This document shows, piece by piece, positions 1 through 64,000 of a DNA stretch of 64,000 nt. Made by a program: the position numbers and the translations under genes. Numbering within the stretch: the first letter of the stretch is position 1; each line of letters starts with the position of its first letter. The notes below the pieces were generated by a model. It ran no database searches. It was given only the letters and a program-made list of their open reading frames with translations, and had not been told where the DNA came from. The stretch comes from Acinetobacter lwoffii. Its GTDB lineage: Bacteria > Pseudomonadota > Gammaproteobacteria > Pseudomonadales > Moraxellaceae. Location: positions 310,001 through 374,000 of the forward strand of contig NZ_CP072549.1 of the NCBI RefSeq assembly GCF_019343495.1, written 5' to 3'.

Positions 1-2
1 AT

Positions 3-353
3 GCCAATGCCGCATGGCAACTGATCAATGAAGTGGATCCACTGGTCTATAATAAAGAAGTGGATCAGCTGGAAACACAGGTACGTCAACCAGCACGTAA
101 ATTGAGTACAGACTGGCGTATTAATGTCAAAATGACCGATTCGGTGACCGAAGGCAAATATGCTCTGTGTCGTAAAGCTTTGACCAGTCTGGAAATCTGG
201 GCGCGGACGACCATGGAAAATGGTAATAGTCTGCAACAAAAACAGGCGGATTATGAGCGGGATAAACTGCAATGTCAGAATGCCATTGCCCATCCTGCAC
301 TCGGAAATACCGATCCTAAGCAAAAAGGTACTGCAATTGCCAATATGCAATAA
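3..353 (+). CDS. Hypothetical protein, 5' end outside window
   Basis: An open frame enters from the left edge with no stop (it begins ANAAWQLINEVDPLVYNKEV) and ends at a TAA, so only the last 116 codons are visible. A GTG at 33 could be called as a start, but the frame is open upstream and this is more likely the tail of a longer protein. The visible part is polar, helix-prone and Gln/Lys/Glu rich (for example LQQKQADYERDKLQCQNAIA), with two cysteines and no membrane segment. A hairpin terminator follows 28 bp downstream. I do not recognise the family. Confidence 0.6.
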   Translation, partial: ANAAWQLINEVDPLVYNKEVDQLETQVRQPARKLSTDWRINVKMTDSVTEGKYALCRKALTSLEIWARTTMENGNSLQQKQADYERDKLQCQNAIAHPALGNTDPKQKGTAIANMQ

Positions 354-380
354 ACCTTTGCCCATTTAAATGTACTTATA

Positions 381-409
381 AAAAGCCAGTCTGAATGACT
401 GGCTTTTTT
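381..409 (+). terminator. Rho-independent terminator
   Basis: Stem GCCAGTC/GACTGGC with a four-base TGAA loop, preceded by an A-tract and followed by T6. It can serve the plus-strand gene ending at 353 and the minus-strand sodA transcript. Confidence 0.8.
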
Positions 410-422
410 AGCAAAATAAGCT

Positions 423-524
423 TTAAAAATAGGGCAGCCACATATGTTCTAATAAAAGTACCATTACACCGCAGATCAGGAGTGTGCTGCCAATCATGCG
501 TTGAATCATTGTACGTGTAGACAT
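423..524 (-). CDS. Small single-pass membrane peptide (33 aa) downstream of sodA
   Basis: A 33-codon frame starts with ATG at 524 and has a good ribosome-binding site (GAGGAGATC, six to seven bases upstream). The peptide opens with a polar, positively charged end (MSTRTMIQRMIG), continues with a hydrophobic stretch (STLLICGVMVLLLEHMW) and ends LPYF. This is the pattern of a small N-in transmembrane peptide. It lies 19 bp after the sodA stop on the same strand and before the terminator at 381-409, so it is probably the last cistron of the sodA transcript. No function is known to me; the SD and membrane segment argue that it is real. Confidence 0.5.
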   Translation of the reverse strand: MSTRTMIQRMIGSTLLICGVMVLLLEHMWLPYF

Positions 525-543
525 GGCAGATCTCCTCAAAGAT

Positions 544-1161
544 TTAAAGTGCGTTTAACGCTTCCAGATAACGACGATTTACTTCTTTCCAGTTCACGAC
601 ATTGAAAAAAGCTGAGATATATTCCGGACGACGGTTTTGATACTGTAAATAATAGGCATGTTCCCAGACATCCAGACCTAAAAGGGGAATATTGCGATGC
701 ATCAGCGGAGAATCCTGATTGGCGCTACTTTCTACAATAAGCGTTTGATCTGGCGTCATACTTAACCAGGCCCACCCACTACCAAAACGGCTAAGCGCTG
801 CCTGGGTAAATGCTTCTTTAAATGCCTCAAATCCTCCTAATTCATGTTCAATGGCCTTGGCAATTTCAGCTTTGGGATGACCACCGCCGTCTGGACTCAT
901 CACTGTCCAGAACAGGGAATGATTGGCATGTCCACCAGCATTATTAATCACGTTCTGTCTGAGTTGCTCGGGCACTTCATTGAATTTGCTAATTAAGGCT
1001 TCGACTGATAAATCTTCCCACTCTGTACCCGCGATTCCTGCATTGATATTATTGATATAAGTTTGATGATGCTTGCTATGATGAATTTCCATAGTCTTGC
1101 TATCGATATGAGGCTCTAGCGCATCATAAGCATAAGGCAGTACAGGCAAGGTGTAGCTCAT
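544..1161 (-). CDS. sodA: Superoxide dismutase, Mn type
   Basis: A cytoplasmic superoxide dismutase that converts superoxide to hydrogen peroxide and oxygen. At 205 aa it is full length for the Fe/Mn family and collinear with E. coli SodA from [20 protein letters not shown] onward. The four metal ligands are present: His27 (MEIHH), His81 (GGHANH), Asp164 and His168 (LDVWEHAYY). The Mn-type signature [10 protein letters not shown] and the Gln in ANQDSPLM (Gln149) favour manganese over iron, though cambialistic use cannot be excluded. A 19-bp Fur-box-like palindrome lies about 80 bp upstream (1242-1260), consistent with induction under iron limitation. A small membrane-peptide gene follows immediately. 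Confidence 0.93.
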
Positions 1162-1241
1162 TGGCAGGATTCCTTGGGGAGAATGGAGTTAGGTTATTTT
1201 TCATTAGATTTAAGATACACTCTAATTTAATATTCATATAT

Positions 1242-1260
1242 GAGAATAGTTATCATTATT
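1242..1260 (-). promoter_or_regulatory. Candidate Fur box upstream of sodA
   Basis: Read on the minus strand, AATAATGATAACTATTCTC matches the classical 19-bp Fur consensus GATAATGATAATCATTATC at 15 of 19 positions. It sits about 80 bp before the sodA start. Fur control of sodA is established in enterobacteria; here it is inferred from the motif alone. Confidence 0.5.
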
Positions 1261-1331
1261 GTTAATATATGTTGATCTTATGCGCTTCCAGAAAGCCTGT
1301 TATACGTATGAATCCTCTTTTTATAAGCAAT

Positions 1332-1358
1332 AAAAAAGCCCCAAGAAGGGGCTTTTTT
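1332..1358 (-). terminator. Bidirectional Rho-independent terminator after ychF
   Basis: Stem AAAAAAGCCCC / AGGGGCTTTTTT around a short AAGA loop, with T-tracts on both strands. It lies 13 bp downstream of the ychF stop. Confidence 0.85.
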
Positions 1359-1371
1359 TAACAGCAATGAC

Positions 1372-2463
1372 TTAAACGTTAAAACGGAAGTGTAAAACAT
1401 CGCCATCCTGAACGATGTAAGTTTTACCTTCTAGACGCCATTTGCCTGCTTCTTTCGCACCGGCTTCGCCGTTGTACTGCACGAAATCATCATAAGCGAT
1501 ACATTCTGCACGGATAAAGCCTTTTTCAAAGTCGGTATGAATCACGCCTGCTGCCTGTGGTGCAGTTGCGCCAACTTTTACGGTCCAGGCACGAACTTCT
1601 TGTACACCCGCGGTGAAGTAAGTTTGTAGGCCCAGTAATGAATAACCTGCACGAATTACAACGTTTAAACCCGGTTCTTCCATGCCCATTGCTTCAAGGA
1701 ATTCAGCACGGTCTTCATCTTCAAGCAATGAAATTTCAGCTTCAATCTGGTTGCAAAGTGGAACCACAATCGCATTTTCTTCAGCGGCCAATTTTCGCAC
1801 TGCATCTAAATGCGGGTTGTTTTCAAAACCGTCTTCAGCAACGTTAGCAATGTACATCGTTGGTTTAAGCGTCATTAAACCAAAGCCACGAACCAGCTTG
1901 CGTTCGTCATCATCTAGGTCCGCTGCGCGAGCCGGTTTACCTTCATCCAGTAAAGGCTGGATTTTTTCCAGAACTGCTTTAGTAGCTAGCGCTTCTTTGT
2001 CGCCACCCTTAGCAGATTTAGTCAAACGCGTAATCGCTTTGGCTACAGCATCCAAGTCTGCAAGCGCAAGTTCGGTATTAATCGTAGCAATGTCATCTAG
2101 TGGATCAATACGACCATTCACATGAATCACGTTTTCATCTTCAAAACAACGCACAACGTGAGCAATTGCATCAGTTTCACGAATGTTGGCCAGGAACTGG
2201 TTACCCAAGCCTTCACCCTTAGAAGCACCTGCTACCAGACCTGCGATGTCTACAAACTCCATAGAAGTCGGAATAACACGTTGCGGTTTAACAATTGCAG
2301 TCAATTTGTCTAAACGTGGATCAGGAACAGGTACAATTCCGGTGTTTGGTTCGATCGTACAGAAAGGGAAGTTTTCTGCAGCAATAGCAGCTTTGGTTAA
2401 GGCATTGAAAAGTGTAGATTTACCAACGTTCGGCAAGCCGACAATACCGCAATTAAAACCCAT
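1372..2463 (-). CDS. ychF: Redox-regulated ATPase YchF/Ola1
   Basis: A universally conserved P-loop NTPase of the Obg family (Ola1 branch) that binds ribosomes and prefers ATP. The protein starts [20 protein letters not shown]: the G1 P-loop GLPNVGKST is followed by the G3 region (DIAGLV) and ends in the C-terminal TGS-type domain ([20 protein letters not shown]). The length of 363 aa matches the family. I chose the ATG at 2463 over an upstream in-frame GTG (2475) because family members begin MGF-CGIVG. There is no gene partner nearby; it is transcribed alone and ends at a strong terminator. Confidence 0.93.
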
Positions 2464-2757
2464 GAAATAACTCACAAAAGCGTTATATAAAAATTGCCCC
2501 CGATTTTACATGAAAGCACGGCTAAAGTCAGGTCATGTGCTTGTGGTTTATTGCAATCAAATGCTTCTGGCGACCTAAAATGACTCGCTGAGCTTTCCGG
2601 GATGTGTAGTGAGTCCACCAACCATAGAGGAATAATCAGCCAGTATTTTACTTTTGAATAAAAATCACATTGTTTTTCTAAAAGTGAGTGACTAAAGTAT
2701 CTGAATAAAACAGCGGCCTACACGCCCTGATCCAATAACGATAAACATGGAGCATAC

Positions 2758-3522
2758 ATGCGAACTTTATACCAGTTTCCTTTATCTCACTTTTGCGAAA
2801 AAGCACGTTGGATGCTGGACCATAAAGAGCTGTACTATGTTGCTCACAATCTGATACCCGGGGTACACCGCGCTTTTGCCCGCCTGAAAACAGGCCAGAA
2901 TCGTCTGCCTATTTTGCGTGATCAGGATCGATGGATCGCAGATTCCACCCAGATTGCTCTGTATTTGGATGATACTTATCCAGAACATCGTTTACTGCAC
3001 GCAGAAGGGTATTTTCGAAATAAAGCTTTAGAAATTAATGAAATTACTTTGGAATTGGGTCGTCATGTCCGTCGCTGGATGCTCTCTCAAGCACTGACTT
3101 CTGATCATGAATCTCTGGATATTTTAATTGGTGAGCAGGGCTATCTGCGCCAGTTTGAAAAATTTTCTAAACCTTTATTGAAAGCGATGGTGGCCAAGGG
3201 TTATGCATTGAATGAGGAAACCGTGGCGGAATCTAAACAACACATCGATGTTGCTGTACAGCAGCTCAATCAGATGCTGGTCAGCCAAGGTGGGCATTAT
3301 TTTGTCGGAAATCGTTTAGGTCTGGCGGATATTGCAGTCTGTTCCATGTTGGCACCGCTTTTGGCGATTCCAGGTACGCCGTGGGAAAAAGAAAATTTTG
3401 AAACCTTGTCCGAAGAATATCGTGACTATCAGCAGTATTTGAATGAGCTACCACTGGGTGAATATATTTGTCGTATTTACCGAACCGAACGCAATGCACG
3501 GGTAGACTGGCGTGGTATATAA
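2758..3522 (+). CDS. Glutathione S-transferase family protein
   Basis: 254 aa with a thioredoxin-like N-terminal half (LYQFPLSHFCEKARWMLDHK, Ser/Cys region near residues 9-13; the LPILRDQDRWIADSTQIALY segment carries the cis-Pro and the DST glutathione-binding motif). The C-terminal half is helical and includes the GST C-terminal motif region (NRLGLADIAVCSMLAPLLAI). Such proteins conjugate or reduce small electrophiles using glutathione, or act as chaperone-like proteins; the substrate cannot be inferred. It stands alone between ychF, which is divergent, and a shared bidirectional terminator at 3547. Confidence 0.8.
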   Translation: MRTLYQFPLSHFCEKARWMLDHKELYYVAHNLIPGVHRAFARLKTGQNRLPILRDQDRWIADSTQIALYLDDTYPEHRLLHAEGYFRNKALEINEITLELGRHVRRWMLSQALTSDHESLDILIGEQGYLRQFEKFSKPLLKAMVAKGYALNEETVAESKQHIDVAVQQLNQMLVSQGGHYFVGNRLGLADIAVCSMLAPLLAIPGTPWEKENFETLSEEYRDYQQYLNELPLGEYICRIYRTERNARVDWRGI

Positions 3523-3546
3523 GTTTAAATGCTACTTTCAAAATTA

Positions 3547-3573
3547 AAAAACGCGCATGAAGCGCGTTTTTTT
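3547..3573. terminator. Bidirectional Rho-independent terminator
   Basis: Stem AAACGCGC/GCGCGTTT with an ATGA-type loop and T/A tracts on both sides. It sits between the convergent GST gene and the repeat-protein gene. Confidence 0.85.
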
Positions 3574-3586
3574 GATGAGATTATGA

Positions 3587-4984
3587 TTAACCCCAAGGAT
3601 TAGTCTGGTCGATATCAATATTTTTAGTAAAATTATTGAGGAGTGAACCAAAATCAAATCCGGATGAAGAACCGCCACTGCCAATATTCTGAATCGTATC
3701 TTTGATGCCAGGCAGGAGAGCAGACAGATCAATATTGGAATCAGTCGCGCCCACCCCTTGGATAAGATCACCGAGGTCAGGTAGTTCAATCGAAGAGCCA
3801 CTACCAACCAACTGACCAACACCTTCGACAATACTGCCTAAGTCAAAGCCGTTTGAATCAGAGGAAATACCTTCGATCATACCACCCAGATCCAGATCGC
3901 TACCGAGATTCAGATTACCCAATAACCCACCCCAGTCTATGTCATTTGAGCCATTCGCAATCAGACCGCTCAGTAAGTCAGTGAAGCCACCGACATCAAA
4001 ACCACCCGTTGCATTTCCACCTACAAAGCCGCTAATTAAATCGGTAATAGCACCAAGATCAAAATCACTGCCTGCATTACCGCCAATCAGGTTGCCGACC
4101 AGACCCGCGATCGCACCAATATCTACACAGCCCAATCCGCTAGACCCACCAATTAGACCACCGACCAGTTGAGCGATTTGTACAATATCAATCTCGCCAT
4201 TGCCACCGATCATGTTACTGACCAGACCTGCAATGGCACCAATATCTATGCCGCCCAATCCGCCAGAACTGCCGATCAGACCACCGACCAATTCAGCAAG
4301 TTGTGCGATATCAATTTCACCATTACCGCCAATCAGGTTGCCGACCAGACCCGCGATGGCACCGATATCTACACCGCCCAATCCACCAGAACCACCAATC
4401 AGACCACCCACCAGTTGAGCAATTTGTGCGATATCGACATCGCCATTACCACCGATGAGGTTGCTGACCAGACCCGCGATTGCACCGATATCAATATTGC
4501 TTGAACCACCGATCAGGCCACCGACCAGTTGAGAAATTTTACCAATATCAATATTGCCCATACTGCCGCCCAATAAGCCGCCCACCAGTTTAGAAATAGT
4601 CTCAAGATCCAGGCTGCTGCTATTGCTCCCCATTAAGCTCTTTAATAAGTTGGTGACTTGGGTAATATTAAAGCTACCGCCATTGGATTGGGTTAAGCTA
4701 CTGATCAGGCTTTGAATATTTAGACTTGAGGCATTCGAACCAGACAACTGAGTTAATAAATTGCTGAGATTTGTCGTACTCAGGCTGCTTCCAGAAAGGA
4801 GATTATTTAATAATGAGCTGACCGAAGGTTAAGTATTGGATCCGGTGAGATTGCCAATAAGATTGGTGAGGGTACCTGATGTCGTTCCACCGAATAAGCC
4901 GCCCAGTAAGCTCTTTGTTTGGGTTTCGATGGTTAAAACAGGACTCACTTTTGTTTTTATCAAGCTTAAAAGTTTAGAAGCCAT
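3587..4984 (-). pseudogene. Glycine-rich hydrophobic repeat protein, interrupted by an in-frame stop
   Basis: Reading from ATG 4984, the frame gives MASKLLSLIKTKVSPVLTIE and continues for 51 codons to a TAA at 4829-4831, then stays open in the same frame to 3587 (about 414 more codons). Both halves have the same composition and style, so this looks like one gene broken by a point mutation, for instance from CAA or TCA. A shorter product could restart at a TTG at 4747. The body consists of tandem units of about 41 aa (123 bp), each two related halves of the form [IV]DIGAIAGLVGNLIGGNGE and IDIAQ-LVGGLIGGSGGLGG. Three to four near-identical units lie at about 4110-4480, with looser ones on both sides. 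There is no signal peptide and few charged residues. The family is unknown to me; a structural or aggregating protein is possible. Confidence 0.6.
4110..4480 (-). repeat. Tandem 123-bp coding repeats
   Basis: Three consecutive 41-codon units encode VDIGAIAGLVGNLIGGNGE followed by a second half ending GLIGGSGGLGG, with high nucleotide similarity between copies. They are translated repeats within the glycine-rich gene. Divergence between the units is mostly at third positions and in the GGxGGLGG linker. Confidence 0.8.
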
Positions 4985-5364
4985 GACCGTTCCTTGTGTA
5001 ATATTTTTGAAATGCGCTATTTTTGTTTTTAAAGCGCCTTTGTTTTAATCTATTTCTATACACTTGTAAAAGATGGACGGTTAAGTCGTGTAGGGGCTGA
5101 GAGGAATAGCCTATCTGTTGCTATGTTTAGCCAATTTAAATAATTTAAAAATAAAGATTTAACTTAAAATACCATTGGTCATATTTTTAATTAATGCGAT
5201 TAACGGTCATTTAAACCATCCTGAAAACCGTATTTATAAAATGAAATCCCATTTGGAAAAAAATTTCAGAATATGAAAATTTTGTGAAAAATAAATAAAT
5301 ATTGTATAACAGAGATGGCGCAAAATTTTCTGCATCTATTGATTATTGATATAAGAGTATAAAA
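4985..5364. other. Gene-free interval upstream of the Lrp gene
   Basis: This is 380 bp of AT-rich DNA between two divergent genes. I see no frame with a plausible start and ribosome-binding site. A possible sigma-70 -10 element (TATTGTATAAC, near 5301) lies about 60 bp before the Lrp-family start. Confidence 0.5.
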
Positions 5365-5835
5365 ATGGAACTGGATCGTTTCGATAAACATATTCTAGAA
5401 ATATTGACCCATGAAGATGTCAATCTGAATGAACTGTCCGAACGGGTGAATTTATCTGTGAGTTCAGTGCATCGCAGGATCAAACACTTAATAGATCATA
5501 ATATTATCAGTGGCTTAAAACGTGAAATCAATTACCAAAAATTAGGTTTCAGTCTGCATGTGCTGTTGCAGGTATCCTTAAGCAAACATGATAGTGATAC
5601 TTTTGCTAAATTTCTGGAAGAACTGGAAAGTATTCCCGAAGTGATTAATGCCTTTTTGGTCACCGGTCAGTCTGCGGACTTTATTGTCGAAGTCGTGGCG
5701 CGGGATATGGAAAATTATAGTGAAATCCTGCTCAAGCGGATTGGAAAAATTGAGCATGTGGTTGCACTGCATTCAAGCTTTGTCATTAAAGAATATAATG
5801 TCTTTAACTGTAGCGGATTACTCAATAAAGTTTAA
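5365..5835 (+). CDS. Lrp/AsnC family transcriptional regulator
   Basis: 156 aa. The N-terminal winged helix-turn-helix (residues about 4-50: DRFDKHILEILTHEDVNLNE, then LSVSSVHRRIKHLIDHNIIS) is followed by an Lrp/AsnC ligand-binding (RAM/ACT-like) domain from about residue 65 (LHVLLQVSLSKHDSDTFAKF ... VTGQSADFIVEVVARDMENY). Members bind DNA as octamers or dimers and respond to amino acids. There is no adjacent metabolic gene on its strand, so its target is unknown. Its own terminator has been split by the IS4-family insertion at 5882. Confidence 0.88.
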   Translation: MELDRFDKHILEILTHEDVNLNELSERVNLSVSSVHRRIKHLIDHNIISGLKREINYQKLGFSLHVLLQVSLSKHDSDTFAKFLEELESIPEVINAFLVTGQSADFIVEVVARDMENYSEILLKRIGKIEHVVALHSSFVIKEYNVFNCSGLLNKV

Positions 5836-5861
5836 TCAAAGCTAGGGTGGTCGACAGCCAC

Positions 5862-5881
5862 AAAAAAACGCACCCTAAGGT
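5862..5881 (+). terminator. Left half of a terminator split by an IS
   Basis: AAAAAAACGCACC followed by the loop sequence is the left arm of a perfect hairpin. The right arm (GGTGCGTTTTTT) now lies at 7159-7169, beyond the IS4-family element. Before insertion the two arms formed a bidirectional terminator between the Lrp gene and yebC. Confidence 0.7.
5872..5881. repeat. 10-bp target-site duplication, left copy
   Basis: ACCCTAAGGT directly abuts the left inverted repeat of the IS4-family element; the identical decamer is found at 7151-7160. It covers the loop of the former terminator. Confidence 0.85.
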
Positions 5882-7150
5882 CATTGCTGTCCCACAATTT
5901 TTCACAAGAGGAAGCTCATTTGAGCTTCCTCTTGTTTTATGGGTATTTTATCGGGTGAAAATAAAGCTTTTAAAGTTCTTCTTTCAAACAAATTCACTTG
6001 AATTATTCTGAGTAAACGTTGAACTGTCCAACCTGTTTTCCCTAAATGTTGAGCGAAACTCACCAATAAATAGGCGATCATCGCAATCCAGATTTGTGTC
6101 TGAATTGCGTTCCTGCTGCGGCCTAGAAACGCTTTTAATTTGAGATTCTGCTTAATCGCCTTAAAGAACAGCTCAACTTTCCAACGATCTTTATAAATCG
6201 CCGCAATGGTGGAGGCGGCTAAATGAAAGTTATTGCTGAGAAAGCTAAAGTGCTTGCCACTTTGCTGATCTCTATATTCAATTCTTCTTAACACTGGGGC
6301 TTTTCTTTTTAGGGCATGTGCGCTATTCAGCTGAATGGTTTCATCTTTTAGAATACCTTTGGATTCAAGCACTGGATGTTGCTGGATCACCTGATACACA
6401 GATTTAGGCCTAAAACGTGTGACAAATCCAATGTTTTGAGCAGTCAGATTTGCATACCATTGGTAATCGACATAGCCTTTATCAAAAACTACAATGCTGC
6501 CAGCAGGAAACTGGAATTTGCGGCCTTGTACCATGTCATTTTCTTTGCCATTTTCAACTGCAACAAACTCAGGAATATCATTGCTGTGATTCAATCCTAT
6601 GCTGAGTTTCATGCTGGCTTTTGAGTCGTGAACTTTGGCCCATTCACATAAGGAAAGCGACAGGTCAATATGACTGGCATCCAAGGAATACAAGGGATTC
6701 TTAAAGCGAAATTTATGAGCTACTTTTGAGTGTTCATAGTATTTAAGCAACTTGTGAAATAGCTGTTGATACAAGGCAGCAGGCTGCTGCTCATTGATTC
6801 GTGCCAGCGTGCTTCGGGGAATAGACTTTGCTCCGAGATGACTTAGCTTTTCCTGTTGGCACTCCAAATTGGATTGAATATCTCTCAGACTTTGTCTACA
6901 AGAGAATTGAGACATCAATATGGCAATAAACTGATCCCACCGGGAAGCCGCTCTAAATTTCTGTCCAACATGGTGTACTTTAGCAAGTTGTTCAAAATCC
7001 TGTCGCACAACAGGTTTAATTAGCTCATGAAATACGGTATTCTGATGTGACAAAACCTGAATCCTGGTCGTTAAAGTGTTTGTTTGCACTCATATTTTAA
7101 CTGTTAGGACTCAGGTTTTTTTATTTAAAGCAAACTATGGGACAGCAGTG
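5882..7150 (-). mobile_element. IS4-family insertion sequence, 1269 bp
   Basis: The ends are imperfect inverted repeats: CATTGCTGTCCCACAATTTT at the left and CACTGCTGTCCCATAGTTTG when the right end is read inward. They are flanked by the 10-bp direct repeat ACCCTAAGGT (5872-5881 and 7151-7160). A single transposase gene fills the element. IS4-family elements typically make duplications of 9-12 bp, in agreement. The intact ends, ORF and duplication suggest a recent insertion. Confidence 0.9.
5902..7089 (-). CDS. IS4-family transposase
   Basis: 395 aa DDE transposase. An N-terminal domain of the kind seen in IS4-family proteins (FEQLAKVHHVGQKFRAASRW ... MSQFSCRQSLRDI) precedes the catalytic core. 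The first Asp is in YSLDASHIDLS, the second in VVFDKGYVDYQW, and the Glu is in the IS4-type Y-(2)-R-(3)-E-(6)-K signature (YKDRWKVELFFKAIKQNLK). The frame is uninterrupted, so the element is probably active. It catalyses cut-and-paste transposition of the surrounding element. ATG 7089 lies about 60 bp inside the right end. Confidence 0.92.
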   Translation of the reverse strand: MQTNTLTTRIQVLSHQNTVFHELIKPVVRQDFEQLAKVHHVGQKFRAASRWDQFIAILMSQFSCRQSLRDIQSNLECQQEKLSHLGAKSIPRSTLARINEQQPAALYQQLFHKLLKYYEHSKVAHKFRFKNPLYSLDASHIDLSLSLCEWAKVHDSKASMKLSIGLNHSNDIPEFVAVENGKENDMVQGRKFQFPAGSIVVFDKGYVDYQWYANLTAQNIGFVTRFRPKSVYQVIQQHPVLESKGILKDETIQLNSAHALKRKAPVLRRIEYRDQQSGKHFSFLSNNFHLAASTIAAIYKDRWKVELFFKAIKQNLKLKAFLGRSRNAIQTQIWIAMIAYLLVSFAQHLGKTGWTVQRLLRIIQVNLFERRTLKALFSPDKIPIKQEEAQMSFLL

Positions 7151-7160
7151 ACCCTAAGGT
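7151..7160. repeat. 10-bp target-site duplication, right copy
   Basis: ACCCTAAGGT, identical to 5872-5881, immediately outside the right end of the IS4-family element. Confidence 0.85.
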
Positions 7161-7182
7161 GCGTTTTTTGAATCAGTGACAG

Positions 7183-7932
7183 TTAAGCATCAAGTTCTGC
7201 TAAAACAGCATCTGAGAATTCAACGTTGGTATATACGTTCTGTACATCATCCAGATCTTCAAGCATATCAATCATTTTCATGATTTTTTTCGCTTGATCG
7301 ATGTCGGTGATTTCTGCTTTGGTTGAAGGACTCATCACCACTTCAGCATTGTCAGATTTTAAACCTGCAGCAGTTAAAGCATCTTGAACATCACCGAAAG
7401 CTTCAGGTGTAGTAATCACCAGGATTTCATCTTCAGTGACTTCGATGTCTTCCGCACCTGCTTCTAATGCCACTTCCATGATTTGATCTTCCAAAGAAAC
7501 ATCTTCAAAAGTAATCTCGCCACGTTTCGTGAACAGGAATGCCACCGAACCGTTAGTGCCTAGGTTACCATCAGTTTTAGAGAAGCAATGACGTACGTCA
7601 GGCACAGTACGGTTCAAGTTGTCAGTCATGGTTTCAACAATAACCGCAACACCACCTACACCATAACCTTCGTAGGTCACTTCTTTCAGGTCATCGTTAT
7701 CTTCGCCACCAGCACCACGTTGAATGGCACGGTTGATCACGTCACGTGTCATATTCACTGATAATGCTTTTTCAACCACAGCACGTAGACGAGGGTTGCT
7801 TGCAGTATCTGGACCACCAAGCTTTGCAGCAGTGGTTAATTCACGAATGTATTTGGTAAAAACTTTACCACGACTTGCATCTTGTTTTGCTTTGCGATGC
7901 TTAATATTGGCCCACTTGGAATGACCCGCCAT
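7183..7932 (-). CDS. yebC: YebC/PmpR family regulatory or translation factor
   Basis: 249 aa, full length. It starts with the family signature [20 protein letters not shown] and contains the conserved [17 protein letters not shown] and [14 protein letters not shown] segments. The three-domain YebC fold is described both as a DNA-binding regulator and, for its mitochondrial homologue TACO1 and some bacterial members, as a factor that relieves ribosome stalling; which applies here cannot be told. It is monocistronic, and its terminator has been split by the IS4-family element (right arm at 7159-7169). Confidence 0.92.
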
Positions 7933-8180
7933 GCGAACTATGCTCCTTGTAGATTGGCTGTATGCCTATCAGAATGCCGAAATTCTACCATAAGCGTTTT
8001 TTTAAAAAAAAGTGTCTGGATTTGAGATTTCAGGATAAAAACAAAAAAAGTGCAATATCGAGGAAAAATAGAAAGAGGATAGGGGAATTTATAATTCTAT
8101 TTATACATTTATATGGACAGATGACTTGGACATAAACAGCAGAATCGCTGATTATGTCCGTGCTTTTCTTTTTAAAAAGC
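7933..8180. other. Intergenic region with a stem-loop
   Basis: 248 bp between yebC and the acyltransferase gene, both on the minus strand. It contains the yebC promoter region and a hairpin with arms GGACATAA (8128-8135) and TTATGTCC (8152-8159). In the minus direction the hairpin is not followed by a T-run, so I do not call it a terminator with confidence. Confidence 0.4.
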
Positions 8181-8795
8181 TTATTCTGGAATAACGATAT
8201 CCAGACCAACCTTGTCTTTATAAAGTTGTTTGATCAAAGCCAGGTCATGCGCAAGATCTGTCGGATAAATCTTGCCGAGAATACCGCCTTGCTTGGTTTT
8301 GGAATTGGCATATAATAGCACGATCGGTACATTGGCAGCCTTGGCAATATGCCAGAAACCGGTACGGATCGGTTTGCGTGCTTCACCTTGTTTAGCACGT
8401 GTTGCTTCGGGTGCAATGACCAGATTGAACTTTTCATTGTTCTGAAAATGTTCCACCATCTGGGTCACGATATCTTTACTGGCCTTGCGGTCAACCGGAA
8501 TACCACCCACAGCGTTCAATAATGGCTTGAAGGGTCCTTTAAATAATTCTTTTTTGATCAAGGTATGTACCTTGAGATCATAGATCTGGAACAGGGCAAT
8601 TGACAGTACCGCATCCATCATTGAGGTATGTTCGAATCCAATAATGACCTGTTTGTCTTCAAGCACATCTGGTTCGACATGATATTGCCAACCTGCAAGT
8701 TTAAATGCAGATTCGCCAAGGAATTTGTTTAGCATAAGTACGGAGAAGTAAAAGCTGTATGTAGAGAACTGCATAATTTCATCTTGTTCGCCCAT
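8181..8795 (-). CDS. PlsC-like 1-acyl-glycerol-3-phosphate acyltransferase
   Basis: 204 aa with the acyltransferase blocks of the PlsC/LPLAT family: the catalytic H-x4-D as HTSMMD (about residue 56), the GGIPVDR substrate block (about residue 97) and EATRA in place of the usual EGTR (about residue 129). The hydrophobic N-terminus (FYFSVLMLNKFLG) can associate with the membrane. The likely reaction is transfer of an acyl group to lysophosphatidate or a related lysolipid. An alternative start at ATG 8774 would remove seven residues; neither site has a strong ribosome-binding site. Confidence 0.75.
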   Translation of the reverse strand: MGEQDEIMQFSTYSFYFSVLMLNKFLGESAFKLAGWQYHVEPDVLEDKQVIIGFEHTSMMDAVLSIALFQIYDLKVHTLIKKELFKGPFKPLLNAVGGIPVDRKASKDIVTQMVEHFQNNEKFNLVIAPEATRAKQGEARKPIRTGFWHIAKAANVPIVLLYANSKTKQGGILGKIYPTDLAHDLALIKQLYKDKVGLDIVIPE

Positions 8796-9061
8796 ACAGT
8801 CAATAGGCTTTCCAATAAAATCAGCGAATAATGTAAAAATCTATGATTTATTCATCTTTTTAAGCTGCAAAATTAAGAGTTAATATATATAAATAAAATA
8901 ATATTAATATCTTAAAAATATCAGTAGATACAAAAAAAGTCTTAAAATGATGAAAAAATGACTATCCAGAGCACACTTTAGTTATTAGACTTTTGTCGAA
9001 GAAGAAGACTGATACAGGTCTTTTCTATTTTCTTATTCTTTCTACTCTGAGATTGAAAAGT

Positions 9062-9181
9062 ATGACGTACATGACAGCCTTCGTAGTCTCCCTATTGATT
9101 TTTGCGCTTATAATTGTATGGTCTTTGATCGAAATTAAGCAGGATTTACATAAAGACGAAGAAATGAAGTCTGAATTCTAG
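9062..9181 (+). CDS. Putative small membrane protein (39 aa)
   Basis: The frame from ATG 9062 encodes a short peptide with one strongly hydrophobic segment (MTAFVVSLLIFALIIVWSLI) followed by a charged tail (EIKQDLHKDEEMKSEF). This is the layout of a small single-pass membrane protein. An upstream in-frame TTG (8993) would add 23 residues but is less likely. The ribosome-binding site is weak (GAG at a long distance). The function is unknown, and coding status is uncertain. Confidence 0.4.
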   Translation: MTYMTAFVVSLLIFALIIVWSLIEIKQDLHKDEEMKSEF

Positions 9182-9533
9182 TCATTCTATCTTCTTTAGT
9201 TCTAGGCTATTCCTTTAACATTGCTGCCTGAGCAATAAAGAATTTTGATACCTTATAGATATACTAAGACCTTAAATCTATCAGTTTTACCCTTAGTAGA
9301 CCGGATTAAATTCAAGATAAAGGCTCATTTATCTTAAATGATGCAGCATGTATCTCATTTTTCTATATGCCTCCTATACTGAAGTCTTAAGTAACTGAAT
9401 TTTGACTAAGACAAGTCGCCCATGATTGCTGCCTAAATGTTCAAGCAGTTATAAAAGCACTTGTCTTTCCAAAAAATCTTAGCTAGTATTCATGACGCCT
9501 GAACTTATTGATAAATAAAGTTTTCAGCATATA
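9182..9533. other. Gene-free interval before the tRNA
   Basis: 352 bp with no convincing frame or RNA on either strand; it must hold the tRNA promoter near its right end. Confidence 0.5.
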
Positions 9534-9610
<77 letters not shown>

Positions 9611-9644
9611 AATTTTATATTTATATAGCTTTATATAAGATCTA

Positions 9645-9677
9645 AACCCTTAATTCTAATAGAGTTAAGGGTTTTTT
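9645..9677 (+). terminator. Terminator after the tRNA
   Basis: Arms AACCCTTAA (9645-9653) and TTAAGGGTT (9665-9673), followed by T6. Confidence 0.8.
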
Positions 9678-9722
9678 ATTGCTTTGTTTAAACTTATATA
9701 ACTTCGTATGGGAACACGCTCT

Positions 9723-9771
9723 GTGTATCCTTGTTTGTATCCTAAATTTAAAATATAACTCAGGGATACAC
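9723..9771. repeat. Cluster of TGTATCC heptamers before the integrase
   Basis: TGTATCC occurs at 9724 and 9736, and its reverse complement GGATACA at 9764, so the outer pair (GTGTATCC/GGATACAC) forms an inverted repeat. The position between tRNA and integrase start suits integrase or excisionase arm-binding sites. This is inference from arrangement only. Confidence 0.4.
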
Positions 9772-9803
9772 CAAGGAAAAAATTACTGGAGATTCCATAA
9801 GTT

Positions 9804-11051
9804 ATGAATGTTTTTGATGTTAATACTCACGATGATATTCGTCTAAGATCTGTATCGCAGAATACAAAGGTTCGCCGAAAAAAAAGTGTTGAAGAAATTT
9901 ATAAAACACTTAAACCCAAAGCGAAAGAATATCGTGAGCCTACTGATATTCCAGGTTTGTATTGTAGGGTTAAACCGAATGGCAAAAAACATTGGCAATA
10001 TCGATATAAGAATGATCAAGGAAAATGGGCATGGATAGGATTAGGTAGTTATCCATCTGTAAGTTATGCGCAAGCACGTGAAAAAGCAGAGGCCATGACG
10101 CTAGGTGAAATACTAATTCAAACACAGGTTGAGATTAAGAAAATTCAGCTTGAGGAGGAAAAGGCTTTATTCTCGCATCTTATTTATGAGTGGTTAGAGC
10201 GAAAAAAGCAGACTTGGGCTGCTGATACTTATAAAAAGGAAAAACAATCGGTTGAACGACATTTAATTCCTGTCTTTGGACATCGACCATATAAATCAAT
10301 TACACCAGCAGAATGGTTGGAGTTTTTTACTAACAAGCAAATGAATGAAGGAATTTATAACAGAATTGAAAAGCTTATTTCATGTTGCTCAGGTGCTTAT
10401 GGTTTAGCAAAATTTAAAAAAGGTATTTTATATAATCCATTGGAAGGGATTGGTGATTATTTAGCGAAAGGGGAATCTCAAAGTATGAAGCATGTAGCTA
10501 TTCAACAGCTTCCAGAAATGATTTCATTAATTCGAAATTCCTCATCCAGACCGATTGCAATAGGCTTAGAACTTTTAATACATATGTTTCCTCGTCCAGG
10601 GGAATTGCGACAGGCGAAATGGGAGCAATTTGATTTTGATGAGGCGGTGTGGATACGTCCCTCAAATATAATGAAAAAAGGTATCGAACATGGGATTCCT
10701 TTGTCCAAGCATGTCATTAAATTATTGATGGAGCTAAAGAAAATTTCACCTGAAAGTGAATACTTATTCCCAAGTCGCGATAGCATTAATAAGCCAATTT
10801 CGAATTTAACATTTAATGCGGCATTGAATCGATTAGGTTATCGAGGAAAACAAAATCCACATGGATTTAGACATATTGCATCCTCCAATTTGAATAAACG
10901 CTATAGTGACAAATGGCAGGTGATCGAATCAGCATTGGCTCATTTAAAAACTGGGGTCAAGGGAGCATATGATAAAGAGGCACACTTGGAAGAACGATAT
11001 GAAATCATGGAGTGGTGGAGTGGTTATATTGAGTCTTTACTTAAGTATTAA
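9804..11051 (+). CDS. P4-type tyrosine recombinase (integrase)
   Basis: 415 aa. An N-terminal DUF4102-like arm-binding region (LYCRVKPNGKKHWQYRYKND, about residues 52-100) is followed by a core-binding SAM-like domain (about 120-215). The catalytic domain has all key residues: Arg264 (MFPRPGELR), His353 and Arg356 (HGFRH), His380 (LAHLKTG) and nucleophile Tyr389 (GAYDKEAH). P4-type integrases insert islands at tRNA 3' ends, and this one starts 194 bp after a tRNA in the same direction. It is probably the integrase of an island that begins at the tRNA; I did not find the distal attachment site in the window. Confidence 0.9.
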   Translation: MNVFDVNTHDDIRLRSVSQNTKVRRKKSVEEIYKTLKPKAKEYREPTDIPGLYCRVKPNGKKHWQYRYKNDQGKWAWIGLGSYPSVSYAQAREKAEAMTLGEILIQTQVEIKKIQLEEEKALFSHLIYEWLERKKQTWAADTYKKEKQSVERHLIPVFGHRPYKSITPAEWLEFFTNKQMNEGIYNRIEKLISCCSGAYGLAKFKKGILYNPLEGIGDYLAKGESQSMKHVAIQQLPEMISLIRNSSSRPIAIGLELLIHMFPRPGELRQAKWEQFDFDEAVWIRPSNIMKKGIEHGIPLSKHVIKLLMELKKISPESEYLFPSRDSINKPISNLTFNAALNRLGYRGKQNPHGFRHIASSNLNKRYSDKWQVIESALAHLKTGVKGAYDKEAHLEERYEIMEWWSGYIESLLKY

Positions 11052-11088
11052 TTTAAAAAAGTGGAGACTTTTGTGAGTTTTTGAACGG

Positions 11089-11457
11089 ATGGGATTTGAA
11101 TTGTTCATTTTTGCTAGGATGGTTTCTCTATTGTTAAATGAGGATCCTCAGTTGGATCATTTTAAAGCGCCTACATCACATACTCGTCGAAGTATTGTAC
11201 GTACTGTTCAAAAAAATGATGATTTAGATATACCTGTTGGTTATCAGAATCTGAAGCCTCTTCGCTTAAAATACAATCAAGTTTGTGAGTTGCTTAATGT
11301 CACCCGAGATTGCTTGCGCAAAATTATCGAAAATGATCCTACTTTCCCAAGATTTTTGAAAGAAGGGGCTTCTCGCCAAGCAGCGGTCTATTTTGATACT
11401 GAAGAAATAGAAGAATGGTATAGAAATTACAAAACAAAATGTAGAGGTGAGAGATAA
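11089..11457 (+). CDS. AlpA-like helix-turn-helix protein
   Basis: 122 aa. The C-terminal 65 residues resemble a MerR/AlpA-type winged HTH: LKYNQVCELLNVTRDCLRKI, then a PTFPRF segment and FDTEEIEEWYRNYK. AlpA proteins in P4-like islands activate excision or the integrase. The N-terminus is polar and unmatched; an internal ATG (11119) may be the true start. It follows the integrase by 37 bp on the same strand and is probably a regulator or excisionase of the same island. The assignment rests on motif pattern, not on a search. Confidence 0.6.
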   Translation: MGFELFIFARMVSLLLNEDPQLDHFKAPTSHTRRSIVRTVQKNDDLDIPVGYQNLKPLRLKYNQVCELLNVTRDCLRKIIENDPTFPRFLKEGASRQAAVYFDTEEIEEWYRNYKTKCRGER

Positions 11458-11544
11458 TCAGAATTGTAATGACCATCTATGAAATAGATGGTGACTTTCT
11501 TCATAGCGAATACATTATGTATTTATAGCCATTATGCTGCTATG

Positions 11545-11571
11545 CAAAAAAACCACATTATGTGGTTTTTT
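11545..11571. terminator. Bidirectional terminator
   Basis: AAAAAACCACA-TTA-TGTGGTTTTTT between the convergent AlpA-like and XRE genes. A second hairpin (CCATCTA/TAGATGG, about 11470-11493) lies just upstream but lacks a clean T-run. Confidence 0.8.
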
Positions 11572-11601
11572 AATTTCCAGAACTTTTATTTAATAACACA
11601 T

Positions 11602-11946
11602 CTAATCATTCTGTTTAATGTTCTCATTCGTCAAAGATACAATGAATTTCTCAATCATTTTACGCTCCAACTCTGGTAGGTCCTGTAAAGCATTAGTAAT
11701 AGGATCAATCGCTGAGGTACTCATTTTTTCACAGCGTCCCAAGATGTAATCGGATGATACATTAAGCACGACAATGAGCTTATAGAAATTTTCTAAAGAG
11801 GGTTTACGAGAGCCTGACTCAAAATGCGCAATCGAGGTTACGGGTATCCCCGTTTTTTCAGCAAGTTCTAGCTGTGTTAGCTTTCGTATCTTTCTAACTT
11901 CTTTCAATCGAATTTTAAATTCATTCGGGTCTAATTCAAGTGTCAT
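11602..11946 (-). CDS. XRE-family (Cro/CI-like) transcriptional regulator
   Basis: 114 aa from ATG 11946; an in-frame TTG at 11958 is a weaker start. The N-terminal HTH_3 domain is clear: FKIRLKEVRKIRKLTQLELA, EKTGIPVTSIAHFESGSRKP, LENFYKLIVVLNVSSDYIL (about residues 8-66). The short C-terminal tail is acidic and may mediate oligomerisation. It is divergent from the 109-aa gene at 12088, with an inverted repeat TGAC-N6-GTCA in the shared region, so it is likely an autoregulated repressor of the island. Confidence 0.85.
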   Translation of the reverse strand: MTLELDPNEFKIRLKEVRKIRKLTQLELAEKTGIPVTSIAHFESGSRKPSLENFYKLIVVLNVSSDYILGRCEKMSTSAIDPITNALQDLPELERKMIEKFIVSLTNENIKQND

Positions 11947-11973
11947 TATTACCGCCAAATAGACAATAAAAAC

Positions 11974-12002
11974 TTGACGTTTTGGTCATGTTTTTATATA
12001 AA
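11974..12002 (+). promoter_or_regulatory. Sigma-70 promoter with candidate operator
   Basis: TTGACG (11974-11979), a 17-bp spacer and TATAAA (11997-12002) form a near-consensus promoter for the gene starting at 12088. The inverted repeat TGAC-GTTTTG-GTCA overlaps the -35 element and could be the operator of the divergent XRE repressor. Confidence 0.6.
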
Positions 12003-12087
12003 TATAGATATAGTTTAGATGTTAACTTGCGAAACGAGAAGCAACTAAATCATTACTTGATAAAAATTTAAATTAATAGAAGGTCAA

Positions 12088-12417
12088 ATGATCATGATGG
12101 ATTATTCTTCGAGTCGCGTTTTGACATCAATGCATCCAAGTATTCGGCATCTGAATATTCGCAATGTAGCTAAAATTGTGACGTCAAAAATTATTCTAAA
12201 TACGGCGTTACAGCTACAATATAACCCTGATTTTTGTAGGCAGCTTGGCGTATCTACTTATCTAAATACGCATATCGGCTTGGCTTACTTTATTGATGCT
12301 CGCTATTTTGAGCATTATGGTTTGCAACCAAAACAGTTAATCAATTTTTCTGATGTTTATGAAAAATTGGTTCAAGATTTTTATGAGTTTTCCTGTTATC
12401 AACCAGATCAATTATGA
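12088..12417 (+). CDS. Hypothetical protein, island-encoded
   Basis: 109 aa, no recognised family. It is a soluble, mixed-composition protein with aromatic residues towards the C-terminus (YEKLVQDFYEFSCYQPDQL). It is divergent from the XRE gene and has its own strong promoter. Its last 10 bases overlap the end of the recombinase gene on the opposite strand (stop at 12408), so two genes converge without a spacer. A second possible start is the ATG two codons in. Role unknown; possibly repressed by the XRE protein. Confidence 0.55.
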   Translation: MIMMDYSSSRVLTSMHPSIRHLNIRNVAKIVTSKIILNTALQLQYNPDFCRQLGVSTYLNTHIGLAYFIDARYFEHYGLQPKQLINFSDVYEKLVQDFYEFSCYQPDQL

Positions 12418-15400
12418 TCTGGCAACTGCGTACATAAAATCAGTAGAATCAACAGGCAGTAGCGAAAGATACCGAGTGATTTACCATTTTTCTGAGATAT
12501 CAGCTCCAACTTAAAGGAGTTACTTAAACTGCTGTTCGTACGACAAGAAGGGAGTTTAGAATGTAGTCTTGCCATGAGCTTCTCCTGAGGAATGTCAGGT
12601 GATATCGCTTTATGCCAATATTTTTCTGGAAATAAAGAATAAATACCCCTTAAAAATCGATTTGCTAGTCTTACATCATTAGCATTAAAAATTAATCCTG
12701 CATGTGAAATATTGGCTTTCATTTCAAAAATATGTAGTGCATCTAATATATAGATATCATTACAACTATGCTGGTTAAGCTGTTTAAAAAAATATTCTAA
12801 AAGTTTTTTGTCTTCGGCAGTTTCAATGTGCGGAAGTACGCGCTCTGATTTTTCGGCATTAATGATGAAACGCGGACGATTTTTACGGTTTTTGAGTTGT
12901 TTGAGCCTAAGTATATTCTGTTGCCATGGCATCAGAGTCTCAATTGGAAAATCATATTGTTGTGAAAGAAGCTCTGGTGTATATGATTGATCTAAGGCTT
13001 TGAGGATTTTTATGACTAGAGAAAATGGATAACTAGATTTACTGGTTCCATAGAAAAAATTGCTATCTTCTGCTTGAACTAAATCCCCTTTAATCTTAGA
13101 TGTGTTGATGTATTCATCAGGCATTGTTATAGGTTTTATTTTTATTGTTTGTACTATTTGTTCATCGTAATAGCTAAGTGCTATTTGCTGGTGTTTAGAT
13201 GATTTTAAGCTTGGACAGATTTTTCGAATAACGGTTCGATCCAAACATGGGTCAAATTTTCTTAATTGATAACCTGCCATTATATAAGCTAGATGCAAAT
13301 AGCTCCTAAAGGTTTCAGTAGGATCAATATGGCCCAATAAGTGGGCAAGTAGATACCAACAATTTTGAGGTGTTTGAGACGATAAGAGCTGACTACGAAT
13401 CAAGTTGTAATGCCTAGGTGAATAGTCAGTGAAGACGTTTACAAACTCGTAGTCCATAGTCAAAATTATAGCTAGATTGTTCGTCGCACTATGTCGCAGT
13501 GAATGGAAGGTATAGCAATGATTTGGCAAAATTGAATCAAGTGTCTTTTGAAAAGGTGTGGTGACCATGTAGGGTCTAATACGTTCTGCACTATTCCACA
13601 TCGTGAATAGGTATTGATTGGGGTTATAGGCTATACGGCGTGCCTTGCAGTATTTCTGAAATTGGAGATGCTCTTCTTCGCTAAGTAAAATTTGAACGTT
13701 GAGATTGCGCTCAGCACTATCCGTTTTAAGAAAATGCTGTTGATGCTTTGCACGATATGTACGTATCCAAATGGAACTTGCTTTGACACCTTCCACGTCC
13801 TTGATTCGCATGCCGAGTATTTCATTGATGCGCATGCCAGTACGAAAAGCTATCGTATATACGATACTCAGCATTTCTAAATCATGTGGGGTATAGCTTG
13901 AGTTTTTATATTGACTAAGCTGACTGAGTAGATGTTGAAAAGTTTTTCCTGAAATAATCTCAGCTTTGGGTGAGTGAATACGTAGTCCTTCAGTGCTGAG
14001 AGGGAACGATTCAGCGTTAAAGAGCATCTGTTGAAATTGATGGAATCGTTTTAAAAGATCGAATTTTTGTGATCTAGATTTACCTACGCCATTTAACATA
14101 CGGCTATAAATCGTTTCTAAATGATCGTTGAGATTGAGCTCTTCTAGATAATCTGTACTGTGCAATAACCAAGTCTCTGCGAGTTTTGTGTAGTAGCTAT
14201 ATATTGAGCTATGACGAATTTTTTGCTGTTGAGCTATATGACGCGAGTACTTACTTTGATCGAGCTGATAAAGCTCGGCAATATATTCAATATCTTCTCG
14301 TGTAGGATGAAACAAGCTGTATAACCACAGCCCGAGCCTCTTCGCATTTTCTGGAAGATGAGCATGTTGGTTGAGTAAGCAATTTTTTAGATCTGTTACG
14401 GTCTGATCACTATTTCTAAAAAATTTTAAAATTTGTTTATGCAATGCAATCGATGAATCTAGAGAGTGATCTGTGCAGGATTTTTCTTCTTTTTCTGCGG
14501 GATTTAGCGTTTTAGGTAGAGGTTCTTCAGTTTGTTGTAAATCGAAATTGGATAACTGAGGTGTGAGATAGCGTTTAAAAACACTTGGACTTAAACCGCA
14601 GGTCTCAATCTCTTCTGATAAGCAAAGACTTAGTGCTGGGCTTAAATCAACCCTATCTAGTTGCATCCATGAATGACTAGCCATCTGTAAGAATTGTTTG
14701 AATTGTTTTGGATTAAACGGAAGTGCTAATGCATTAAAAATACAATTGATATAAGTGTAACAATCGTGTTGGATATCTATTGCTTGTGTTTTAAACCTAG
14801 TAATCCATAGCAGTGTTAGCCGATCGGGTACAAAATTTCTAGATTTTTTTAAGGGACGTTTAGGGTCATATAAATCACCATAATGTGGTGATTGTGGTTC
14901 TAGAAAGATCAGAGGGATTTGTATTCTTGAGATCTGATCAATCGAACCTTGTTGTTTTAAATGTTCTAGCAAAGCTGTTAGGCTCGAAAGATTAGAGATC
15001 CCACCATAGAGAATTGCGCAGATCAGTATATTTCCAATGCTTTCATCTATGGTAAAGTCATCCGCCGTATACCAATATCTTAAAAGTTTTTCTTTGATCT
15101 GTGAGATGTATTTAGTTTGTTCTAGCCAAGTCTCATTGAATAGTAACGGCGTACGTTGAATAGAAACGAGATGCTTGGTGGGTAAAGGTAAATCAGTATG
15201 ATAGGCACGATTAGATTGAATAATACGTTTACGGAACTGCTGATAAAATGCCTTTTTTAGAGAAAAACTACATTTTAGTTGGTCTAAGTGTTGGTTAACT
15301 TGGTCATAGACAGTAGTTATGCTTTCTGACTGCTGTGCTTGATGTAATTGCTCGAACGACAGAAACTCATCTATGATCGCTTGAATTTGTATACGCTCTT

Positions 15401-15464
15401 TAATTCGCTTTTGGTCTCTGTTGTTCGCACGGCGTTCATGGGCATACTTTGTTTGTTTAGGCAT
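12408..15464 (-). CDS. Very large tyrosine recombinase (third gene of recombinase trio)
   Basis: 1018 aa from ATG 15464, which overlaps the stop of the preceding gene by 8 bp (start inside the MYEHA* codons), implying translational coupling; the frame could be extended upstream to 15593 but coupling favours 15464. The catalytic set of tyrosine recombinases is complete: Arg545 (TGMRINEILG), His654 and Arg657 (FHSLRHSA), His712 (LLGHIDPTE) and Tyr722 (FRSYLHLAY). Unusually, about 500 residues precede the core and nearly 300 follow the nucleophile. The trio layout recalls Tn554 (TnpA and TnpB recombinases plus small TnpC), but the proteins here are much larger. It probably carries out integration or transposition of its own element together with the two upstream genes. 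Confidence 0.8.
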   Translation of the reverse strand: MPKQTKYAHERRANNRDQKRIKERIQIQAIIDEFLSFEQLHQAQQSESITTVYDQVNQHLDQLKCSFSLKKAFYQQFRKRIIQSNRAYHTDLPLPTKHLVSIQRTPLLFNETWLEQTKYISQIKEKLLRYWYTADDFTIDESIGNILICAILYGGISNLSSLTALLEHLKQQGSIDQISRIQIPLIFLEPQSPHYGDLYDPKRPLKKSRNFVPDRLTLLWITRFKTQAIDIQHDCYTYINCIFNALALPFNPKQFKQFLQMASHSWMQLDRVDLSPALSLCLSEEIETCGLSPSVFKRYLTPQLSNFDLQQTEEPLPKTLNPAEKEEKSCTDHSLDSSIALHKQILKFFRNSDQTVTDLKNCLLNQHAHLPENAKRLGLWLYSLFHPTREDIEYIAELYQLDQSKYSRHIAQQQKIRHSSIYSYYTKLAETWLLHSTDYLEELNLNDHLETIYSRMLNGVGKSRSQKFDLLKRFHQFQQMLFNAESFPLSTEGLRIHSPKAEIISGKTFQHLLSQLSQYKNSSYTPHDLEMLSIVYTIAFRTGMRINEILGMRIKDVEGVKASSIWIRTYRAKHQQHFLKTDSAERNLNVQILLSEEEHLQFQKYCKARRIAYNPNQYLFTMWNSAERIRPYMVTTPFQKTLDSILPNHCYTFHSLRHSATNNLAIILTMDYEFVNVFTDYSPRHYNLIRSQLLSSQTPQNCWYLLAHLLGHIDPTETFRSYLHLAYIMAGYQLRKFDPCLDRTVIRKICPSLKSSKHQQIALSYYDEQIVQTIKIKPITMPDEYINTSKIKGDLVQAEDSNFFYGTSKSSYPFSLVIKILKALDQSYTPELLSQQYDFPIETLMPWQQNILRLKQLKNRKNRPRFIINAEKSERVLPHIETAEDKKLLEYFFKQLNQHSCNDIYILDALHIFEMKANISHAGLIFNANDVRLANRFLRGIYSLFPEKYWHKAISPDIPQEKLMARLHSKLPSCRTNSSLSNSFKLELISQKNGKSLGIFRYCLLILLILCTQLPDHN

Positions 15465-17640
15465 GTTCATACATTCCATCGATACTGTAAAAATTTTGCA
15501 TCTCGTTAAGGTAATCAGCGAGGGCTCTATATTGTTGAAGAGACAGACTTGAGAATTTTTGGCCGATTTCTTGTTGGTTTTGCTCATGCCCAAACGTGGC
15601 TAAAATTAAATTTTCATCTGCTTTTTCGGTGAGATATGCACGAGCTGTATGCCTAAGCCAATTTGCGTGGTTGATCTCCATAACACGAGTAAATGAGCTT
15701 ATAAGATGAGGGCTAAGCGCTTGCCATTCTCCATGTTGATAAACACTCAGCAGAGGCTTTTTACTGCTTAAAATTTCTTGAATGTGTGATTGATGCTCTG
15801 GATGAAGTTGTTGGAATTCACCTAAATAGCCAATAAATTGACGGACTTCTTGAACTGCAAAATCACATAATGGGATTAAGCGTCCATCTTCATTTCTTGT
15901 GTGAATTTCTTTGTCCGAAACCCAAAGCCATTTTTGTTTTAAATCAAAGTTTCGTAAGAAACCTGGGAATCCAATTACAGGTCGAGCAGCAGTGAATAGC
16001 AATAAAATGTGCCAAAGCCAAATATTGTAGTGATTGAACATCTCAAGCATTTGGTTTCTGTGTCGGGCTTGAATGATCTGATGTTGTAAGTAGGCAAATA
16101 TAGCAGTCACTGTCGGGGCTTTGGGAGCTTTGCCGCTACCAAATCTTAATTGTTCATCATCAACGACATGAATTTCTTTTGCTAACGCATTTGAGAGTTG
16201 TTGTATTGTTGATTGATAACTTTGCTGTAAGCGGTAGATTGGATATGAGCAATATGAAATAGAAACCGATCGATTGGCATCAATACCCGTAAGTATGTCA
16301 GCGAGTTGCTCGTTCTTGGTATGTCTATAAATACAATGATGTAGTAAAACACTTATTTTTTTAGTTGATAAAGACGGAATAAACAGTTCGTGACGGCATT
16401 TTTTTAATGCTTGATTGACTTGCTCCTGGCTCACAACAGGAGATTTTTTTAGACCATCTACTAATTCTTTAATTAGTGGTAAGTCGAAGTAGGTCACTTG
16501 ATTGAGTAACTGTTCTTTAAATTTAAAGTCAGTGTTCTCAAATAGCGTGAATTTTGAACGTAAAAAATATTGGTCGTTTTCTAAAATGAGCTTCTGTCGA
16601 TTATTTAGGACACGGCGCTGATTTGTCTGTAACTCCAGCCATTGCTCAATCGGAACACCGCTTAAGAAACTGAGTAGAATAAAAAGATACGCTTTATTTT
16701 TTTCTGGATGATTCAAATAGACTTGATGGCAATGTTTTACAAGTAAGCTCAGGCTGTTGAAATCTGGATAATGCTTACTACAGCTAAAATTATGTTGTTG
16801 TCTAATGATATGCTGTTGTGTCAGTTTACTCACTTGATGTTGCAAATAACTCGATTGGCTTGCTAAAGGCGATACCTGCGCTGTATTGAGTGAGTATTGC
16901 TGATTTGGCTGTTCATCCTGTAATTCCTCATAAAAGAGAGCAGGATGCTGTTTCTGAGGCATGTCATATGGACAGTGTAAAATGGCGTTGTGTTCATCCA
17001 AATAAATTGGCTCATCGATGTGCTTGGGTGGTGCTGAGTAATGTTTCTTGGGTTTAAGTGCTAAGACATAATCATAGAATCGCCGTATATCAAGCAGTAA
17101 TAGATACTGAAAACGATTGAGTTTAGAGTCGTTTTCTAATTCCCGTAAACTCTTCACGAAGTCAGCCAAGGTAATCTCATGGCTAGGCAATTGCTCCCAT
17201 AACCACAAATATTCCTGCTGATACCGATTCAATTGTTTGCCTTGTTGCGATGCGGCATAAGCTTCGTTTGCTAATCTAAATCGATTAAACACTCTAATAA
17301 TGGTGGTTTGGTGATCCTTTTCAGTCGGATTCGGAATTGCTTTAAGAATACATGCTGCATGTAAATTATGCACAGCCCATCGTTGTATAACAGGATATTC
17401 ATGCTGATCTACTGAATAGAGATAGGCACAGATCGGATGTTTAGACACACTTGGGGGGAGAGGTAGTTTTGTTGGGAGTTCAAACTTAGAGTCTGCATCG
17501 AAGCTGACTGTTGTTTTCAATAAGGGTTTTAATTCAGGGATTAAGACTGTAGGTTTTAAGTGCTGTGCGATAGCATTTTGATAGTCCTGATCAAAAAATT
17601 CATGATCTAGCATTCGCTCAATGATGTTTTCAATTTTCAT
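15457..17640 (-). CDS. Tyrosine-recombinase-like protein (second gene of trio)
   Basis: 727 aa. The C-terminal third aligns in pattern with tyrosine recombinases: an Arg in FTAARPVIGF, NWLRHTA (Arg663; Asn660 replaces the usual His), FGHE (His685) and QQYRAL (Tyr704 as candidate nucleophile). The N-terminal two thirds match nothing I recognise. It overlaps both neighbours by a few bases, so the three genes form one coupled operon transcribed from about 18.3 kb. The Asn for His change may mean altered or helper activity. In Tn554 two recombinases of unequal size also act together; equivalence here is inference. Confidence 0.75.
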   Translation of the reverse strand: MKIENIIERMLDHEFFDQDYQNAIAQHLKPTVLIPELKPLLKTTVSFDADSKFELPTKLPLPPSVSKHPICAYLYSVDQHEYPVIQRWAVHNLHAACILKAIPNPTEKDHQTTIIRVFNRFRLANEAYAASQQGKQLNRYQQEYLWLWEQLPSHEITLADFVKSLRELENDSKLNRFQYLLLLDIRRFYDYVLALKPKKHYSAPPKHIDEPIYLDEHNAILHCPYDMPQKQHPALFYEELQDEQPNQQYSLNTAQVSPLASQSSYLQHQVSKLTQQHIIRQQHNFSCSKHYPDFNSLSLLVKHCHQVYLNHPEKNKAYLFILLSFLSGVPIEQWLELQTNQRRVLNNRQKLILENDQYFLRSKFTLFENTDFKFKEQLLNQVTYFDLPLIKELVDGLKKSPVVSQEQVNQALKKCRHELFIPSLSTKKISVLLHHCIYRHTKNEQLADILTGIDANRSVSISYCSYPIYRLQQSYQSTIQQLSNALAKEIHVVDDEQLRFGSGKAPKAPTVTAIFAYLQHQIIQARHRNQMLEMFNHYNIWLWHILLLFTAARPVIGFPGFLRNFDLKQKWLWVSDKEIHTRNEDGRLIPLCDFAVQEVRQFIGYLGEFQQLHPEHQSHIQEILSSKKPLLSVYQHGEWQALSPHLISSFTRVMEINHANWLRHTARAYLTEKADENLILATFGHEQNQQEIGQKFSSLSLQQYRALADYLNEMQNFYSIDGMYEHA

Positions 17641-18271
17641 GGTCTAAACTCCAAAATTGTGATGCGCATGGTTGTACGCTCGTGAGTGCTTTACATTTAT
17701 TTTTGAGTGCTTGAATTCGTAGGTCGTGAGTGCCGTTGATTTGCTTCTGGCGATAAAGTAGCTGATTACGACTGCAATCGATTAACTTAGCGAGTAGGTC
17801 TCGAGAAAGACTGCATCTGGGTTTGTCATAAAGCTTTTGATTCACATCGTAAATTGCTTGTTTCGATAGAGACTGATTTAAGTTATGAAGTAGCTTATCG
17901 GGATTAAGAGCCTGTGGATTGATCTTGAGCTCAGTCATCAACTTAAAGAGTGTGTTGCTGAGTTGATATTGAACCTGAATGAGGTCTACATCAGCTTCTA
18001 CAATGCTTCGAGCTTTGATTCGAATATTTTGTTGTTGTGCTATATAAACAAGAAGAAAGTTATCTGTTGCGAATAACTCAGCTGGAGCAGGTGCAGTAGC
18101 AGATATTAGGCTCACGTCATGTTGAAAGTGTGTTGGCAGTTGCGAGGCATTTAAAATCTGAGCGTAGCTTTGGTAAATTTTGAACAGAGGCGGGTAAGGA
18201 CGGATCATGACCTCCTTTGTATAAAACGGTCTTTTATTGGCTAGCTGAGAATTTGCTTTTGTAGGCTTCAT
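17630..18271 (-). CDS. Small first gene of recombinase trio
   Basis: 213 aa. The ATG at 18271 has a strong ribosome-binding site (AGGAGG, eight bases away); a later ATG also follows a GGAGG, but too closely. The stop overlaps the start of the 727-aa gene by 11 bp. The C-terminal part (LSRDLLAKLIDCSRNQLLYR) looks like a helix-turn-helix followed by a basic stretch. By position and size it could play the role of TnpC in Tn554-type elements, that is, an orientation or accessory factor. No catalytic motif is visible. The function is inferred from context only. Confidence 0.65.
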   Translation of the reverse strand: MKPTKANSQLANKRPFYTKEVMIRPYPPLFKIYQSYAQILNASQLPTHFQHDVSLISATAPAPAELFATDNFLLVYIAQQQNIRIKARSIVEADVDLIQVQYQLSNTLFKLMTELKINPQALNPDKLLHNLNQSLSKQAIYDVNQKLYDKPRCSLSRDLLAKLIDCSRNQLLYRQKQINGTHDLRIQALKNKCKALTSVQPCASQFWSLDHEN

Positions 18272-18328
18272 TTATTCGCCCTCCTGATTTTTTTAACTTA
18301 GATCAAGAAGTACAAAAAACTTTTAATT

Positions 18329-18487
18329 TTTATAAAAAGATCAAGAAAGTGGTTATAAATGTGGGCGGTTTTTGATGAATTTGAGAGGCTCAAAGCGGGT
18401 GGGAAATAGGGTGTATTTGGAATTTTTATTTTAAGTTATTGATTTTATTTGATGTGAATGTGGCTGGTTTCTTCGTGTTTTGTATTA
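18329..18487. repeat. Terminal segment shared with 48609-48770
   Basis: Two blocks match the downstream copy: a 48-bp block around GGTTATAAATGTG and GGTTTTTGATGAATTTGA, and a block around TTAAGTTATTGATT and GTGTTTTGTATT. The spacing between blocks is conserved within a few bases. This indicates homologous ends of two related elements. Confidence 0.65.
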
Positions 18488-18506
18488 TCTCTGTGGTAGT
18501 TTAAAT

Positions 18507-18605
18507 ATGGCCCAAGGTATTGATGATGCTTTAGTAGAAATTTTAGGTGCTAAACAAATTAATGCCTTACGTAAGGCCGGTCACTACCGACGAGATGTGT
18601 ATTAA
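18507..18605 (+). CDS. Short ORF, 32 aa, possibly a gene remnant
   Basis: ATG 18507 gives MAQGIDDALVEILGAKQINA and continues LRKAGHYRRDVY to a TAA. It begins just outside the proposed end of the recombinase-trio element and is followed by a hairpin terminator at 18640. There is no clear ribosome-binding site. It may be a very small protein or the tail of a gene cut by the element. Unrecognised. Confidence 0.3.
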   Translation: MAQGIDDALVEILGAKQINALRKAGHYRRDVY

Positions 18606-18639
18606 TGCTTAGCTAGATTGGCATAAATTCTATTTCTAC

Positions 18640-18667
18640 AATCCTCCATCGATGGGGGGATTTTTTT
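18640..18667 (+). terminator. Rho-independent terminator
   Basis: AATCCTCCAT pairs with ATGGGGGGATT (one G-T pair and one bulge) around a CG turn and is followed by T7. It insulates the urease cluster from the island. Confidence 0.7.
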
Positions 18668-18789
18668 ATGGCCATCTGAATAATTATCGGCAATCACATA
18701 TTTTTTAATAATTAAGATGTCTTGCACGAAGCAAATTTCAAAATAATTAGATAGACACGGCAAAAATAAAACGCTTGGCAAAATAAGAT

Positions 18790-18805
18790 TGGCATGAATA
18801 GTGCA
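18790..18805 (+). promoter_or_regulatory. Sigma-54 promoter of ureEFGJ
   Basis: TGGCATGAATAGTGCA carries GG and GC exactly 12 bp apart and matches the sigma-54 consensus TGGCAC(G)-N-TTGC(A/T) at nearly all conserved positions. It lies 90 bp before ureE. The palindrome TGCATTA-N3-TAATGCA (18802-18818) overlaps the expected start point and may bind a regulator. Confidence 0.7.
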
Positions 18806-18894
18806 TTATTTTAATGCAAATCATTCATTTAATGCTGAATTTAGCATCAATTTAGTTCACGAATCACGATAAAAGAAATTGAGATTGGGTATTT

Positions 18895-19377
18895 ATGAAA
18901 ATCTATACGGAAAGACTTGAGGGTAATGTCGTACAAGAAAATGTTGAGATAGTTGAACTGACATTTGATACACGACAAAAGAGCCGTTTTCGTGCAACTT
19001 TAGCTAACGGGCACGATATTGGTGCAGATTTACCCCGTACCGGCATTTTAAGGCACGGTTCATATATCGCAACTCAAGAGGGTGATGTACTGCGTGTCGA
19101 TGCCAAAGCAGAAAAACTCATGAAAGTAGAAGCACCAAGCAGCTTTGATTTATTAAAAGCAGCGTATCACTTAGGTAATCGTCACGTCCCTTTAATGCTC
19201 ACACCAACGGCGCTGTATTTTGAGCCAGATCATGTATTGGCTGAAATGATAATTGGACTTGGTTTAACGGTATATGAAACCATGCATCCATTTGAGCCTG
19301 AAAGCGGTGCTTATGCACAGCATCAGCATGATCACAGATTAAGCCCAATTAAGGCTTTGCATCATGTTCACACCTAA
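18895..19377 (+). CDS. ureE: Urease accessory protein UreE (nickel metallochaperone)
   Basis: 160 aa. The N-terminal peptide-binding domain begins [20 protein letters not shown], and the second domain carries the nickel-binding fold ([20 protein letters not shown]). A histidine-rich tail (AQHQHDHRL ... HHVHT) provides extra nickel sites. UreE delivers nickel to UreG and the apo-urease complex in the cytoplasm. This is the first gene of the ureE-F-G-J block; its stop overlaps the ureF start by 14 bp. The cluster order differs from the common D-A-B-C-E-F-G order. Confidence 0.95.
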
Positions 19378-20029
19378 TGCTTCACAGCTTTTAAGTCTGT
19401 TGACTTTGTCCTCAACGGCACTACCAATTGGGGCGTACTGTTATTCTCAAGGGGTAGAAAGTGCGATTGATCAGAGCTTAATTTTTGATGAAACCTCGAG
19501 CATTACTTATTTTGAAGAAGTGCTTGAAATGCTTTTGGTACGGTTTGAGCTGCCCGTTTTGAAACGCCTAATAATATCTTTTGATCAGCCTGAGCAGTTT
19601 GAATACTGGGCGCAGTTATATAGAGCAAGTCGAGAAAGCAAAGAGTTATTGGCTGAATCACAGCAATTGGCATTTTCATTAAATGCGTGGATTCGTGATG
19701 TGCTGAAAAAGCCTGTGAAATTAAAAAAGCAGATCGGTTTCGTACCCATCTATGCGCATCTTTGTGGGCAACTCGAACTTGATGTTGCAGAGGTTTTGAC
19801 TGCTTATACCTTTACCGTACTTGAAAATCAGGTGTTGGCTGCCGTGAAAACTGTACCACTTGGACAGATGAGTGGACAACGGATTTTATGGCATGTTCAT
19901 GGGCTGATTCCAGAGGCAATTGAACGTGCTTTAGCACTGCAAGATGCTGAACTCAGTAGCGCCTTACCTAATTACGCCATGCTCAGTATGGCACACGAAA
20001 CACAATATTCACGATTATTTAGATCTTAA
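19364..20029 (+). CDS. ureF: Urease accessory protein UreF
   Basis: 221 aa, all-helical accessory protein. It has the typical opening [20 protein letters not shown] and the glycine/serine-containing C-terminal region. It forms the UreD-UreF-UreG activation complex on apo-urease, gating GTP hydrolysis and nickel transfer. ATG 19364 lies inside the last codons of ureE, implying coupled translation; ureG follows after 18 bp. The length is normal for the family. Confidence 0.93.
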
Positions 20030-20047
20030 AAATAAAGGACATTTCAC

Positions 20048-20662
20048 ATGACAGAACGTAGCCCATTACGCGTAGGTATTGGCGGTCCAGTTGGTTCAGG
20101 TAAAACAGCGCTTACTTTAAATTTATGTCAGGCACTGCGTGAAAAATACAATATGGCGGTGGTGACCAATGATATTTATACCAAAGAAGATTCCAACTTT
20201 TTAACACGCCATGAAGCTATGTCACCTGAGCGTATTGTTGGTGTAGAAACAGGTGGTTGCCCGCATACCGCAATTCGTGAGGACGCCTCCATTAACCTAG
20301 CGGCTATTGATGACCTGTGCGAAAAATTTGATGGCCTTGAACTGATCATTATTGAAAGTGGCGGTGATAATTTGGCAGCAACATTTAGCCCGGAACTTTC
20401 AGATTTAACCCTGTATGTAATTGATGTGGCGGGTGGGGAGAAAATTCCGCGTAAAGGTGGCCCCGGTATTACCAAATCTGATTTGTTAATCATAAACAAA
20501 ACCGACCTTGCACCAATGGTTGGAGCAAATTTAGATGTGATGGATCAAGACGCGAAACGTATGCGCGGTGAAAAACCTTTTCTATTTTCCAATATGAAAA
20601 CTAAAGATGGCTTAAATGACATCATCAGCTTTATTGAGAAACAAGGTTTGTTTAAAGCATAA
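20048..20662 (+). CDS. ureG: Urease accessory GTPase UreG
   Basis: 204 aa SIMIBI-class GTPase. The P-loop [11 protein letters not shown] is near residue 12, the CPH metal-binding motif lies in [13 protein letters not shown], and the guanine-specificity motif NKTDLA is near residue 152. It couples GTP hydrolysis to nickel insertion into urease together with UreE, UreF and UreD. There is a good ribosome-binding site (AAGGA) before ATG 20048. ureJ follows 12 bp after the stop. Confidence 0.96.
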
Positions 20663-20674
20663 GGGGCATCCACT

Positions 20675-21247
20675 ATGAAGTTATTATTGCAAAGAATTAC
20701 CTTCACATCGTTGGCATTCTTTCCCTTGGTAGCAATGGCGCATCCAGGCCATGAGCATAGCCATAATAGTTTTATCAGCGGTTTTGTGCATCCATTTACA
20801 GGGCTTGATCATCTAATGATGGCGTTAGCATTTGGCGTATTGATTTGGACTGCACACCAGCGCTGGAAATGGGCCGGATTATTCGGTTTATCTGCCGCAA
20901 TGATTGTCGGTTTTATGATCGGTGCACAATTCAACTTAGCAACAGCAATTGCTGAAAACGGCATTATTGCGTCGTTAATTGTATTGGCTGTTGCTCTTTG
21001 GACCAAAACCAATAAAGCCGTTCCTTTTATTGCTGCACTTTTGGCCGGTTTTCATGGCATCGCACATGGTACGGAACTTGGCCAAAGCGGTCAGGCAGTT
21101 TTACTGGTCGTTGGTATGGTTACAGCGATGGCATCTATATACGTATTCGGTTTGCTCGTCGGCGCATTTATTCAAAAATATGTGCCTTATGGTAAGCAAA
21201 TGATTGGTGCTTTGACAGCTATTGTTGCTGTAATTGGTTTAGCTTGA
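20675..21247 (+). CDS. ureJ: HupE/UreJ family nickel transporter
   Basis: 190 aa. The N-terminal signal segment ends with [10 protein letters not shown], a His-rich periplasmic metal-binding stretch typical of HupE/UreJ. Five to six hydrophobic helices follow, with conserved [18 protein letters not shown] in helix 1 and [11 protein letters not shown] in a later helix. It imports nickel across the inner membrane for urease maturation. Last gene of the ureEFGJ block; ureD starts 34 bp downstream and may be co-transcribed. Confidence 0.92.
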
Positions 21248-21281
21248 TGCCTCATTCATCTCAAATAATAGGGAGATGCAA

Positions 21282-22184
21282 ATGAATGATCTGGTATTAA
21301 GCGAAACAAAATTTATATCGACACAACAGCAGCATAACAGCCAACTGTGGTATGCCTGTTTGGAACTTGGTTTTGCCTATCAAGTACAGTCAAATCGAAC
21401 CGTATTACAGCATCGCAAGCATCATGGGCCTGTACGCGTTCAGAAGATGTTGTGGCCTGAAAAAACTGGTATTTGCCATGCAATTATTGTGCATCCACCA
21501 GCAGGAATTGCTGGCGGAGACCATCTGACTTTTGATATGAAAGTTGAGGCGAATGCGCATGCGTTAGTTACCACGCCCGGTGCAGGAAAATGGTACAAAA
21601 CCAATGGCAAGCAAGCCTATCAGCATATTCATATACATGTCGCAGCACAGGCGACATTTGAATGGTTACCGCAAGAAACCATGCTTTTTGATGGTGCCAA
21701 TGCAGACTCTGAAACACATATTCATCTAGATGAAATGGCCAGTTTTATTGGGTGGGATATGTTGGTCATCGGTCGACAAGCACGTGGTGAAATTTTTCAG
21801 CAAGGGCAATACCAAAGCAAATTTAGGCTGTATCGTGCAGACAAATTATTGGTTGCAGATAGTTTAAATTTTAAGGGGCAGGATCGGTGGCTTACATCCT
21901 GTTTAGGTATGAATGGACATGCTGTGATGGGAAGTTTCTGGGCAGTAGCACCATCGCGTTTAAGGCAAACAACATTACTGGCTGAACATATCGAATTAAT
22001 CCGTGAATTGATTATGCGGATGAATCTAGCGGTGACTTTAACCCTGTTAGATGATGTGATTTGTGCACGTTATTTAGGCGATGATGTACGTGAATGCCAT
22101 GATGCTTTTGCAGCAGTCCGTGCCCGTTTAAGACGCTATTGGTATGACCTAGCAGAAGAATTCCCACGGATTTGGCGCACTTAA
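21282..22184 (+). CDS. ureD: Urease accessory protein UreD (UreH)
   Basis: About 300 aa. Family signatures include [40 protein letters not shown] and [13 protein letters not shown]. UreD binds apo-urease and recruits UreF and UreG, and carries the tunnel through which nickel is thought to pass. I use ATG 21282 because GGGAG lies six bases before it; an ATG six bases earlier (21276) abuts that sequence. A 159-bp gap with its own sigma-54-like site separates it from ureA, so ureD may belong to the upstream transcript. Confidence 0.93.
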
Positions 22185-22297
22185 GTTTTGCCATCATTGG
22201 AAAGTAGATAGGTCTAGCAAGATTAATAGATTAAGTGTTCATTTTACCTTTGGGTTAGGACACTAAAAATCAAAACGTGCGAGAGCGAAAGAAGAAT

Positions 22298-22313
22298 TTG
22301 CACGCATTTTGCA
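22298..22313 (+). promoter_or_regulatory. Sigma-54-like promoter of ureAB-GNAT-ureC
   Basis: TTGCACGCATTTTGCA fits the -24/-12 consensus except for T in place of the first G of the -24 GG. It lies 31 bp before the ureA ATG. Confidence 0.55.
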
Positions 22314-22343
22314 TTCTACATTTTAGAAGATTAGGAAATTGTT

Positions 22344-22646
22344 ATGGAACTTAATCCAACTGAAAAAGATAAATTATTAATTTTTACCGCAGGCCTTGTT
22401 GCTGAGCGTCGTAAAGCGCGTGGATTAAAATTGAATTATCCAGAATCAATTGCATTTATTTCAGCAGCACTGCTTGAGGGCGCACGCGATGGCATGTCCG
22501 TGAGCGAGTTAATGCATTACGGCACAACCTTGTTAAGTCGTGAAGATGTCATGGATGGTGTCGCGGAAATGATTGCAGAAGTGCAGGTCGAAGCTACTTT
22601 TCCAGATGGTTCAAAGTTAGTCACAGTTCATCAACCCATTGTCTAA
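22344..22646 (+). CDS. ureA: Urease subunit gamma
   Basis: 100 aa, standard length. It starts [20 protein letters not shown] and contains [17 protein letters not shown] and the C-terminal [17 protein letters not shown] typical of UreA. It forms the (UreABC)3 trimer of the cytoplasmic nickel enzyme that hydrolyses urea to ammonia and carbamate. ureB follows after 19 bp. Confidence 0.97.
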
Positions 22647-22665
22647 TAAAAATAAGGAGTAAGCC

Positions 22666-22974
22666 ATGATTCCTGGTGAAATTATTACGCCTGATTCAGA
22701 CATTGAAATGAATGTCGGACGAGAAACACTGAAAATGCGTGTTGCTAATGCAGGCGATCGACCAATTCAAGTCGGTTCTCATTTTCACTTTGCTGAAGCC
22801 AATGATGCTTTGCAATTTAATCGAGAGCAAGCTAGAGGCTATCGACTCAACATCGCTGCTGGAACAGCAGTTCGTTTTGAACCGGGCCAAAGTCGAGATA
22901 TCGAATTGGTTGCACTTGCAGGTAAACGTGAGGTGTATGGGTTTGCAGGGCGTGTTATGGGTAAATTGGATTAA
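22666..22974 (+). CDS. ureB: Urease subunit beta
   Basis: 102 aa. It opens [20 protein letters not shown] and contains [11 protein letters not shown] and the [20 protein letters not shown] block, all diagnostic of UreB. It packs between UreA and UreC in the urease trimer. The ribosome-binding site AAGGAG precedes the ATG. A GNAT acetyltransferase gene, not ureC, comes next (89-bp gap). Confidence 0.97.
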
Positions 22975-23063
22975 CTATTTTTATGCTCAAGTGTCTTGTT
23001 GAACAATTAAATTATTGTTAGTAATAAGTTCAATAAGTACATGAAAAAGCATAAGAGAATTAA

Positions 23064-23525
23064 ATGTTAATAATGAAAATACGCCCAGCAACTGTTGATG
23101 ATGTTGAAGCCATCGCTGCTGTTATTGAACCTTTTGTCGATTATGTTGTCATGACTGAAGAAGGACGTGAACGCTTTAAACCTGATATGTTGAAAAACAT
23201 CTTCCAACAACCACTTATTCATTATTTTGTGGCAGAAATTAATGAAGAAATCGTTGGGAATTTGGCGTATATCGCTCCATCTCATGTCATGCATTATTTC
23301 TTAAAAGCTGAATATCACGGTCAAGGTTATGGTCGACAAATGTGGGACTTTTTAGAGCAAGAAATACTTAAAAATGATCCCGATATAATCACAATAAATT
23401 CAAGTCATTATGCACTCGATATTTATAAAAAATATGGATTTGAAGTGGTCGGTGCGCTAACGGAGAAATGGGGTATTCAATTTATTCCGATGCAAAAGCT
23501 GCTAAAGCCAAAAAATCTAGAATAG
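23064..23525 (+). CDS. GNAT-family N-acetyltransferase inside the urease operon
   Basis: 153 aa with the GNAT fold: an [16 protein letters not shown] opening, and motif A with the acetyl-CoA-binding Q/R-x-x-G-x-G/A pattern in [17 protein letters not shown] (about residues 85-102), then the C-terminal [14 protein letters not shown]. It transfers an acetyl group from acetyl-CoA to an unknown amine. It lies between ureB and ureC, with ureC starting 11 bp after its stop, so it is translated from the urease message. A direct role in urease function is not established; I recall a similar insertion in other Acinetobacter urease loci, but could not check. Confidence 0.85.
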
Positions 23526-23536
23526 GAAATATATTA

Positions 23537-25237
23537 ATGAAAATGTCTCGCCGTGCTTATGCGGAAATGTTTGGCCCTACAGTAGGTGATAGAGTTCGCT
23601 TAGCTGATACAGAATTGTTTATTCAAGTTGAACAAGACCTCACGACTTATGGTGAAGAAGTTAAATTTGGCGGTGGCAAGGTCATTCGCGATGGTATGGG
23701 ACAGTCACAATTATTGTCTGATGAGGTCGCTGATACCGTCATTACCAATGCTTTAATTGTCGATTGGTGGGGTATTGTCAAAGCCGATGTTGGACTTAAA
23801 AATGGTCGTATCTGGAAAATAGGTAAAGCAGGTAACCCTGATATTCAACCTGACATTACAATTCCTTTAGGTGCAGCAACTGAAGTCATCGCAGGTGAAG
23901 GACAAATCTTAACGGCGGGAGGGATAGATACTCACATTCATTGGATTTGCCCACAACAAGTTGAAACAGCACTAATGTCAGGCACAACTACAATGATTGG
24001 TGGTGGTACAGGCCCCGCCGCAGGAACATCTGCAACCACAGTAACTCCAGGCCCATGGCATATTGCGACCATGCTACAAGCTATTGATGATTTACCTATG
24101 AATATTGGTCTGTTAGGTAAAGGCAACTTGAGTCAGCCAGAACCAATCGCTGAACAAATCAAAGCCGGTGTGGTGGGTTTAAAATTACATGAAGACTGGG
24201 GATCGACGCCAGCCGCGATTGATAACTGTCTAAGTGTGGCGGATCAATACGATGTACAAGTTGCCATTCACACAGACACACTAAATGAAAGTGGCTTTCT
24301 AGAAGAAACCTTAGCAGCATTTAATAACCGGACCATCCACACTTACCATACTGAGGGTGCGGGCGGTGGTCACGCACCAGATATTTTAAAAGCAATTGGT
24401 CAACCCAATGTTTTACCATCTTCAACCAATCCCACACGTCCATATACCGTCAATACCATTGATGAACATTTAGATATGTTGATGGTTTGCCACCATTTAG
24501 ACCCTGCAATTTCTGAAGATGTTGCTTTTGCTGAAAGTCGGATTCGCCGTGAAACTATTGCTGCAGAAGATATCTTGCAGGATATGGGCGCAATTGCCAT
24601 GATGTCTTCCGACTCGCAAGCGATGGGGCGTGTGGGTGAAGTAATATTACGTACTTGGCAGACAGCACATAAAATGAAAGTGCAACGCGGCCCACTCGAA
24701 GGTGATAATCAAAATCACGATAACAATCGTGTGAAGCGCTATATTGCTAAATATACGATTAATCCTGCCATTACCCATGGATTAAGCCATGAAGTTGGTT
24801 CGATTGAAGTGGGTAAATTAGCCGATATTGTTTTATGGAAGCCTGCATTTTTTGGTGTTAAGCCCTCGATGATTATTAAAGGCGGAATGATTGCAGCTGC
24901 GCCGATGGGTGATATTAATGCTTCAATTCCAACGCCACAGCCTGTGCATTATCGTCCGATGTTTGGCGCTTACCCTCGTGGCGTACATAACACCTGCATT
25001 ACCTTTTTATCGCAAGTGGCAATAGAGCAAGGCGTACATGAACAATTGGCTTTAAAGAAGTTGATTAGTCCTTGTAAAGCCACGCGTAATATCTCGAAAG
25101 CAGATATGAAGTTAAATACTTATTGTCCTGTAATGGAGGTTGACCCTGAGATTTATGAAGTACGTGCAGATGGTGTGCATTTGACTTGTGAGCCTGCGGA
25201 AGTGTTACCAATGGCGCAGCGTTACTTCTTATTTTAA
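23537..25237 (+). CDS. ureC: Urease subunit alpha (catalytic)
   Basis: 566 aa catalytic subunit. All active-site residues are seen: His133 and His135 (THIHW), carbamylated Lys216 ([10 protein letters not shown]), His245 (AIHTDT), His271 ([13 protein letters not shown]), mobile-flap Cys318-His319 (MVCHHLDP) and Asp359 ([10 protein letters not shown]). ATG 23537 ([20 protein letters not shown]) is preceded by AGGAAA and is the conserved start; the frame is open 23 codons further upstream, but that part overlaps the GNAT gene. It hydrolyses urea released by allantoicase and ureidoglycolate lyase encoded downstream. A terminator follows at 25261. Confidence 0.97.
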
Positions 25238-25260
25238 TCATTTCCAAAACACTATTTCAC

Positions 25261-25292
25261 AAAGCCTTTCTGAATATGAAAGGCTTCTCTTT
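25261..25292 (+). terminator. Terminator after ureC
   Basis: AAGCCTTTC and GAAAGGCTT form the stem around TGAATAT and are followed by a CT-rich then T-rich run. Confidence 0.75.
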
Positions 25293-25293
25293 T

Positions 25294-25635
25294 TTAAATT
25301 TTAGTATTTTTGAAAAGTAAATAATCTTTAAAATATGAAAATACGACTACCTCTATAAGGGCTAACAATCCAAAAAATGTAAAATTTAATAATTTATGAT
25401 TATACCCATCTACCAATAAGTGTAAAAAAACAAATGAAATCATGATTCCACAGGCAAGTCTTAAAAGATTAATGCAGATATCAAATAAGCCAAGGGAAAG
25501 TTTTTTTAATAAAATTTTATGTTTTAAATTAAAGAAATAAAAGAAAAACCAAGAAATTAATCCTATGATAAAAAGAATAATTAAGTTTAAAATATTTGGT
25601 GTTTTAAATTGATCACCGTAACCATTAGACTTCCT
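25294..25635 (-). pseudogene. Remnant of a small membrane-protein gene
   Basis: A 113-codon open frame on the minus strand has no usable start: a TGA sits just upstream and the nearest ATG is in another frame. The translation (YGDQFKTPNILNLIILFIIG, then WFFFYFFN, and two further hydrophobic helices) predicts three membrane segments. It probably lost its start through a frameshift or rearrangement next to the IS5-family element. Family not recognised. Confidence 0.35.
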
Positions 25636-25644
25636 TCATAAATC
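25623..25644 (-). repeat. 22-bp inverted repeat flanking IS5 copy 1 (left arm)
   Basis: On the minus strand this reads GATTTATGAAGGAAGTCTAA followed by TG. The segment at 26800-26821 is the same on the plus strand with one mismatch (A to C). The arms are 1.16 kb apart with the IS between them. Confidence 0.6.
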
Positions 25645-25702
25645 ATTTTTCAATCAATTTAATTGTTTATCTTTCACCCAATCTAAATTGTATATGCCAG
25701 CA

Positions 25703-26741
25703 GGCTTTGTTGCACAAACCTATCTCTAAAGGCTTATTCCACAATATAATTCTCAAATGAATAAGCCCACACATAAAATCTATCGTACAACCAATTGGTC
25801 TTCTTATAACAGTGCATTAATAAATCGAGGAAATCTCTCAATTTGGTTTGATCCCAAGACTCAATGGTACGCTCAACCCAAAGGTAAACATGGTCGAAAT
25901 CAAACTTATTCAGATACAGCCATCCAATGCTGTTTAATGATCAAATCCTTATTTCGTCTTTCTTTACGCATGGTCACTGGCTTTGTGCAAAGTCTCATTC
26001 ATCTTTGTAGATTAGATTGGACAGCACCAGACTATTCCACCATCTGCAGAAGACAAAAGCATATTGATATTGCAATTAACTATCAAAAAAGCAGTAATGG
26101 TCTCCAGCTACTCGTCGATTCTACTGGCTTAAAGTTTCTAGGTGAAGGTGAATGGAAGCGTAAGAAACACCAACCTGAATATCGTCGCCAATGGCGTAAA
26201 CTTCATATTGGTATAGATGCTGAAACCCTTCAAATACGCGCTATTCAACTCACTACAAATAATGTGAGTGATTCACAAGTGCTTGGTGATTTACTCGATC
26301 AGATTCCACAAGATGAGCAGATTGACTCTGTCTATACTGATGGGGCTTATGACACCAAGCAATGCCGTCAAGTAATTGCAGACCGACAAGCACATGCGGT
26401 GATTCCGCCAAGAAAAAATGCGAAACCTTGGAAAGATACAAAGACCAGCTCGCTAGAGCGAAATGAATTACTTCGAACAGTTAAACGTTTAGGAAGAACA
26501 ATATGGAAAAATTGGTCAGGCTATCATCGCAGAAGTCTGATAGAAACCAAGATGCATTGCATCAAATTATTAGGCGATAAACTCCGTGCGAGAAACTTTC
26601 AAAGCCAAGTCAATGAGATTCATGCACGTGTGGCCGTATTAAATAAATTTACAGATTTAGGCCGACCTCACACCCAAGTTGCCACTTAAATTTAGATAAC
26701 TTGGAAGAAGTTTAGCTTTTGAATGTTTGTGCAACAAAGCC
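25703..26741 (+). mobile_element. IS5-family insertion sequence, copy 1 (1039 bp)
   Basis: Perfect terminal inverted repeats GGCTTTGTTGCACAAAC at both ends enclose one transposase gene. No flanking direct repeat is visible (ATGCCAGCA on the left, CTCTTGAAT on the right). The absence of a duplication suggests that one side has been rearranged after insertion. A second, related copy lies in opposite orientation at 35596-36635. Confidence 0.9.
25757..26689 (+). CDS. IS5-family transposase, copy 1
   Basis: 310 aa DDE transposase. An N-terminal DUF772-like part (WSSYNSALINRGNLSIWFDP, YSDTAIQCCLMIKSLFRLSL) precedes the catalytic core: Asp in LLVDSTGLKFLGEGEW, Asp in VYTDGAYDTKQC, and Glu in the HRRSLIETKMHCIKLLG motif. 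Intact and of usual length, so the element is probably active. About 87% identical by eye to the copy at 35649-36581, which means they are related but not a recent duplication. Confidence 0.93.
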   Translation: MNKPTHKIYRTTNWSSYNSALINRGNLSIWFDPKTQWYAQPKGKHGRNQTYSDTAIQCCLMIKSLFRLSLRMVTGFVQSLIHLCRLDWTAPDYSTICRRQKHIDIAINYQKSSNGLQLLVDSTGLKFLGEGEWKRKKHQPEYRRQWRKLHIGIDAETLQIRAIQLTTNNVSDSQVLGDLLDQIPQDEQIDSVYTDGAYDTKQCRQVIADRQAHAVIPPRKNAKPWKDTKTSSLERNELLRTVKRLGRTIWKNWSGYHRRSLIETKMHCIKLLGDKLRARNFQSQVNEIHARVAVLNKFTDLGRPHTQVAT

Positions 26742-26799
26742 CTCTTGAATTAAATAATTTTGCTGATTAATTTAAGATCAAATAAATTGTACGTTTTTT

Positions 26800-26821
26800 G
26801 ATTTATGACGGAAGTCTAATG
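26800..26821 (+). repeat. 22-bp inverted repeat flanking IS5 copy 1 (right arm)
   Basis: Matches the reverse complement of 25623-25644 at 21 of 22 positions. Confidence 0.6.
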
Positions 26822-27008
26822 TACTAAAAAATGAAAGAAAAAATTCTAAAGTAAAAATATTAATAATTTTTTTATGTTTTGTATTCATTAGACAGTCCAA
26901 AGAAAAAATATTTTTTAGATATTAAATTTATAAAGTTAGATGCTCAATATGCACGCGTCATCAGTTGTCGTTCCTTTAGAAAGGAAATAAAACTTGTATA
27001 CTAAGTTT

Positions 27009-27024
27009 TGGCGCACTAATTGCT
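27009..27024 (+). promoter_or_regulatory. Sigma-54 promoter of puuE
   Basis: TGGCGCACTAATTGCT has GG and GC 12 bp apart and the TTGCT -12 box, and lies about 50 bp before the puuE start. Confidence 0.65.
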
Positions 27025-27074
27025 TAATTCATTCTATTTTTTGACTGTTTGATATAACAAATTAGGAAGTGGAT

Positions 27075-28037
27075 GTGACAGCAACATATTTACGTGGGCA
27101 AGATCTGATAGACCAGATTCAACAACAAGACTATTCCAGAGATCTGATTGGCTATCATGGAGAACCACCCAAAGTGGAATGGCCAAATGGTGCTCGTGTC
27201 GCGGTTCAGTTTGTATTGAACTATGAAGAAGGCGGTGAAAACCATGTAGAACATGGTGATGCAGGTTCAGAACAGTTTTTGTCAGATATTATTGGCGCGG
27301 CCAGTTTTCCAGACAAACACATGTCGATGGATTCCATGTACGAATATGGCTCACGAGCGGGCTTTTGGCGCATTCACCAAGAGTTTAAAAAACGCCAACT
27401 CCCCATGACCATTTTCGGTGTGGGTATGGCTTTGGCACGCAATCCTTACATTGTGGAAGCGATTAAAGCAGCCAATTATGATGTCGTATCGCATGGTCAA
27501 CGTTGGTTGCATTATCAAGATATGCCAATCGAACAAGAACGCCAACATATGGATCAAGCTATTAGCGTGCTTGAAACGCTATTTGGTAAAACACCAATCG
27601 GTTGGTATACCGGACGTGATAGCCCGAATACTCGAAAATTACTTGCTGAATTTCCTCAGATTCAATATGACTGTGACTATTATGGCGATGACTTACCATT
27701 TTGGAGCACAGTGACGAATGTAGATGGTGCAACACGTCCGCATTTAATCATTCCATATACACTTGAAAGTAATGATATGAAGTTTTGCTCGCCGGGTGGT
27801 TTTAATAGTGGTGAGCAATTTTATCAATACCTTAAAGATGCCTTTGATGTGTTATATGCCGAAGGTGAAACTGCGCCAAAAATGCTATCTATTGGTATGC
27901 ACTGTCGTATTTTAGGGCGACCAGGACGCTTTAAAGCACTACAAAGATTCTTAGATTATGTGCAATCGCATGAAAAAGTATGGGTTTGTCGTCGTGCCGA
28001 TATTGCAGAACATTGGATAAAACACCATGCACCGTAA
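27075..28037 (+). CDS. puuE: Allantoinase PuuE (polysaccharide-deacetylase type)
   Basis: About 320 aa NodB/polysaccharide-deacetylase-fold allantoinase, unrelated to the amidohydrolase type. Signatures: DLIGYHGEPPKVEWPNGARV, VQFVLNYEEGGENH, DVVSHGQRWLHYQDM and GWYTGRDSPNTRKLL. It converts allantoin to allantoate in the cytoplasm. Two GTG codons can start it (27069 and 27075); I choose 27075 because AGGAAG lies five bases before it. It is the first gene of the urate cluster after the IS, with a sigma-54 site upstream and a terminator downstream. Confidence 0.92.
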   Translation: MTATYLRGQDLIDQIQQQDYSRDLIGYHGEPPKVEWPNGARVAVQFVLNYEEGGENHVEHGDAGSEQFLSDIIGAASFPDKHMSMDSMYEYGSRAGFWRIHQEFKKRQLPMTIFGVGMALARNPYIVEAIKAANYDVVSHGQRWLHYQDMPIEQERQHMDQAISVLETLFGKTPIGWYTGRDSPNTRKLLAEFPQIQYDCDYYGDDLPFWSTVTNVDGATRPHLIIPYTLESNDMKFCSPGGFNSGEQFYQYLKDAFDVLYAEGETAPKMLSIGMHCRILGRPGRFKALQRFLDYVQSHEKVWVCRRADIAEHWIKHHAP

Positions 28038-28056
28038 TAAAAAAAATAAAGAAGAA

Positions 28057-28081
28057 AGAGAGGCTTAGCGCCTCTTTTTTT
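28057..28081 (+). terminator. Terminator after puuE
   Basis: AGAGGC-TTAGC-GCCTCT followed by T7. Confidence 0.85.
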
Positions 28082-28119
28082 GTGCCTATAAAAAGCAATT
28101 TGTCTAAGAAATAAGGGAT

Positions 28120-28135
28120 TGGCATTGATATTGCA
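28120..28135 (+). promoter_or_regulatory. Sigma-54 promoter of uraD-uraH-permease
   Basis: TGGCATTGATATTGCA, GG and GC 12 bp apart, matching the consensus closely. The uraD GTG is 46 bp downstream. Confidence 0.7.
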
Positions 28136-28180
28136 AAACATGTTTTGAACGAATATTAAATATTTTTAGGCGATTTAATA

Positions 28181-28684
28181 GTGCAACTTGTTGAATTTAA
28201 TCAAGCATCCGAAGCCGATGTAAAAACATTTTTAAAGCACTGTGTGCAAATTGAAAGCTGGGCGAATGAGCTGCTCAGTCAGCGTCCGTATGCATCATTA
28301 GACAGTATTTTGGAATACGCGGCTCAAGCTGCTCGTACATGGTCGTGGGAAGAAATTAAATCTGCTTTAGATAATCACCCGCGTATTGGTGAAAAAAAAG
28401 CCCAAGCTGAACTTTCTGAATTAGAAAAGAATTTTTCCAACCGTGAACAATCCGCTATTTCAGCCGATGAAGAAACACAAATGGCATTGCTCAAAGGCAA
28501 CATCGCTTATGAAAAAAAGTACGGCTATATCTTCTTAATTAAAGCTTCAGGCTTAAGCAGTGAAAATGTATTACAAGCATTGCAGTACCGTCTGCTGAAT
28601 AATCCAGAAACTGAAAAGCGTATTGTCCATCATCAATTGGCTGAAATTGCCTTATTAAGATTAAAACAGGAGCTAAGTGCATGA
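28181..28684 (+). CDS. uraD: OHCU decarboxylase
   Basis: 167 aa. It decarboxylates 2-oxo-4-hydroxy-4-carboxy-5-ureidoimidazoline to S-allantoin. Conserved blocks: CVQIESWANELLSQRPYASL, the HPRIGEKKA motif (family HPxIG, with the catalytic His region) and KYGYIFLIKASGLSSENVLQ (family FG-F/Y-ICAxGK-like block). The start is GTG 28181. Its last four bases overlap the ATG of uraH, so the two are translationally coupled and work on successive steps. Confidence 0.92.
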   Translation: MQLVEFNQASEADVKTFLKHCVQIESWANELLSQRPYASLDSILEYAAQAARTWSWEEIKSALDNHPRIGEKKAQAELSELEKNFSNREQSAISADEETQMALLKGNIAYEKKYGYIFLIKASGLSSENVLQALQYRLLNNPETEKRIVHHQLAEIALLRLKQELSA

Positions 28685-29001
28685 TCAGCTCACATATTTT
28701 AGATACAAATCTTGGGAAACCTGCTGCCAATGTCTTGATTAAATTATTCAATGCAGACGGTATGTTACTTGGTGAAGGGCAAACCAATGCAGATGGCCGT
28801 GTGACCGACTTTGGTTTAAGCGAATTTTCTACGGGTAGCTATAGCTTAGAGTTTGCCACAGCGGACTATTTTGAAAGTCTTAATACCGAAACTTTTTTCC
28901 CAAAAGCAGTAATTCATTTCTTAGTAAAAGATGCCTCACAGCATTTTCATATTCCTTTGTTGATTAGCCCTTTTGCCTATTCAACATATCGCGGTAGCTA
29001 A
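28681..29001 (+). CDS. uraH: 5-Hydroxyisourate hydrolase (transthyretin-like)
   Basis: 106 aa. The N-terminal SSHILDTNLGKPAANVLIKL carries the conserved catalytic His, an Arg follows in NADGRVTDF, and the protein ends with the diagnostic C-terminal tetrapeptide YRGS. It hydrolyses 5-hydroxyisourate to OHCU, the step between HpxO and UraD. No periplasmic signal is present, so it is cytoplasmic. Start overlaps the uraD stop (ATGA). Confidence 0.95.
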   Translation: MISSHILDTNLGKPAANVLIKLFNADGMLLGEGQTNADGRVTDFGLSEFSTGSYSLEFATADYFESLNTETFFPKAVIHFLVKDASQHFHIPLLISPFAYSTYRGS

Positions 29002-29036
29002 AAATAGCATCATAAAACGGATCGGGGGATATAAAA

Positions 29037-30398
29037 ATGACAGAACAAAATCAAACAGTTTCACCAGAACATGAATATTTAGGTGCAGGGAAAAGCCTAG
29101 CTTATGGCTTACAACATGTATTGACGATGTATGGCGGTATTATTGCGCCGCCACTGATTATTGGTACAGCCGCAGGACTTGAACCTGCACAAATTGGTTT
29201 ATTAATTGCAGCAGCATTATTTGTCGGTGGTTTAGCCACGATTTTACAAACGGTCGGTGTGAAATACATCGGTGCAAAATTACCCCTAGTTCAAGGCGTA
29301 TCCTTTGCTGGTGTGGCAACGATGATTGCCATAGTCACTGCAGGTGGTGGGCTTTCGGCAGTATATGGTGCGGTTATTGTTGCTTCATTAATCGGTTTCT
29401 TTTTAGCACCATATTTTTCAAAAATTATTCGTTTTTTCCCGCCAATCGTGACCGGCTGCGTGATTACCGTGATTGGTTTGTCATTGCTACCTGTCGCAGT
29501 ACGTTGGATGATGGGTGGAAATAGCAAAGCGCCTGATTGGGGCAGTGCTGAAAATATTAGTTTGGCTTTTCTAACTTTAGCCATTGTCATTGTGCTGAAT
29601 ATTACTCGAAACGCTACAATTCGTCGTTTATCCATCTTATTAGCAATTGTGCTAGGTACAGTGCTGGCATATGCGATGGGCTTTGGCGATTTCTCAAAAG
29701 TCGCAAATGGCAATTGGATTCAATTCCCAAGTTTCTTTGCCTTTGGTATGCCAACATTTGAACTGAGTGCCATTATTGCCATGCTAATTGTGACATTGGT
29801 GATTATGACTGAAACTACAGCTGATATTATCGCTGTTGGTGAAATTGTCGGTACCAAAGTCGACGCTGAACGTATTACCAATGGGCTACGTGCCGATATG
29901 CTTTCAAGTGCGGCAGCACCAATATTTGGCTCATTCATGCAAAGTGCCTTTGCACAAAATGTAGGCTTGGTCGCGATTACTGGTGTAAAAAGCCGTTTTG
30001 TTGTTGCAGCGGGTGGCTTAATTTTAGTTGTATTGGGTATTTTACCAATTATGGGCCGTTTGATTGCTGCAATTCCTGTACCGGTATTGGGTGGCGCAGG
30101 TTTGGTATTGTTTGGTACAGTGGCTGCAAGTGGTATTCGTACTTTAGCTAAAATTGATTATAGTGAGCAAAAGAACCTAATCATTGTTGCTACAGCAATT
30201 GCCGCAGGTATGATTCCAATTATTGATCACTCATTCTATGCGAACTTCCCAAAATGGGTACAAACCCTGTTCCATTCAGGTATTAGTTCAACGTGCCTCA
30301 TGGCCATCGTATTAAATATTGTGTTTAACCATCTAAACTTTTTTAAAAGTAAAGAAGTGAATAAAACCAGCAATATTGTTATAGATAGTCATCACTAA
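29037..30398 (+). CDS. NCS2-family nucleobase (probably urate/xanthine) permease
   Basis: 453 aa with about 14 membrane segments. NCS2 (xanthine/uracil permease) features: LAYGLQHVLTMYGGIIAPPL with the TM1 QH, LPLVQGVSFAGVATM, and the signature region NVGLVAITGVKSRFVVAAGG, with Glu in MTETTADIIAVGEI (TM8 substrate-binding acid). It imports a purine by proton symport. Third gene of the uraD-uraH operon (35-bp gap), so urate is the most plausible substrate. A terminator follows at 30421. Confidence 0.9.
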   Translation: MTEQNQTVSPEHEYLGAGKSLAYGLQHVLTMYGGIIAPPLIIGTAAGLEPAQIGLLIAAALFVGGLATILQTVGVKYIGAKLPLVQGVSFAGVATMIAIVTAGGGLSAVYGAVIVASLIGFFLAPYFSKIIRFFPPIVTGCVITVIGLSLLPVAVRWMMGGNSKAPDWGSAENISLAFLTLAIVIVLNITRNATIRRLSILLAIVLGTVLAYAMGFGDFSKVANGNWIQFPSFFAFGMPTFELSAIIAMLIVTLVIMTETTADIIAVGEIVGTKVDAERITNGLRADMLSSAAAPIFGSFMQSAFAQNVGLVAITGVKSRFVVAAGGLILVVLGILPIMGRLIAAIPVPVLGGAGLVLFGTVAASGIRTLAKIDYSEQKNLIIVATAIAAGMIPIIDHSFYANFPKWVQTLFHSGISSTCLMAIVLNIVFNHLNFFKSKEVNKTSNIVIDSHH

Positions 30399-30420
30399 GC
30401 TATTCAAAATAAATAAAAAA

Positions 30421-30447
30421 AGCTCACATTAATGTGGGCTTTTTTTA
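30421..30447 (+). terminator. Terminator after the permease gene
   Basis: AGCTCACATT/AATGTGGGCT (with one G-T pair) followed by T7. Confidence 0.8.
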
Positions 30448-30463
30448 TTAAAAAATCTAATAT

Positions 30464-30479
30464 TGGCTTTGTTTTTGCT
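30464..30479 (+). promoter_or_regulatory. Sigma-54 promoter of the Tsx-like gene
   Basis: TGGCTTTGTTTTTGCT with GG and GC 12 bp apart; the ATG is 46 bp downstream. Confidence 0.6.
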
Positions 30480-30524
30480 AAATAAATTACTCAAAACGTA
30501 TTTATCGCTAGGAAAAACAATTTA

Positions 30525-31243
30525 ATGAAATTTATGCCTCTTTCAGCTGCAATTCTATGCACTATTTCAGCCAACTCTATCTTTGCAGCCCCAATCTGGC
30601 AAGACTTCAGCATTACCGGTCTATATGGCACCGACTATCAGCTCATTGCAAAAGAAGACAAACAAACCACTGTGACATTTGAATACGCGTCAAAGCTTAA
30701 ATATGGTGATTTCTTCATTTTTGCCGACCGTACACATAATGACGTCAGGGGCGATCAAACCTATTTTGAAGCATCACCACGATTGAGTTTAGGCGATGTA
30801 ACGGGTAAAGAACTTAAATTTGGCCCTGTAAAAGATGTATTGCTTGCAACCACTTGGGAAGCGGGTAGCAACTGGATAATTTTCTCTATGGTATTGGCTT
30901 AGACTTTGATGTGCCATATTTTCAATATGCAAAATTAAATTTATATAAAGTGAATAATGATACTAAAGCTGATGACTATCAAATGACGCTTACCTATGCC
31001 ATACCTTTTAAAATTGGCTCAGAATCTTTCTTAGCAGATGCTTTTCTGGATTGGTCAACTGCGGAAAAAGGCTCAGCCAGTGAGATGAACTGGACCAGTC
31101 AATATAAATGGAATGTGGGGCAACATATTTCCCCAGATACACGCCTGTATGTAGGCGTTGAGCATTCAGTTTGGAATAATAAATATAATATTAAAGGTAA
31201 AGATGAAAATAACGTCAGTGCGCTAGTGAAATATCACTTCTAA
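30525..31243 (+). pseudogene. Tsx/OmpK-like outer-membrane channel, frameshifted
   Basis: The frame from ATG 30525 starts with a signal peptide (MKFMPLSAAILCTISANSIF, cut after AA) and the Tsx-like motifs FEYASKLKYGDFFIFADRT and LKFGPVKDVLLAT. It stops at 30902, while the rest of the barrel (residues DNFLYGIGLDFDVPYFQYAK onward, to the C-terminal Phe of KYHF) continues in another frame. Restoring one G in the GG at 30874-30875 joins them into about 239 aa. It would pass nucleosides or purines across the outer membrane. Either a recent mutation or a sequencing error; an intact relative lies at 38222-39013. Confidence 0.8.
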
Positions 31244-31292
31244 TTGATTCGTTAAAACCGTACATCGTTACACAACATACTGCACAAGACTT

Positions 31293-31318
31293 AAAAGCCC
31301 CACGGATGGGGCTTTTAA
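31293..31318. terminator. Bidirectional terminator
   Basis: AAAAGCCCC-ACGGAT-GGGGCTTTT between the convergent Tsx-like gene and allA. Confidence 0.8.
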
Positions 31319-31368
31319 TTTCTGAGACAATTTTAAATTGAGGTTTCAATTTCAATGATAGTTTAAAT

Positions 31369-31869
31369 TTATGCCACGATATTGAGTACTTCATTAAACT
31401 GATAAACATCACAATTATGTCCAATACCAATACGATCAACCACGGCAAAGTTACTTGGCGCCTCTAAAGTTAATAGAGGGTGATGCCATGTACCTGCATG
31501 GTAGTTAACACCTTGTGTACCATCTGAAATAAAAGCACAGAGTTTTGAAATATCAGGCGTTTGATCATCCAATGCAGGTGCCACCACAATTAAAAAAGCC
31601 TGACCTTGCATCGGGATAAAAGCTTGTGAGCCATTCGGATGTCGCTCAAGCATCGAAACCGAAAAAGGAATTTCTGTCTGTTTAATATTACGAAAAATAC
31701 TAATACCTGCATGTGCTTCACCGAAGATTTCAGTGGTTACAAGGGCATGATAACGCTCGGTATGTGCATCATTGATATGAAAAAAATCCTGTCCTCCGCA
31801 GCAAATCACCTCACCAAAAGGGGCAAAGTTTTCAATGCTCAGGGGCTGTAGCTGAATTGTTTGAACCAT
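31369..31869 (-). CDS. allA: Ureidoglycolate lyase
   Basis: 166 aa cupin-type enzyme that splits ureidoglycolate into glyoxylate and urea. Family blocks: IENFAPFGEVI, MLERHPNGSQAFIPM, YHAGTWHHPLL and a C-terminal DRIGIGHNCDVYQF. It follows alc by 96 bp on the same strand, so the two enzymes that release urea are probably made from one transcript that starts at the sigma-54 site upstream of alc. Confidence 0.93.
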   Translation of the reverse strand: MVQTIQLQPLSIENFAPFGEVICCGGQDFFHINDAHTERYHALVTTEIFGEAHAGISIFRNIKQTEIPFSVSMLERHPNGSQAFIPMQGQAFLIVVAPALDDQTPDISKLCAFISDGTQGVNYHAGTWHHPLLTLEAPSNFAVVDRIGIGHNCDVYQFNEVLNIVA

Positions 31870-31965
31870 GTGTAATTCTTTTATTGTCTATATCAAGTGT
31901 AGGAGAAGAAGGATAAAACCACAGTACTTATCCTTCTCGATGTAGAAAGTATTCAAGCTTTCAAT

Positions 31966-32973
31966 TTAGCTTTTGGTTTTACCCCACAAACGAATACGGC
32001 TGATACCACCATCTGGAATCATATTAATGCGAATATGCGAGATCTTTTCATGTTGCAAAATTTCGTTTACAAAGCTATGAATATGATCCATTTGCATGTC
32101 TTGTGCTTCAAGCAAAAATGGCCAGAACATACTTTGTGGAATTAATTGTGGATCAGTTGCATCTTTAACATATACGGCTTGAATAGAGACTTGGGCTGGA
32201 AAGTTGCCTTTAAAGTGTGCCGTATCGATATCAATTTTTTCAATTGCACCAGTTTGACCCAAAGCCAAAATACACCAATCAAAGCCCGGTGCACGACGAC
32301 GTTTGGTTTCCCAACCATCACCCATATTAATTCCGCGACCTGGGTTAATCAGATTACGTGGATGACCAAAATGTGCATCGCTATAAGCAATTACACGTCC
32401 ACCATTTTCTAAAGCAACTAAATCAATTGTTGCAGTGTGATCTTGTTGTTGAACGCTCACTTCACCATACACTTTAAAACGAGCAACACCACCATCAGGA
32501 AAAATATTTAAACGCACATGAGTAAAAACTTGGTCAGCTGTAATCGGCAAAACATGATGCTGACTTGGGCCAAGTACGTTGTTCTCTAATATGTTCAACC
32601 ATTCAGCTTGAGCAAGATCGCCATCAGGGGCGTAGCAGGCTTCAACTGAAGCTGAAGCAGGGTAATTCCCAGTGAAGAAGGTAGTGTCAATATCTAAAGC
32701 CTTAATATGCCCAGCTACGCCCAATTGAATAATTGCCCAGTCATAACCTGTGTGACGTTTACGGCGCGTTTCCCAACCATCCATCCATTTACCATGGTCA
32801 TCGAATTTATCTTCAACAAAAATTGGCGCGTCAAATTGAAGCATACGTTTTGCTTCTGCGAAAAATTCATCTGAACATTCAATAATTTTTGCACCAATAC
32901 GGTCATCTGCCAAATTGGTAAGTGTCTGTAATTGTGCAGGAATATCAAAATCGGGTGCTAATAAAGTCGCCAT
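31966..32973 (-). CDS. alc: Allantoicase
   Basis: 335 aa with two allantoicase repeats, each with GWETRRKRH or GWETKRRRAPGFDWCILALG and a conserved HxRLNIFPDGGVARFKVYGE / HIRINMIPDGGISRIRLWG segment (residues about 160-180 and 305-325). It hydrolyses allantoate to ureidoglycolate and urea. It is divergent from hpxO; the 210-bp region between them contains two opposed sigma-54-type promoters. allA is downstream. Confidence 0.95.
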   Translation of the reverse strand: MATLLAPDFDIPAQLQTLTNLADDRIGAKIIECSDEFFAEAKRMLQFDAPIFVEDKFDDHGKWMDGWETRRKRHTGYDWAIIQLGVAGHIKALDIDTTFFTGNYPASASVEACYAPDGDLAQAEWLNILENNVLGPSQHHVLPITADQVFTHVRLNIFPDGGVARFKVYGEVSVQQQDHTATIDLVALENGGRVIAYSDAHFGHPRNLINPGRGINMGDGWETKRRRAPGFDWCILALGQTGAIEKIDIDTAHFKGNFPAQVSIQAVYVKDATDPQLIPQSMFWPFLLEAQDMQMDHIHSFVNEILQHEKISHIRINMIPDGGISRIRLWGKTKS

Positions 32974-33076
32974 ATATTAAATCCATTCGCTATTTTCTTT
33001 CAAAATTCATGCTTTGCGCTATCGTGCTACAAAAAATTTAACAAACGATAAAAACAAGCATTTACACGCGTTTAGA

Positions 33077-33092
33077 TGCACAGCGTGTGCCA
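33077..33092 (-). promoter_or_regulatory. Sigma-54 promoter of alc-allA
   Basis: Read on the minus strand, TGGCACACGCTGTGCA: GG and GC 12 bp apart and TGGCAC intact. The alc start is about 104 bp downstream. Confidence 0.65.
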
Positions 33093-33126
33093 ACTTTGGA
33101 TTTTTTTCAGGGCGCTTTATAAAAAA

Positions 33127-33142
33127 TGGCACGCTTTTAGCA
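33127..33142 (+). promoter_or_regulatory. Sigma-54 promoter of hpxO
   Basis: TGGCACGCTTTTAGCA, with full TGGCACG and a GC exactly 12 bp from the GG; 42 bp before the hpxO ATG. Confidence 0.7.
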
Positions 33143-33183
33143 TTTTATGACTTAGAAACTTATAAAACACAGGGGAATTATAG

Positions 33184-34341
33184 ATGGAAATTACAATTAT
33201 TGGTGCAGGTATGGCGGGTCTAACTACAGGCATCGCACTAAAAAAATTCGGACACCAAGTAACCATCTATGAACAGGCAGAACAAATTTTACCGGTGGGT
33301 GCTGCTATTTCGTTATGGTCTAACGGTGTGAAATGTCTAAATTATTTGGGTTTGACAGAGCAAGTTGAAAAGCTTGGCGGCAAAATGGATAACCTTGCTT
33401 ATATTGATGGTCTGACGGGCGATGTGATGACCCAGTTTAGCCTTTATCCATTGATTGAAGAAGTCGGGCAACGACCATATCCGGTATCACGTGCGGAACT
33501 TCAGAATATGTTAATGGATGAATTTGGTCGTGAAGATATTCATCTAGCTAAGAAAATGATTTCTTTTGTTGAAGAAGGAGTGCGTGTAAAAATTCAATTT
33601 GCAGATGGTAGCGAAATAGAATCTGATCTATTGGTGGGTGCAGACGGTACACACTCAATTACTCGTGCCTATGTTTTAGGTGAGCAAGTTGAGCGACGCT
33701 ATGCAGGCTATGTCAATTGGAATGGTCTCGTTGATGTCTCAGACGATTATGCCGCAGCAGATCAATGGACAACGTTTGTAGGTGAAGGCAAACGTGTTTC
33801 ACTGATGCCAGTGGCGAATAATCGTTTCTATTTCTTTTTTGATGTGCCGTTAGCTGTTGGTCTTGAAAATGATCGTAGCCAATACAAAGCTTTATTCAAA
33901 CAATACTTTAAAGGATGGTGTGAGCCTGTCCAAAAGTTAATTGATGCAGTCGATGTGCAAAAGACCAATCGTGTAGAAATTCACGATATCGAACCATTTG
34001 CCAATTTTTACAAAGGTCGAGTGGTGATTGTAGGTGATGCAGCGCACAGTACAACACCTGATATTGGTCAAGGCGGCTGCCAAGCGATGGAAGATGCTAT
34101 CTATTTGGCACGTTCATTGCAAATTAATACCTTAGGTTTACAAGATTCTTTACGTCGCTATCAGAACAAGCGTAATGAACGTGCCAATGAGTTGGTACTT
34201 CGTGCCCGTAAGCGCTGTGATGTGACACATATGAAAGATGAAGCGGTGACCCGAGAGTGGTATGAAGAGTTACGTAAAGAACAAGGCAATCATATTATGA
34301 AGGGAATTATTAGTAACATTGTCGGTAATCCACTCGACTAA
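33184..34341 (+). CDS. hpxO: FAD-dependent urate hydroxylase HpxO
   Basis: 385 aa flavoprotein monooxygenase. The N-terminal [17 protein letters not shown] is the Rossmann dinucleotide-binding motif, GADGTHS sits mid-protein (about residue 155), and [19 protein letters not shown] (about residue 285) is the second FAD motif. The order and spacing match HpxO of Klebsiella, which oxidises urate to 5-hydroxyisourate with NADH and O2. Gene context (uraH, uraD, alc, allA) supports this over other aromatic hydroxylases. Divergent from alc; terminator at 34391. Confidence 0.93.
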
Positions 34342-34390
34342 GCTGTAAGACACAAAAAGAAATGTAAAACTAAAAGGTTAGCTTTCAGCA

Positions 34391-34421
34391 GCCAGTGTGA
34401 ATATTCACACTGGCTTTTTTT
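34391..34421. terminator. Terminator between hpxO and the LysR gene
   Basis: GCCAGTGTGAAT/ATTCACACTGGC is a perfect 24-bp palindrome followed by T7. Confidence 0.85.
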
Positions 34422-34464
34422 AGCTATTTAGAAACATTAGATTGAAGAGCAAAGGATTAAATGT

Positions 34465-35391
34465 TTAAGGAAGTTGCTTTAATTGCAATTTGATTTCTTC
34501 CATTTTTTCGACCAATAAATTTACCATTATTTGTGAAAGACGAGATGTTTGACGTTTTGAAGCGACGCACAGTGCAATGGTTAAACGATGCATACCTTTT
34601 TCACGAATGGGCTTAAATACGATCTTTTTTGAGTTTAAAAGTGGTAATGCATCCATATATGACATTAAGCCAATGCCTAATTGTTGTTGAATTAATGATG
34701 TTATCATTCTAATGTCATTACATTCTATCTTTTGTATAGGATTAAATTTGTGATGTTTATAGAGTGTATGTACATAATCACTGATGACTAAGGGCTCACT
34801 TGGCATGATATGACGCTCATTTAAAGTGTCAGATAAATAGATTTTATCCATGCCGGCTAAGGTGTGATGTGGTGATAAAACATAGCCTAAAGGAATTTCA
34901 ATAAAGGATAAGATTTCTAATTGATTGTGACTTTTAGGATTTAAGATAATGCCAAAATCTAATTCTGCATCAATGATTTTTCTCGATATTTCTTCACTGC
35001 TATTCATACTGATATTGAGATTAATCCATGGATAGCTTTCAGCCATGCGTTGAATACAATCCACGACAAAACCATCATTTAGGGCAGAAATAAAACCCAT
35101 TTCAATATTGCCGCGACTTAATCCTTGAATTTCATCAAATCGAATTCGAGTCAGCTGATATTCTTTTTGCCATTTAAGCAAATCAGCATAAAGTAATTCA
35201 CCTGCTAACGTTAGCTTCAGCCCCTGCGGTAAACGCTCAAATAAAGCAACGCCTAACTCTTCTTCAGCAAGAACAATTTGCCGATGCACTGCAGAGACTG
35301 AAATAAAAAGCTGTTCTGCGGCTTTACGTAAACTGCCAGTACGGGCAACAGCCATAAAATATTCAGAAAATCGGGAAAAGGTAATCGACAT
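34465..35391 (-). CDS. LysR-family regulator of the urate cluster
   Basis: About 308 aa from ATG 35391 (an in-frame GTG lies six codons earlier). N-terminal LysR HTH: RFSEYFMAVARTGSLRKAAE and LFISVSAVHRQIVLAEEELG; the remainder is a periplasmic-binding-like effector domain (about residues 90-300). Position beside hpxO suggests it controls urate genes with a purine or intermediate as ligand; this is inference. A sigma-54-type site lies about 50 bp upstream, and the 19-bp palindrome TGTTCT-N7-AGAACA is further out. Confidence 0.88.
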   Translation of the reverse strand: MSITFSRFSEYFMAVARTGSLRKAAEQLFISVSAVHRQIVLAEEELGVALFERLPQGLKLTLAGELLYADLLKWQKEYQLTRIRFDEIQGLSRGNIEMGFISALNDGFVVDCIQRMAESYPWINLNISMNSSEEISRKIIDAELDFGIILNPKSHNQLEILSFIEIPLGYVLSPHHTLAGMDKIYLSDTLNERHIMPSEPLVISDYVHTLYKHHKFNPIQKIECNDIRMITSLIQQQLGIGLMSYMDALPLLNSKKIVFKPIREKGMHRLTIALCVASKRQTSRLSQIMVNLLVEKMEEIKLQLKQLP

Positions 35392-35440
35392 ACAGCTATT
35401 CAATCTCACGGGCAGTTTACAAAGTACTTATCCATGCTTA

Positions 35441-35456
35441 AGCGATTTTCATGCCA
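35441..35456 (-). promoter_or_regulatory. Sigma-54-like promoter of the LysR gene
   Basis: Minus strand TGGCATGAAAATCGCT: GG and GC 12 bp apart, about 50 bp upstream of ATG 35391. Confidence 0.55.
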
Positions 35457-35490
35457 TAACTTTTGATTTTTTCAATTCATTCTGCTTTTG

Positions 35491-35509
35491 TGTTCTAAAA
35501 AACAGAACA
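35491..35509. promoter_or_regulatory. 19-bp palindrome, candidate operator
   Basis: TGTTCT-AAAAAAC-AGAACA, a perfect inverted repeat with a T-N11-A core as in LysR operators. It is 100 bp from the LysR start; whatever gene it once faced on the other side has been replaced by IS5 copy 2. Confidence 0.5.
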
Positions 35510-35595
35510 TTGTATGCAAATCATTCTAATAGACAGAAATGCTATCCAAACGTATTTTTGACTTAGAAAAGAACGAATTAGCCCTAGTTACATGG

Positions 35596-36635
35596 GGCTT
35601 TGTTGCACAAAGATTTAAAAGATAACACTCTGCTCATTTGAACAGAATTCAAGTGACAACTTGGGTATGAGGACGACCTAATTCTGTAAATTTGTTCAAT
35701 ACGGCTATGCGTGCATGAATCTCATTCACCTGACTAGAAAAACTCCTTGCTGTTAATTTATCACCTAATAGTTTGATGCAATGCATCTTGGTTTCAACTA
35801 AACTTCGACGATGATAACCAGACCATTTTTTCCAAAGCGTTCTTCCTAAACGTTTAACTGTTTTCAGTAACTCATTCCGCTCTAAAGATCTCAATTTCTG
35901 ATCTTTCCATGGTTTTGCATTTTTTCTTGGCGGAATGAGCGCATGTGCATCTCGATCTAGAATGACTTGTCTGCAGTGCTTCGTGTCATAAGCACCATCG
36001 GTATAGACCGAATCAATTCGTTCATCTAAGGGAATTTGAGCAAGTAAATCACCGAGTACTTGCGAATCGCTCACATTATTTGTAGTAAGCTGTACTGCAC
36101 GTATTTGCAAGGTTTCAGCATCGATGCCAATATGAAGCTTACGCCATTGGCGACGATATTCAGGTCCATGTTTCTTACGTTTCCACTCACCTTCACCTAG
36201 AAACTTTAAGCCAGTTGAGTCGACGAGTAGATGTAGCCCATCACTACTTTTTTGATAGCTAATCGCAATATCAATATGTTTTTGTCTTCCACAAAGCGTA
36301 CTGTAATCTGGTGCGGTCCAATTTAATCCACAAAGTTTAATCAGACTTTGAACAAAACCTGTGACCATGCGTAAAGAGAGTCTAAATAAAGATTTGATCA
36401 TTAAACAGCATTGAATAGCCGTATCGGAGTAAGTTTGATTTCGACCTTGCTTGTTTTGTGGTTGTGCATACCACTGAGTGTTTGGATCAAACCAAATGGA
36501 AATGTTGCCCTGATTAATGAGAGCGCGATTATAGGAAGACCAGTTGGTTGTACGATAAGTTTTAGGAGTAGGTTTATTCATTTTGAAATTATAGGACTGA
36601 ATAAACCTTATAGGCTAGGTTTGTGCAACAAAGCC
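35596..36635 (-). mobile_element. IS5-family insertion sequence, copy 2 (1040 bp)
   Basis: Terminal repeats GGCTTTGTTGCACAAA at both ends, one transposase gene, opposite orientation to copy 1. No target duplication is visible (GTTACATGG on the left, AATGGATAT on the right). Together the copies bracket the urate genes. Confidence 0.88.
35649..36581 (-). CDS. IS5-family transposase, copy 2
   Basis: 310 aa, intact. Same domain order as copy 1: N-terminal YSDTAIQCCLMIKSLFRLSL, then DDE residues in LLVDSTGLKFLGEGEW, VYTDGAYDTKHC and HRRSLVETKMHCIKLLG. About 40 substitutions in 310 residues separate the two copies by eye, so they were probably acquired independently and are not copies of each other from a single composite transposition. 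Confidence 0.93.
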   Translation of the reverse strand: MNKPTPKTYRTTNWSSYNRALINQGNISIWFDPNTQWYAQPQNKQGRNQTYSDTAIQCCLMIKSLFRLSLRMVTGFVQSLIKLCGLNWTAPDYSTLCGRQKHIDIAISYQKSSDGLHLLVDSTGLKFLGEGEWKRKKHGPEYRRQWRKLHIGIDAETLQIRAVQLTTNNVSDSQVLGDLLAQIPLDERIDSVYTDGAYDTKHCRQVILDRDAHALIPPRKNAKPWKDQKLRSLERNELLKTVKRLGRTLWKKWSGYHRRSLVETKMHCIKLLGDKLTARSFSSQVNEIHARIAVLNKFTELGRPHTQVVT

Positions 36636-36636
36636 A

Positions 36637-36768
36637 ATGGATATTGAGGAGGGGCTAGATGTGGTGGACGAGTTTTATCAGGAAGAAGGTCTGCACCAGC
36701 CTGTGATAGAACAGAATGCGTTCGATATCCAGCAGGGATTGAAAGGATCTGTGACAGCTTTGAACTGA
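36637..36768 (+). pseudogene. 3' fragment of a gene truncated by IS5 copy 2
   Basis: A 43-codon open frame begins right at the IS end (ATG 36637) and translates to an acidic helical tail (LDVVDEFYQEEGLHQPVIEQ, then NAFDIQQGLKGSVTALN). It is followed by a good terminator (36810-36832). There is no ribosome-binding site of its own. This is best read as the C-terminus of a protein whose front was lost when the IS or a deletion arrived. Family not recognised. Confidence 0.45.
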
Positions 36769-36809
36769 GTTAAATAAGAGGAAACTTTTTACTGATATCA
36801 ATGAATTAA

Positions 36810-36832
36810 GGGAGCATTAGCTCCCTTTTTTA
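36810..36832 (+). terminator. Rho-independent terminator
   Basis: GGGAGC-ATTA-GCTCCC followed by T6; belongs to the truncated gene upstream. Confidence 0.85.
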
Positions 36833-36869
36833 CATAGAACAAGAATGTTTTAAGCTGTGTATCTGATAT

Positions 36870-38201
36870 TTATGCATCTTTCAATTTCTGAAGATACTGT
36901 TCATCCAATATCCGCTGTTTTCGATTGAGAACAGCATTCAAAATCACAGCACAAAAAGCCGTTAGCAAAATTGGGCTGTTTAACAGAGGTGAAAGATAAG
37001 ATGGTAGTTGTGAGAAAATAGTAGGTGAGAATACAGGCAACATACCTATGCCGGCACTGACTGCAATGATGTAGAGATTATTCACATTTTGAAAGTCGAC
37101 ACGCTGCAGTACTTTGATACCATTAGATGTCACCATCCCAAACATAAACAATGCGGCTCCACCTAGAACACATGAGGGTATAGACGCAACAAAGTAAGCT
37201 ATTTTAGGAAATAGACCTAAAAGGATTAAAAACACACCAGCTAAAGCACATACACTGCGATTCTTAACACCTGTGATCGCTAGCAAACCGATGTTCTGAG
37301 CATAGGATGTATACGGGAAGATATTAAAAATCCCACCAATCATTGTGCCAAGGCTGTCAGCTCTAAAACCGCGAGTCAATTTTTCCTGATCCACTTCTTC
37401 TTCAACAATTTCACCTACAGCCATGAACATCCCAGCTGTTTCAATGAAAATAACCAGCATGACTACGCACATAGTCAAGACAGCCCAAAAGTTAAACTCT
37501 GGAATACCGAAGTGAAATGGCATCACCCAACCTAACCATGGGCTTTCATCTATCTTGTCTAAAGAGATGAGGCCAGAAAATGCAGCGATGATATAACCAA
37601 TTCCCATCCCGATTAGAACTGAAATGTTGCCCAAAAAGCCTTTAACATAACGGCTGATGATAATAATGCTTAATAGAACACAGGCAGCGATAGATAAGTA
37701 CAATGGATTTCCAAAGTCTTTTACCCCATATCCGCCAGCGGACCATGTGCCTGCAATACCAATGAGAGATAGACCAATCACAAGAATTTGAGTTCCTGTC
37801 ACCACAGGAGGGAAGAATCGTATTAACTTTCCAATAAATGGTGAAATCAGGAAGCCAAAGATCCCTGCGATAATGATTGCCCCAAATACACTTAGTAGTC
37901 CCATATCTGGATTAGTCCCAATTGCAATCATTGGGCCTACTGCAGTAAAGGTAACTCCCATCATAATGGGAAAGCGAATACCTACATTTTTAAAACCAAT
38001 AGTTTGAATGAGGGTGGCAATGCCACAAACAAATAGATCTGCAGTAATTAAGAAAGCAATTTCTGCAGTGCTTAACCCTAAAGCTCCTCCAACAATTAGG
38101 GGAATTGAAACAGCACCTGCATACATTACCAAGACGTGCTGGATACTGAGAAAAATCATGGAGCTTGGTTTTAAGTTATTGGCTGTGATTGTGTTAGTCA
38201 T
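36870..38201 (-). CDS. NCS2-family nucleobase permease (second cluster)
   Basis: 443 aa, about 14 membrane segments. NCS2 motifs: FLSIQHVLVMYAGAVSIPLI (TM1 QH), FPIMMGVTFTAVGPM, IFIETAGMFMAVGEIVEEEV (TM8 acid) and NIGLLAITGVKNRSVCALAG. It imports a purine or pyrimidine with protons. It is the last gene of a minus-strand run 2OG oxygenase, 2OG oxygenase, Tsx-like porin, permease. It is a paralogue of, but clearly different from, the permease at 29037, so a different substrate is likely. Confidence 0.9.
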   Translation of the reverse strand: MTNTITANNLKPSSMIFLSIQHVLVMYAGAVSIPLIVGGALGLSTAEIAFLITADLFVCGIATLIQTIGFKNVGIRFPIMMGVTFTAVGPMIAIGTNPDMGLLSVFGAIIIAGIFGFLISPFIGKLIRFFPPVVTGTQILVIGLSLIGIAGTWSAGGYGVKDFGNPLYLSIAACVLLSIIIISRYVKGFLGNISVLIGMGIGYIIAAFSGLISLDKIDESPWLGWVMPFHFGIPEFNFWAVLTMCVVMLVIFIETAGMFMAVGEIVEEEVDQEKLTRGFRADSLGTMIGGIFNIFPYTSYAQNIGLLAITGVKNRSVCALAGVFLILLGLFPKIAYFVASIPSCVLGGAALFMFGMVTSNGIKVLQRVDFQNVNNLYIIAVSAGIGMLPVFSPTIFSQLPSYLSPLLNSPILLTAFCAVILNAVLNRKQRILDEQYLQKLKDA

Positions 38202-38221
38202 ATATGTTTTTCTCCTTCAGC

Positions 38222-39013
38222 CTAAAAGGTATATTTGACGATGAAACTAGTAGCATTTTGATTAGTTTTAAAATATGGAGTGTCTTCGATTAAGAATTTG
38301 TTTTTCCAATAGTCGTATTCAATACCTGCTGCTAATTTTTTTGGGCTTAAGCCTAGATGAGGGCTAAGGTCATATTTGATTTGTGGGTTAAAGTGAAAGT
38401 CGGAAGAGTTATTACCTTTGGAATTGACTACCCAATCAATGTATCCATCAAAAATGATTGATGATTTAAGAAATGGGACGGTATATGACCAGCAAGGAGT
38501 GATTTGCCATTGTCCACTTGGGGTGTTTCCATCGTCTGGAATGCGATAGTAAAAATTAAGGGTGAAATAATCAAAGCCTTTGATATCAAGGTCAAAACCT
38601 GGACCAACTAAATAAGTCCACATATCGTCATAACCAGGCTGATCTTGGATGCTTAAGTCAAAGCTTGTAGCTATTAGGACATCTTTCACTGGCCCAAAGC
38701 TCAAATTCGTATTGGTTAGTTTTCCTATTGAAAAGCGGGGAGCAATTTCTGTATAGACCGCATTATGACCTTGGGAAGCAGTCTTTTCACCGTCAAACCA
38801 ATAAGTGTCGACAAATAGATAGAGATCCCCCCATTTCCAACTGCTCGCATGTTCAAAAGTAATCGTTTCATGTGTATCAGGCTCTACTTCAAAACCTTTA
38901 CCGTAAAGTGCAGAAATACTATTGGATTGCCAATTTAACCATGATTCCTCAGCAAAAGAATAAGTGCTTATTAAACATGTGCTTAAAAATAGATAGGGCG
39001 CATTTTTTTTCAT
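38222..39013 (-). CDS. Tsx/OmpK-like outer-membrane channel
   Basis: About 263 aa from ATG 39013, preceded by GGAAAC; a further upstream TTG (39034) is unlikely. Signal peptide MKKNAPYLFLSTCLISTYSF then AEES. Tsx/OmpK-like features: ITFEHASSWKWGDLYLFVDT, LSFGPVKDVLIATSFD and the terminal aromatic VKYTF of outer-membrane barrels. It allows nucleosides or nucleobases across the outer membrane, matching the permease 20 bp downstream. It is an intact relative of the frameshifted gene at 30525. Confidence 0.87.
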   Translation of the reverse strand: MKKNAPYLFLSTCLISTYSFAEESWLNWQSNSISALYGKGFEVEPDTHETITFEHASSWKWGDLYLFVDTYWFDGEKTASQGHNAVYTEIAPRFSIGKLTNTNLSFGPVKDVLIATSFDLSIQDQPGYDDMWTYLVGPGFDLDIKGFDYFTLNFYYRIPDDGNTPSGQWQITPCWSYTVPFLKSSIIFDGYIDWVVNSKGNNSSDFHFNPQIKYDLSPHLGLSPKKLAAGIEYDYWKNKFLIEDTPYFKTNQNATSFIVKYTF

Positions 39014-39030
39014 ATAATTGTTTCCGATAT

Positions 39031-39984
39031 TCAAACTTCAGCACGATGTTTGTAGGTTGCACTAAAACGTGATTGCAAATATTCCATACTAGTAATTGGT
39101 AAGTACTTAGGAGGATTTGATTCGTTATAACAGTTAGGTAGGCAGCGAATTATCGTTTTTGGACTAGGTTGTATGAAAAATGGAAATGAGAATCTTTGTT
39201 TTCCTTTAGGACTCGAAACGCGATGAGGTGTCGATTTATAGAGATCATTTGACCATCGTGCCATCATATCTCCGATATTGATTACATAGGTGTTAGGTAT
39301 AGGAGGAGCATCGATCCAATTACCATTTACATCCTGAACTTGTAATCCACCTACTTCATCCTGAGCCAAAATAGTTACACACCCATAATCAGTATGTGTT
39401 CCCGCATTAAAACCTTGAGAGTCTGTATTGTCTAAGGTAGGCGGATAATGAATTAACCGGAGAAAACATAGGCTGTCTTGCAGACAATGATCAAAATAAT
39501 TTTGCGGAAGACCAATGGCATGAGACATGGCATTAAGCAATATTTTTGCTAAATCCACCATTTCATCAAAATACTCTTCTGTAGCTACTTTCCACCCTTC
39601 AATATTTGGATAAACATTTGGTCCCCTTAGAGGTTCTTGATTAATGACTTCGGGATGATTAGCTTCTAAATGGACACCCATGTCATATATTTCTTTAAAG
39701 TCTTCAGGTAAGTCAGGGTTCAGTTGTTCTACTCCTAATGCACCATATCCTCTATGTGCAATTTTATTCTTTTGAATATCTATTTCTAATTTCTCTTGTA
39801 GAGGCTTACTAAAAAACTCTTTAGCTAAACTTTGAACTTCTGCAAGGTGATTCGGTTTATAACCACTGATATAGAAGAACCCCCATTCACGACATGCTTG
39901 GTCAATTTGGTTGCATATATCTGCATAATCAGGATGGTTAACGTCATAAAGAGGTGCAATGTCGATAACTGGTAATTTTTTCAT
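39031..39984 (-). CDS. 2-Oxoglutarate/Fe(II) oxygenase, IPNS-like family (A)
   Basis: 317 aa from ATG 39984, which has AGGAG seven bases upstream; the frame is open for 58 codons before this but overlaps the neighbouring gene. An N-terminal DIOX_N region (LPVIDIAPLYDVNHPDYADI ... REWGFFYISGY) precedes the double-stranded beta-helix core with Fe ligands His197, Asp199 (THTDYG) and His254 (PHRVSS) and the 2OG-binding Arg264-x-Ser266. These enzymes hydroxylate or demethylate small molecules using O2 and 2-oxoglutarate; fungal thymine 7-hydroxylase is in this family. Substrate unknown. Confidence 0.88.
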   Translation of the reverse strand: MKKLPVIDIAPLYDVNHPDYADICNQIDQACREWGFFYISGYKPNHLAEVQSLAKEFFSKPLQEKLEIDIQKNKIAHRGYGALGVEQLNPDLPEDFKEIYDMGVHLEANHPEVINQEPLRGPNVYPNIEGWKVATEEYFDEMVDLAKILLNAMSHAIGLPQNYFDHCLQDSLCFLRLIHYPPTLDNTDSQGFNAGTHTDYGCVTILAQDEVGGLQVQDVNGNWIDAPPIPNTYVINIGDMMARWSNDLYKSTPHRVSSPKGKQRFSFPFFIQPSPKTIIRCLPNCYNESNPPKYLPITSMEYLQSRFSATYKHRAEV

Positions 39985-40000
39985 GGGAAACTCCTTATTA

Positions 40001-40975
40001 TTAGATATATGTTTTTTTGAACATGTTACGATAATGCTGTTCAACACTGATTGGTGGATATAGCGGTTCTGAGTTTTCCTCCAAACACTCTCGAATGCAT
40101 TCAATCTGATACTGGTGATTACCGCTGTAGAAGAATGGAACAGAATATCGTTCCCCACCTGAGATGTTGATGACGCGATGGAGGGTGGATCTATATGTAT
40201 TGTTCGTCCACATAGAGATTAGGTCACCTAGGTTAACGACATAACTATTTTCAATAGGCTCTGCCCAAATCCATTGGTTTGTTGACTGATCCCATACTTG
40301 TAAACCACGATTATGGTCTTGAAGTAATAGAGTAAGCCCGCCGAAATCAGTATGTGCCCCGCAACCTTTTTCATTTGGTTGAGCATTAGCTGGTTGAGGG
40401 GGATAGTGTAATAAGCGTAAAGTGACTAAATCTGCATCCTTACAAAACTCTGTGAAATAGTCAGCTTCCAAGTTTAGAGATAATGCAATAGCACGCATGA
40501 GTCGTTCAGAGACTTTAATCAATTCAACTTGATATTCCTCCATTACCTCTTTAAATCCATCAATATCTGGCCATTGGTTTGGGCCTTGGTTAAAAGCTTT
40601 ATGGATGACAAAAGGATCTGAAGGTGAGCGTTCCTTCCCGATATAAAAGCCTTCCTTTATATCAGGCGGAGAATTAGGTTCAAGTGTTTGTGCTCTTAAT
40701 GGTTCATAGCCTCTATTTGCTTCAGAAAGCTCTATGGACCAATGCTTTTTCTGTTCTGGGGGAAGACTAAAAAATAATTTGGAATATTCAAAAACCTTAT
40801 CTTGTAATGCTTTAGAAACTCCATGTCCCATAATGTAAAAAAAACCTTTATCTAAGCATGCTTTCCGAATATGTGAGGCAATGTTTTGGTGCGTTTGTAT
40901 GTCATTATCCAAAAGTCCAGAAATATCGATGATGGGTATAGAGGTAATGTTTTGATTGTTTTCCAGCGCAGTCAT
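40001..40975 (-). CDS. 2-Oxoglutarate/Fe(II) oxygenase, IPNS-like family (B)
   Basis: 324 aa from ATG 40975 (GAGAG upstream). N-terminal SIPIIDISGLLDNDIQTHQN and KGFFYIMGHGV match DIOX_N; the catalytic core has His208, Asp210 (AHTDFGG), His266 (LHRVIN) and Arg276-x-Ser278. It contains the NRGYEPLRAQTLEPNSPPDI segment that is also present in oxygenase C (45461) as RGYEPMAAQTLDEGSPPDLK, so B and C are closest to each other. First gene of the run leading to oxygenase A, the porin and the permease; divergent from a LysR gene. Confidence 0.88.
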   Translation of the reverse strand: MTALENNQNITSIPIIDISGLLDNDIQTHQNIASHIRKACLDKGFFYIMGHGVSKALQDKVFEYSKLFFSLPPEQKKHWSIELSEANRGYEPLRAQTLEPNSPPDIKEGFYIGKERSPSDPFVIHKAFNQGPNQWPDIDGFKEVMEEYQVELIKVSERLMRAIALSLNLEADYFTEFCKDADLVTLRLLHYPPQPANAQPNEKGCGAHTDFGGLTLLLQDHNRGLQVWDQSTNQWIWAEPIENSYVVNLGDLISMWTNNTYRSTLHRVINISGGERYSVPFFYSGNHQYQIECIRECLEENSEPLYPPISVEQHYRNMFKKTYI

Positions 40976-41193
40976 GTAGCAATCTCTCAAAAATAATGTT
41001 TTCTTTTTTTATAAAATAATCATGAGACCGCATAGCAATGAATATCGAGCAAGCTGATGCCAAAAAGAGAGCTATTCTTAATTAATTAAATAAAAACAAT
41101 TGCTTAAACTTTTTTAAATGAGTGATGATGCCGAAAAAGCAACGGGATGCACTGAAAATAATGCTTTAGGTCCAAAAAATGGCTGCTACTTAA

Positions 41194-41209
41194 TGGCAAG
41201 TTTTTTGCT
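41194..41209 (+). promoter_or_regulatory. Sigma-54-like promoter of the second LysR gene
   Basis: TGGCAAGTTTTTTGCT, GG and GC 12 bp apart, about 73 bp before ATG 41282. Confidence 0.55.
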
Positions 41210-41281
41210 TCTATTTCAATAGCTCATTCAAATTTATAAATGGATTGGGGCTTTAAAATTGGAATAGGATGTGATGTTAAA

Positions 41282-42214
41282 ATGAGTACACGTGGTCTTC
41301 GCTTTCACTCAGCAGCAATTCATTATTTTGATGCTGTACGCCGGTGCGGTTCAATCAGGGAAGCAGCCAGACAATTAAATGTCGTATCTTCCGCTGTAAA
41401 TAGGCAAATTTTAAAACTCGAAGATGAAATTGGAGCACCATTATTCAATCGGGTGCCTTCGGGTATGGTGCTTACTCATGCAGGTGAGTTGTTTTCAAGA
41501 CATATTAGTTTAGTATTGCGAGATACTAAGCGATTGCAGAATGAATTGGATGCACTGAAAGGGCTTTATAAAGGTCATGTAGAAATTGCGAGTGTTGAAA
41601 CACTGGCAATTAATTTCCTGCCAGAGATTATTGAAAAATTCCAGGTCAAATATCCTAATGTAACTGTAGGGGTTACAATTTTAGGCTCAAAAGATATCCC
41701 TAATGAAATCATTGAAAATAGGGTGGATCTAGGCTTGGCTTTTGCCTTGCCAAAGCATAATGATTTGCACCAAATAGCAATATCCCATTTTAAATTAGGT
41801 GCAATTGTATCGACTGAGCATCCCTTGGCCTCTCAAAAGACGGTGTCATTCCATCAGTGCCTCGACTATGATGTGATTATGCCAAAACCTAATTTATCTA
41901 TTTATCAACAGTTGGCGCCATTATTTGCGGGTGCACAACATGCTATTCCAAATTTTAAAATGCAAACGAGTTCTTTGGAATTAATGAAACAGTTAATACT
42001 CAGGAATAAGGGAATTGGTTTTCAGACATTCTTTGGGTTGGAAAATGAAATAATTAATAATCGCCTTCGCTATATTCCGCTTAATGATAACAATGGTATC
42101 TACTGTGATTTAGGTCTGTATGCACGTAAAGGTCATTATCTTTCTACAGCAACAGACGCTCTCTCCAGGCTTATTACAGATGAAATCCTACAAAGAGGCG
42201 AAGCTGGACAATAA
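41282..42214 (+). CDS. LysR-family regulator of the second cluster
   Basis: About 310 aa from ATG 41282 (an ATG 14 codons earlier is possible). The HTH is FDAVRRCGSIREAARQLNVV followed by SSAVNRQILKLEDEIGAPLF; the effector domain follows from about residue 90 (GHVEIASVETLAINFLPEII). It lies divergently to the oxygenase B-A-porin-permease operon and between it and the oxygenase C operon, so it probably controls both. Ligand unknown. A terminator at 42238 follows. Confidence 0.88.
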   Translation: MSTRGLRFHSAAIHYFDAVRRCGSIREAARQLNVVSSAVNRQILKLEDEIGAPLFNRVPSGMVLTHAGELFSRHISLVLRDTKRLQNELDALKGLYKGHVEIASVETLAINFLPEIIEKFQVKYPNVTVGVTILGSKDIPNEIIENRVDLGLAFALPKHNDLHQIAISHFKLGAIVSTEHPLASQKTVSFHQCLDYDVIMPKPNLSIYQQLAPLFAGAQHAIPNFKMQTSSLELMKQLILRNKGIGFQTFFGLENEIINNRLRYIPLNDNNGIYCDLGLYARKGHYLSTATDALSRLITDEILQRGEAGQ

Positions 42215-42237
42215 ACATAACCTGAAAAGTACAACTA

Positions 42238-42285
42238 AAAAGCTAAGCCCTTATCGAAATCCCTCAATAAAGGCTTAGCTTTGTT
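42238..42285. terminator. Terminator between LysR and the BMP gene
   Basis: AAAGCTAAGCC and GGCTTAGCTTT form an 11-bp stem around a 22-bp loop, with T-rich flanks on both strands. Confidence 0.7.
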
Positions 42286-43372
42286 TATTTTGGATAAGCA
42301 GCATCCACGCCTTTAACGAAATAATTCATACTCATCAATTGCGTATTTGAGAGATGTTTACCTTTTCCCAAAAGTAATGTTCCATCTTGTTTGTAAAGTG
42401 GTCCACTAAACACAATATATTGACCGTTACGAATTTTATCTCGGACTGCCAAAACCTTCATTTTTTCATTGTTAGAGACCATTGGACCAAAACCTGCTAT
42501 ATCGATGGCACCTTCCTTGACACCATACCATGTCGATCCCGACTTCCATATTTTGTTATGCACTTGCTGCAAAACAGGAGTATAGATTTTTTCCCAATAT
42601 AACACTGATGCAGCTAGGTGACCTTTAGGAGCAAACTTACTCATATCTGAGTTCCAGCCAAAGCCAAATTTCCCTTTTTCCTGAGCAGCTTTAACTACAG
42701 CGGGTGAGTTGGTGACTTGTGATAATATATCAGCATTTTGCGATATTAATGCAAGTGCAGCCTCATGCTCTTTTCCTGAATCAAACCAAGTGTTAATCCA
42801 GACTATCTTGGTCTTAATTTTTGGATTTACAGATTGAGCCCCAAGTGTATAGGCATTGATGTCTCTAATGACTTCAGGAATTGGGAATGGTGCTACAACA
42901 CCCAAACATTACTTTTAGTCTTATAGCCTGCCAATACCCCTTGCAAGTAAGAGCCTTCATAGGTTCGGATATCATAGACTCCCACATTTTTTGCAGTTTT
43001 ATATCCGTTCGCATGCATAAAAATGGTGTTCGGGAACTGTTTAGCTACCTTTTCAATGGCATTAATATACCCGAAGGTAGTAGCAAATATAACCTTATTT
43101 CCTTGTTGTGCGAGTCTCCGAAATGTACGTTCAGAGTCGGCATTATCTAGAATATTCTCGATATAAGAGGTCTTAAATTTACCCTGTAAGGACTTTTCTG
43201 CTTTCAGACGACCTATATCGTGTGAATAAGACCAACCATAATCGTTTTTATGAGCGACATAGACAAAAGCCGCTTGATCAGCGGCCAATGCTGGATTGGC
43301 CCCACTGATGAGTAAAAGTCCTAAAAGACTGGCATTTACGAAAATATTTTTTAAATTAAGTAGGTTATTCAT
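42285..43372 (-). pseudogene. BMP-family substrate-binding protein, frameshifted
   Basis: The N-terminal frame (ATG 43372) has a signal peptide (LLGLLLISGANPALA, cut before ADQ) and the BMP/PnrA-type lobe (FVYVAHKNDYGWSYSHDIGR, VIFATTFGYINAIEKVA). It runs off frame after GYKTKSNV; the second lobe (GVVAPFPIPEVIRDINAYTL onward to 42285) continues in the other frame. Adding one T to the AAA/TTT run at 42904-42906 restores a full protein of about 362 aa. BMP proteins bind nucleosides or purine-like ligands for ABC importers, but no ATPase or permease gene lies nearby. Mutation or sequencing error. Its ATG overlaps the stop of the TIM-barrel gene. Confidence 0.82.
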
Positions 43373-44445
43373 GCTGATTCTCTTTGAAGAGTATCAGTTG
43401 AATTTTGTTTTGCCATAAATATTGCCAGTCGCTCCTCATAAATCTCACGAATATAATGGGCAACACTGCAACTGTCGGCAAACATGTTGTATTTCCAATT
43501 TAAACCATACGACTCTAAATTGATATTATCAACAGTCATAAGTTGAACTTTAGAATTTGGATTGTTCAAGTAGCTATCAATGATTTTACGAATGACTTCT
43601 TTGGTTGGTGCAAGCTTATATGCATGCCAGAAGTCTGTATGCCATTCACCTTCCGTAGGTTGATTAAATGGATACTGAATTCCTCGGCCAGGACGATTTG
43701 TTCCTAAGCCATTATATGGTCCTGTTTCAAATGCTAACCAGTTAACTGGATTATTCGGGACTGCAGGACGGATCTGCCCCCATGTAACTAAATTTCGATT
43801 CAGCCAATCATCTGCAAAACTATCATTATTAAAAGGATCTAACTTTCTGATAGCTTCAGGATCATCACGCATTTGTGATACAGCAAGCTCAATTTCATTT
43901 TCAATTTTAAAAATACAATGGCTGTAATCCATTGCAAACTCAAACGGCACACCTTCTTTTTCTATAAGATCTGCCACCGGAATTACTCGACGATAATCTT
44001 CAGACCAGTTATCAACGTGGCACTCTAAGGTAACCGTTATTCCTTTACTTTGAGCGTAGGTGTAGAAATCGATATAAGTTTTAGCAACTTCTTCGTTCGT
44101 TACATAATGACCATCTGCATGTTTTGCCCAAATCATCATGTTGTGGAATTTGGCCCCTACAGCGGCACTACGATTAATATCCTGTTTGAATGCTTCCTCA
44201 TCCTTGCCAATGACATATAAGCCACAACCAGAATAAATAGGGATATTTGTTTTCTGACTTGCCTTGATGTAAGCATCTATTTGACTATCTTCAAGAGGGA
44301 TACGATCCAGAAAATCAAAGACCTCCGCAGCTTTTAGCATTTCGAACTGTTCGAGAATAGTAGGCTCATTCAGGCTTACTGGTCGTTCTTTTGATGAGTT
44401 TTGAATGCCTAAACCAGCACAACCTAGAGGAAACATTTTTTTCAT
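43369..44445 (-). CDS. Xylose isomerase-like TIM-barrel protein
   Basis: 358 aa, predicted AP_endonuc_2/xylose-isomerase-like TIM barrel. Metal-site-like residues occur in TVTLECHVDNWSEDY, FAMDYSHCIFKIE and WLAFETGPYNG with a late VQLMTVDNINLE. Such enzymes isomerise or epimerise sugars and keto-intermediates, or act as lyases in ring-cleavage pathways. Between oxygenase C (26 bp upstream) and the BMP gene (ATGA overlap), it is clearly part of the same operon. The exact reaction cannot be inferred. It is somewhat longer than the usual 260-300 aa because of an insertion around residues 190-260 with TWGQIRPAVPNNPVNW. Confidence 0.7.
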   Translation of the reverse strand: MKKMFPLGCAGLGIQNSSKERPVSLNEPTILEQFEMLKAAEVFDFLDRIPLEDSQIDAYIKASQKTNIPIYSGCGLYVIGKDEEAFKQDINRSAAVGAKFHNMMIWAKHADGHYVTNEEVAKTYIDFYTYAQSKGITVTLECHVDNWSEDYRRVIPVADLIEKEGVPFEFAMDYSHCIFKIENEIELAVSQMRDDPEAIRKLDPFNNDSFADDWLNRNLVTWGQIRPAVPNNPVNWLAFETGPYNGLGTNRPGRGIQYPFNQPTEGEWHTDFWHAYKLAPTKEVIRKIIDSYLNNPNSKVQLMTVDNINLESYGLNWKYNMFADSCSVAHYIREIYEERLAIFMAKQNSTDTLQRESA

Positions 44446-44471
44446 AATTTTGATACCAACTGTTGAATAAA

Positions 44472-45461
44472 TTAAACGGCTTCTTTTTTCGATGCGTAAG
44501 TTTTTTGATACATATAGGCTAGGTACTCACCTACAGTCATTTCTTTAGGTTCAGCCTTAAATTGATCACCTAAATTTTGCAGCGTTTTGATTTTGTATTC
44601 GTAATCCAAGTCAAAGAAGGTTGGAACCGAATAACGTGAGACACCTGCTTTACTATTGAAAACACGGTGCATATTTGAGAGGTAGAGTCCATTAGTCATG
44701 AATTGGACTAAATCACCGAGGTTTACGATAAAAGTATCTGGTATGTGAGGTGCACGTATCCATTCACCCTCACTATTGCGTACTTCTAGTCCACCTACTT
44801 CATCTTGCAATAAGAGCGTCAGTAACCCCCAATCAGTGTGCGCACCGCACCCTAGCTGATTGTTTACAATTTTTTCAGATTGAGGAGGATAGTGAAGCAT
44901 ACGGGTAATAATGACAGTTTCATCATAGCCTGCCTCGAAGTAGTTTTCTTCAAGCCCAAGAGAAAGTGCCAATAGGCCAGCTAGATGCTTACCCAGTTTT
45001 AAAGTCTGTTGAATATAGGTTTCGGTCTGGGTCTTCATTTCAGGAAGATCTTCAGGCCACTGATTCTGCCCATGTTGTGGATAGCTTTTTTGGACATATG
45101 GGTGACTTGAATCTAGATTTTTCCCTGACATGAACCCTTCTTTTAAGTCAGGAGGAGAGCCTTCATCAAGTGTTTGAGCTGCCATTGGTTCATAACCACG
45201 AAGGCATTTGGAGTTTTTGAAATCAACTTCTAGTTTCTTTTCAATCGGAAGGTCAAAAAACTGTTTTGCAATGTCTAATTGTTTTTGGAGAACTTCAGAA
45301 GCGATACCATGATTTTTAATATAGAAGAAACCTGTTGTTCTGCATGCTTTATGGATTTCCCACGCAACAGATTTCCGGTTTTCCAGGTTATCGGAAAAAC
45401 TGTCGCTTAAGTCGATTACTGGAATACTTTTAGCCGTAGAAGGTGGTGTGTATGTCAACAT
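44472..45461 (-). CDS. 2-Oxoglutarate/Fe(II) oxygenase, IPNS-like family (C)
   Basis: 329 aa. N-terminal KSIPVIDLSDSFSDNLENRK and TGFFYIKNHGI; Fe ligands His208, Asp210 (AHTDWG) and His265 (MHRVFN); Arg276-x-Ser278 for 2-oxoglutarate. It starts at ATG 45461 and is the first gene of a three-gene operon with the TIM-barrel protein and the BMP protein. It is divergent from the Rieske oxygenase gene, with a 17-bp palindrome between them. Probably a hydroxylase or demethylase acting on the same compound family as A and B. Confidence 0.88.
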   Translation of the reverse strand: MLTYTPPSTAKSIPVIDLSDSFSDNLENRKSVAWEIHKACRTTGFFYIKNHGIASEVLQKQLDIAKQFFDLPIEKKLEVDFKNSKCLRGYEPMAAQTLDEGSPPDLKEGFMSGKNLDSSHPYVQKSYPQHGQNQWPEDLPEMKTQTETYIQQTLKLGKHLAGLLALSLGLEENYFEAGYDETVIITRMLHYPPQSEKIVNNQLGCGAHTDWGLLTLLLQDEVGGLEVRNSEGEWIRAPHIPDTFIVNLGDLVQFMTNGLYLSNMHRVFNSKAGVSRYSVPTFFDLDYEYKIKTLQNLGDQFKAEPKEMTVGEYLAYMYQKTYASKKEAV

Positions 45462-45805
45462 TTTTGTGGCTCTTTGAACTTTGTTGTTATCAACTTAATG
45501 ACAATTTAATTCCGTGCATAGCAGAGAATCTCGCTCAACTCGTTGCCAAAAAGGCAACACTAAATAAAGTCAGAGTAGTAATAGGAGTCCAAGTAATTCA
45601 GCATCAATTAAGAATTGTGATGAGTTATAAAATGCTAGTTATTCGTTAAGTTTAGATAAGAAGAACAATAATAAGAAAAGTGTTCTAAAAATTAGAAATA
45701 CCATTCCTAAAGTCTTTAATAGACAGATAGAAAAGAAAAAGTCATGATGCAGCAATGCTAAGAAGTTTGAATTAATCAATAACTTATAAGAGGGGCAGCG
45801 CTAAA
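45462..45805. other. Divergent control region of oxygenase C and Rieske genes
   Basis: 344 bp, AT-rich and without a supported gene. It contains the palindrome at 45542-45558; I saw no site with correct -24/-12 spacing here. Confidence 0.5.
45542..45558. promoter_or_regulatory. 17-bp palindrome, candidate LysR operator
   Basis: GTTGCC-AAAAA-GGCAAC, a perfect inverted repeat located 81 bp before oxygenase C and about 250 bp before the Rieske gene. Confidence 0.5.
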
Positions 45806-46861
45806 ATGAATGCAATACCAGTTCTCAATTTATTCACTCAGCCACAATGTAGTCAATTTGACCCAAATGACTGGAATATTCTAGCGCAGCATTGGTATCC
45901 GGTAGTTCAAATCCAGGATGTAACGACTCAACCGCAGCAAGTTCAGCTTCTTGATGTCAAAATGGCTATTTATAAAACTGAAAGTGGAGAAATTCATCTG
46001 GTAAGAGATATCTGTCCACATCGAGGAGTGCCATTAAGTAAAGGATGGGTAGAAGGTGAAAATATTGTTTGTCCCTATCATGGGCTCAACTATAACGCAC
46101 AAGGTAAGTGCGTAAAAATCCCTGCTCAACCAGAACTTACCCAAATTTCAGATCGGTTCACCTTAACTAAATTCCCTGTAGTTGAGAAATATGGACTAGT
46201 TTGGACCAGCTTATTTAGCCGTGATGAAAGTGAAGCTAATTTTCCAGTTCTTGAAACTTGGGATTCAGATGAACATCAATCAATACTCCCACCATTTGTT
46301 GATATAGCAGGTTCTAGTGGTCGTCAGCTTGAAGGTTTTATCGATGTGGCACATTTTGCCTGGGTGCATAACAAGGCATTCGCTGATCGTGATAATCCAG
46401 TAGTGCCAAAATATGAAACTGAAAGAACAGATTATGGACTTAAAACGATTTATATCTCTACAGTAAGTAACTTTCCTCATAGTTTGAGACATTTAGAGCC
46501 AGAGAATTTCTTATGGAAACGAGAATTTGATGTATATCCTCCATTCTCGGCAACACTTACTGTCTATTTTCCTAACAATGGGATTTTAAAAATTTTGAAT
46601 GCTTGTTGTCCTGTTTCGCATAATCAAACCAGGCTATTTGTTCCGTTGACACGTAATTTTGATACGACGGGTGACCTACAGGCTGTATATGACTTCAATG
46701 CACAAATTTTTGCAGAGGATCAGGATATTGTTGAGAGTCAAAAACCGGAAGAACTTCCATTAGATGTTTCAATGGAGGCGCACTTTGCAGCAGACAAATC
46801 TTCAACGACATATAGACGGATATTGGCAGAATGGGGATTAAGTAAAAGATATGTGGTCTAG
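45806..46861 (+). CDS. Rieske non-haem iron oxygenase, demethylase-like
   Basis: 351 aa. The N-terminal Rieske [2Fe-2S] domain has ligands Cys70, His72, Cys89 and His92; the C-terminal catalytic domain has the mononuclear iron motif FIDVAHFAWVH with His183 and His188 (bridging Asp180). Length and layout fit single-component-type oxygenases such as vanillate O-demethylase and the methylxanthine N-demethylases NdmA/NdmB, not ring-dihydroxylating alpha subunits. It needs an electron-donating reductase, which is not in the window. There is a strong ribosome-binding site (GAGGGG). Co-location with nucleobase permease and 2OG oxygenases suggests a heterocyclic substrate. Confidence 0.85.
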   Translation: MNAIPVLNLFTQPQCSQFDPNDWNILAQHWYPVVQIQDVTTQPQQVQLLDVKMAIYKTESGEIHLVRDICPHRGVPLSKGWVEGENIVCPYHGLNYNAQGKCVKIPAQPELTQISDRFTLTKFPVVEKYGLVWTSLFSRDESEANFPVLETWDSDEHQSILPPFVDIAGSSGRQLEGFIDVAHFAWVHNKAFADRDNPVVPKYETERTDYGLKTIYISTVSNFPHSLRHLEPENFLWKREFDVYPPFSATLTVYFPNNGILKILNACCPVSHNQTRLFVPLTRNFDTTGDLQAVYDFNAQIFAEDQDIVESQKPEELPLDVSMEAHFAADKSSTTYRRILAEWGLSKRYVV

Positions 46862-46895
46862 GGATATAAGATAACCTGATTCTCACGATTGGTTG

Positions 46896-46929
46896 AAATA
46901 TAAGGGAAATAGTTTCCCTTATATTTTTA
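46896..46929 (+). terminator. Terminator after the Rieske gene
   Basis: AAATATAAGGGAAA/TTTCCCTTATATTT, a 14-bp perfect stem with a two-base AG turn, then TTT. Confidence 0.85.
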
Positions 46930-47011
46930 GAGATTGATTTCGCAGAAATACTAATATAAAAGTGACTAACCATTTATCGTAATTTCATTGTCTTAGCTTC
47001 TTCTAATTAAT

Positions 47012-47040
47012 AAACTTGATTTTGTTACAATATCAAGTTT
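47012..47040. promoter_or_regulatory. 29-bp palindrome before the umuD-like gene
   Basis: AAACTTGAT (47012-47020) and ATCAAGTTT (47032-47040) are perfect inverted arms 11 bp apart, 19 bp before the ATG. The arrangement resembles the palindromic operators of UmuDAb-controlled SOS genes in Acinetobacter; binding is inferred. Confidence 0.5.
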
Positions 47041-47058
47041 ATACAGGGAGAGACATAG

Positions 47059-47292
47059 ATGGTAAACCAGTATGGTGGAAGTAGAGAAGGGGCAGGACGT
47101 AAAGCTCTTTATGATGAACCTACAAAAGTTTTGCGTGTTCCAGAATCTCGTGTAGTTGAAATCAAGAACTATCTCGCAAACTCAAAGAAAGCCAAGTTCG
47201 ACGATGTAGCTTCTATTACCTTGGTCAATCCAAGTACCGTTATGCATATCCCCTTGAACCGTACCGGGTTTGTCGGAGACTTTTTTATTTAA
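47059..47292 (+). pseudogene. umuD-like gene truncated by IS3 element
   Basis: The first 60-odd codons read MVNQYGGSREGAGRKALYDE, PTKVLRVPESRVVEIKNYLA and end NPSTVMHIPL. This matches the remembered N-terminal extension of Acinetobacter UmuD proteins (UmuDAb type), upstream of the S24/LexA-like protease domain. The frame then enters the IS3 inverted repeat (NRTGFVGDFFI) and stops, so the protease domain is missing. GGGAGA precedes the ATG. Not functional as an UmuD, though the N-terminal fragment could still be made. Confidence 0.65.
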
Positions 47293-47293
47293 G

Positions 47294-48196
47294 TTAGGCC
47301 ACCTGACCTAACGGGTTAATCTTATCATAGTACATTGCTTCAAACTCAAAAGGCGATACATAACCCAGTGCACTGTGTACACGCTTTTTATTGAACCAAT
47401 CTACCCAGTTTAGTGTCGCAAGTTGTACATCTGCTAAACCTTGCCAATCTGCTTTTAAATATTCAATCACCTCTGTTTTGTATAAGCCATTCACCGTTTC
47501 AGCCAGAGCATTATCGTATGAATCACCAGTTGTACCGACTGATGCTCGTAAATTTGCAGCTTCTAAACGATTGGTATAGCGAATAGAAAGATATTTAACA
47601 CCTCTATCGGAATGATGAATCACATTCTTTGGCATGCCTCGATCGTGCAATGCTTGCTCCAATGCATCGAGTACCATATCTGTATTCATCCGTGTAGATA
47701 CTTTCCATCCAACAATTGCTCGTGAGAACACGTCATTAACAAATGCGGTATATACCCAGCCTGAATGAGTTTGAATATACGTAAAGTCACCCACCCATAG
47801 TTGGTTTGGATGATCAGCATTAAAATTACGTTTCACTAAATCATCTGCCCGTTTTTGGTCATCTCGGTTACGGGTGGTTTGTTTATTCTTACCACGCCAA
47901 ACACCTTGTATACCTAGCTTTTGCATCAATCGAGCAACTGTACAACGTGCAATCACATAGCCTTCACGTTTCAGTTGTTGCCAGACCTTACGCACACCAT
48001 ACCGACCTGAACTTTCTTTCCAAATTCGCTTAATCTCCTCAGCATGCTGCAAGTCATGTAAATCTCGTTTCGCTCGATGTTCTGGATTTACTGTGAGATC
48101 TAAAGTCCGGTAATAGGTTGAAGCAGCGATCGGTAAAATCCTACAAATCGCCTCAACACCATATCGATCTTTATTGTTAAGGATAAAATCCACCAT
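47294..48196 (-). CDS. IS3-family transposase OrfB
   Basis: 300 aa with HTH_21 (ESSGRYGVRKVWQQLKREGY) and an rve integrase core. Catalytic Asp in LWVGDFTYIQTHSGW, second Asp in IHHSDRGVKYLS, Glu in GDSYDNALAETVNGLYKTEV. Normally made as a fusion with OrfA by -1 frameshifting; the T6 run in CTTTTTTC near the OrfA end is a possible slippery site. The start codon shares a base with the OrfA stop (TAATG). Confidence 0.93.
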   Translation of the reverse strand: MVDFILNNKDRYGVEAICRILPIAASTYYRTLDLTVNPEHRAKRDLHDLQHAEEIKRIWKESSGRYGVRKVWQQLKREGYVIARCTVARLMQKLGIQGVWRGKNKQTTRNRDDQKRADDLVKRNFNADHPNQLWVGDFTYIQTHSGWVYTAFVNDVFSRAIVGWKVSTRMNTDMVLDALEQALHDRGMPKNVIHHSDRGVKYLSIRYTNRLEAANLRASVGTTGDSYDNALAETVNGLYKTEVIEYLKADWQGLADVQLATLNWVDWFNKKRVHSALGYVSPFEFEAMYYDKINPLGQVA

Positions 48197-48513
48197 TATT
48201 TGTGTGGGCGGTCGAGCTCCGCCTGGGCGAAAAAAGCGGCTGCTTTACGTAGAATTTCATTGGCACGTTTTAATTCTTTAATTTCACGTTCCATTTGCTT
48301 CATTTTTTCTTGGTCAGATACCTGTTGTACTTTGGCGGGATTTTGTTGATCTAAGTATTTTTGATGCCAGGCACGAAGTGTTTCAGGAGTACAACCAATC
48401 TTAGGCGCAATTGCTGTGATTGCAGCCCAAGTAGAAGGATAATCTTTTTCAGATTCAATCAATAATTGAACCGCTCTTTCTCTAATTTCGGGGGTATAGT
48501 TTGGTTTTGTCAT
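48196..48513 (-). CDS. IS3-family transposase OrfA
   Basis: 105 aa. N-terminal HTH (YTPEIRERAVQLLIESEKDY ... KIGCTPETLRAWHQKYLDQ) followed by a leucine-zipper-like coiled coil (EKMKQMEREIKELKRANEIL) and the RKAAAFFAQAELDR tail typical of IS3 OrfA. It binds the ends of the element; OrfAB catalyses transposition. Complete. Confidence 0.93.
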   Translation of the reverse strand: MTKPNYTPEIRERAVQLLIESEKDYPSTWAAITAIAPKIGCTPETLRAWHQKYLDQQNPAKVQQVSDQEKMKQMEREIKELKRANEILRKAAAFFAQAELDRPHK

Positions 48514-48608
48514 CGGGATAGTCTCTCAGAATATTGACTCTCCGACAAACCTGGTACGGTTCACTACTTATTTTTTTAATGTATATAGAGACATGCTTAA
48601 AAAGTTAA

Positions 48609-48770
48609 TTTCAAAAAAAAGATCAAGAAAATGGTTATAAATGTGAGTGGTTTTTGATGAATTTGAATTCTTTTTAAACTAGGCTAAGGGTTTGCTTAGA
48701 TAGATTTTTTTATTTAAGTTATTGATTCTTTGTTTTTGAATGTGACTGGTTTAACTGTGTTTTGTATTTT
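48609..48770. repeat. Remnant end of a second recombinase-trio element
   Basis: Diverged copy of 18329-18487 in the same orientation, with matching blocks around GGTTATAAATGTGAG, GGTTTTTGATGAATTTGA and GTGTTTTGTATT. The trio genes that should lie to its left are gone, replaced by the IS3 element. Confidence 0.6.
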
Positions 48771-49009
48771 TCTTATTTTATTTATACGGAAGAGCGGCCA
48801 AGATTGAGTCCATCGGAAACTGATGATGGGACGTTCATTATGTTCAGTTTTAGCTAGGGTAAATGCGCATTTAGTTAGGCATAGATATTAACAAAGAACT
48901 GGCAACTAACATGAGAGCTGTGCCATATTTGGATCTAAAGATTTTGGTATTTTGACTAGATTTTTATATGACGGCGGCACAACACATAGCTAGATGAGGA
49001 TAATAAATA
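48771..49009. other. Interval before the HipB-like gene
   Basis: 239 bp without a recognisable gene. GATGAGGATAATAA immediately before ATG 49010 supplies a weak ribosome-binding site. Confidence 0.4.
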
Positions 49010-49363
49010 ATGAATTATTCCGAAAATGATAGTCCGATATATATTGCGTCAGTAATAGGTGAGCGCCTAAAACGCATCCGATTGAATCAAGATATGACAC
49101 AAGCGGAGATTGCTAATAAAGCTTGGATTAGTCGGAGAGCTGTCCTTAATGCGGAGAAAGGCGACGTTCGACTAGTAGAGCTGATCGCTATTTTAGGTGC
49201 GCTCAATATGTTGGGTAATCTAGATCAATTGATACCTGAAGTATCATTTTCACCGATACAGTTGCTTAAGCTCAAAGGTAAAGTTCGCAAAAAAGCCTCA
49301 GGTAATAATAAACGAACTCAAAAACTGGTTATAAAGACCGCAAAGCCAGAATTAGATTGGTGA
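49010..49363 (+). CDS. HipB-like XRE-family antitoxin/regulator, orphan
   Basis: 117 aa. HTH_3 domain: IGERLKRIRLNQDMTQAEIA, NKAWISRRAVLNAEKGDVRL (about residues 16-60). The tail SPIQLLKLKGKVRKKASGNN with a final ELDW resembles HipB-type proteins that precede a HipA kinase in two-gene modules. The stop overlaps a GTG (49361) that opens only a 22-codon frame, and the IS701-like element begins 178 bp downstream. The partner hipA is therefore missing, probably lost to mobile-element activity. Confidence 0.7.
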   Translation: MNYSENDSPIYIASVIGERLKRIRLNQDMTQAEIANKAWISRRAVLNAEKGDVRLVELIAILGALNMLGNLDQLIPEVSFSPIQLLKLKGKVRKKASGNNKRTQKLVIKTAKPELDW

Positions 49364-49541
49364 TATACCTTCACGATAAAGAGCTTGATAGGTTTGAGGG
49401 AGTACCAAAATGGTATGGACAGACGTGAAGGGCTTACTAGAACAAACTTTTAATGATCGGTGTATTTTATATCAACCTTCAATCTGTCCCACTGCTCATC
49501 GTTGAGCATAAAGCTAAAAATTTCTTTATTTTCAATAATAT
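49364..49541. other. Possible decayed partner gene
   Basis: No intact frame. A 22-codon stretch from GTG 49361 ends in TGA at about 49427; the remainder shows no clear homology by eye. Confidence 0.3.
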
Positions 49542-49596
49542 AGGACTTACGCATTGACGGATTCAAAAAAGTATTAAAATACTTTATAAAGTATCT

Positions 49597-50625
49597 GTGA
49601 TCAGACGAATTAAACATGCTTCTACAGCAACTTGTACATTACCCATTTATATGGGCTTTCTCATGACAGAACCGAACTCTATTAGCTGCACACAACTTGC
49701 CGAGACTTATAATATCTCGCATGATAGTGTAAATCGCTTTCTAGAGCGTGAAGACTACACACCTCACGACCTATATCAAGAATCAATTCAACATATTGAT
49801 AATAATAAACTTATAGTCAGTATTGATGATAATGTTTTAGATAAACCATATAGTCAACATATGGACTTGGTTAGCTATTTTTGGTCAGGCAAACACCACC
49901 GATCCGTCAAGGGTATTAATCTCATTACCTTGTATGCGACAGATCAAAATGGTCAAAATATTCCAATTAATTTCCGAATTTATGACAAATCTGAAAGTAA
50001 AACCAAGAATGATTACTTTATGGATATGTTAAGTGAAGTACTCAGTTGGGGTGCAAAGATTCAATTTATTACAGGTGATAGTTGGTATTCATCGACTGGA
50101 AATCTAAAAACCATAAGAAAATATGGTATTCGATTTATGTTTGGTATCGACTGTAACCGTAAGGTTTCCCCAGAAAAAGGACAATGGTTTCAACTGCGTT
50201 TATTGCCAGATTTCCATCAGGGTCAAGTGGTCTGGCTCAAAGATTTTGGCTTTGTACAATTATTTAAGACTCAGTTAAAAGAACAGCAGAGGTTTTATAT
50301 TGTGCATCAAGATGAAGATGATTTATTGTCCTTTGAAGGTTTTCATGAATTACATTCAAGTCATTGGAAAATAGAGCAATATCACCGGGTGATTAAACAA
50401 GTTTGTCATATTGAAAAGTTTCAAGTAAGACGATCTAAACTGATTTTGAATCATATTTTTTCAGCCTTGATGGCCTACGTTGAGATACAAAAGAACCAGT
50501 TTGAGCGGATCTTTGAAAATATATATCGTTGGCAGAAGAAATTATTTAGACCAATGATCAAAAACTTCATTGATGACTTTATTCTCGATAAAAATCATCT
50601 GCTACCACAGAGAATCTATAAATAA
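49597..50625 (+). CDS. IS701-family-like DDE transposase
   Basis: 342 aa. First catalytic Asp in LIVSIDDNVLDKPYS, second in FITGDSWYSSTGN, and a Glu in HWKIEQYHRVIKQVCHIEKF (the E-x6-R/K type signature). The SISCTQLAETYNISHDSVNR segment near the N-terminus is an HTH. It starts at TTG/ATG near 49597; MGFLMTEPN further in is an alternative start. Intact, so probably functional. Confidence 0.85.
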   Translation: MIRRIKHASTATCTLPIYMGFLMTEPNSISCTQLAETYNISHDSVNRFLEREDYTPHDLYQESIQHIDNNKLIVSIDDNVLDKPYSQHMDLVSYFWSGKHHRSVKGINLITLYATDQNGQNIPINFRIYDKSESKTKNDYFMDMLSEVLSWGAKIQFITGDSWYSSTGNLKTIRKYGIRFMFGIDCNRKVSPEKGQWFQLRLLPDFHQGQVVWLKDFGFVQLFKTQLKEQQRFYIVHQDEDDLLSFEGFHELHSSHWKIEQYHRVIKQVCHIEKFQVRRSKLILNHIFSALMAYVEIQKNQFERIFENIYRWQKKLFRPMIKNFIDDFILDKNHLLPQRIYK

Positions 50626-50640
50626 TAGTGCGTAAGTCCT
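50521..50640. repeat. Tandem 120-bp duplication, first copy
   Basis: Covers the last 35 codons of the transposase and the right inverted repeat. The second copy is at 50644-50763; the two differ at CCAATGATC versus CCAGTTATC. Confidence 0.85.
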
Positions 50641-50643
50641 AAT

Positions 50644-50763
50644 GTATATCGTTGGCAGAAGAAATTATTTAGACCAGTTATCAAAAACTTCATTGATGAC
50701 TTTATTCTCGATAAAAATCATCTGCTACCACAGAGAATCTATAAATAATAGTGCGTAAGTCCT
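50644..50763. repeat. Tandem 120-bp duplication, second copy
   Basis: See 50521-50640. It ends with a complete GTGCGTAAGTCCT. Confidence 0.85.
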
Positions 50764-50902
50764 ATAATACTTAAAAAACTCATAGGCATACTAATTAATA
50801 TTCTTTTGTACAGTCTATCTCTAGCAAAACATGTTGTAAATCAGGCACAATGAAACTATAAATTTCAAGTTTTTATAGCCTGAGTGCTAGCGGTATTTTT
50901 TA

Positions 50903-53230
50903 ATGACAAATAATAATTTTTCACAAGTAGCAGCTTTTATCTGGTCGGTGGCAGATTTACTGCGTGGTGACTTCAAACAATCGCAATACGGTCGTGTCAT
51001 TCTCCCATTTACGCTGTTGCGCCGTTTAGAGTGTGTACTTGAAGACAGTAAGGCAGATGTATTGGCAGCCAATGAAAAAGTGAAACTCATGCCGCTGCCA
51101 GAAGAAGCCAAAGAAAAAATGCTGCTAAAGGCAACCAATGGCCTGTCATTTTTTAATACCTCCGAGCTGGATTTAGGCAGCCTGGGTCAAAAAGACATTC
51201 GTTCAAACCTCAATACTTATATTCAAAACTTCTCCAAAGATGCACGTGAAATCTTTGAACACTTCAAGTTCGATGAATTTATTGGTCTCCTGGATGATGC
51301 CAATTTGCTTTACAAAGTCGTTCAATATTTTTCAGATCCTAAAATTGATCTCAGTCCAAAAAATATATCTAACCATGAAATGGGCTTGGTGTTTGAAGAG
51401 CTGATCCGCCGTTTTGCTGAAGGTTCAAATGAAACTGCAGGGGAACACTTTACCCCACGTGACATCGTTCGTTTAACCACAGGTCTGGTATTCAGTAAGG
51501 ATGATGATGTGCTGAGTGGTGACGGTATTATTCGGACCATTTACGATCCTACGGCGGGTACGGGTGGGTTTTTATCCTCAGGTTCGGAATATGTCTATGA
51601 GCATAACCCTGATGCGGTAATGCGCGTTTTTGGGCAGGAGTTAAACCCTGAGTCTTATGCGATCTGTAAAGCAGACATGCTGATCAAAGGTCAGGACGTG
51701 CGTAATATCAAACTGGGTAATACTCTCTCCAATGACCAATTGGCCTATGAGAAGTTTGACTACATGCTATCGAATCCGCCATTTGGGGTGGACTGGAAGA
51801 AGATCGAATCAGATATTAAAGACGAGCATGAGCAAAAAGGCTTTGAAGGTCGTTTTGGTGCAGGCTTGCCACGTGTGTCTGATGGATCTTTGCTGTTCCT
51901 GATGCATCTGATTAGCAAGATGCGTAATAAAGACGACAGCACGGCGCAGGGCAGTCGTATTGGTATTATTTTGAATGGTTCACCACTCTTTACAGGCAGT
52001 GCGGGCAGTGGTGAAAGTGAAATCCGCCGTTATATTTTAGAAGCAGATTTGTTGGAAGCCATTATCGCGCTACCCACCGATATGTTCTATAACACCGGTA
52101 TTGCGACTTATGTTTGGGTACTCAGCAATAAAAAAGAGACTCAACGTAAGGGCAAAGTACAGCTGATTGACGGTAGCAACCTGTACAGCAAAATGCGTAA
52201 GTCTCTTGGCTCTAAACGTAATGAAATGAGCGAAGACGATATTGCGATGATTACCCGCAGTTATGGTGACTTTGAAGTGACGGATGCACGTGAACTGGAT
52301 AAGCCCGCAGAGGTTAAGTCTAATCGTGGTCGTCAATCGGTTAATCCTAAAAATGAAGCTGCTAAAACCTTTTCTAGCAAAATCTTTGACAGCTATGATT
52401 TTGGCTACCGCCGTGTGACCATTGAGCGTCCATTGCGCTTATCTGCTCAGGTGAGTGATGACGCCGTAGCATCGTTACGTTTTGCACCTAAGCCGTTTAA
52501 TGCGGTGATGCAAAAGGTCTATGCGCAATACGCTACGAACTGGACAGAAGACAGCTATGGTCAGCTTGATGAGTTTGAGGTGGAAATCCGTGCGCTGATT
52601 AAAGCCGAATTTAGCGAGCTGAAAGAAAAAGATATTAAGACCGTACTTGAGCCAAAATTGTGGTTGGAACAGCGTAACTTATTAAACAAAGCTAAATGTT
52701 TACAAGCGAAGATCGGCACGGCGCAATGTGATGACTTTAATGTCTTTGATGATGTACTCAAGCAAGCGTTAAAAGATGCCAATGTGAAACTGGAAACCAA
52801 AGAGAAGAAGCAATTCCTGGATGCGATCACCTGGAAAAATGCCGACGCTGAACCTGTTATCAATAAAGTGGTGAAAGGCGCAGAAAATCCGCTTTATGGT
52901 CAGTTTAGCTATAAAGGCAAAGTGGTTGAGTTTGTGCAGGATGGTGATTTGCGTGATGCGGAAAACATTGCCCTTGACCCAAGCCAAAGCACCACCGATT
53001 TAATCGAGTCTTACTTTAAGCGTGAAGTTCAACCGCATGTGCCTGATGCATGGATTAACGCCGATAAGCGTGATGCTCAAGATGCTGAAATTGGTATTGT
53101 CGGTTATGAGATTCCGTTTAACCGCCATTTTTATGTGTATGAGCCACCACGTGATTTAAGCGAAATTGATGCAGATTTGGATGCAGTCAGCCGTGAAATT
53201 ATGGCACTTCTTCATGAGGTGCATTCTTAA
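50903..53230 (+). CDS. hsdM: Type I restriction-modification, methyltransferase subunit HsdM
   Basis: 775 aa N6-adenine methyltransferase subunit. HsdM_N helical domain (residues about 1-150), then the SAM-binding motif [11 protein letters not shown] (about residue 215) and catalytic NPPFG (about residue 287). The C-terminal 250 residues exceed the usual 500-aa HsdM and include a charged region with [19 protein letters not shown]. It methylates host DNA at the site chosen by HsdS. The stop shares a base with the hsdS start (TAATG), a typical type I arrangement. Confidence 0.95.
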
Positions 53231-54606
53231 TGGCGAAGTATCAGAAATATGTTGAATATAAGGATTCAGGTATTGAATGGTTAGGTGAGATTCCTAGTCA
53301 TTGGAAAGTATCGAAAATTGGTTTTCATACTTCAAAAATTGGTAGTGGCAAGACACCCAAAGGTGGTGCTGAAATTTACCAAGATGAAGGGGTTTTATTT
53401 TTAAGAAGCCAGAATATTTATAATGATGGTTTGAAAATCGAAGAATCTGAAAGTGTTTATATTACAGACGTTATTCATGAAGAGATGTCTACGTCAAAAG
53501 TCTTTTCAGGAGATATTCTGCTAAACATCACAGGAGGCTCAATTGGACGAAGTTGTTTAGTGCCTACAAATTTTCCTGAAGCTAATGTGAATCAGCACGT
53601 ATGCATTATTCGTGTACAAAAATATTTGAATGAGTTTTTGTCTTTAGTAATAAAAGCAGATCTTATTCAATCTCAAATTAGATTGATACAGACAGGTGGA
53701 AACAGAGAGGGATTAAACTTTGAACAAATCTCTAAATTTGTGTTCATGTTACCTCCGCAAGAAGAACAAAAATTAATTATAGGTTTCCTCGACTATGAAA
53801 CCGCAAAAATTGACAGCCTGATTGCCAAACAAGAAAAGCTGATTGAATTGCTTAAAGAAAAACGTCAAGCGGTAATTAGCCATGCCGTGACCAAAGGTTT
53901 AAATCCTGATGTTCCAATGAAAGATTCAGGTGTTGAATGGTTAGGTGAGGTTCCGGCACATTGGGAGGTGAGTAGAGTAGGTTGGCTATGTGAATTCATT
54001 TCTTATGGATTCACCAATCCCATGCCTTCAACAGATGAAGGGCCTTACATGCTGACGGCCACAGATATTGAGTTTGGACGAGTGAAGTATGAGGGGGCAA
54101 GACGCACGTCTATAGAAGCATTTAGGAATCTATTGTCCCCTAAAAGTAAACCGCAAGCAGGTGATATATTAGTTACAAAGGATGGAACCCTTGGGAGAAC
54201 GGCGCTATTTGATGGTGATAATGAAGTTTGCATTAGTCAGTCCGTAGCTCTTTTAAGGCTTCATAAAAAAATTGTGCTACCTGAGTTTCTAGTTAGAGCC
54301 TTTTCCGGTGCTGATTATCAGAGCAAAATAATATTTGATGCTGGCGGTACAACTATCAAACATATCTACATATCTACATTGTCAAAAATGAATTTTGTAT
54401 TACCTCCGATGCATGAACAAAAAATATTAGTAGATGAGTTAAAGATCAAACTTGCAGATATGGATCGGTTGATTGATCAAGCGATTAATGCTTCTAATCT
54501 CCTAGGTGAGCGCCGTACAGCACTTATATCCTCTGCGGTCACAGGCAAAATCGACGTACGCAACTGGCAACACCCCAATGAGGCTAAAACGGAGTTTAGC
54601 GCATGA
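53230..54606 (+). CDS. hsdS: Type I restriction-modification, specificity subunit HsdS
   Basis: 458 aa with two target-recognition domains. Each half opens with the same motif: KDSGIEWLGEIPSHWKVSKI (residue about 11) and KDSGVEWLGEVPAHWEVSRV (about 230). Each ends in a coiled-coil spacer (AKIDSLIAKQEKLIELLKEK and MDRLIDQAINASNLLGERRT) that fixes the distance between the half-sites. The two TRDs differ, so the recognised site is bipartite and asymmetric. Stop at 54606; the Abi_2 gene follows after 187 bp. Confidence 0.94.
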   Translation: MAKYQKYVEYKDSGIEWLGEIPSHWKVSKIGFHTSKIGSGKTPKGGAEIYQDEGVLFLRSQNIYNDGLKIEESESVYITDVIHEEMSTSKVFSGDILLNITGGSIGRSCLVPTNFPEANVNQHVCIIRVQKYLNEFLSLVIKADLIQSQIRLIQTGGNREGLNFEQISKFVFMLPPQEEQKLIIGFLDYETAKIDSLIAKQEKLIELLKEKRQAVISHAVTKGLNPDVPMKDSGVEWLGEVPAHWEVSRVGWLCEFISYGFTNPMPSTDEGPYMLTATDIEFGRVKYEGARRTSIEAFRNLLSPKSKPQAGDILVTKDGTLGRTALFDGDNEVCISQSVALLRLHKKIVLPEFLVRAFSGADYQSKIIFDAGGTTIKHIYISTLSKMNFVLPPMHEQKILVDELKIKLADMDRLIDQAINASNLLGERRTALISSAVTGKIDVRNWQHPNEAKTEFSA

Positions 54607-54793
54607 ATATTCTCAGTTGCCTCAAACAAATGTGGAATCAAGCAGATACAAAAAATCATTGCATAAATAATTGCAATGATTCACTATATGCTCAACAACA
54701 CCCGACAAGGCTAGGCAAGCAATTGCATCCTCAAACTGTCGGGTTACTTGTTTCTGGAGCCCTAAAAAATATAAAAATAGGGGCAAGCCATCT
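54607..54793 (+). ncRNA. Candidate structured RNA upstream of the Abi_2 gene
   Basis: This 187-bp gap has no gene but three strong stem-loops. (1) AATCATTGCA (54654-54663) pairs with TGCAATGATT (54672-54681), 10 bp perfect. (2) ACCCGACA (54700-54707) pairs with TGTCGGGT (54737-54744), enclosing 29 nt that contain GCAATTGC. (3) GCCCTA (54759-54764) pairs with TAGGGGC (54778-54784, one bulge), covering the ribosome-binding region of the Abi gene. AbiF-type Abi_2 proteins are known to be associated with an upstream structured ncRNA that acts as antitoxin. That this is such an RNA is inferred from position, size and structure. Confidence 0.5.
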
Positions 54794-55711
54794 ATGAAAT
54801 CTTTTAACAAGCCTGCCAAAACTTTTGCTGAACAAATCGAATTATTAAAAGCGCGTGGCATGCAATTTGCCAATGAACAACAGGCACAATTTTACCTAGA
54901 GCAAATCAATTATTATCGCTTAGGTGCCTATTGGCTTCCATTTGAAGATACCCACTCACCACATTGCTTTAAACCAGAGACCAGTTTTGAACAGGTTTTA
55001 GAGTTATATGTTTTTGATCGTGAATTAAGGCTACTCATCCTGGATGCCATAGAACGTCTGGAAGTTGCCGTTCGGACCCGTTTTGCCTATGAATTGGCAC
55101 ATCGGCATGGTTGTCATGCCTATCTGCAAGGGCAATACTTTAAACCCGCCTTTAGATGGCACAAATTATTAGAATCACTTGCAGGCGAAGTAGACCGAGC
55201 AGACGAAGTCTTTATAGAACACTATAAACGTACCTATGATGATCCTGAATTACCACCGATTTGGGCCACCTGCGAAGTGATGAGTTTCGGGCAACTGTCC
55301 AAATGGTATCAGCTCTTGGCACCGATTCAGACACGTAAAGCCATTTCCAGTCATTTTGATTGCGATGAAAAACAGTTTGAAGGCTTATTACAGCATTTTG
55401 TCTACTTAAGAAATACCTGTGCCCATCATTCAAGACTATGGAACCGCAAATTTACCAAAACCATTGCCAAGCCGCGCAGTAAGCCGATGGGGCTTCGGGT
55501 GCAATGCAATTTTGAAAATACCAACGCATCAGATCGAAAAATTTATAACAGTCTGGTATTTCTACTCTATTTCATGGACAAAATCGCCCCACAGCATACA
55601 TGGCGTAAACGTCTGGTTGATCTGCTTTTGACACATCACAACATATCAAAAACAGCGATGGGCTTCCCTGAAGATTGGCAAAGCTATCCAGTTTGGCAAA
55701 TAGAACAGTAA
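54794..55711 (+). CDS. Abi_2 (AbiD/AbiF-like) HEPN abortive-infection protein
   Basis: 305 aa of the Abi_2 family. Blocks: FAEQIELLKARGMQFANEQQ, INYYRLGAYWLPF (about residue 38), LYVFDRELRLLILDAIERLE (about 71) and the HEPN RNase motif R-x4-H as Arg206-NTCA-His211 (FVYLRNTCAHHSRLWN). Such proteins stop phage growth by RNA cleavage or translational arrest, and AbiF members are held in check by a cognate RNA. ATG 54794 follows AGGGGC, which is paired in stem 3 upstream. It sits between hsdS and hsdR in the same direction, so it is probably on the restriction transcript. Intact. Confidence 0.85.
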   Translation: MKSFNKPAKTFAEQIELLKARGMQFANEQQAQFYLEQINYYRLGAYWLPFEDTHSPHCFKPETSFEQVLELYVFDRELRLLILDAIERLEVAVRTRFAYELAHRHGCHAYLQGQYFKPAFRWHKLLESLAGEVDRADEVFIEHYKRTYDDPELPPIWATCEVMSFGQLSKWYQLLAPIQTRKAISSHFDCDEKQFEGLLQHFVYLRNTCAHHSRLWNRKFTKTIAKPRSKPMGLRVQCNFENTNASDRKIYNSLVFLLYFMDKIAPQHTWRKRLVDLLLTHHNISKTAMGFPEDWQSYPVWQIEQ

Positions 55712-55745
55712 TAAAGAAATTTGAGTATTTAGGGGTAGGGGAAAC

Positions 55746-58700
55746 ATGAGATCGGATGCAACTTTAGAAACTATCTTCCAACAAGATATTATTGCGCAAA
55801 TGCAATCGTATGGCTGGATTGTGGGTTCTGGGCAAGGCTACAATTGTGAAAAAGCCCTGTATGAGCAAGACGTACTCGACTTTGTCCAAAAGACCCAACA
55901 GGTCGAGTGGCAGAAATTTAAAAACATCTTCCCCAATGATACCGAACGCCATTTTTTAGATACCGTCGTGGCTCAGCTTAAAAAAGCCGATATCAATGCC
56001 ACCGATGTTGAATCCCGCAGTTATGGCACATTGGGCATACTCCGTCATGGCATCAAGACCCGTGGCACACGCTTTTCATTCTGTCAGTTTAAACCTGAAC
56101 ATGGTTTAAACCCCGAACTGAATCAGCGCTATCAGCAAAATATCTGCCGTGTCGTGCCTGAACTGGTGTATAGCCCATACACATCCAAAGCTGAATTAGA
56201 GGCAACAGGCAAGCAAGCCAAGAAATGGCGGATTGACCTGGTACTGTTTATCAACGGCTTTCCTGTGGCAACTCTGGAGCTCAAGTCCGAGTTTAAACAG
56301 GCTGTGCAAAATGCCATGACACAGTACCGAAAAACCCGATTGCCCAAAGACCCTGAAACCAATAAGCCTGAACCCTTGCTGATGTTTAAGCGTGGGGCAT
56401 TGGTGCATTTTGCCGTCAGTCAGTATGAAGTCTATATGGCGACGCATTTGAGTGGTGATAGCACCTACTTCCTGCCATTTAACAAAGGTACTTCAGCCCA
56501 AGGTGCAGGCAATGATGTCCCTGAAGATGTCAACGAATATGCCACAGGCTATTTATGGAATGAAGTCTTAACACCTGATAGCTTGCTGAATATTTTGGGT
56601 AACTTCATTCATTTACAGATTGAAGAAAAGGAAGACTGGGAAGGGCGCAAATACAAAAAGGAAAGTCTGATCTTCCCCCGTTATCACCAATGGAAAGTGG
56701 TGAATAACCTAGTTCAAGATTCATTGGTAGAAGGCACAGGACAGAAATACCTGATTCAGCACAGCGCAGGTTCGGGTAAATCTAACTCGATTGCATGGAC
56801 GGCGCATCAACTATCCAGTCTGTATGATGCCAACAATAAAAAGATGTTTGATTCGGTGATTGTGGTGACAGACCGAACCATCCTGGATGCACAGCTACAA
56901 GATACGATCTATCAGTTTGAACATGCGGATGGCGTCGTGGGTCGGATTAACAATAAAGAAGGTGATGGTTCTAAATCCGAGAAACTGGCCAAAGCCTTGG
57001 AAATGGCCCAGCCGATTATCATCGTCACCATTCAGACCTTCCCGTTTGTACTGCGTGCCATTGAAAACAGCACCAGTTTAAAAGAACGTAAATACGCCGT
57101 CATTGCCGATGAAGCCCATTCATCGCAAAGCGGTTCCACGGCGCGTCAGCTCAAAGAAACTTTGATGATTGAAGAGCGTGATGAAGATGAACAGCTTTCT
57201 TCTGAAGATGTACTCGATGCAGTGATGGCATCACGTAAGGGCAGTGCAAACCTAAGCTTCTATGCCTTTACCGCAACCCCAAAGGATAAAACCTTACAAC
57301 TGTTTGGACGCTTGCCCGATCCAAGCATGCCGCCGTCTAAAACCAATATTCCTGTGGCATATCATGTCTATTCGATGCGCCAAGCGATTGAAGAAGGATT
57401 TATTTTGGATGTACTGAAGAATTACACCAACTATAAAGTCATCTACAAGCTCAAGCAGAAGATCGAAGAAAAAGACGCTCAGGTCGATGCCAAGAAAGCC
57501 AAGACCAGGCTGAATCAGTGGGTACGCTTACACGATCATAATATCTCGCAAAAAGTGAATATCATCATTGAGCATTTCAAGAAAAATATTATGGGCTTAC
57601 TCGGTGGACAAGCCAAAGCCATGGTGGTGACCAGTTCTCGTAAAGAAGCGGTGCGTTATAAACAGGCTTTTGATAAATACATTGCTGAACAGAACTATGC
57701 CAACATTCAAGCCATGGTGGCATTCTCAGGCGATGTAGAATTTAATGCCAATGATGCAGACAGTAGCCATCTGTTAGGTCAAAAATTTACCGAAAGCAAT
57801 ATGAACCCGAATATGAAAGGTCGTGAGATGCGTAAGGCATTCGATAGCGATGACTTTCAGGTGATGATTGTGGCAAATAAGTTCCAGACCGGCTTTGATC
57901 AGCCGAAACTGTGTGCCATGTACGTGGATAAGAAATTGGGTGGGGTGGAGTGTGTACAGACCTTATCGCGCTTAAACCGGACTTATCCGGGTAAAGCGGA
58001 GTCAGGCACCTTTGTTCTGGATTTCTTTAACGATCCACAAGACATTCTGGATGCTTTCCAGCCATATTATCAAACGGCGGAACTGGCGGATGTATCCAAT
58101 CCTGATCAGGTTTATGATCTGTTTGAAAAGTTGAAAGCCTCAGGCATTTTCCTCTGGACTGAGGTAGAACAGTTCGTTGAGGCCTTCTACAGCAAAAATA
58201 AATCCAGTGCAGCTCTCGCTAACATCTGTAAGCCCGCTTTACAACGTTGGCAGCATCGCTATAAACAAGCCATCAATGATTATGATGTCACCAAGAACCG
58301 TTTAGAACGCTGTAAACAGACAGGTGACGCCGTACTGATTGCCAATGCTGAAAATGAGTTTGCAGAAGCGAAGAAAGCGCGTGATGCTCTGGAAATCTTC
58401 AAAAAGGATTTAGGCAGTTTCACCCGTTTCTATGAATTTATGTCTCAAATCGTGGAATATGATGATCAAGAACTTGAGAAGCTCAGTCTTTTTGCGCGTA
58501 ACTTACGCCCGATGCTGCGTGAACAAGCTGCGGACGAAGATGAAATTGATCTGAGTAATGTAGCAATGAGCCATTACCGCTTGTCTAAGCTTCGTCAGCA
58601 GGATATTCAGCTTAAAGCAGACAGTACTGAGCATAAATTGGAGCCTGGGAATGATTTGGGTACAGCCAAGGCGAAAGACAAGAAAGAAGACTTCCTGTCG

Positions 58701-59000
58701 GTGATTTTAAGCCGTGTGAATGAGATCTTTATCACGGATAAGCTGACCGATAAAGACATGATTAATTATGTGCATACCGTCGCAGATAAGATGTCTGAGA
58801 ACACACGCATGATGAAGCAGATCCAAAACAATACCCGTGAACAGGCGATGCTGGGAGAGTTTGATACGGCGCTTGATGACGCCGTATTGGATAGTAATGA
58901 GGCACATATGGAGCAGATGACACAGCTCATGAGCGATCCTGCAAAGATGAGGCAGTTTGCGCATATTATTTATGATGTGTTGGTGAATAGAGAACGTTAG
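55746..59000 (+). CDS. hsdR: Type I restriction-modification, restriction subunit HsdR
   Basis: 1084 aa. The N-terminal HSDR_N nuclease domain has the PD-(D/E)xK signature in RIDLVLFINGFPVATLELKS (about residue 160-180). The SF2 motor follows: Walker A HSAGSGKSNSIAW (about residue 338), DEAH box VIADEAHSSQ (about 455), TATPKD (about 515) and motif VI in QTLSRLNRTYPG (about 740). It translocates DNA in an ATP-dependent manner and cleaves unmethylated DNA. The C-terminal helical region binds the HsdM2S core. It follows the Abi_2 gene by 34 bp. Confidence 0.95.
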   Translation: MRSDATLETIFQQDIIAQMQSYGWIVGSGQGYNCEKALYEQDVLDFVQKTQQVEWQKFKNIFPNDTERHFLDTVVAQLKKADINATDVESRSYGTLGILRHGIKTRGTRFSFCQFKPEHGLNPELNQRYQQNICRVVPELVYSPYTSKAELEATGKQAKKWRIDLVLFINGFPVATLELKSEFKQAVQNAMTQYRKTRLPKDPETNKPEPLLMFKRGALVHFAVSQYEVYMATHLSGDSTYFLPFNKGTSAQGAGNDVPEDVNEYATGYLWNEVLTPDSLLNILGNFIHLQIEEKEDWEGRKYKKESLIFPRYHQWKVVNNLVQDSLVEGTGQKYLIQHSAGSGKSNSIAWTAHQLSSLYDANNKKMFDSVIVVTDRTILDAQLQDTIYQFEHADGVVGRINNKEGDGSKSEKLAKALEMAQPIIIVTIQTFPFVLRAIENSTSLKERKYAVIADEAHSSQSGSTARQLKETLMIEERDEDEQLSSEDVLDAVMASRKGSANLSFYAFTATPKDKTLQLFGRLPDPSMPPSKTNIPVAYHVYSMRQAIEEGFILDVLKNYTNYKVIYKLKQKIEEKDAQVDAKKAKTRLNQWVRLHDHNISQKVNIIIEHFKKNIMGLLGGQAKAMVVTSSRKEAVRYKQAFDKYIAEQNYANIQAMVAFSGDVEFNANDADSSHLLGQKFTESNMNPNMKGREMRKAFDSDDFQVMIVANKFQTGFDQPKLCAMYVDKKLGGVECVQTLSRLNRTYPGKAESGTFVLDFFNDPQDILDAFQPYYQTAELADVSNPDQVYDLFEKLKASGIFLWTEVEQFVEAFYSKNKSSAALANICKPALQRWQHRYKQAINDYDVTKNRLERCKQTGDAVLIANAENEFAEAKKARDALEIFKKDLGSFTRFYEFMSQIVEYDDQELEKLSLFARNLRPMLREQAADEDEIDLSNVAMSHYRLSKLRQQDIQLKADSTEHKLEPGNDLGTAKAKDKKEDFLSVILSRVNEIFITDKLTDKDMINYVHTVADKMSENTRMMKQIQNNTREQAMLGEFDTALDDAVLDSNEAHMEQMTQLMSDPAKMRQFAHIIYDVLVNRER

Positions 59001-59038
59001 GTTTTGTTATAAATAAAGATATTTCAGAGTAAAAAAAT

Positions 59039-60934
59039 ATGAATTTTTGGCATATGCAGATTCATCCTAGTGATAAAGAAGCTGTTAACCGTACTGAAGC
59101 AAAAAGAATTCTTCTCGAAAATGGTGTTATAGGTTTAGGGAATCAATGGCCGAATGATAGAGGACAACCACAAAAATTTAATACGGATGTCCAGATAGGC
59201 GATGTTGTACTCATTAGAAGCGATGGTCCACTTGCTCTAGTAAAAGTAATAAGTGAATGCTATGAGAATGTAGATAATAGTATTTGGTTCGATTTGGTTA
59301 GAAAGATAGAAATTTTATCGCTAGAAGGCAGTTTATATAAAGGAAAATTTAAGAAATATTATCACGGTAGTTGGAATGATTCTTTATATTTACCCACAAC
59401 TATTGAAATAGCTAATAATTCAGACTTTATTAAATTTTGGTATCAAGATATAAATGGAAAAGTGGTAATGGATAATACGATTAATTTACTTACTTATAAG
59501 TACCAAATAATTTTACAAGGTCCTCCAGGAACGGGGAAAACTCGTTTAGCAAAATTGATCGCTGAAGACATGATCAAACCAAACGTGCTTGGTCATCCAG
59601 AAGAAATTATCGATAGTGAACTAAAAAAATTTGATCCGACTAGCGATCATATTCAAGCCACTAGAAAACTCCATCAACGTCTTCGTAATGAGTTTTTAGA
59701 ACAATTTCCTAAAGAAAGTTTAGACCAGCAATTAACTTTATATAAATATTGTACTGGTACAGGTGAGCGAGATAACTTTTGTTGGTGGATTGAGAGAGGA
59801 CTTCAACCTTTGGGGTACTATTTCCCAGGATCATCTCGTTCATACCAAATCTATTGGAAAAAGAGTACACAGGAATATAGTAAGCACGGATTTATTAAAA
59901 ATGTCACTGATGATGAAGCTGCGATGAAAGAAGTAGCACAAAAACTTCATAATTTGGTAAATCAAAAAAATCTTGATGAGGTTGTCAAGTATTTCGGTGA
60001 TAGCTTCATGTTAAAAATTTTAAATACATACTATCCAACAGAATATTTTCCTATAAATAGTGAAAAAATGATTAACCATGCTTTAAAAGTTTTTAAATTT
60101 GATTGCTCAGCTCTAAATTTATTTGAGAAAAATAAAAAGCTTTATGAAATTTATCTGGATAAAAAAACAAAATTTAATTTAGATATTTCAGTTTTTGAAT
60201 TCTCAAATATTTTGTCTACCAATTTTAATTTAAAAACTGGAGAAGATATTAGTGAAAAAAATGAAGTGATTAGCCAAGGTGAATATCAAATTATACAATT
60301 CCATCCAGCATATTCTTATGAGGATTTTGTAAGAGGGATTGTTGCAGAAACTGATGATAATGGAAGTATATCTTATAACGTAGAAAATAAAATATTAGCA
60401 GATTTTGCAAAAAAAGCTCAAGAAAATCCAAATGGAAAGTATGTATTAATCATTGATGAAATTAATAGAGCCAATTTACCTTCAGTACTTGGTGAACTTA
60501 TTTATGCTCTAGAGTATAGAGGAGAATCAGTGGTATCTATGTATGAATATGGGGATAGTGGAAGGGAGATTATTCTCCCTAAAAACCTATATATCATTGG
60601 CACAATGAACACTGCTGATCGATCTGTAGGACATATCGATTATGCAATAAGAAGGCGATTTGCATTTGTTGATGTGCGACCAAATGAGTCCATTATTGAA
60701 AATCAAAAAGCTAAAAATCTTTTCAAAAATGTAGATTCATTATTTAAAGAACATCTGTCACCCGATTTCCAGAAAGATGATGTCATGATTGGGCATAGTT
60801 ATTTTTTAGTCCAAGATGACAATAAACTAAAAATTAAATTGGATTATGAAATTAAACCAATTTTAAAAGAATATTTGAAAGATGGGATTTTACTAGAGTC
60901 TGCTGCAGCACATATTGAGAACTTAAAGGTCTAA
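59039..60934 (+). CDS. mcrB: McrB-like AAA+ GTPase with N-terminal EVE-like domain
   Basis: 631 aa. Residues about 1-125 (MNFWHMQIHPSDKEA, GVIGLGNQWPND, IGDVVLIRSDGPLALVKVIS) look like an EVE/PUA-type domain for modified bases. Next come Walker A GPPGTGKT (161-168), a long insert, then YVLIIDEINRANLPSVLGEL (Walker B) and IIGTMNTADRSVGHIDYAIR with RRRFAF (sensor and Arg finger) characteristic of McrB. With McrC it cleaves DNA containing modified cytosines. The large insert between residues 200 and 410 is variable in the family. It follows hsdR by 38 bp and overlaps nothing; mcrC begins one base after its stop. Confidence 0.9.
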   Translation: MNFWHMQIHPSDKEAVNRTEAKRILLENGVIGLGNQWPNDRGQPQKFNTDVQIGDVVLIRSDGPLALVKVISECYENVDNSIWFDLVRKIEILSLEGSLYKGKFKKYYHGSWNDSLYLPTTIEIANNSDFIKFWYQDINGKVVMDNTINLLTYKYQIILQGPPGTGKTRLAKLIAEDMIKPNVLGHPEEIIDSELKKFDPTSDHIQATRKLHQRLRNEFLEQFPKESLDQQLTLYKYCTGTGERDNFCWWIERGLQPLGYYFPGSSRSYQIYWKKSTQEYSKHGFIKNVTDDEAAMKEVAQKLHNLVNQKNLDEVVKYFGDSFMLKILNTYYPTEYFPINSEKMINHALKVFKFDCSALNLFEKNKKLYEIYLDKKTKFNLDISVFEFSNILSTNFNLKTGEDISEKNEVISQGEYQIIQFHPAYSYEDFVRGIVAETDDNGSISYNVENKILADFAKKAQENPNGKYVLIIDEINRANLPSVLGELIYALEYRGESVVSMYEYGDSGREIILPKNLYIIGTMNTADRSVGHIDYAIRRRFAFVDVRPNESIIENQKAKNLFKNVDSLFKEHLSPDFQKDDVMIGHSYFLVQDDNKLKIKLDYEIKPILKEYLKDGILLESAAAHIENLKV

Positions 60935-60935
60935 A

Positions 60936-62198
60936 GTGAATTTACAACAAACATTTGAACATTTGCCTCTTAATATCACAGTAGATAATTTGGCTAATGT
61001 CAAAGAAATTATTTTTTGTGATAATAGGGAAAAAAAGTGTATAGAGCTTAAATTTAGTCAAGGTGGTATTACCTTACATACTAATTATTATGTTGGTGTT
61101 GATTGGCTTAAAAAGAATGACACAGCTATTTATGTAGCTCCAAAATTGAATGAGGAGACAAAAGAAACTGACTATTTCCAGATGTTATTCTCATGTATGA
61201 AACATTCTGATATATCAGCGTATTCAAAGGATTTGTACGAAATTAAGTTTGATGAACCATATATCGAGATCAATCAGAAACAGGATTTAATTACACCACT
61301 GTTAATGATCAGGTATCTGCAAGTTTTAAAATCTGTAGTTCGAAAAGGGTTAAAAAAGTCATATTACCGAGTAGAACAGAATTTAAGTTCTAAGATCAAA
61401 GGTAAGGTGCTTGTCTCAAAGACTTTAAAACAAAATATCTTAAAGAACAGACCTAATAAGACTATATGTAATTTTGAAGTCTATGGTGTCGATTCTATTG
61501 AAAATAAAATTTTAAAGTCTGCTTTGAAATTTGCAGAGATGTATTTGGCAAAATATCGGCAATTTTCGGATTATTTTTTGCCTCTAATAAGCTTTTGTAA
61601 ACCAGCTTTTCATGAAGTAGATGATAAGAATTTTGATCTTCATTTAACTAAACAAACGAAAATAAATGCTTTTTATAAGGAATATAAAGAAGCACTCGAT
61701 TTAGCAAGAATGATCATAAAGAGATTTGGTTACAATCTTAAGGAAATTGATGACAAGGTAGTAAGTGTTCCACCTTTTTGGATTGATATGCCAAAGCTCT
61801 TTGAACTTTATGTATTAGGGCTACTAAAAGAGAAATATGGTAAGAAAATTCATTTTCAGGAAAAAGCCAATTATGGTGAACCAGATTTTCTATTAATTAC
61901 TGAATCTGAAAAAATAGTGATTGATACAAAATATAAGCAGCTCTATCAGGATAATGAGAAAAATAGGGGGCGATACAATTCTGATGATATAAGACAAATT
62001 GCAGGATATGCTCGTGATAAAAAAATTCTGAAATGCTTTGGTTATAGTGGTGAAGAAATGGAGAATATTGTTGTAGATTGTTTAATTATTTATCCAGATC
62101 AACGATCTTTCGAACAATTACCCAAATTATTAAAAGCTCAGCCAATTGATCAATTTATAAAATTTTATAAGATGCCTATTAAATTACCTACATTATAA
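60936..62198 (+). CDS. mcrC: McrC-like nuclease subunit
   Basis: 420 aa with a GTG start one base after the mcrB stop (coupled). The McrBC 5-methylcytosine restriction component pattern is seen: an N-terminal region (GITLHTNYYVGVDWLKKN, VAPKLNEETKETDYFQMLFS) and a C-terminal PD-(D/E)xK nuclease core, GEPDFLLITESEKIVIDTKY with Asp and the D-T-K triad, then QIAGYARDKKI. It supplies the cutting activity for the McrB ring. Length (usual 340-450 aa) is normal. Confidence 0.9.
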   Translation: MNLQQTFEHLPLNITVDNLANVKEIIFCDNREKKCIELKFSQGGITLHTNYYVGVDWLKKNDTAIYVAPKLNEETKETDYFQMLFSCMKHSDISAYSKDLYEIKFDEPYIEINQKQDLITPLLMIRYLQVLKSVVRKGLKKSYYRVEQNLSSKIKGKVLVSKTLKQNILKNRPNKTICNFEVYGVDSIENKILKSALKFAEMYLAKYRQFSDYFLPLISFCKPAFHEVDDKNFDLHLTKQTKINAFYKEYKEALDLARMIIKRFGYNLKEIDDKVVSVPPFWIDMPKLFELYVLGLLKEKYGKKIHFQEKANYGEPDFLLITESEKIVIDTKYKQLYQDNEKNRGRYNSDDIRQIAGYARDKKILKCFGYSGEEMENIVVDCLIIYPDQRSFEQLPKLLKAQPIDQFIKFYKMPIKLPTL

Positions 62199-62199
62199 T

Positions 62200-62375
62200 T
62201 TTATATTTTGAATAGTAGTTTTAAATATTTTGTTACATTTGTGGTGGAATATCTACGGTTGATAATAAATTTAATAGCTTCATCTTTAAACATCTGGGAT
62301 GTATCCTTGTCCACTCATAATGTTCTCTCCTATGTGAAATGAATAGTCAAAATTTGTCTAGGAGCGGGGCAGACC
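62200..62375 (-). pseudogene. Remnant of an IS3-family orfA
   Basis: On the minus strand the end TGGTCTGCCCCGCTCCTAGA (near 62375) is followed by AGGAGA and ATG 62318. The frame begins MSGQGYIP, then is frameshifted; the other frame continues MFKDEAIKFIINRRYSTTNV, the kind of N-terminus found in IS3 OrfA proteins. It ends at mcrC without the rest of the element. A decayed 5' piece lying between mcrC and the helicase gene. Confidence 0.5.
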
Positions 62376-62386
62376 AAGATTAATCA

Positions 62387-64000
62387 CTATTCAATATTTT
62401 TAACTTCCCATATATTTCGATCTATTGTGTTTAGGTATTGTTCAAATCTATTTTTGTGTATTGCTATACATAGTAGCTGAGTTGCTCGTGAAAACCCTAC
62501 ATATGCCATTTTTGTTGATTGTTTCGCTCTTTCAGTGGTTAGGTTAAAGGGATTTCCTAAAAATTGATTTGCAAGTCTTTGCGACTCGTAAGATTTAGCA
62601 TTACTGCCTTTTCCATCTTCATAATAATATGATTCTAAATATAGTGTTGCATCATGTGTTTGACCTTTAACAGAATGAACACTAGTAATTTCAATTTTTA
62701 GATCATTTTCTTCAATAATATTTGAAGTAGAAGTTTGATTGTTACTAGTTTGGTCAATACCAGTTGTATCATTGTTAATAAAATTACTGCACGTTAAAGA
62801 AAGACTATAATTTTCTTTAAAATAAGAAAGGAATACAGGAATATAAGTTTGTAAATCAGACAAAGCCTGATTCGGTTCATTTTTAATTATCTTTAAACAA
62901 ATTTGATATACTTTTAAGTTTAAATCTGCATAATTTTGCTCTGAATTTACCTTTAGGTAATTAATTAAATTTAAAATAGTATAAAGACGATTTTCATTTG
63001 TCGAAATCTTTTCGATTCTTAAGATCTTAAGTAGAGCATGAAAAATATTTTTTCTAATCATAGATAGAGTGGTGTACTTTTTATCATAGAAATGAAGGTA
63101 ACTTTTTAAGCATTTATAATCCTCTTTAGGTTTTTGTTCATTTTTTTTAAAAACTTGATGATAATCTTCTAATCTAAGTTTAGACGGGTTAGTACGACTA
63201 GCTTCATCTTCTTTCCAATCGGTATTCCAACTTATGACTTTTATTTCTAGAGGTTTATCTTGAGGAAAGTTTAGTTCACCAGAACCTTTATATTGTTGTA
63301 CAAGTTGAGAAAAATGTGGGATAACGTTCTTAATAGATGAATCTGAAAATAATAATATATGCGGTTTAAGCTGGCATTCATTCATTCCTATTATGCTTAA
63401 GCAGTGTTCAGGATATAGTGCAAAATTTTTAACAATATTTGCGATTGGTCTACTTAAACGCTGGCTATTTGAAAGGTGAAAAACATTGTCCCTATCTTGC
63501 CAAATTGATTCAGTTTTTATTGAATTATAAATAGATTGATTTTTGTCTCCTATTCTTTGAATTGTACTATTTGTATCCTTATTTTCTGTAAATATATTTT
63601 CAATGAGCTCATATTGGTGAGTATCCATGTCTTGCACTTCATCAATAAATATGTATTGAAATCTTTTATTAATAATTTTGTAAATAATAGGATAATTACT
63701 TAGATATTTTTGTGCTAAAGCATAGCAATCGCTAAAGCTAAGAATGCCAGTTTTTAGTAAATTAAGTTTTATGTTTGCTAATTCTTTATATGTAGTTGTA
63801 TGGTTACCAATTTTTGGAATATTTACTTCTTTATTACTCCAAAAATGCTGAAATATTTCTTTATTACTTATAAATGAATTACTTAATATGTCAATATAAT
63901 TTATGCCACGTTTTGAAAGAGCTATTTTTGTATTGTATGAAAGAGCAAATTCTATTTGTTCTGCATATATTTCATTATCAATACGTAGCGGTTTTTTCTT
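62387..64000 (-). CDS. UvrD-like ATP-dependent helicase, 5' end outside window
   Basis: The frame is open from 64000 to the stop at 62387, at least 537 codons; Walker A must lie beyond the edge. Visible helicase motifs: FIDEVQDMD (motif II, near 63640), QRIGDKNQSIY (motif III), FHLSNSQRLSRPIANIV (motif IV), ITSVHSVKGQTHDATLYLES (motif V) and MAYVGFSRATQLLCIAI (motif VI). An SF1 3'-5' helicase; in defence islands such proteins occur with Gabija (GajB), among other systems. The partner gene, if any, would lie to the right of this window. It is convergent with the mcrBC genes. Confidence 0.85.
   Translation of the reverse strand, partial: KKKPLRIDNEIYAEQIEFALSYNTKIALSKRGINYIDILSNSFISNKEIFQHFWSNKEVNIPKIGNHTTTYKELANIKLNLLKTGILSFSDCYALAQKYLSNYPIIYKIINKRFQYIFIDEVQDMDTHQYELIENIFTENKDTNSTIQRIGDKNQSIYNSIKTESIWQDRDNVFHLSNSQRLSRPIANIVKNFALYPEHCLSIIGMNECQLKPHILLFSDSSIKNVIPHFSQLVQQYKGSGELNFPQDKPLEIKVISWNTDWKEDEASRTNPSKLRLEDYHQVFKKNEQKPKEDYKCLKSYLHFYDKKYTTLSMIRKNIFHALLKILRIEKISTNENRLYTILNLINYLKVNSEQNYADLNLKVYQICLKIIKNEPNQALSDLQTYIPVFLSYFKENYSLSLTCSNFINNDTTGIDQTSNNQTSTSNIIEENDLKIEITSVHSVKGQTHDATLYLESYYYEDGKGSNAKSYESQRLANQFLGNPFNLTTERAKQSTKMAYVGFSRATQLLCIAIHKNRFEQYLNTIDRNIWEVKNIE

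Follow-up and report, generated by a model that had tools for sequence, protein, structure and literature searches.

The window, the whole 64,000-nucleotide stretch of Acinetobacter lwoffii DNA that was analysed, contains a type I restriction operon in which the gene for a 305 amino acid Abi protein, preceded by a conserved noncoding RNA, is located between hsdS and hsdR (Table 1). The original prediction had described an intact Abi protein between hsdS and hsdR and, directly upstream of it, 187 bp without a gene, and both are borne out: hsdS ends at 54606, the Abi reading frame spans 54794-55711 and hsdR starts at 55746. We refer to the segment between the hsdS stop and the hsdR start as the cassette. 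HsdS ends in TEFSA followed by a stop, with ATGA as the terminal bases (54603-54606); this is the same kind of ending as found in operons that are empty at this site, where this ATGA is the start of hsdR. A G-rich stretch resembling a ribosome-binding site (RBS) occurs 5' of hsdR in the window operon. Beyond hsdR the same strand also encodes an McrB-like AAA protein as well as an McrC-like protein (59039-62198), so that the defence block extends past the type I operon. Upstream of hsdM are a two-ORF element with a match to the Rfam ALIL pseudoknot, which we take to be IS3-like, and a DDE transposase (47294-48513 and 49597-50625). Elsewhere in the window, the minus strand at 23686-23969 matches Rfam 5_ureB_sRNA with 93.7 bits, which may merely reflect conserved coding sequence.

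Table 1. Features of the hsd operon and its cassette (positions in the window).
Feature	Position	Strand	Basis
hsdM, type I modification subunit	50903..53230	+	Pfam HsdM_N and N6_Mtase matches
hsdS, specificity subunit	53230..54606	+	Pfam Methylase_S match
Inserted cassette (promoter, abiF RNA and abi), hsdS stop to hsdR start	54607..55745	+	Absent from 18 of 30 fetched Acinetobacter loci with related hsdR
10-bp inverted repeat (hairpin 1), overlaps probable promoter; not a conserved RNA structure	54654..54681	undirected	
Probable -35, TTGCAT	54659..54664	+	TTG enriched at this offset (78 unique loci); kept where hairpin 1 is lost
Probable -10, CACTAT, weak	54682..54687	+	17-nt spacer; TATAAT-like block nearby in 78 loci
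Predicted abiF antitoxin RNA (CUCAAA class)	54690..54755	+	R1 model, 69.1 bits, E 2.6e-16
Covarying core hairpin	54700..54744	+	Outer stem ACCCGACA/UGUCGGGU, inner AGG/CCU
Hairpin CCCUA/UAGGG over the abi RBS (AGGGG, 54779-54783)	54760..54782	+	By reading
abi, predicted AbiF/AbiD-family HEPN RNase toxin, 305 aa, R206/H211	54794..55711	+	Pfam, PADLOC, alignment, structure comparison
hsdR, restriction subunit	55746..59000	+	Pfam

The Abi protein is a clear member of the Abi_2 family, scoring 197 bits against PF07751 (curated cut-off 25.6) over profile positions 2-184 of 184. PADLOC labels it AbiD with 252 bits, and excerpts of PMC12373285 place AbiD, AbiD1 and AbiF in one group. The HEPN R-x4-H motif noted previously is present as R206-N-T-C-A-H211, with both residues invariant in 25 aligned rows, window included. 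Structure comparison indicates that the window Abi has the fold of the solved AbiF and that R206 and H211 align to R210 and H215 of PbAbiF in complex with its noncoding RNA AbiFr (PDB 8VZ6). The two proteins thus share full-length homology, fold and catalytic pair, at 33% identity in the structure alignment, with the restriction context being found on the window side. PbAbiF has AbiFr bound to it (excerpts of PMC12737573 and PMC12373285), and a bound noncoding RNA is predicted for the window module too. The only Pfam match in the 305 residues is Abi_2, with no ABC-ATPase domain being found.

The covariance-model search and the alignment with regions upstream of other Abi_2 genes that were proposed as checks on the original prediction have been run, with an outcome that agrees with it. 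The hairpin was found before abi in the best 80 of at least 587 related loci, which were fetched from genome records (L-numbers), and a model termed R1 was seeded with the 59 loci whose records are not named Moraxellaceae (some are metagenome-assembled genomes named only to class). Even at an E-value limit of 10, the RNA in Table 1 is the sole R1 match in the window, and the runner-up in the whole genome reaches 30.8 bits versus 69.1. Its start is inferred to lie near 54694 and its end in a U-rich tail, while CAAAC at 54732-54736 is single-stranded in the core hairpin. In the 59-row alignment 12 of 16 pairs show two-sided changes, and 89.8% of pairing cells can pair as compared to 76.2% in shuffled alignments and at most 45.7% in slid versions. 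Further pair types are no more numerous than in shuffles (189 of 500 reach the count), and the innermost helix is partly kept, with pair 25-46 forming in 20 of 59 rows. RNAalifold recovered 10 outer and inner pairs unaided, 6 of which have two-sided changes.

An R1 match occurs just upstream of abi in each of these best 80 loci, 59 of which are seeds and 21 non-seeds; in L049 and L051 it reaches or enters the assigned start codon. For the Moraxellaceae, 29 Abi_2 loci were fetched (L082-L110), and 13 of them have an R1 match at E <= 0.05. The 16 that do not are all 29-35% identical to the window Abi, which indicates that pairing with this RNA is a subfamily trait rather than a property of all Abi_2 proteins. 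Three divergent Abi_2 genes (31-32% identity; L100, L101, L106) occur near HsdS/HsdR matches without an R1 match, and these may use another RNA or none.

The original prediction viewed the 187-nt gap as one structured RNA with three hairpins. Folding of the gap is indeed strong (-47.4 kcal/mol, z -3.6, better than 200 of 200 shuffles), and the three hairpins do exist, with 10, 8 and about 6 pairs. They do not constitute one joint element, as only the second covaries family-wide. We rejected a 187-nt three-hairpin RNA on these grounds: hairpin 1 is lost in relatives and hairpin 3 is variable. Specifically, all 10 pairs of hairpin 1 form in the window and its 7 closest aligned relatives, but just 4-5 do so in L120, L124, L125, L129 and L088, while the promoter-like sequence under it, TTGCA and a CACNATA-like block, is retained in these loci. 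The third hairpin does cover the Abi RBS as claimed, an AGGGG upstream of the start codon that was read from the sequence and fold. Judged by eye and not by pair counts, its CCCUA/UAGGG form was observed only in close Acinetobacter relatives, with a different hairpin over the RBS in L120, L124 and L125 (Abi 79-80% identical).

At its curated cut-off, Rfam misses the window RNA. A whole-window Rfam scan at cut-off reported nothing at this locus, and a permissive scan ranked the abiF RNA (RF03085) first, at full length (1-37 of 37) with 22.5 bits and E 0.081, below the gathering cut-off of 37 bits; weak cmscan matches to HYMAI, STnc220 and MIR161 were taken as chance. The window RNA shares with RF03085 its position before abi, the outer stem and a small inner helix, but the curated model scores the AAGG...CCUCAAA class below cut-off. 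Among the best 80 loci, 53 belong to this CUCAAA class and 27 are GCGCAC-like. A cut-off scan of 10 loci gave abiF matches only to GCGCAC-like RNAs (L050, L045 twice, and L066 for its second RNA), with none reported for the CUCAAA-class RNAs of L003, L007, L015, L019, L020, L055 and L066 nor for L037, whose RNA is GCGCAC-like. When four Acinetobacter-type loci, the window's own included, were scanned permissively, a single sub-threshold match resulted (L086, 27.1 bits).

When 78 unique loci were aligned on the stem, TTG recurred at -41 to -39, positions -19 to -14 resembled TATAAT, and the leader was an AACAA with almost no variation. At least 8 of 12 consensus promoter letters are present in 63 of 78 loci, as compared to a mean of 13.9 (sd 2.9) in plain letter shuffles and 29 of 234 at shifted positions. 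The window scores just 7 of 12, and does so with another hexamer pair; its sequence suggests TTGCAT-N17-CACTAT as the promoter, with a start near 54694. A stricter simple scanner called neither a promoter nor a plus-strand terminator at the locus, its loop limit of 8 missing this hairpin. The 12 nt after the stem include at least 7 T in 68 of 78 loci (mean 7.6 versus 2.9 expected; 7 in the window). The stem finder gave credit for AA before and T after the stem, so the figures for leader and U-tail run somewhat high; promoter letters did not enter its score.

To define the cassette boundaries we utilized related operons of the genus. A search of 175 genomes found 47 with a related HsdR, and the best 30 of these 47 loci were fetched. 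Twelve of the 30, counting the window's own, carry Abi and all 12 have the RNA, while the other 18 lack an Abi match as well as a significant RNA match. In 15 of these 18 loci hsdR starts with an ATGA whose TGA closes an upstream frame of at least 450 open codons that ends in the manner of the window hsdS, and the cassette thus sits exactly at this hsdS/hsdR junction. The remaining 3 have a gene of 349-350 aa between hsdS and hsdR, which in L126 (4746-5795) encodes a DUF1016/YhcG PDDEXK nuclease by Pfam and by eye is alike in L132 and L133. Relative to L002-L004, the window HsdS is 35-39% identical whereas Abi, HsdM and HsdR are 93-98% identical, indicating that the cassette travels with the M/R backbone and not with specificity. 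The idea of a near copy of the cassette on plasmids was dropped, as there were 3 partial matches only and the related proteins on 185 plasmid records were all below 60% identity.

A type I match is present in 40 of the best 80 loci, counted as any tblastn match above 50 bits to the window Hsd proteins anywhere in the fetched flanks, a count that includes weak, distant matches (L007, L016, L036, L044 and L074). Eight more are located beside N6_N4 methylases, SNF2 helicases or MmeI (L032, L037, L039, L042, L048, L052, L056 and L058). Both HsdM and HsdR were found in 32 of the 80, and in all 32 the cassette lies between them, after HsdS in 9, before HsdS in 19 and with HsdS not found in 4. On an Abi tree of 79 rows (L051 and L079 omitted, window added), type I linkage requires 17 changes, at least 8 of which are forced by starred branches, versus 26.8 when shuffled, with 0 of 500 shuffles as low. 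Type I linkage is thus clustered on the tree, yet gained or lost repeatedly. Thirty of the 79 rows have RNA and Abi with no restriction gene found in the fetched flanks, a partial search: the Pfam scan covered neighbours (40 proteins) of 27 of the 40 loci without a type I match, so these 30 rows may hold more restriction genes. The RNA before such Abi copies nevertheless implies that RNA control need not depend on Hsd proteins.

Several operons contain additional RNAs. A second abiF-like RNA is present in the same type I operon in L045 (3444-3501), L054 (4385-4442) and L059 (3479-3536); that of L045 lies, by eye, after hsdM and before a second Abi-like gene, and that of L054 lies between hsdM and hsdS with no room for abi. 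L066 has a GCGCAC-like abiF RNA (11773-11831) immediately ahead of hsdR, without an intervening abi; the same operon has an RNA-abi pair as well, and the lone RNA looks like a remnant of toxin loss.

A phylum sample of 398 genomes, not chosen by protein and searched with R1 at E up to 1e-5, gave matches in 21 genomes, at 24 places besides that of the window. An abi gene, whole or broken, is directly downstream in 19 of the 24; the exceptions are L185, L190, L194, L195 and the first copy in L180. HsdM or HsdR is nearby in 8 of the 24, using only matches above 100 bits to these two proteins, which leaves out a 56-bit HsdR label at L173; HsdS labels were not used because that query set could hold wrong-frame ORFs. 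L183 departs from the 32 loci with both M and R in having its cassette upstream of hsdM. L177 and L179 have a broken abi with an intact RNA, which fits the toxin being lost first. By eye, the RNA of L185 (6343-6408) lacks an Abi gene and precedes a response-regulator-like frame, and that of L194 (3308-3366) also lacks an Abi gene and precedes an HTH-like protein and hsdR. The RNA of L190 (54-115) before a HEPN_Swt1-SNF2 helicase was considered as a new pairing and rejected: it is missing the conserved bulge, and loci of three genes related to this helicase, only L197 being a full-length relative, have no R1 match, so it is most likely a degenerate cassette remnant. The L195 match (36.8 bits) is a plain palindrome by eye and was taken as chance.

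The original prediction of an AbiF-class HEPN protein with a conserved upstream noncoding RNA, nested in a type I operon, is therefore supported. On sequence grounds we hold with good confidence that this is an AbiF-type (type III-like) toxin-antitoxin module that forms a cassette within the type I restriction operon, with an RNA that is predicted to be one hairpin of about 60 nt and probably has its own promoter. What was computed is protein and RNA homology, covariation, a conserved promoter-like and U-rich pattern, the cassette boundaries and the constant pairing of RNA and gene; from these we infer how transcription, termination, RNA-protein binding, toxicity and triggering would proceed. 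A sigma-70-type promoter right after hsdS would produce the short RNA, one hairpin with an inner helix, a single-stranded CUCAAA stretch and a U-rich tail that would act as intrinsic terminator. The RNA would bind the HEPN RNase dimer and keep it inactive, while read-through of the hairpin, from the cassette promoter or from hsdMS, would supply the message for abi and also hsdR. Should transcription or the RNA balance fail, for example upon phage infection or operon loss, RNA levels would fall, the RNase would be freed and growth would stop, making the module a second line behind restriction as well as an addiction element for the operon.

A close functional model is AbiFCd-RCd22 of Clostridioides difficile, in which according to excerpts of PMC12373285 an Abi_2 HEPN protein is toxic alone and its upstream abiF RNA neutralises it in cis and in trans through direct binding. 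By this homology the window RNA most likely binds and blocks the RNase. As predicted for the window, the same excerpts describe a promoter before the RNA and termination before the gene. That system has two abiF motifs, a separate terminator and a location in a prophage lysis module, whereas the window has one motif, a U-tail after the abiF hairpin itself and a restriction operon as host.

There is a substantial chance, if somewhat short of even, that the hsdS/hsdR junction is simply a tolerated landing site for defence genes and that nothing beyond co-inheritance ties toxin to restriction. Consistent with this are the other cargo at the same junction (the nuclease of L126, with L132 and L133 by eye), the patchy presence of the cassette, its position upstream of hsdM in L183 of the phylum sample, and DarTG2 of EPEC, another toxin-antitoxin pair between hsdS and hsdR, for which excerpts of PMC12255303 mention a possible recombination hotspot; the DarTG2 toxin differs in being DNA-modifying. 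Two observations weigh against it: in each of the 32 loci where HsdM and HsdR were both found the cassette is internal to the operon, and loci with type I linkage group together on the Abi tree, a pattern that near-copies by themselves can also produce. The antitoxin of DarTG2 is a protein.

By analogy with PrrC, the toxin may sense loss or inhibition of restriction, as the original prediction proposed. The form of this idea in which the RNase is additionally held by HsdMSR and released when a phage protein inhibits restriction, as for PrrC in EcoprrI, is in our estimate unlikely. The position of abi does resemble that of prrC, which likewise encodes a HEPN RNase within a type I hsd operon (excerpts of PMC3710099 and PMC12707154), and the cassette lies between hsdM and hsdR in 32 of the 32 loci where both were found; moreover, Abi2/AbiF/AbiD are listed in the 2013 HEPN survey among proteins encoded within R-M operons, and the survey, in the excerpts of PMC3710099, proposes R-M-linked HEPN proteins as a second line when restriction is blocked. 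However, PrrC joins an ABC-ATPase domain to its HEPN domain (same excerpts) that is not found in the window Abi; instead the window Abi is paired with a predicted RNA antitoxin, and nothing indicates that Hsd proteins control it. All 80 loci have the RNA, whether or not restriction genes were found close by, and the linkage is to systems as varied as type I, N6_N4 methylases, SNF2 helicase/methylase pairs and MmeI. Additionally, Abi is 85% identical to that of the window in L129 and 80% in L120 while HsdR shows the reverse (80 versus 91%), a crossover that speaks against tight Abi-HsdR co-evolution.

Equally doubtful is that the antitoxin RNA serves as a shared switch for toxin and restriction. 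With a terminator-like hairpin where hsdS and hsdR otherwise overlap, hsdR, or hsdS and hsdR, would be transcribed only past the hairpin or from the cassette promoter; if so, any signal that reduced termination or drew down the RNA would increase the restriction subunit and release the RNase at the same time. Very improbable is a leader acting only in cis, as abi attenuator and RBS hairpin: the U-rich tail and the RBS hairpin of the window would suit it, but the conserved part includes single-stranded and leader letters needless for folding alone, and a homologous abiF RNA works in trans by protein binding (excerpts of PMC12373285).

Returning to the RNA-controlled toxin cassette, both toxin and RNA are of known kinds; what is new is an RNA class below the Rfam cut-off, the promoter-RNA-toxin layout and the exact boundaries of the cassette in the hsd operon. 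In the literature searched, which was not exhaustive, no publication describing an abiF RNA as part of a restriction operon was recognised. A broad abiF RNA class, 53 of the best 80 loci, falls under the Rfam cut-off in every locus tested, and RNA-controlled toxins in restriction operons are probably hidden from annotation as a consequence. Since AbiF systems are proposed ancestors of Cas13 (excerpts of PMC12165695 and PMC12737573), the range of AbiF RNAs matters. Exact empty sites together with the promoter-RNA-toxin layout also make it testable whether the antitoxin hairpin gates HsdR and whether the toxin reacts when restriction is lost.
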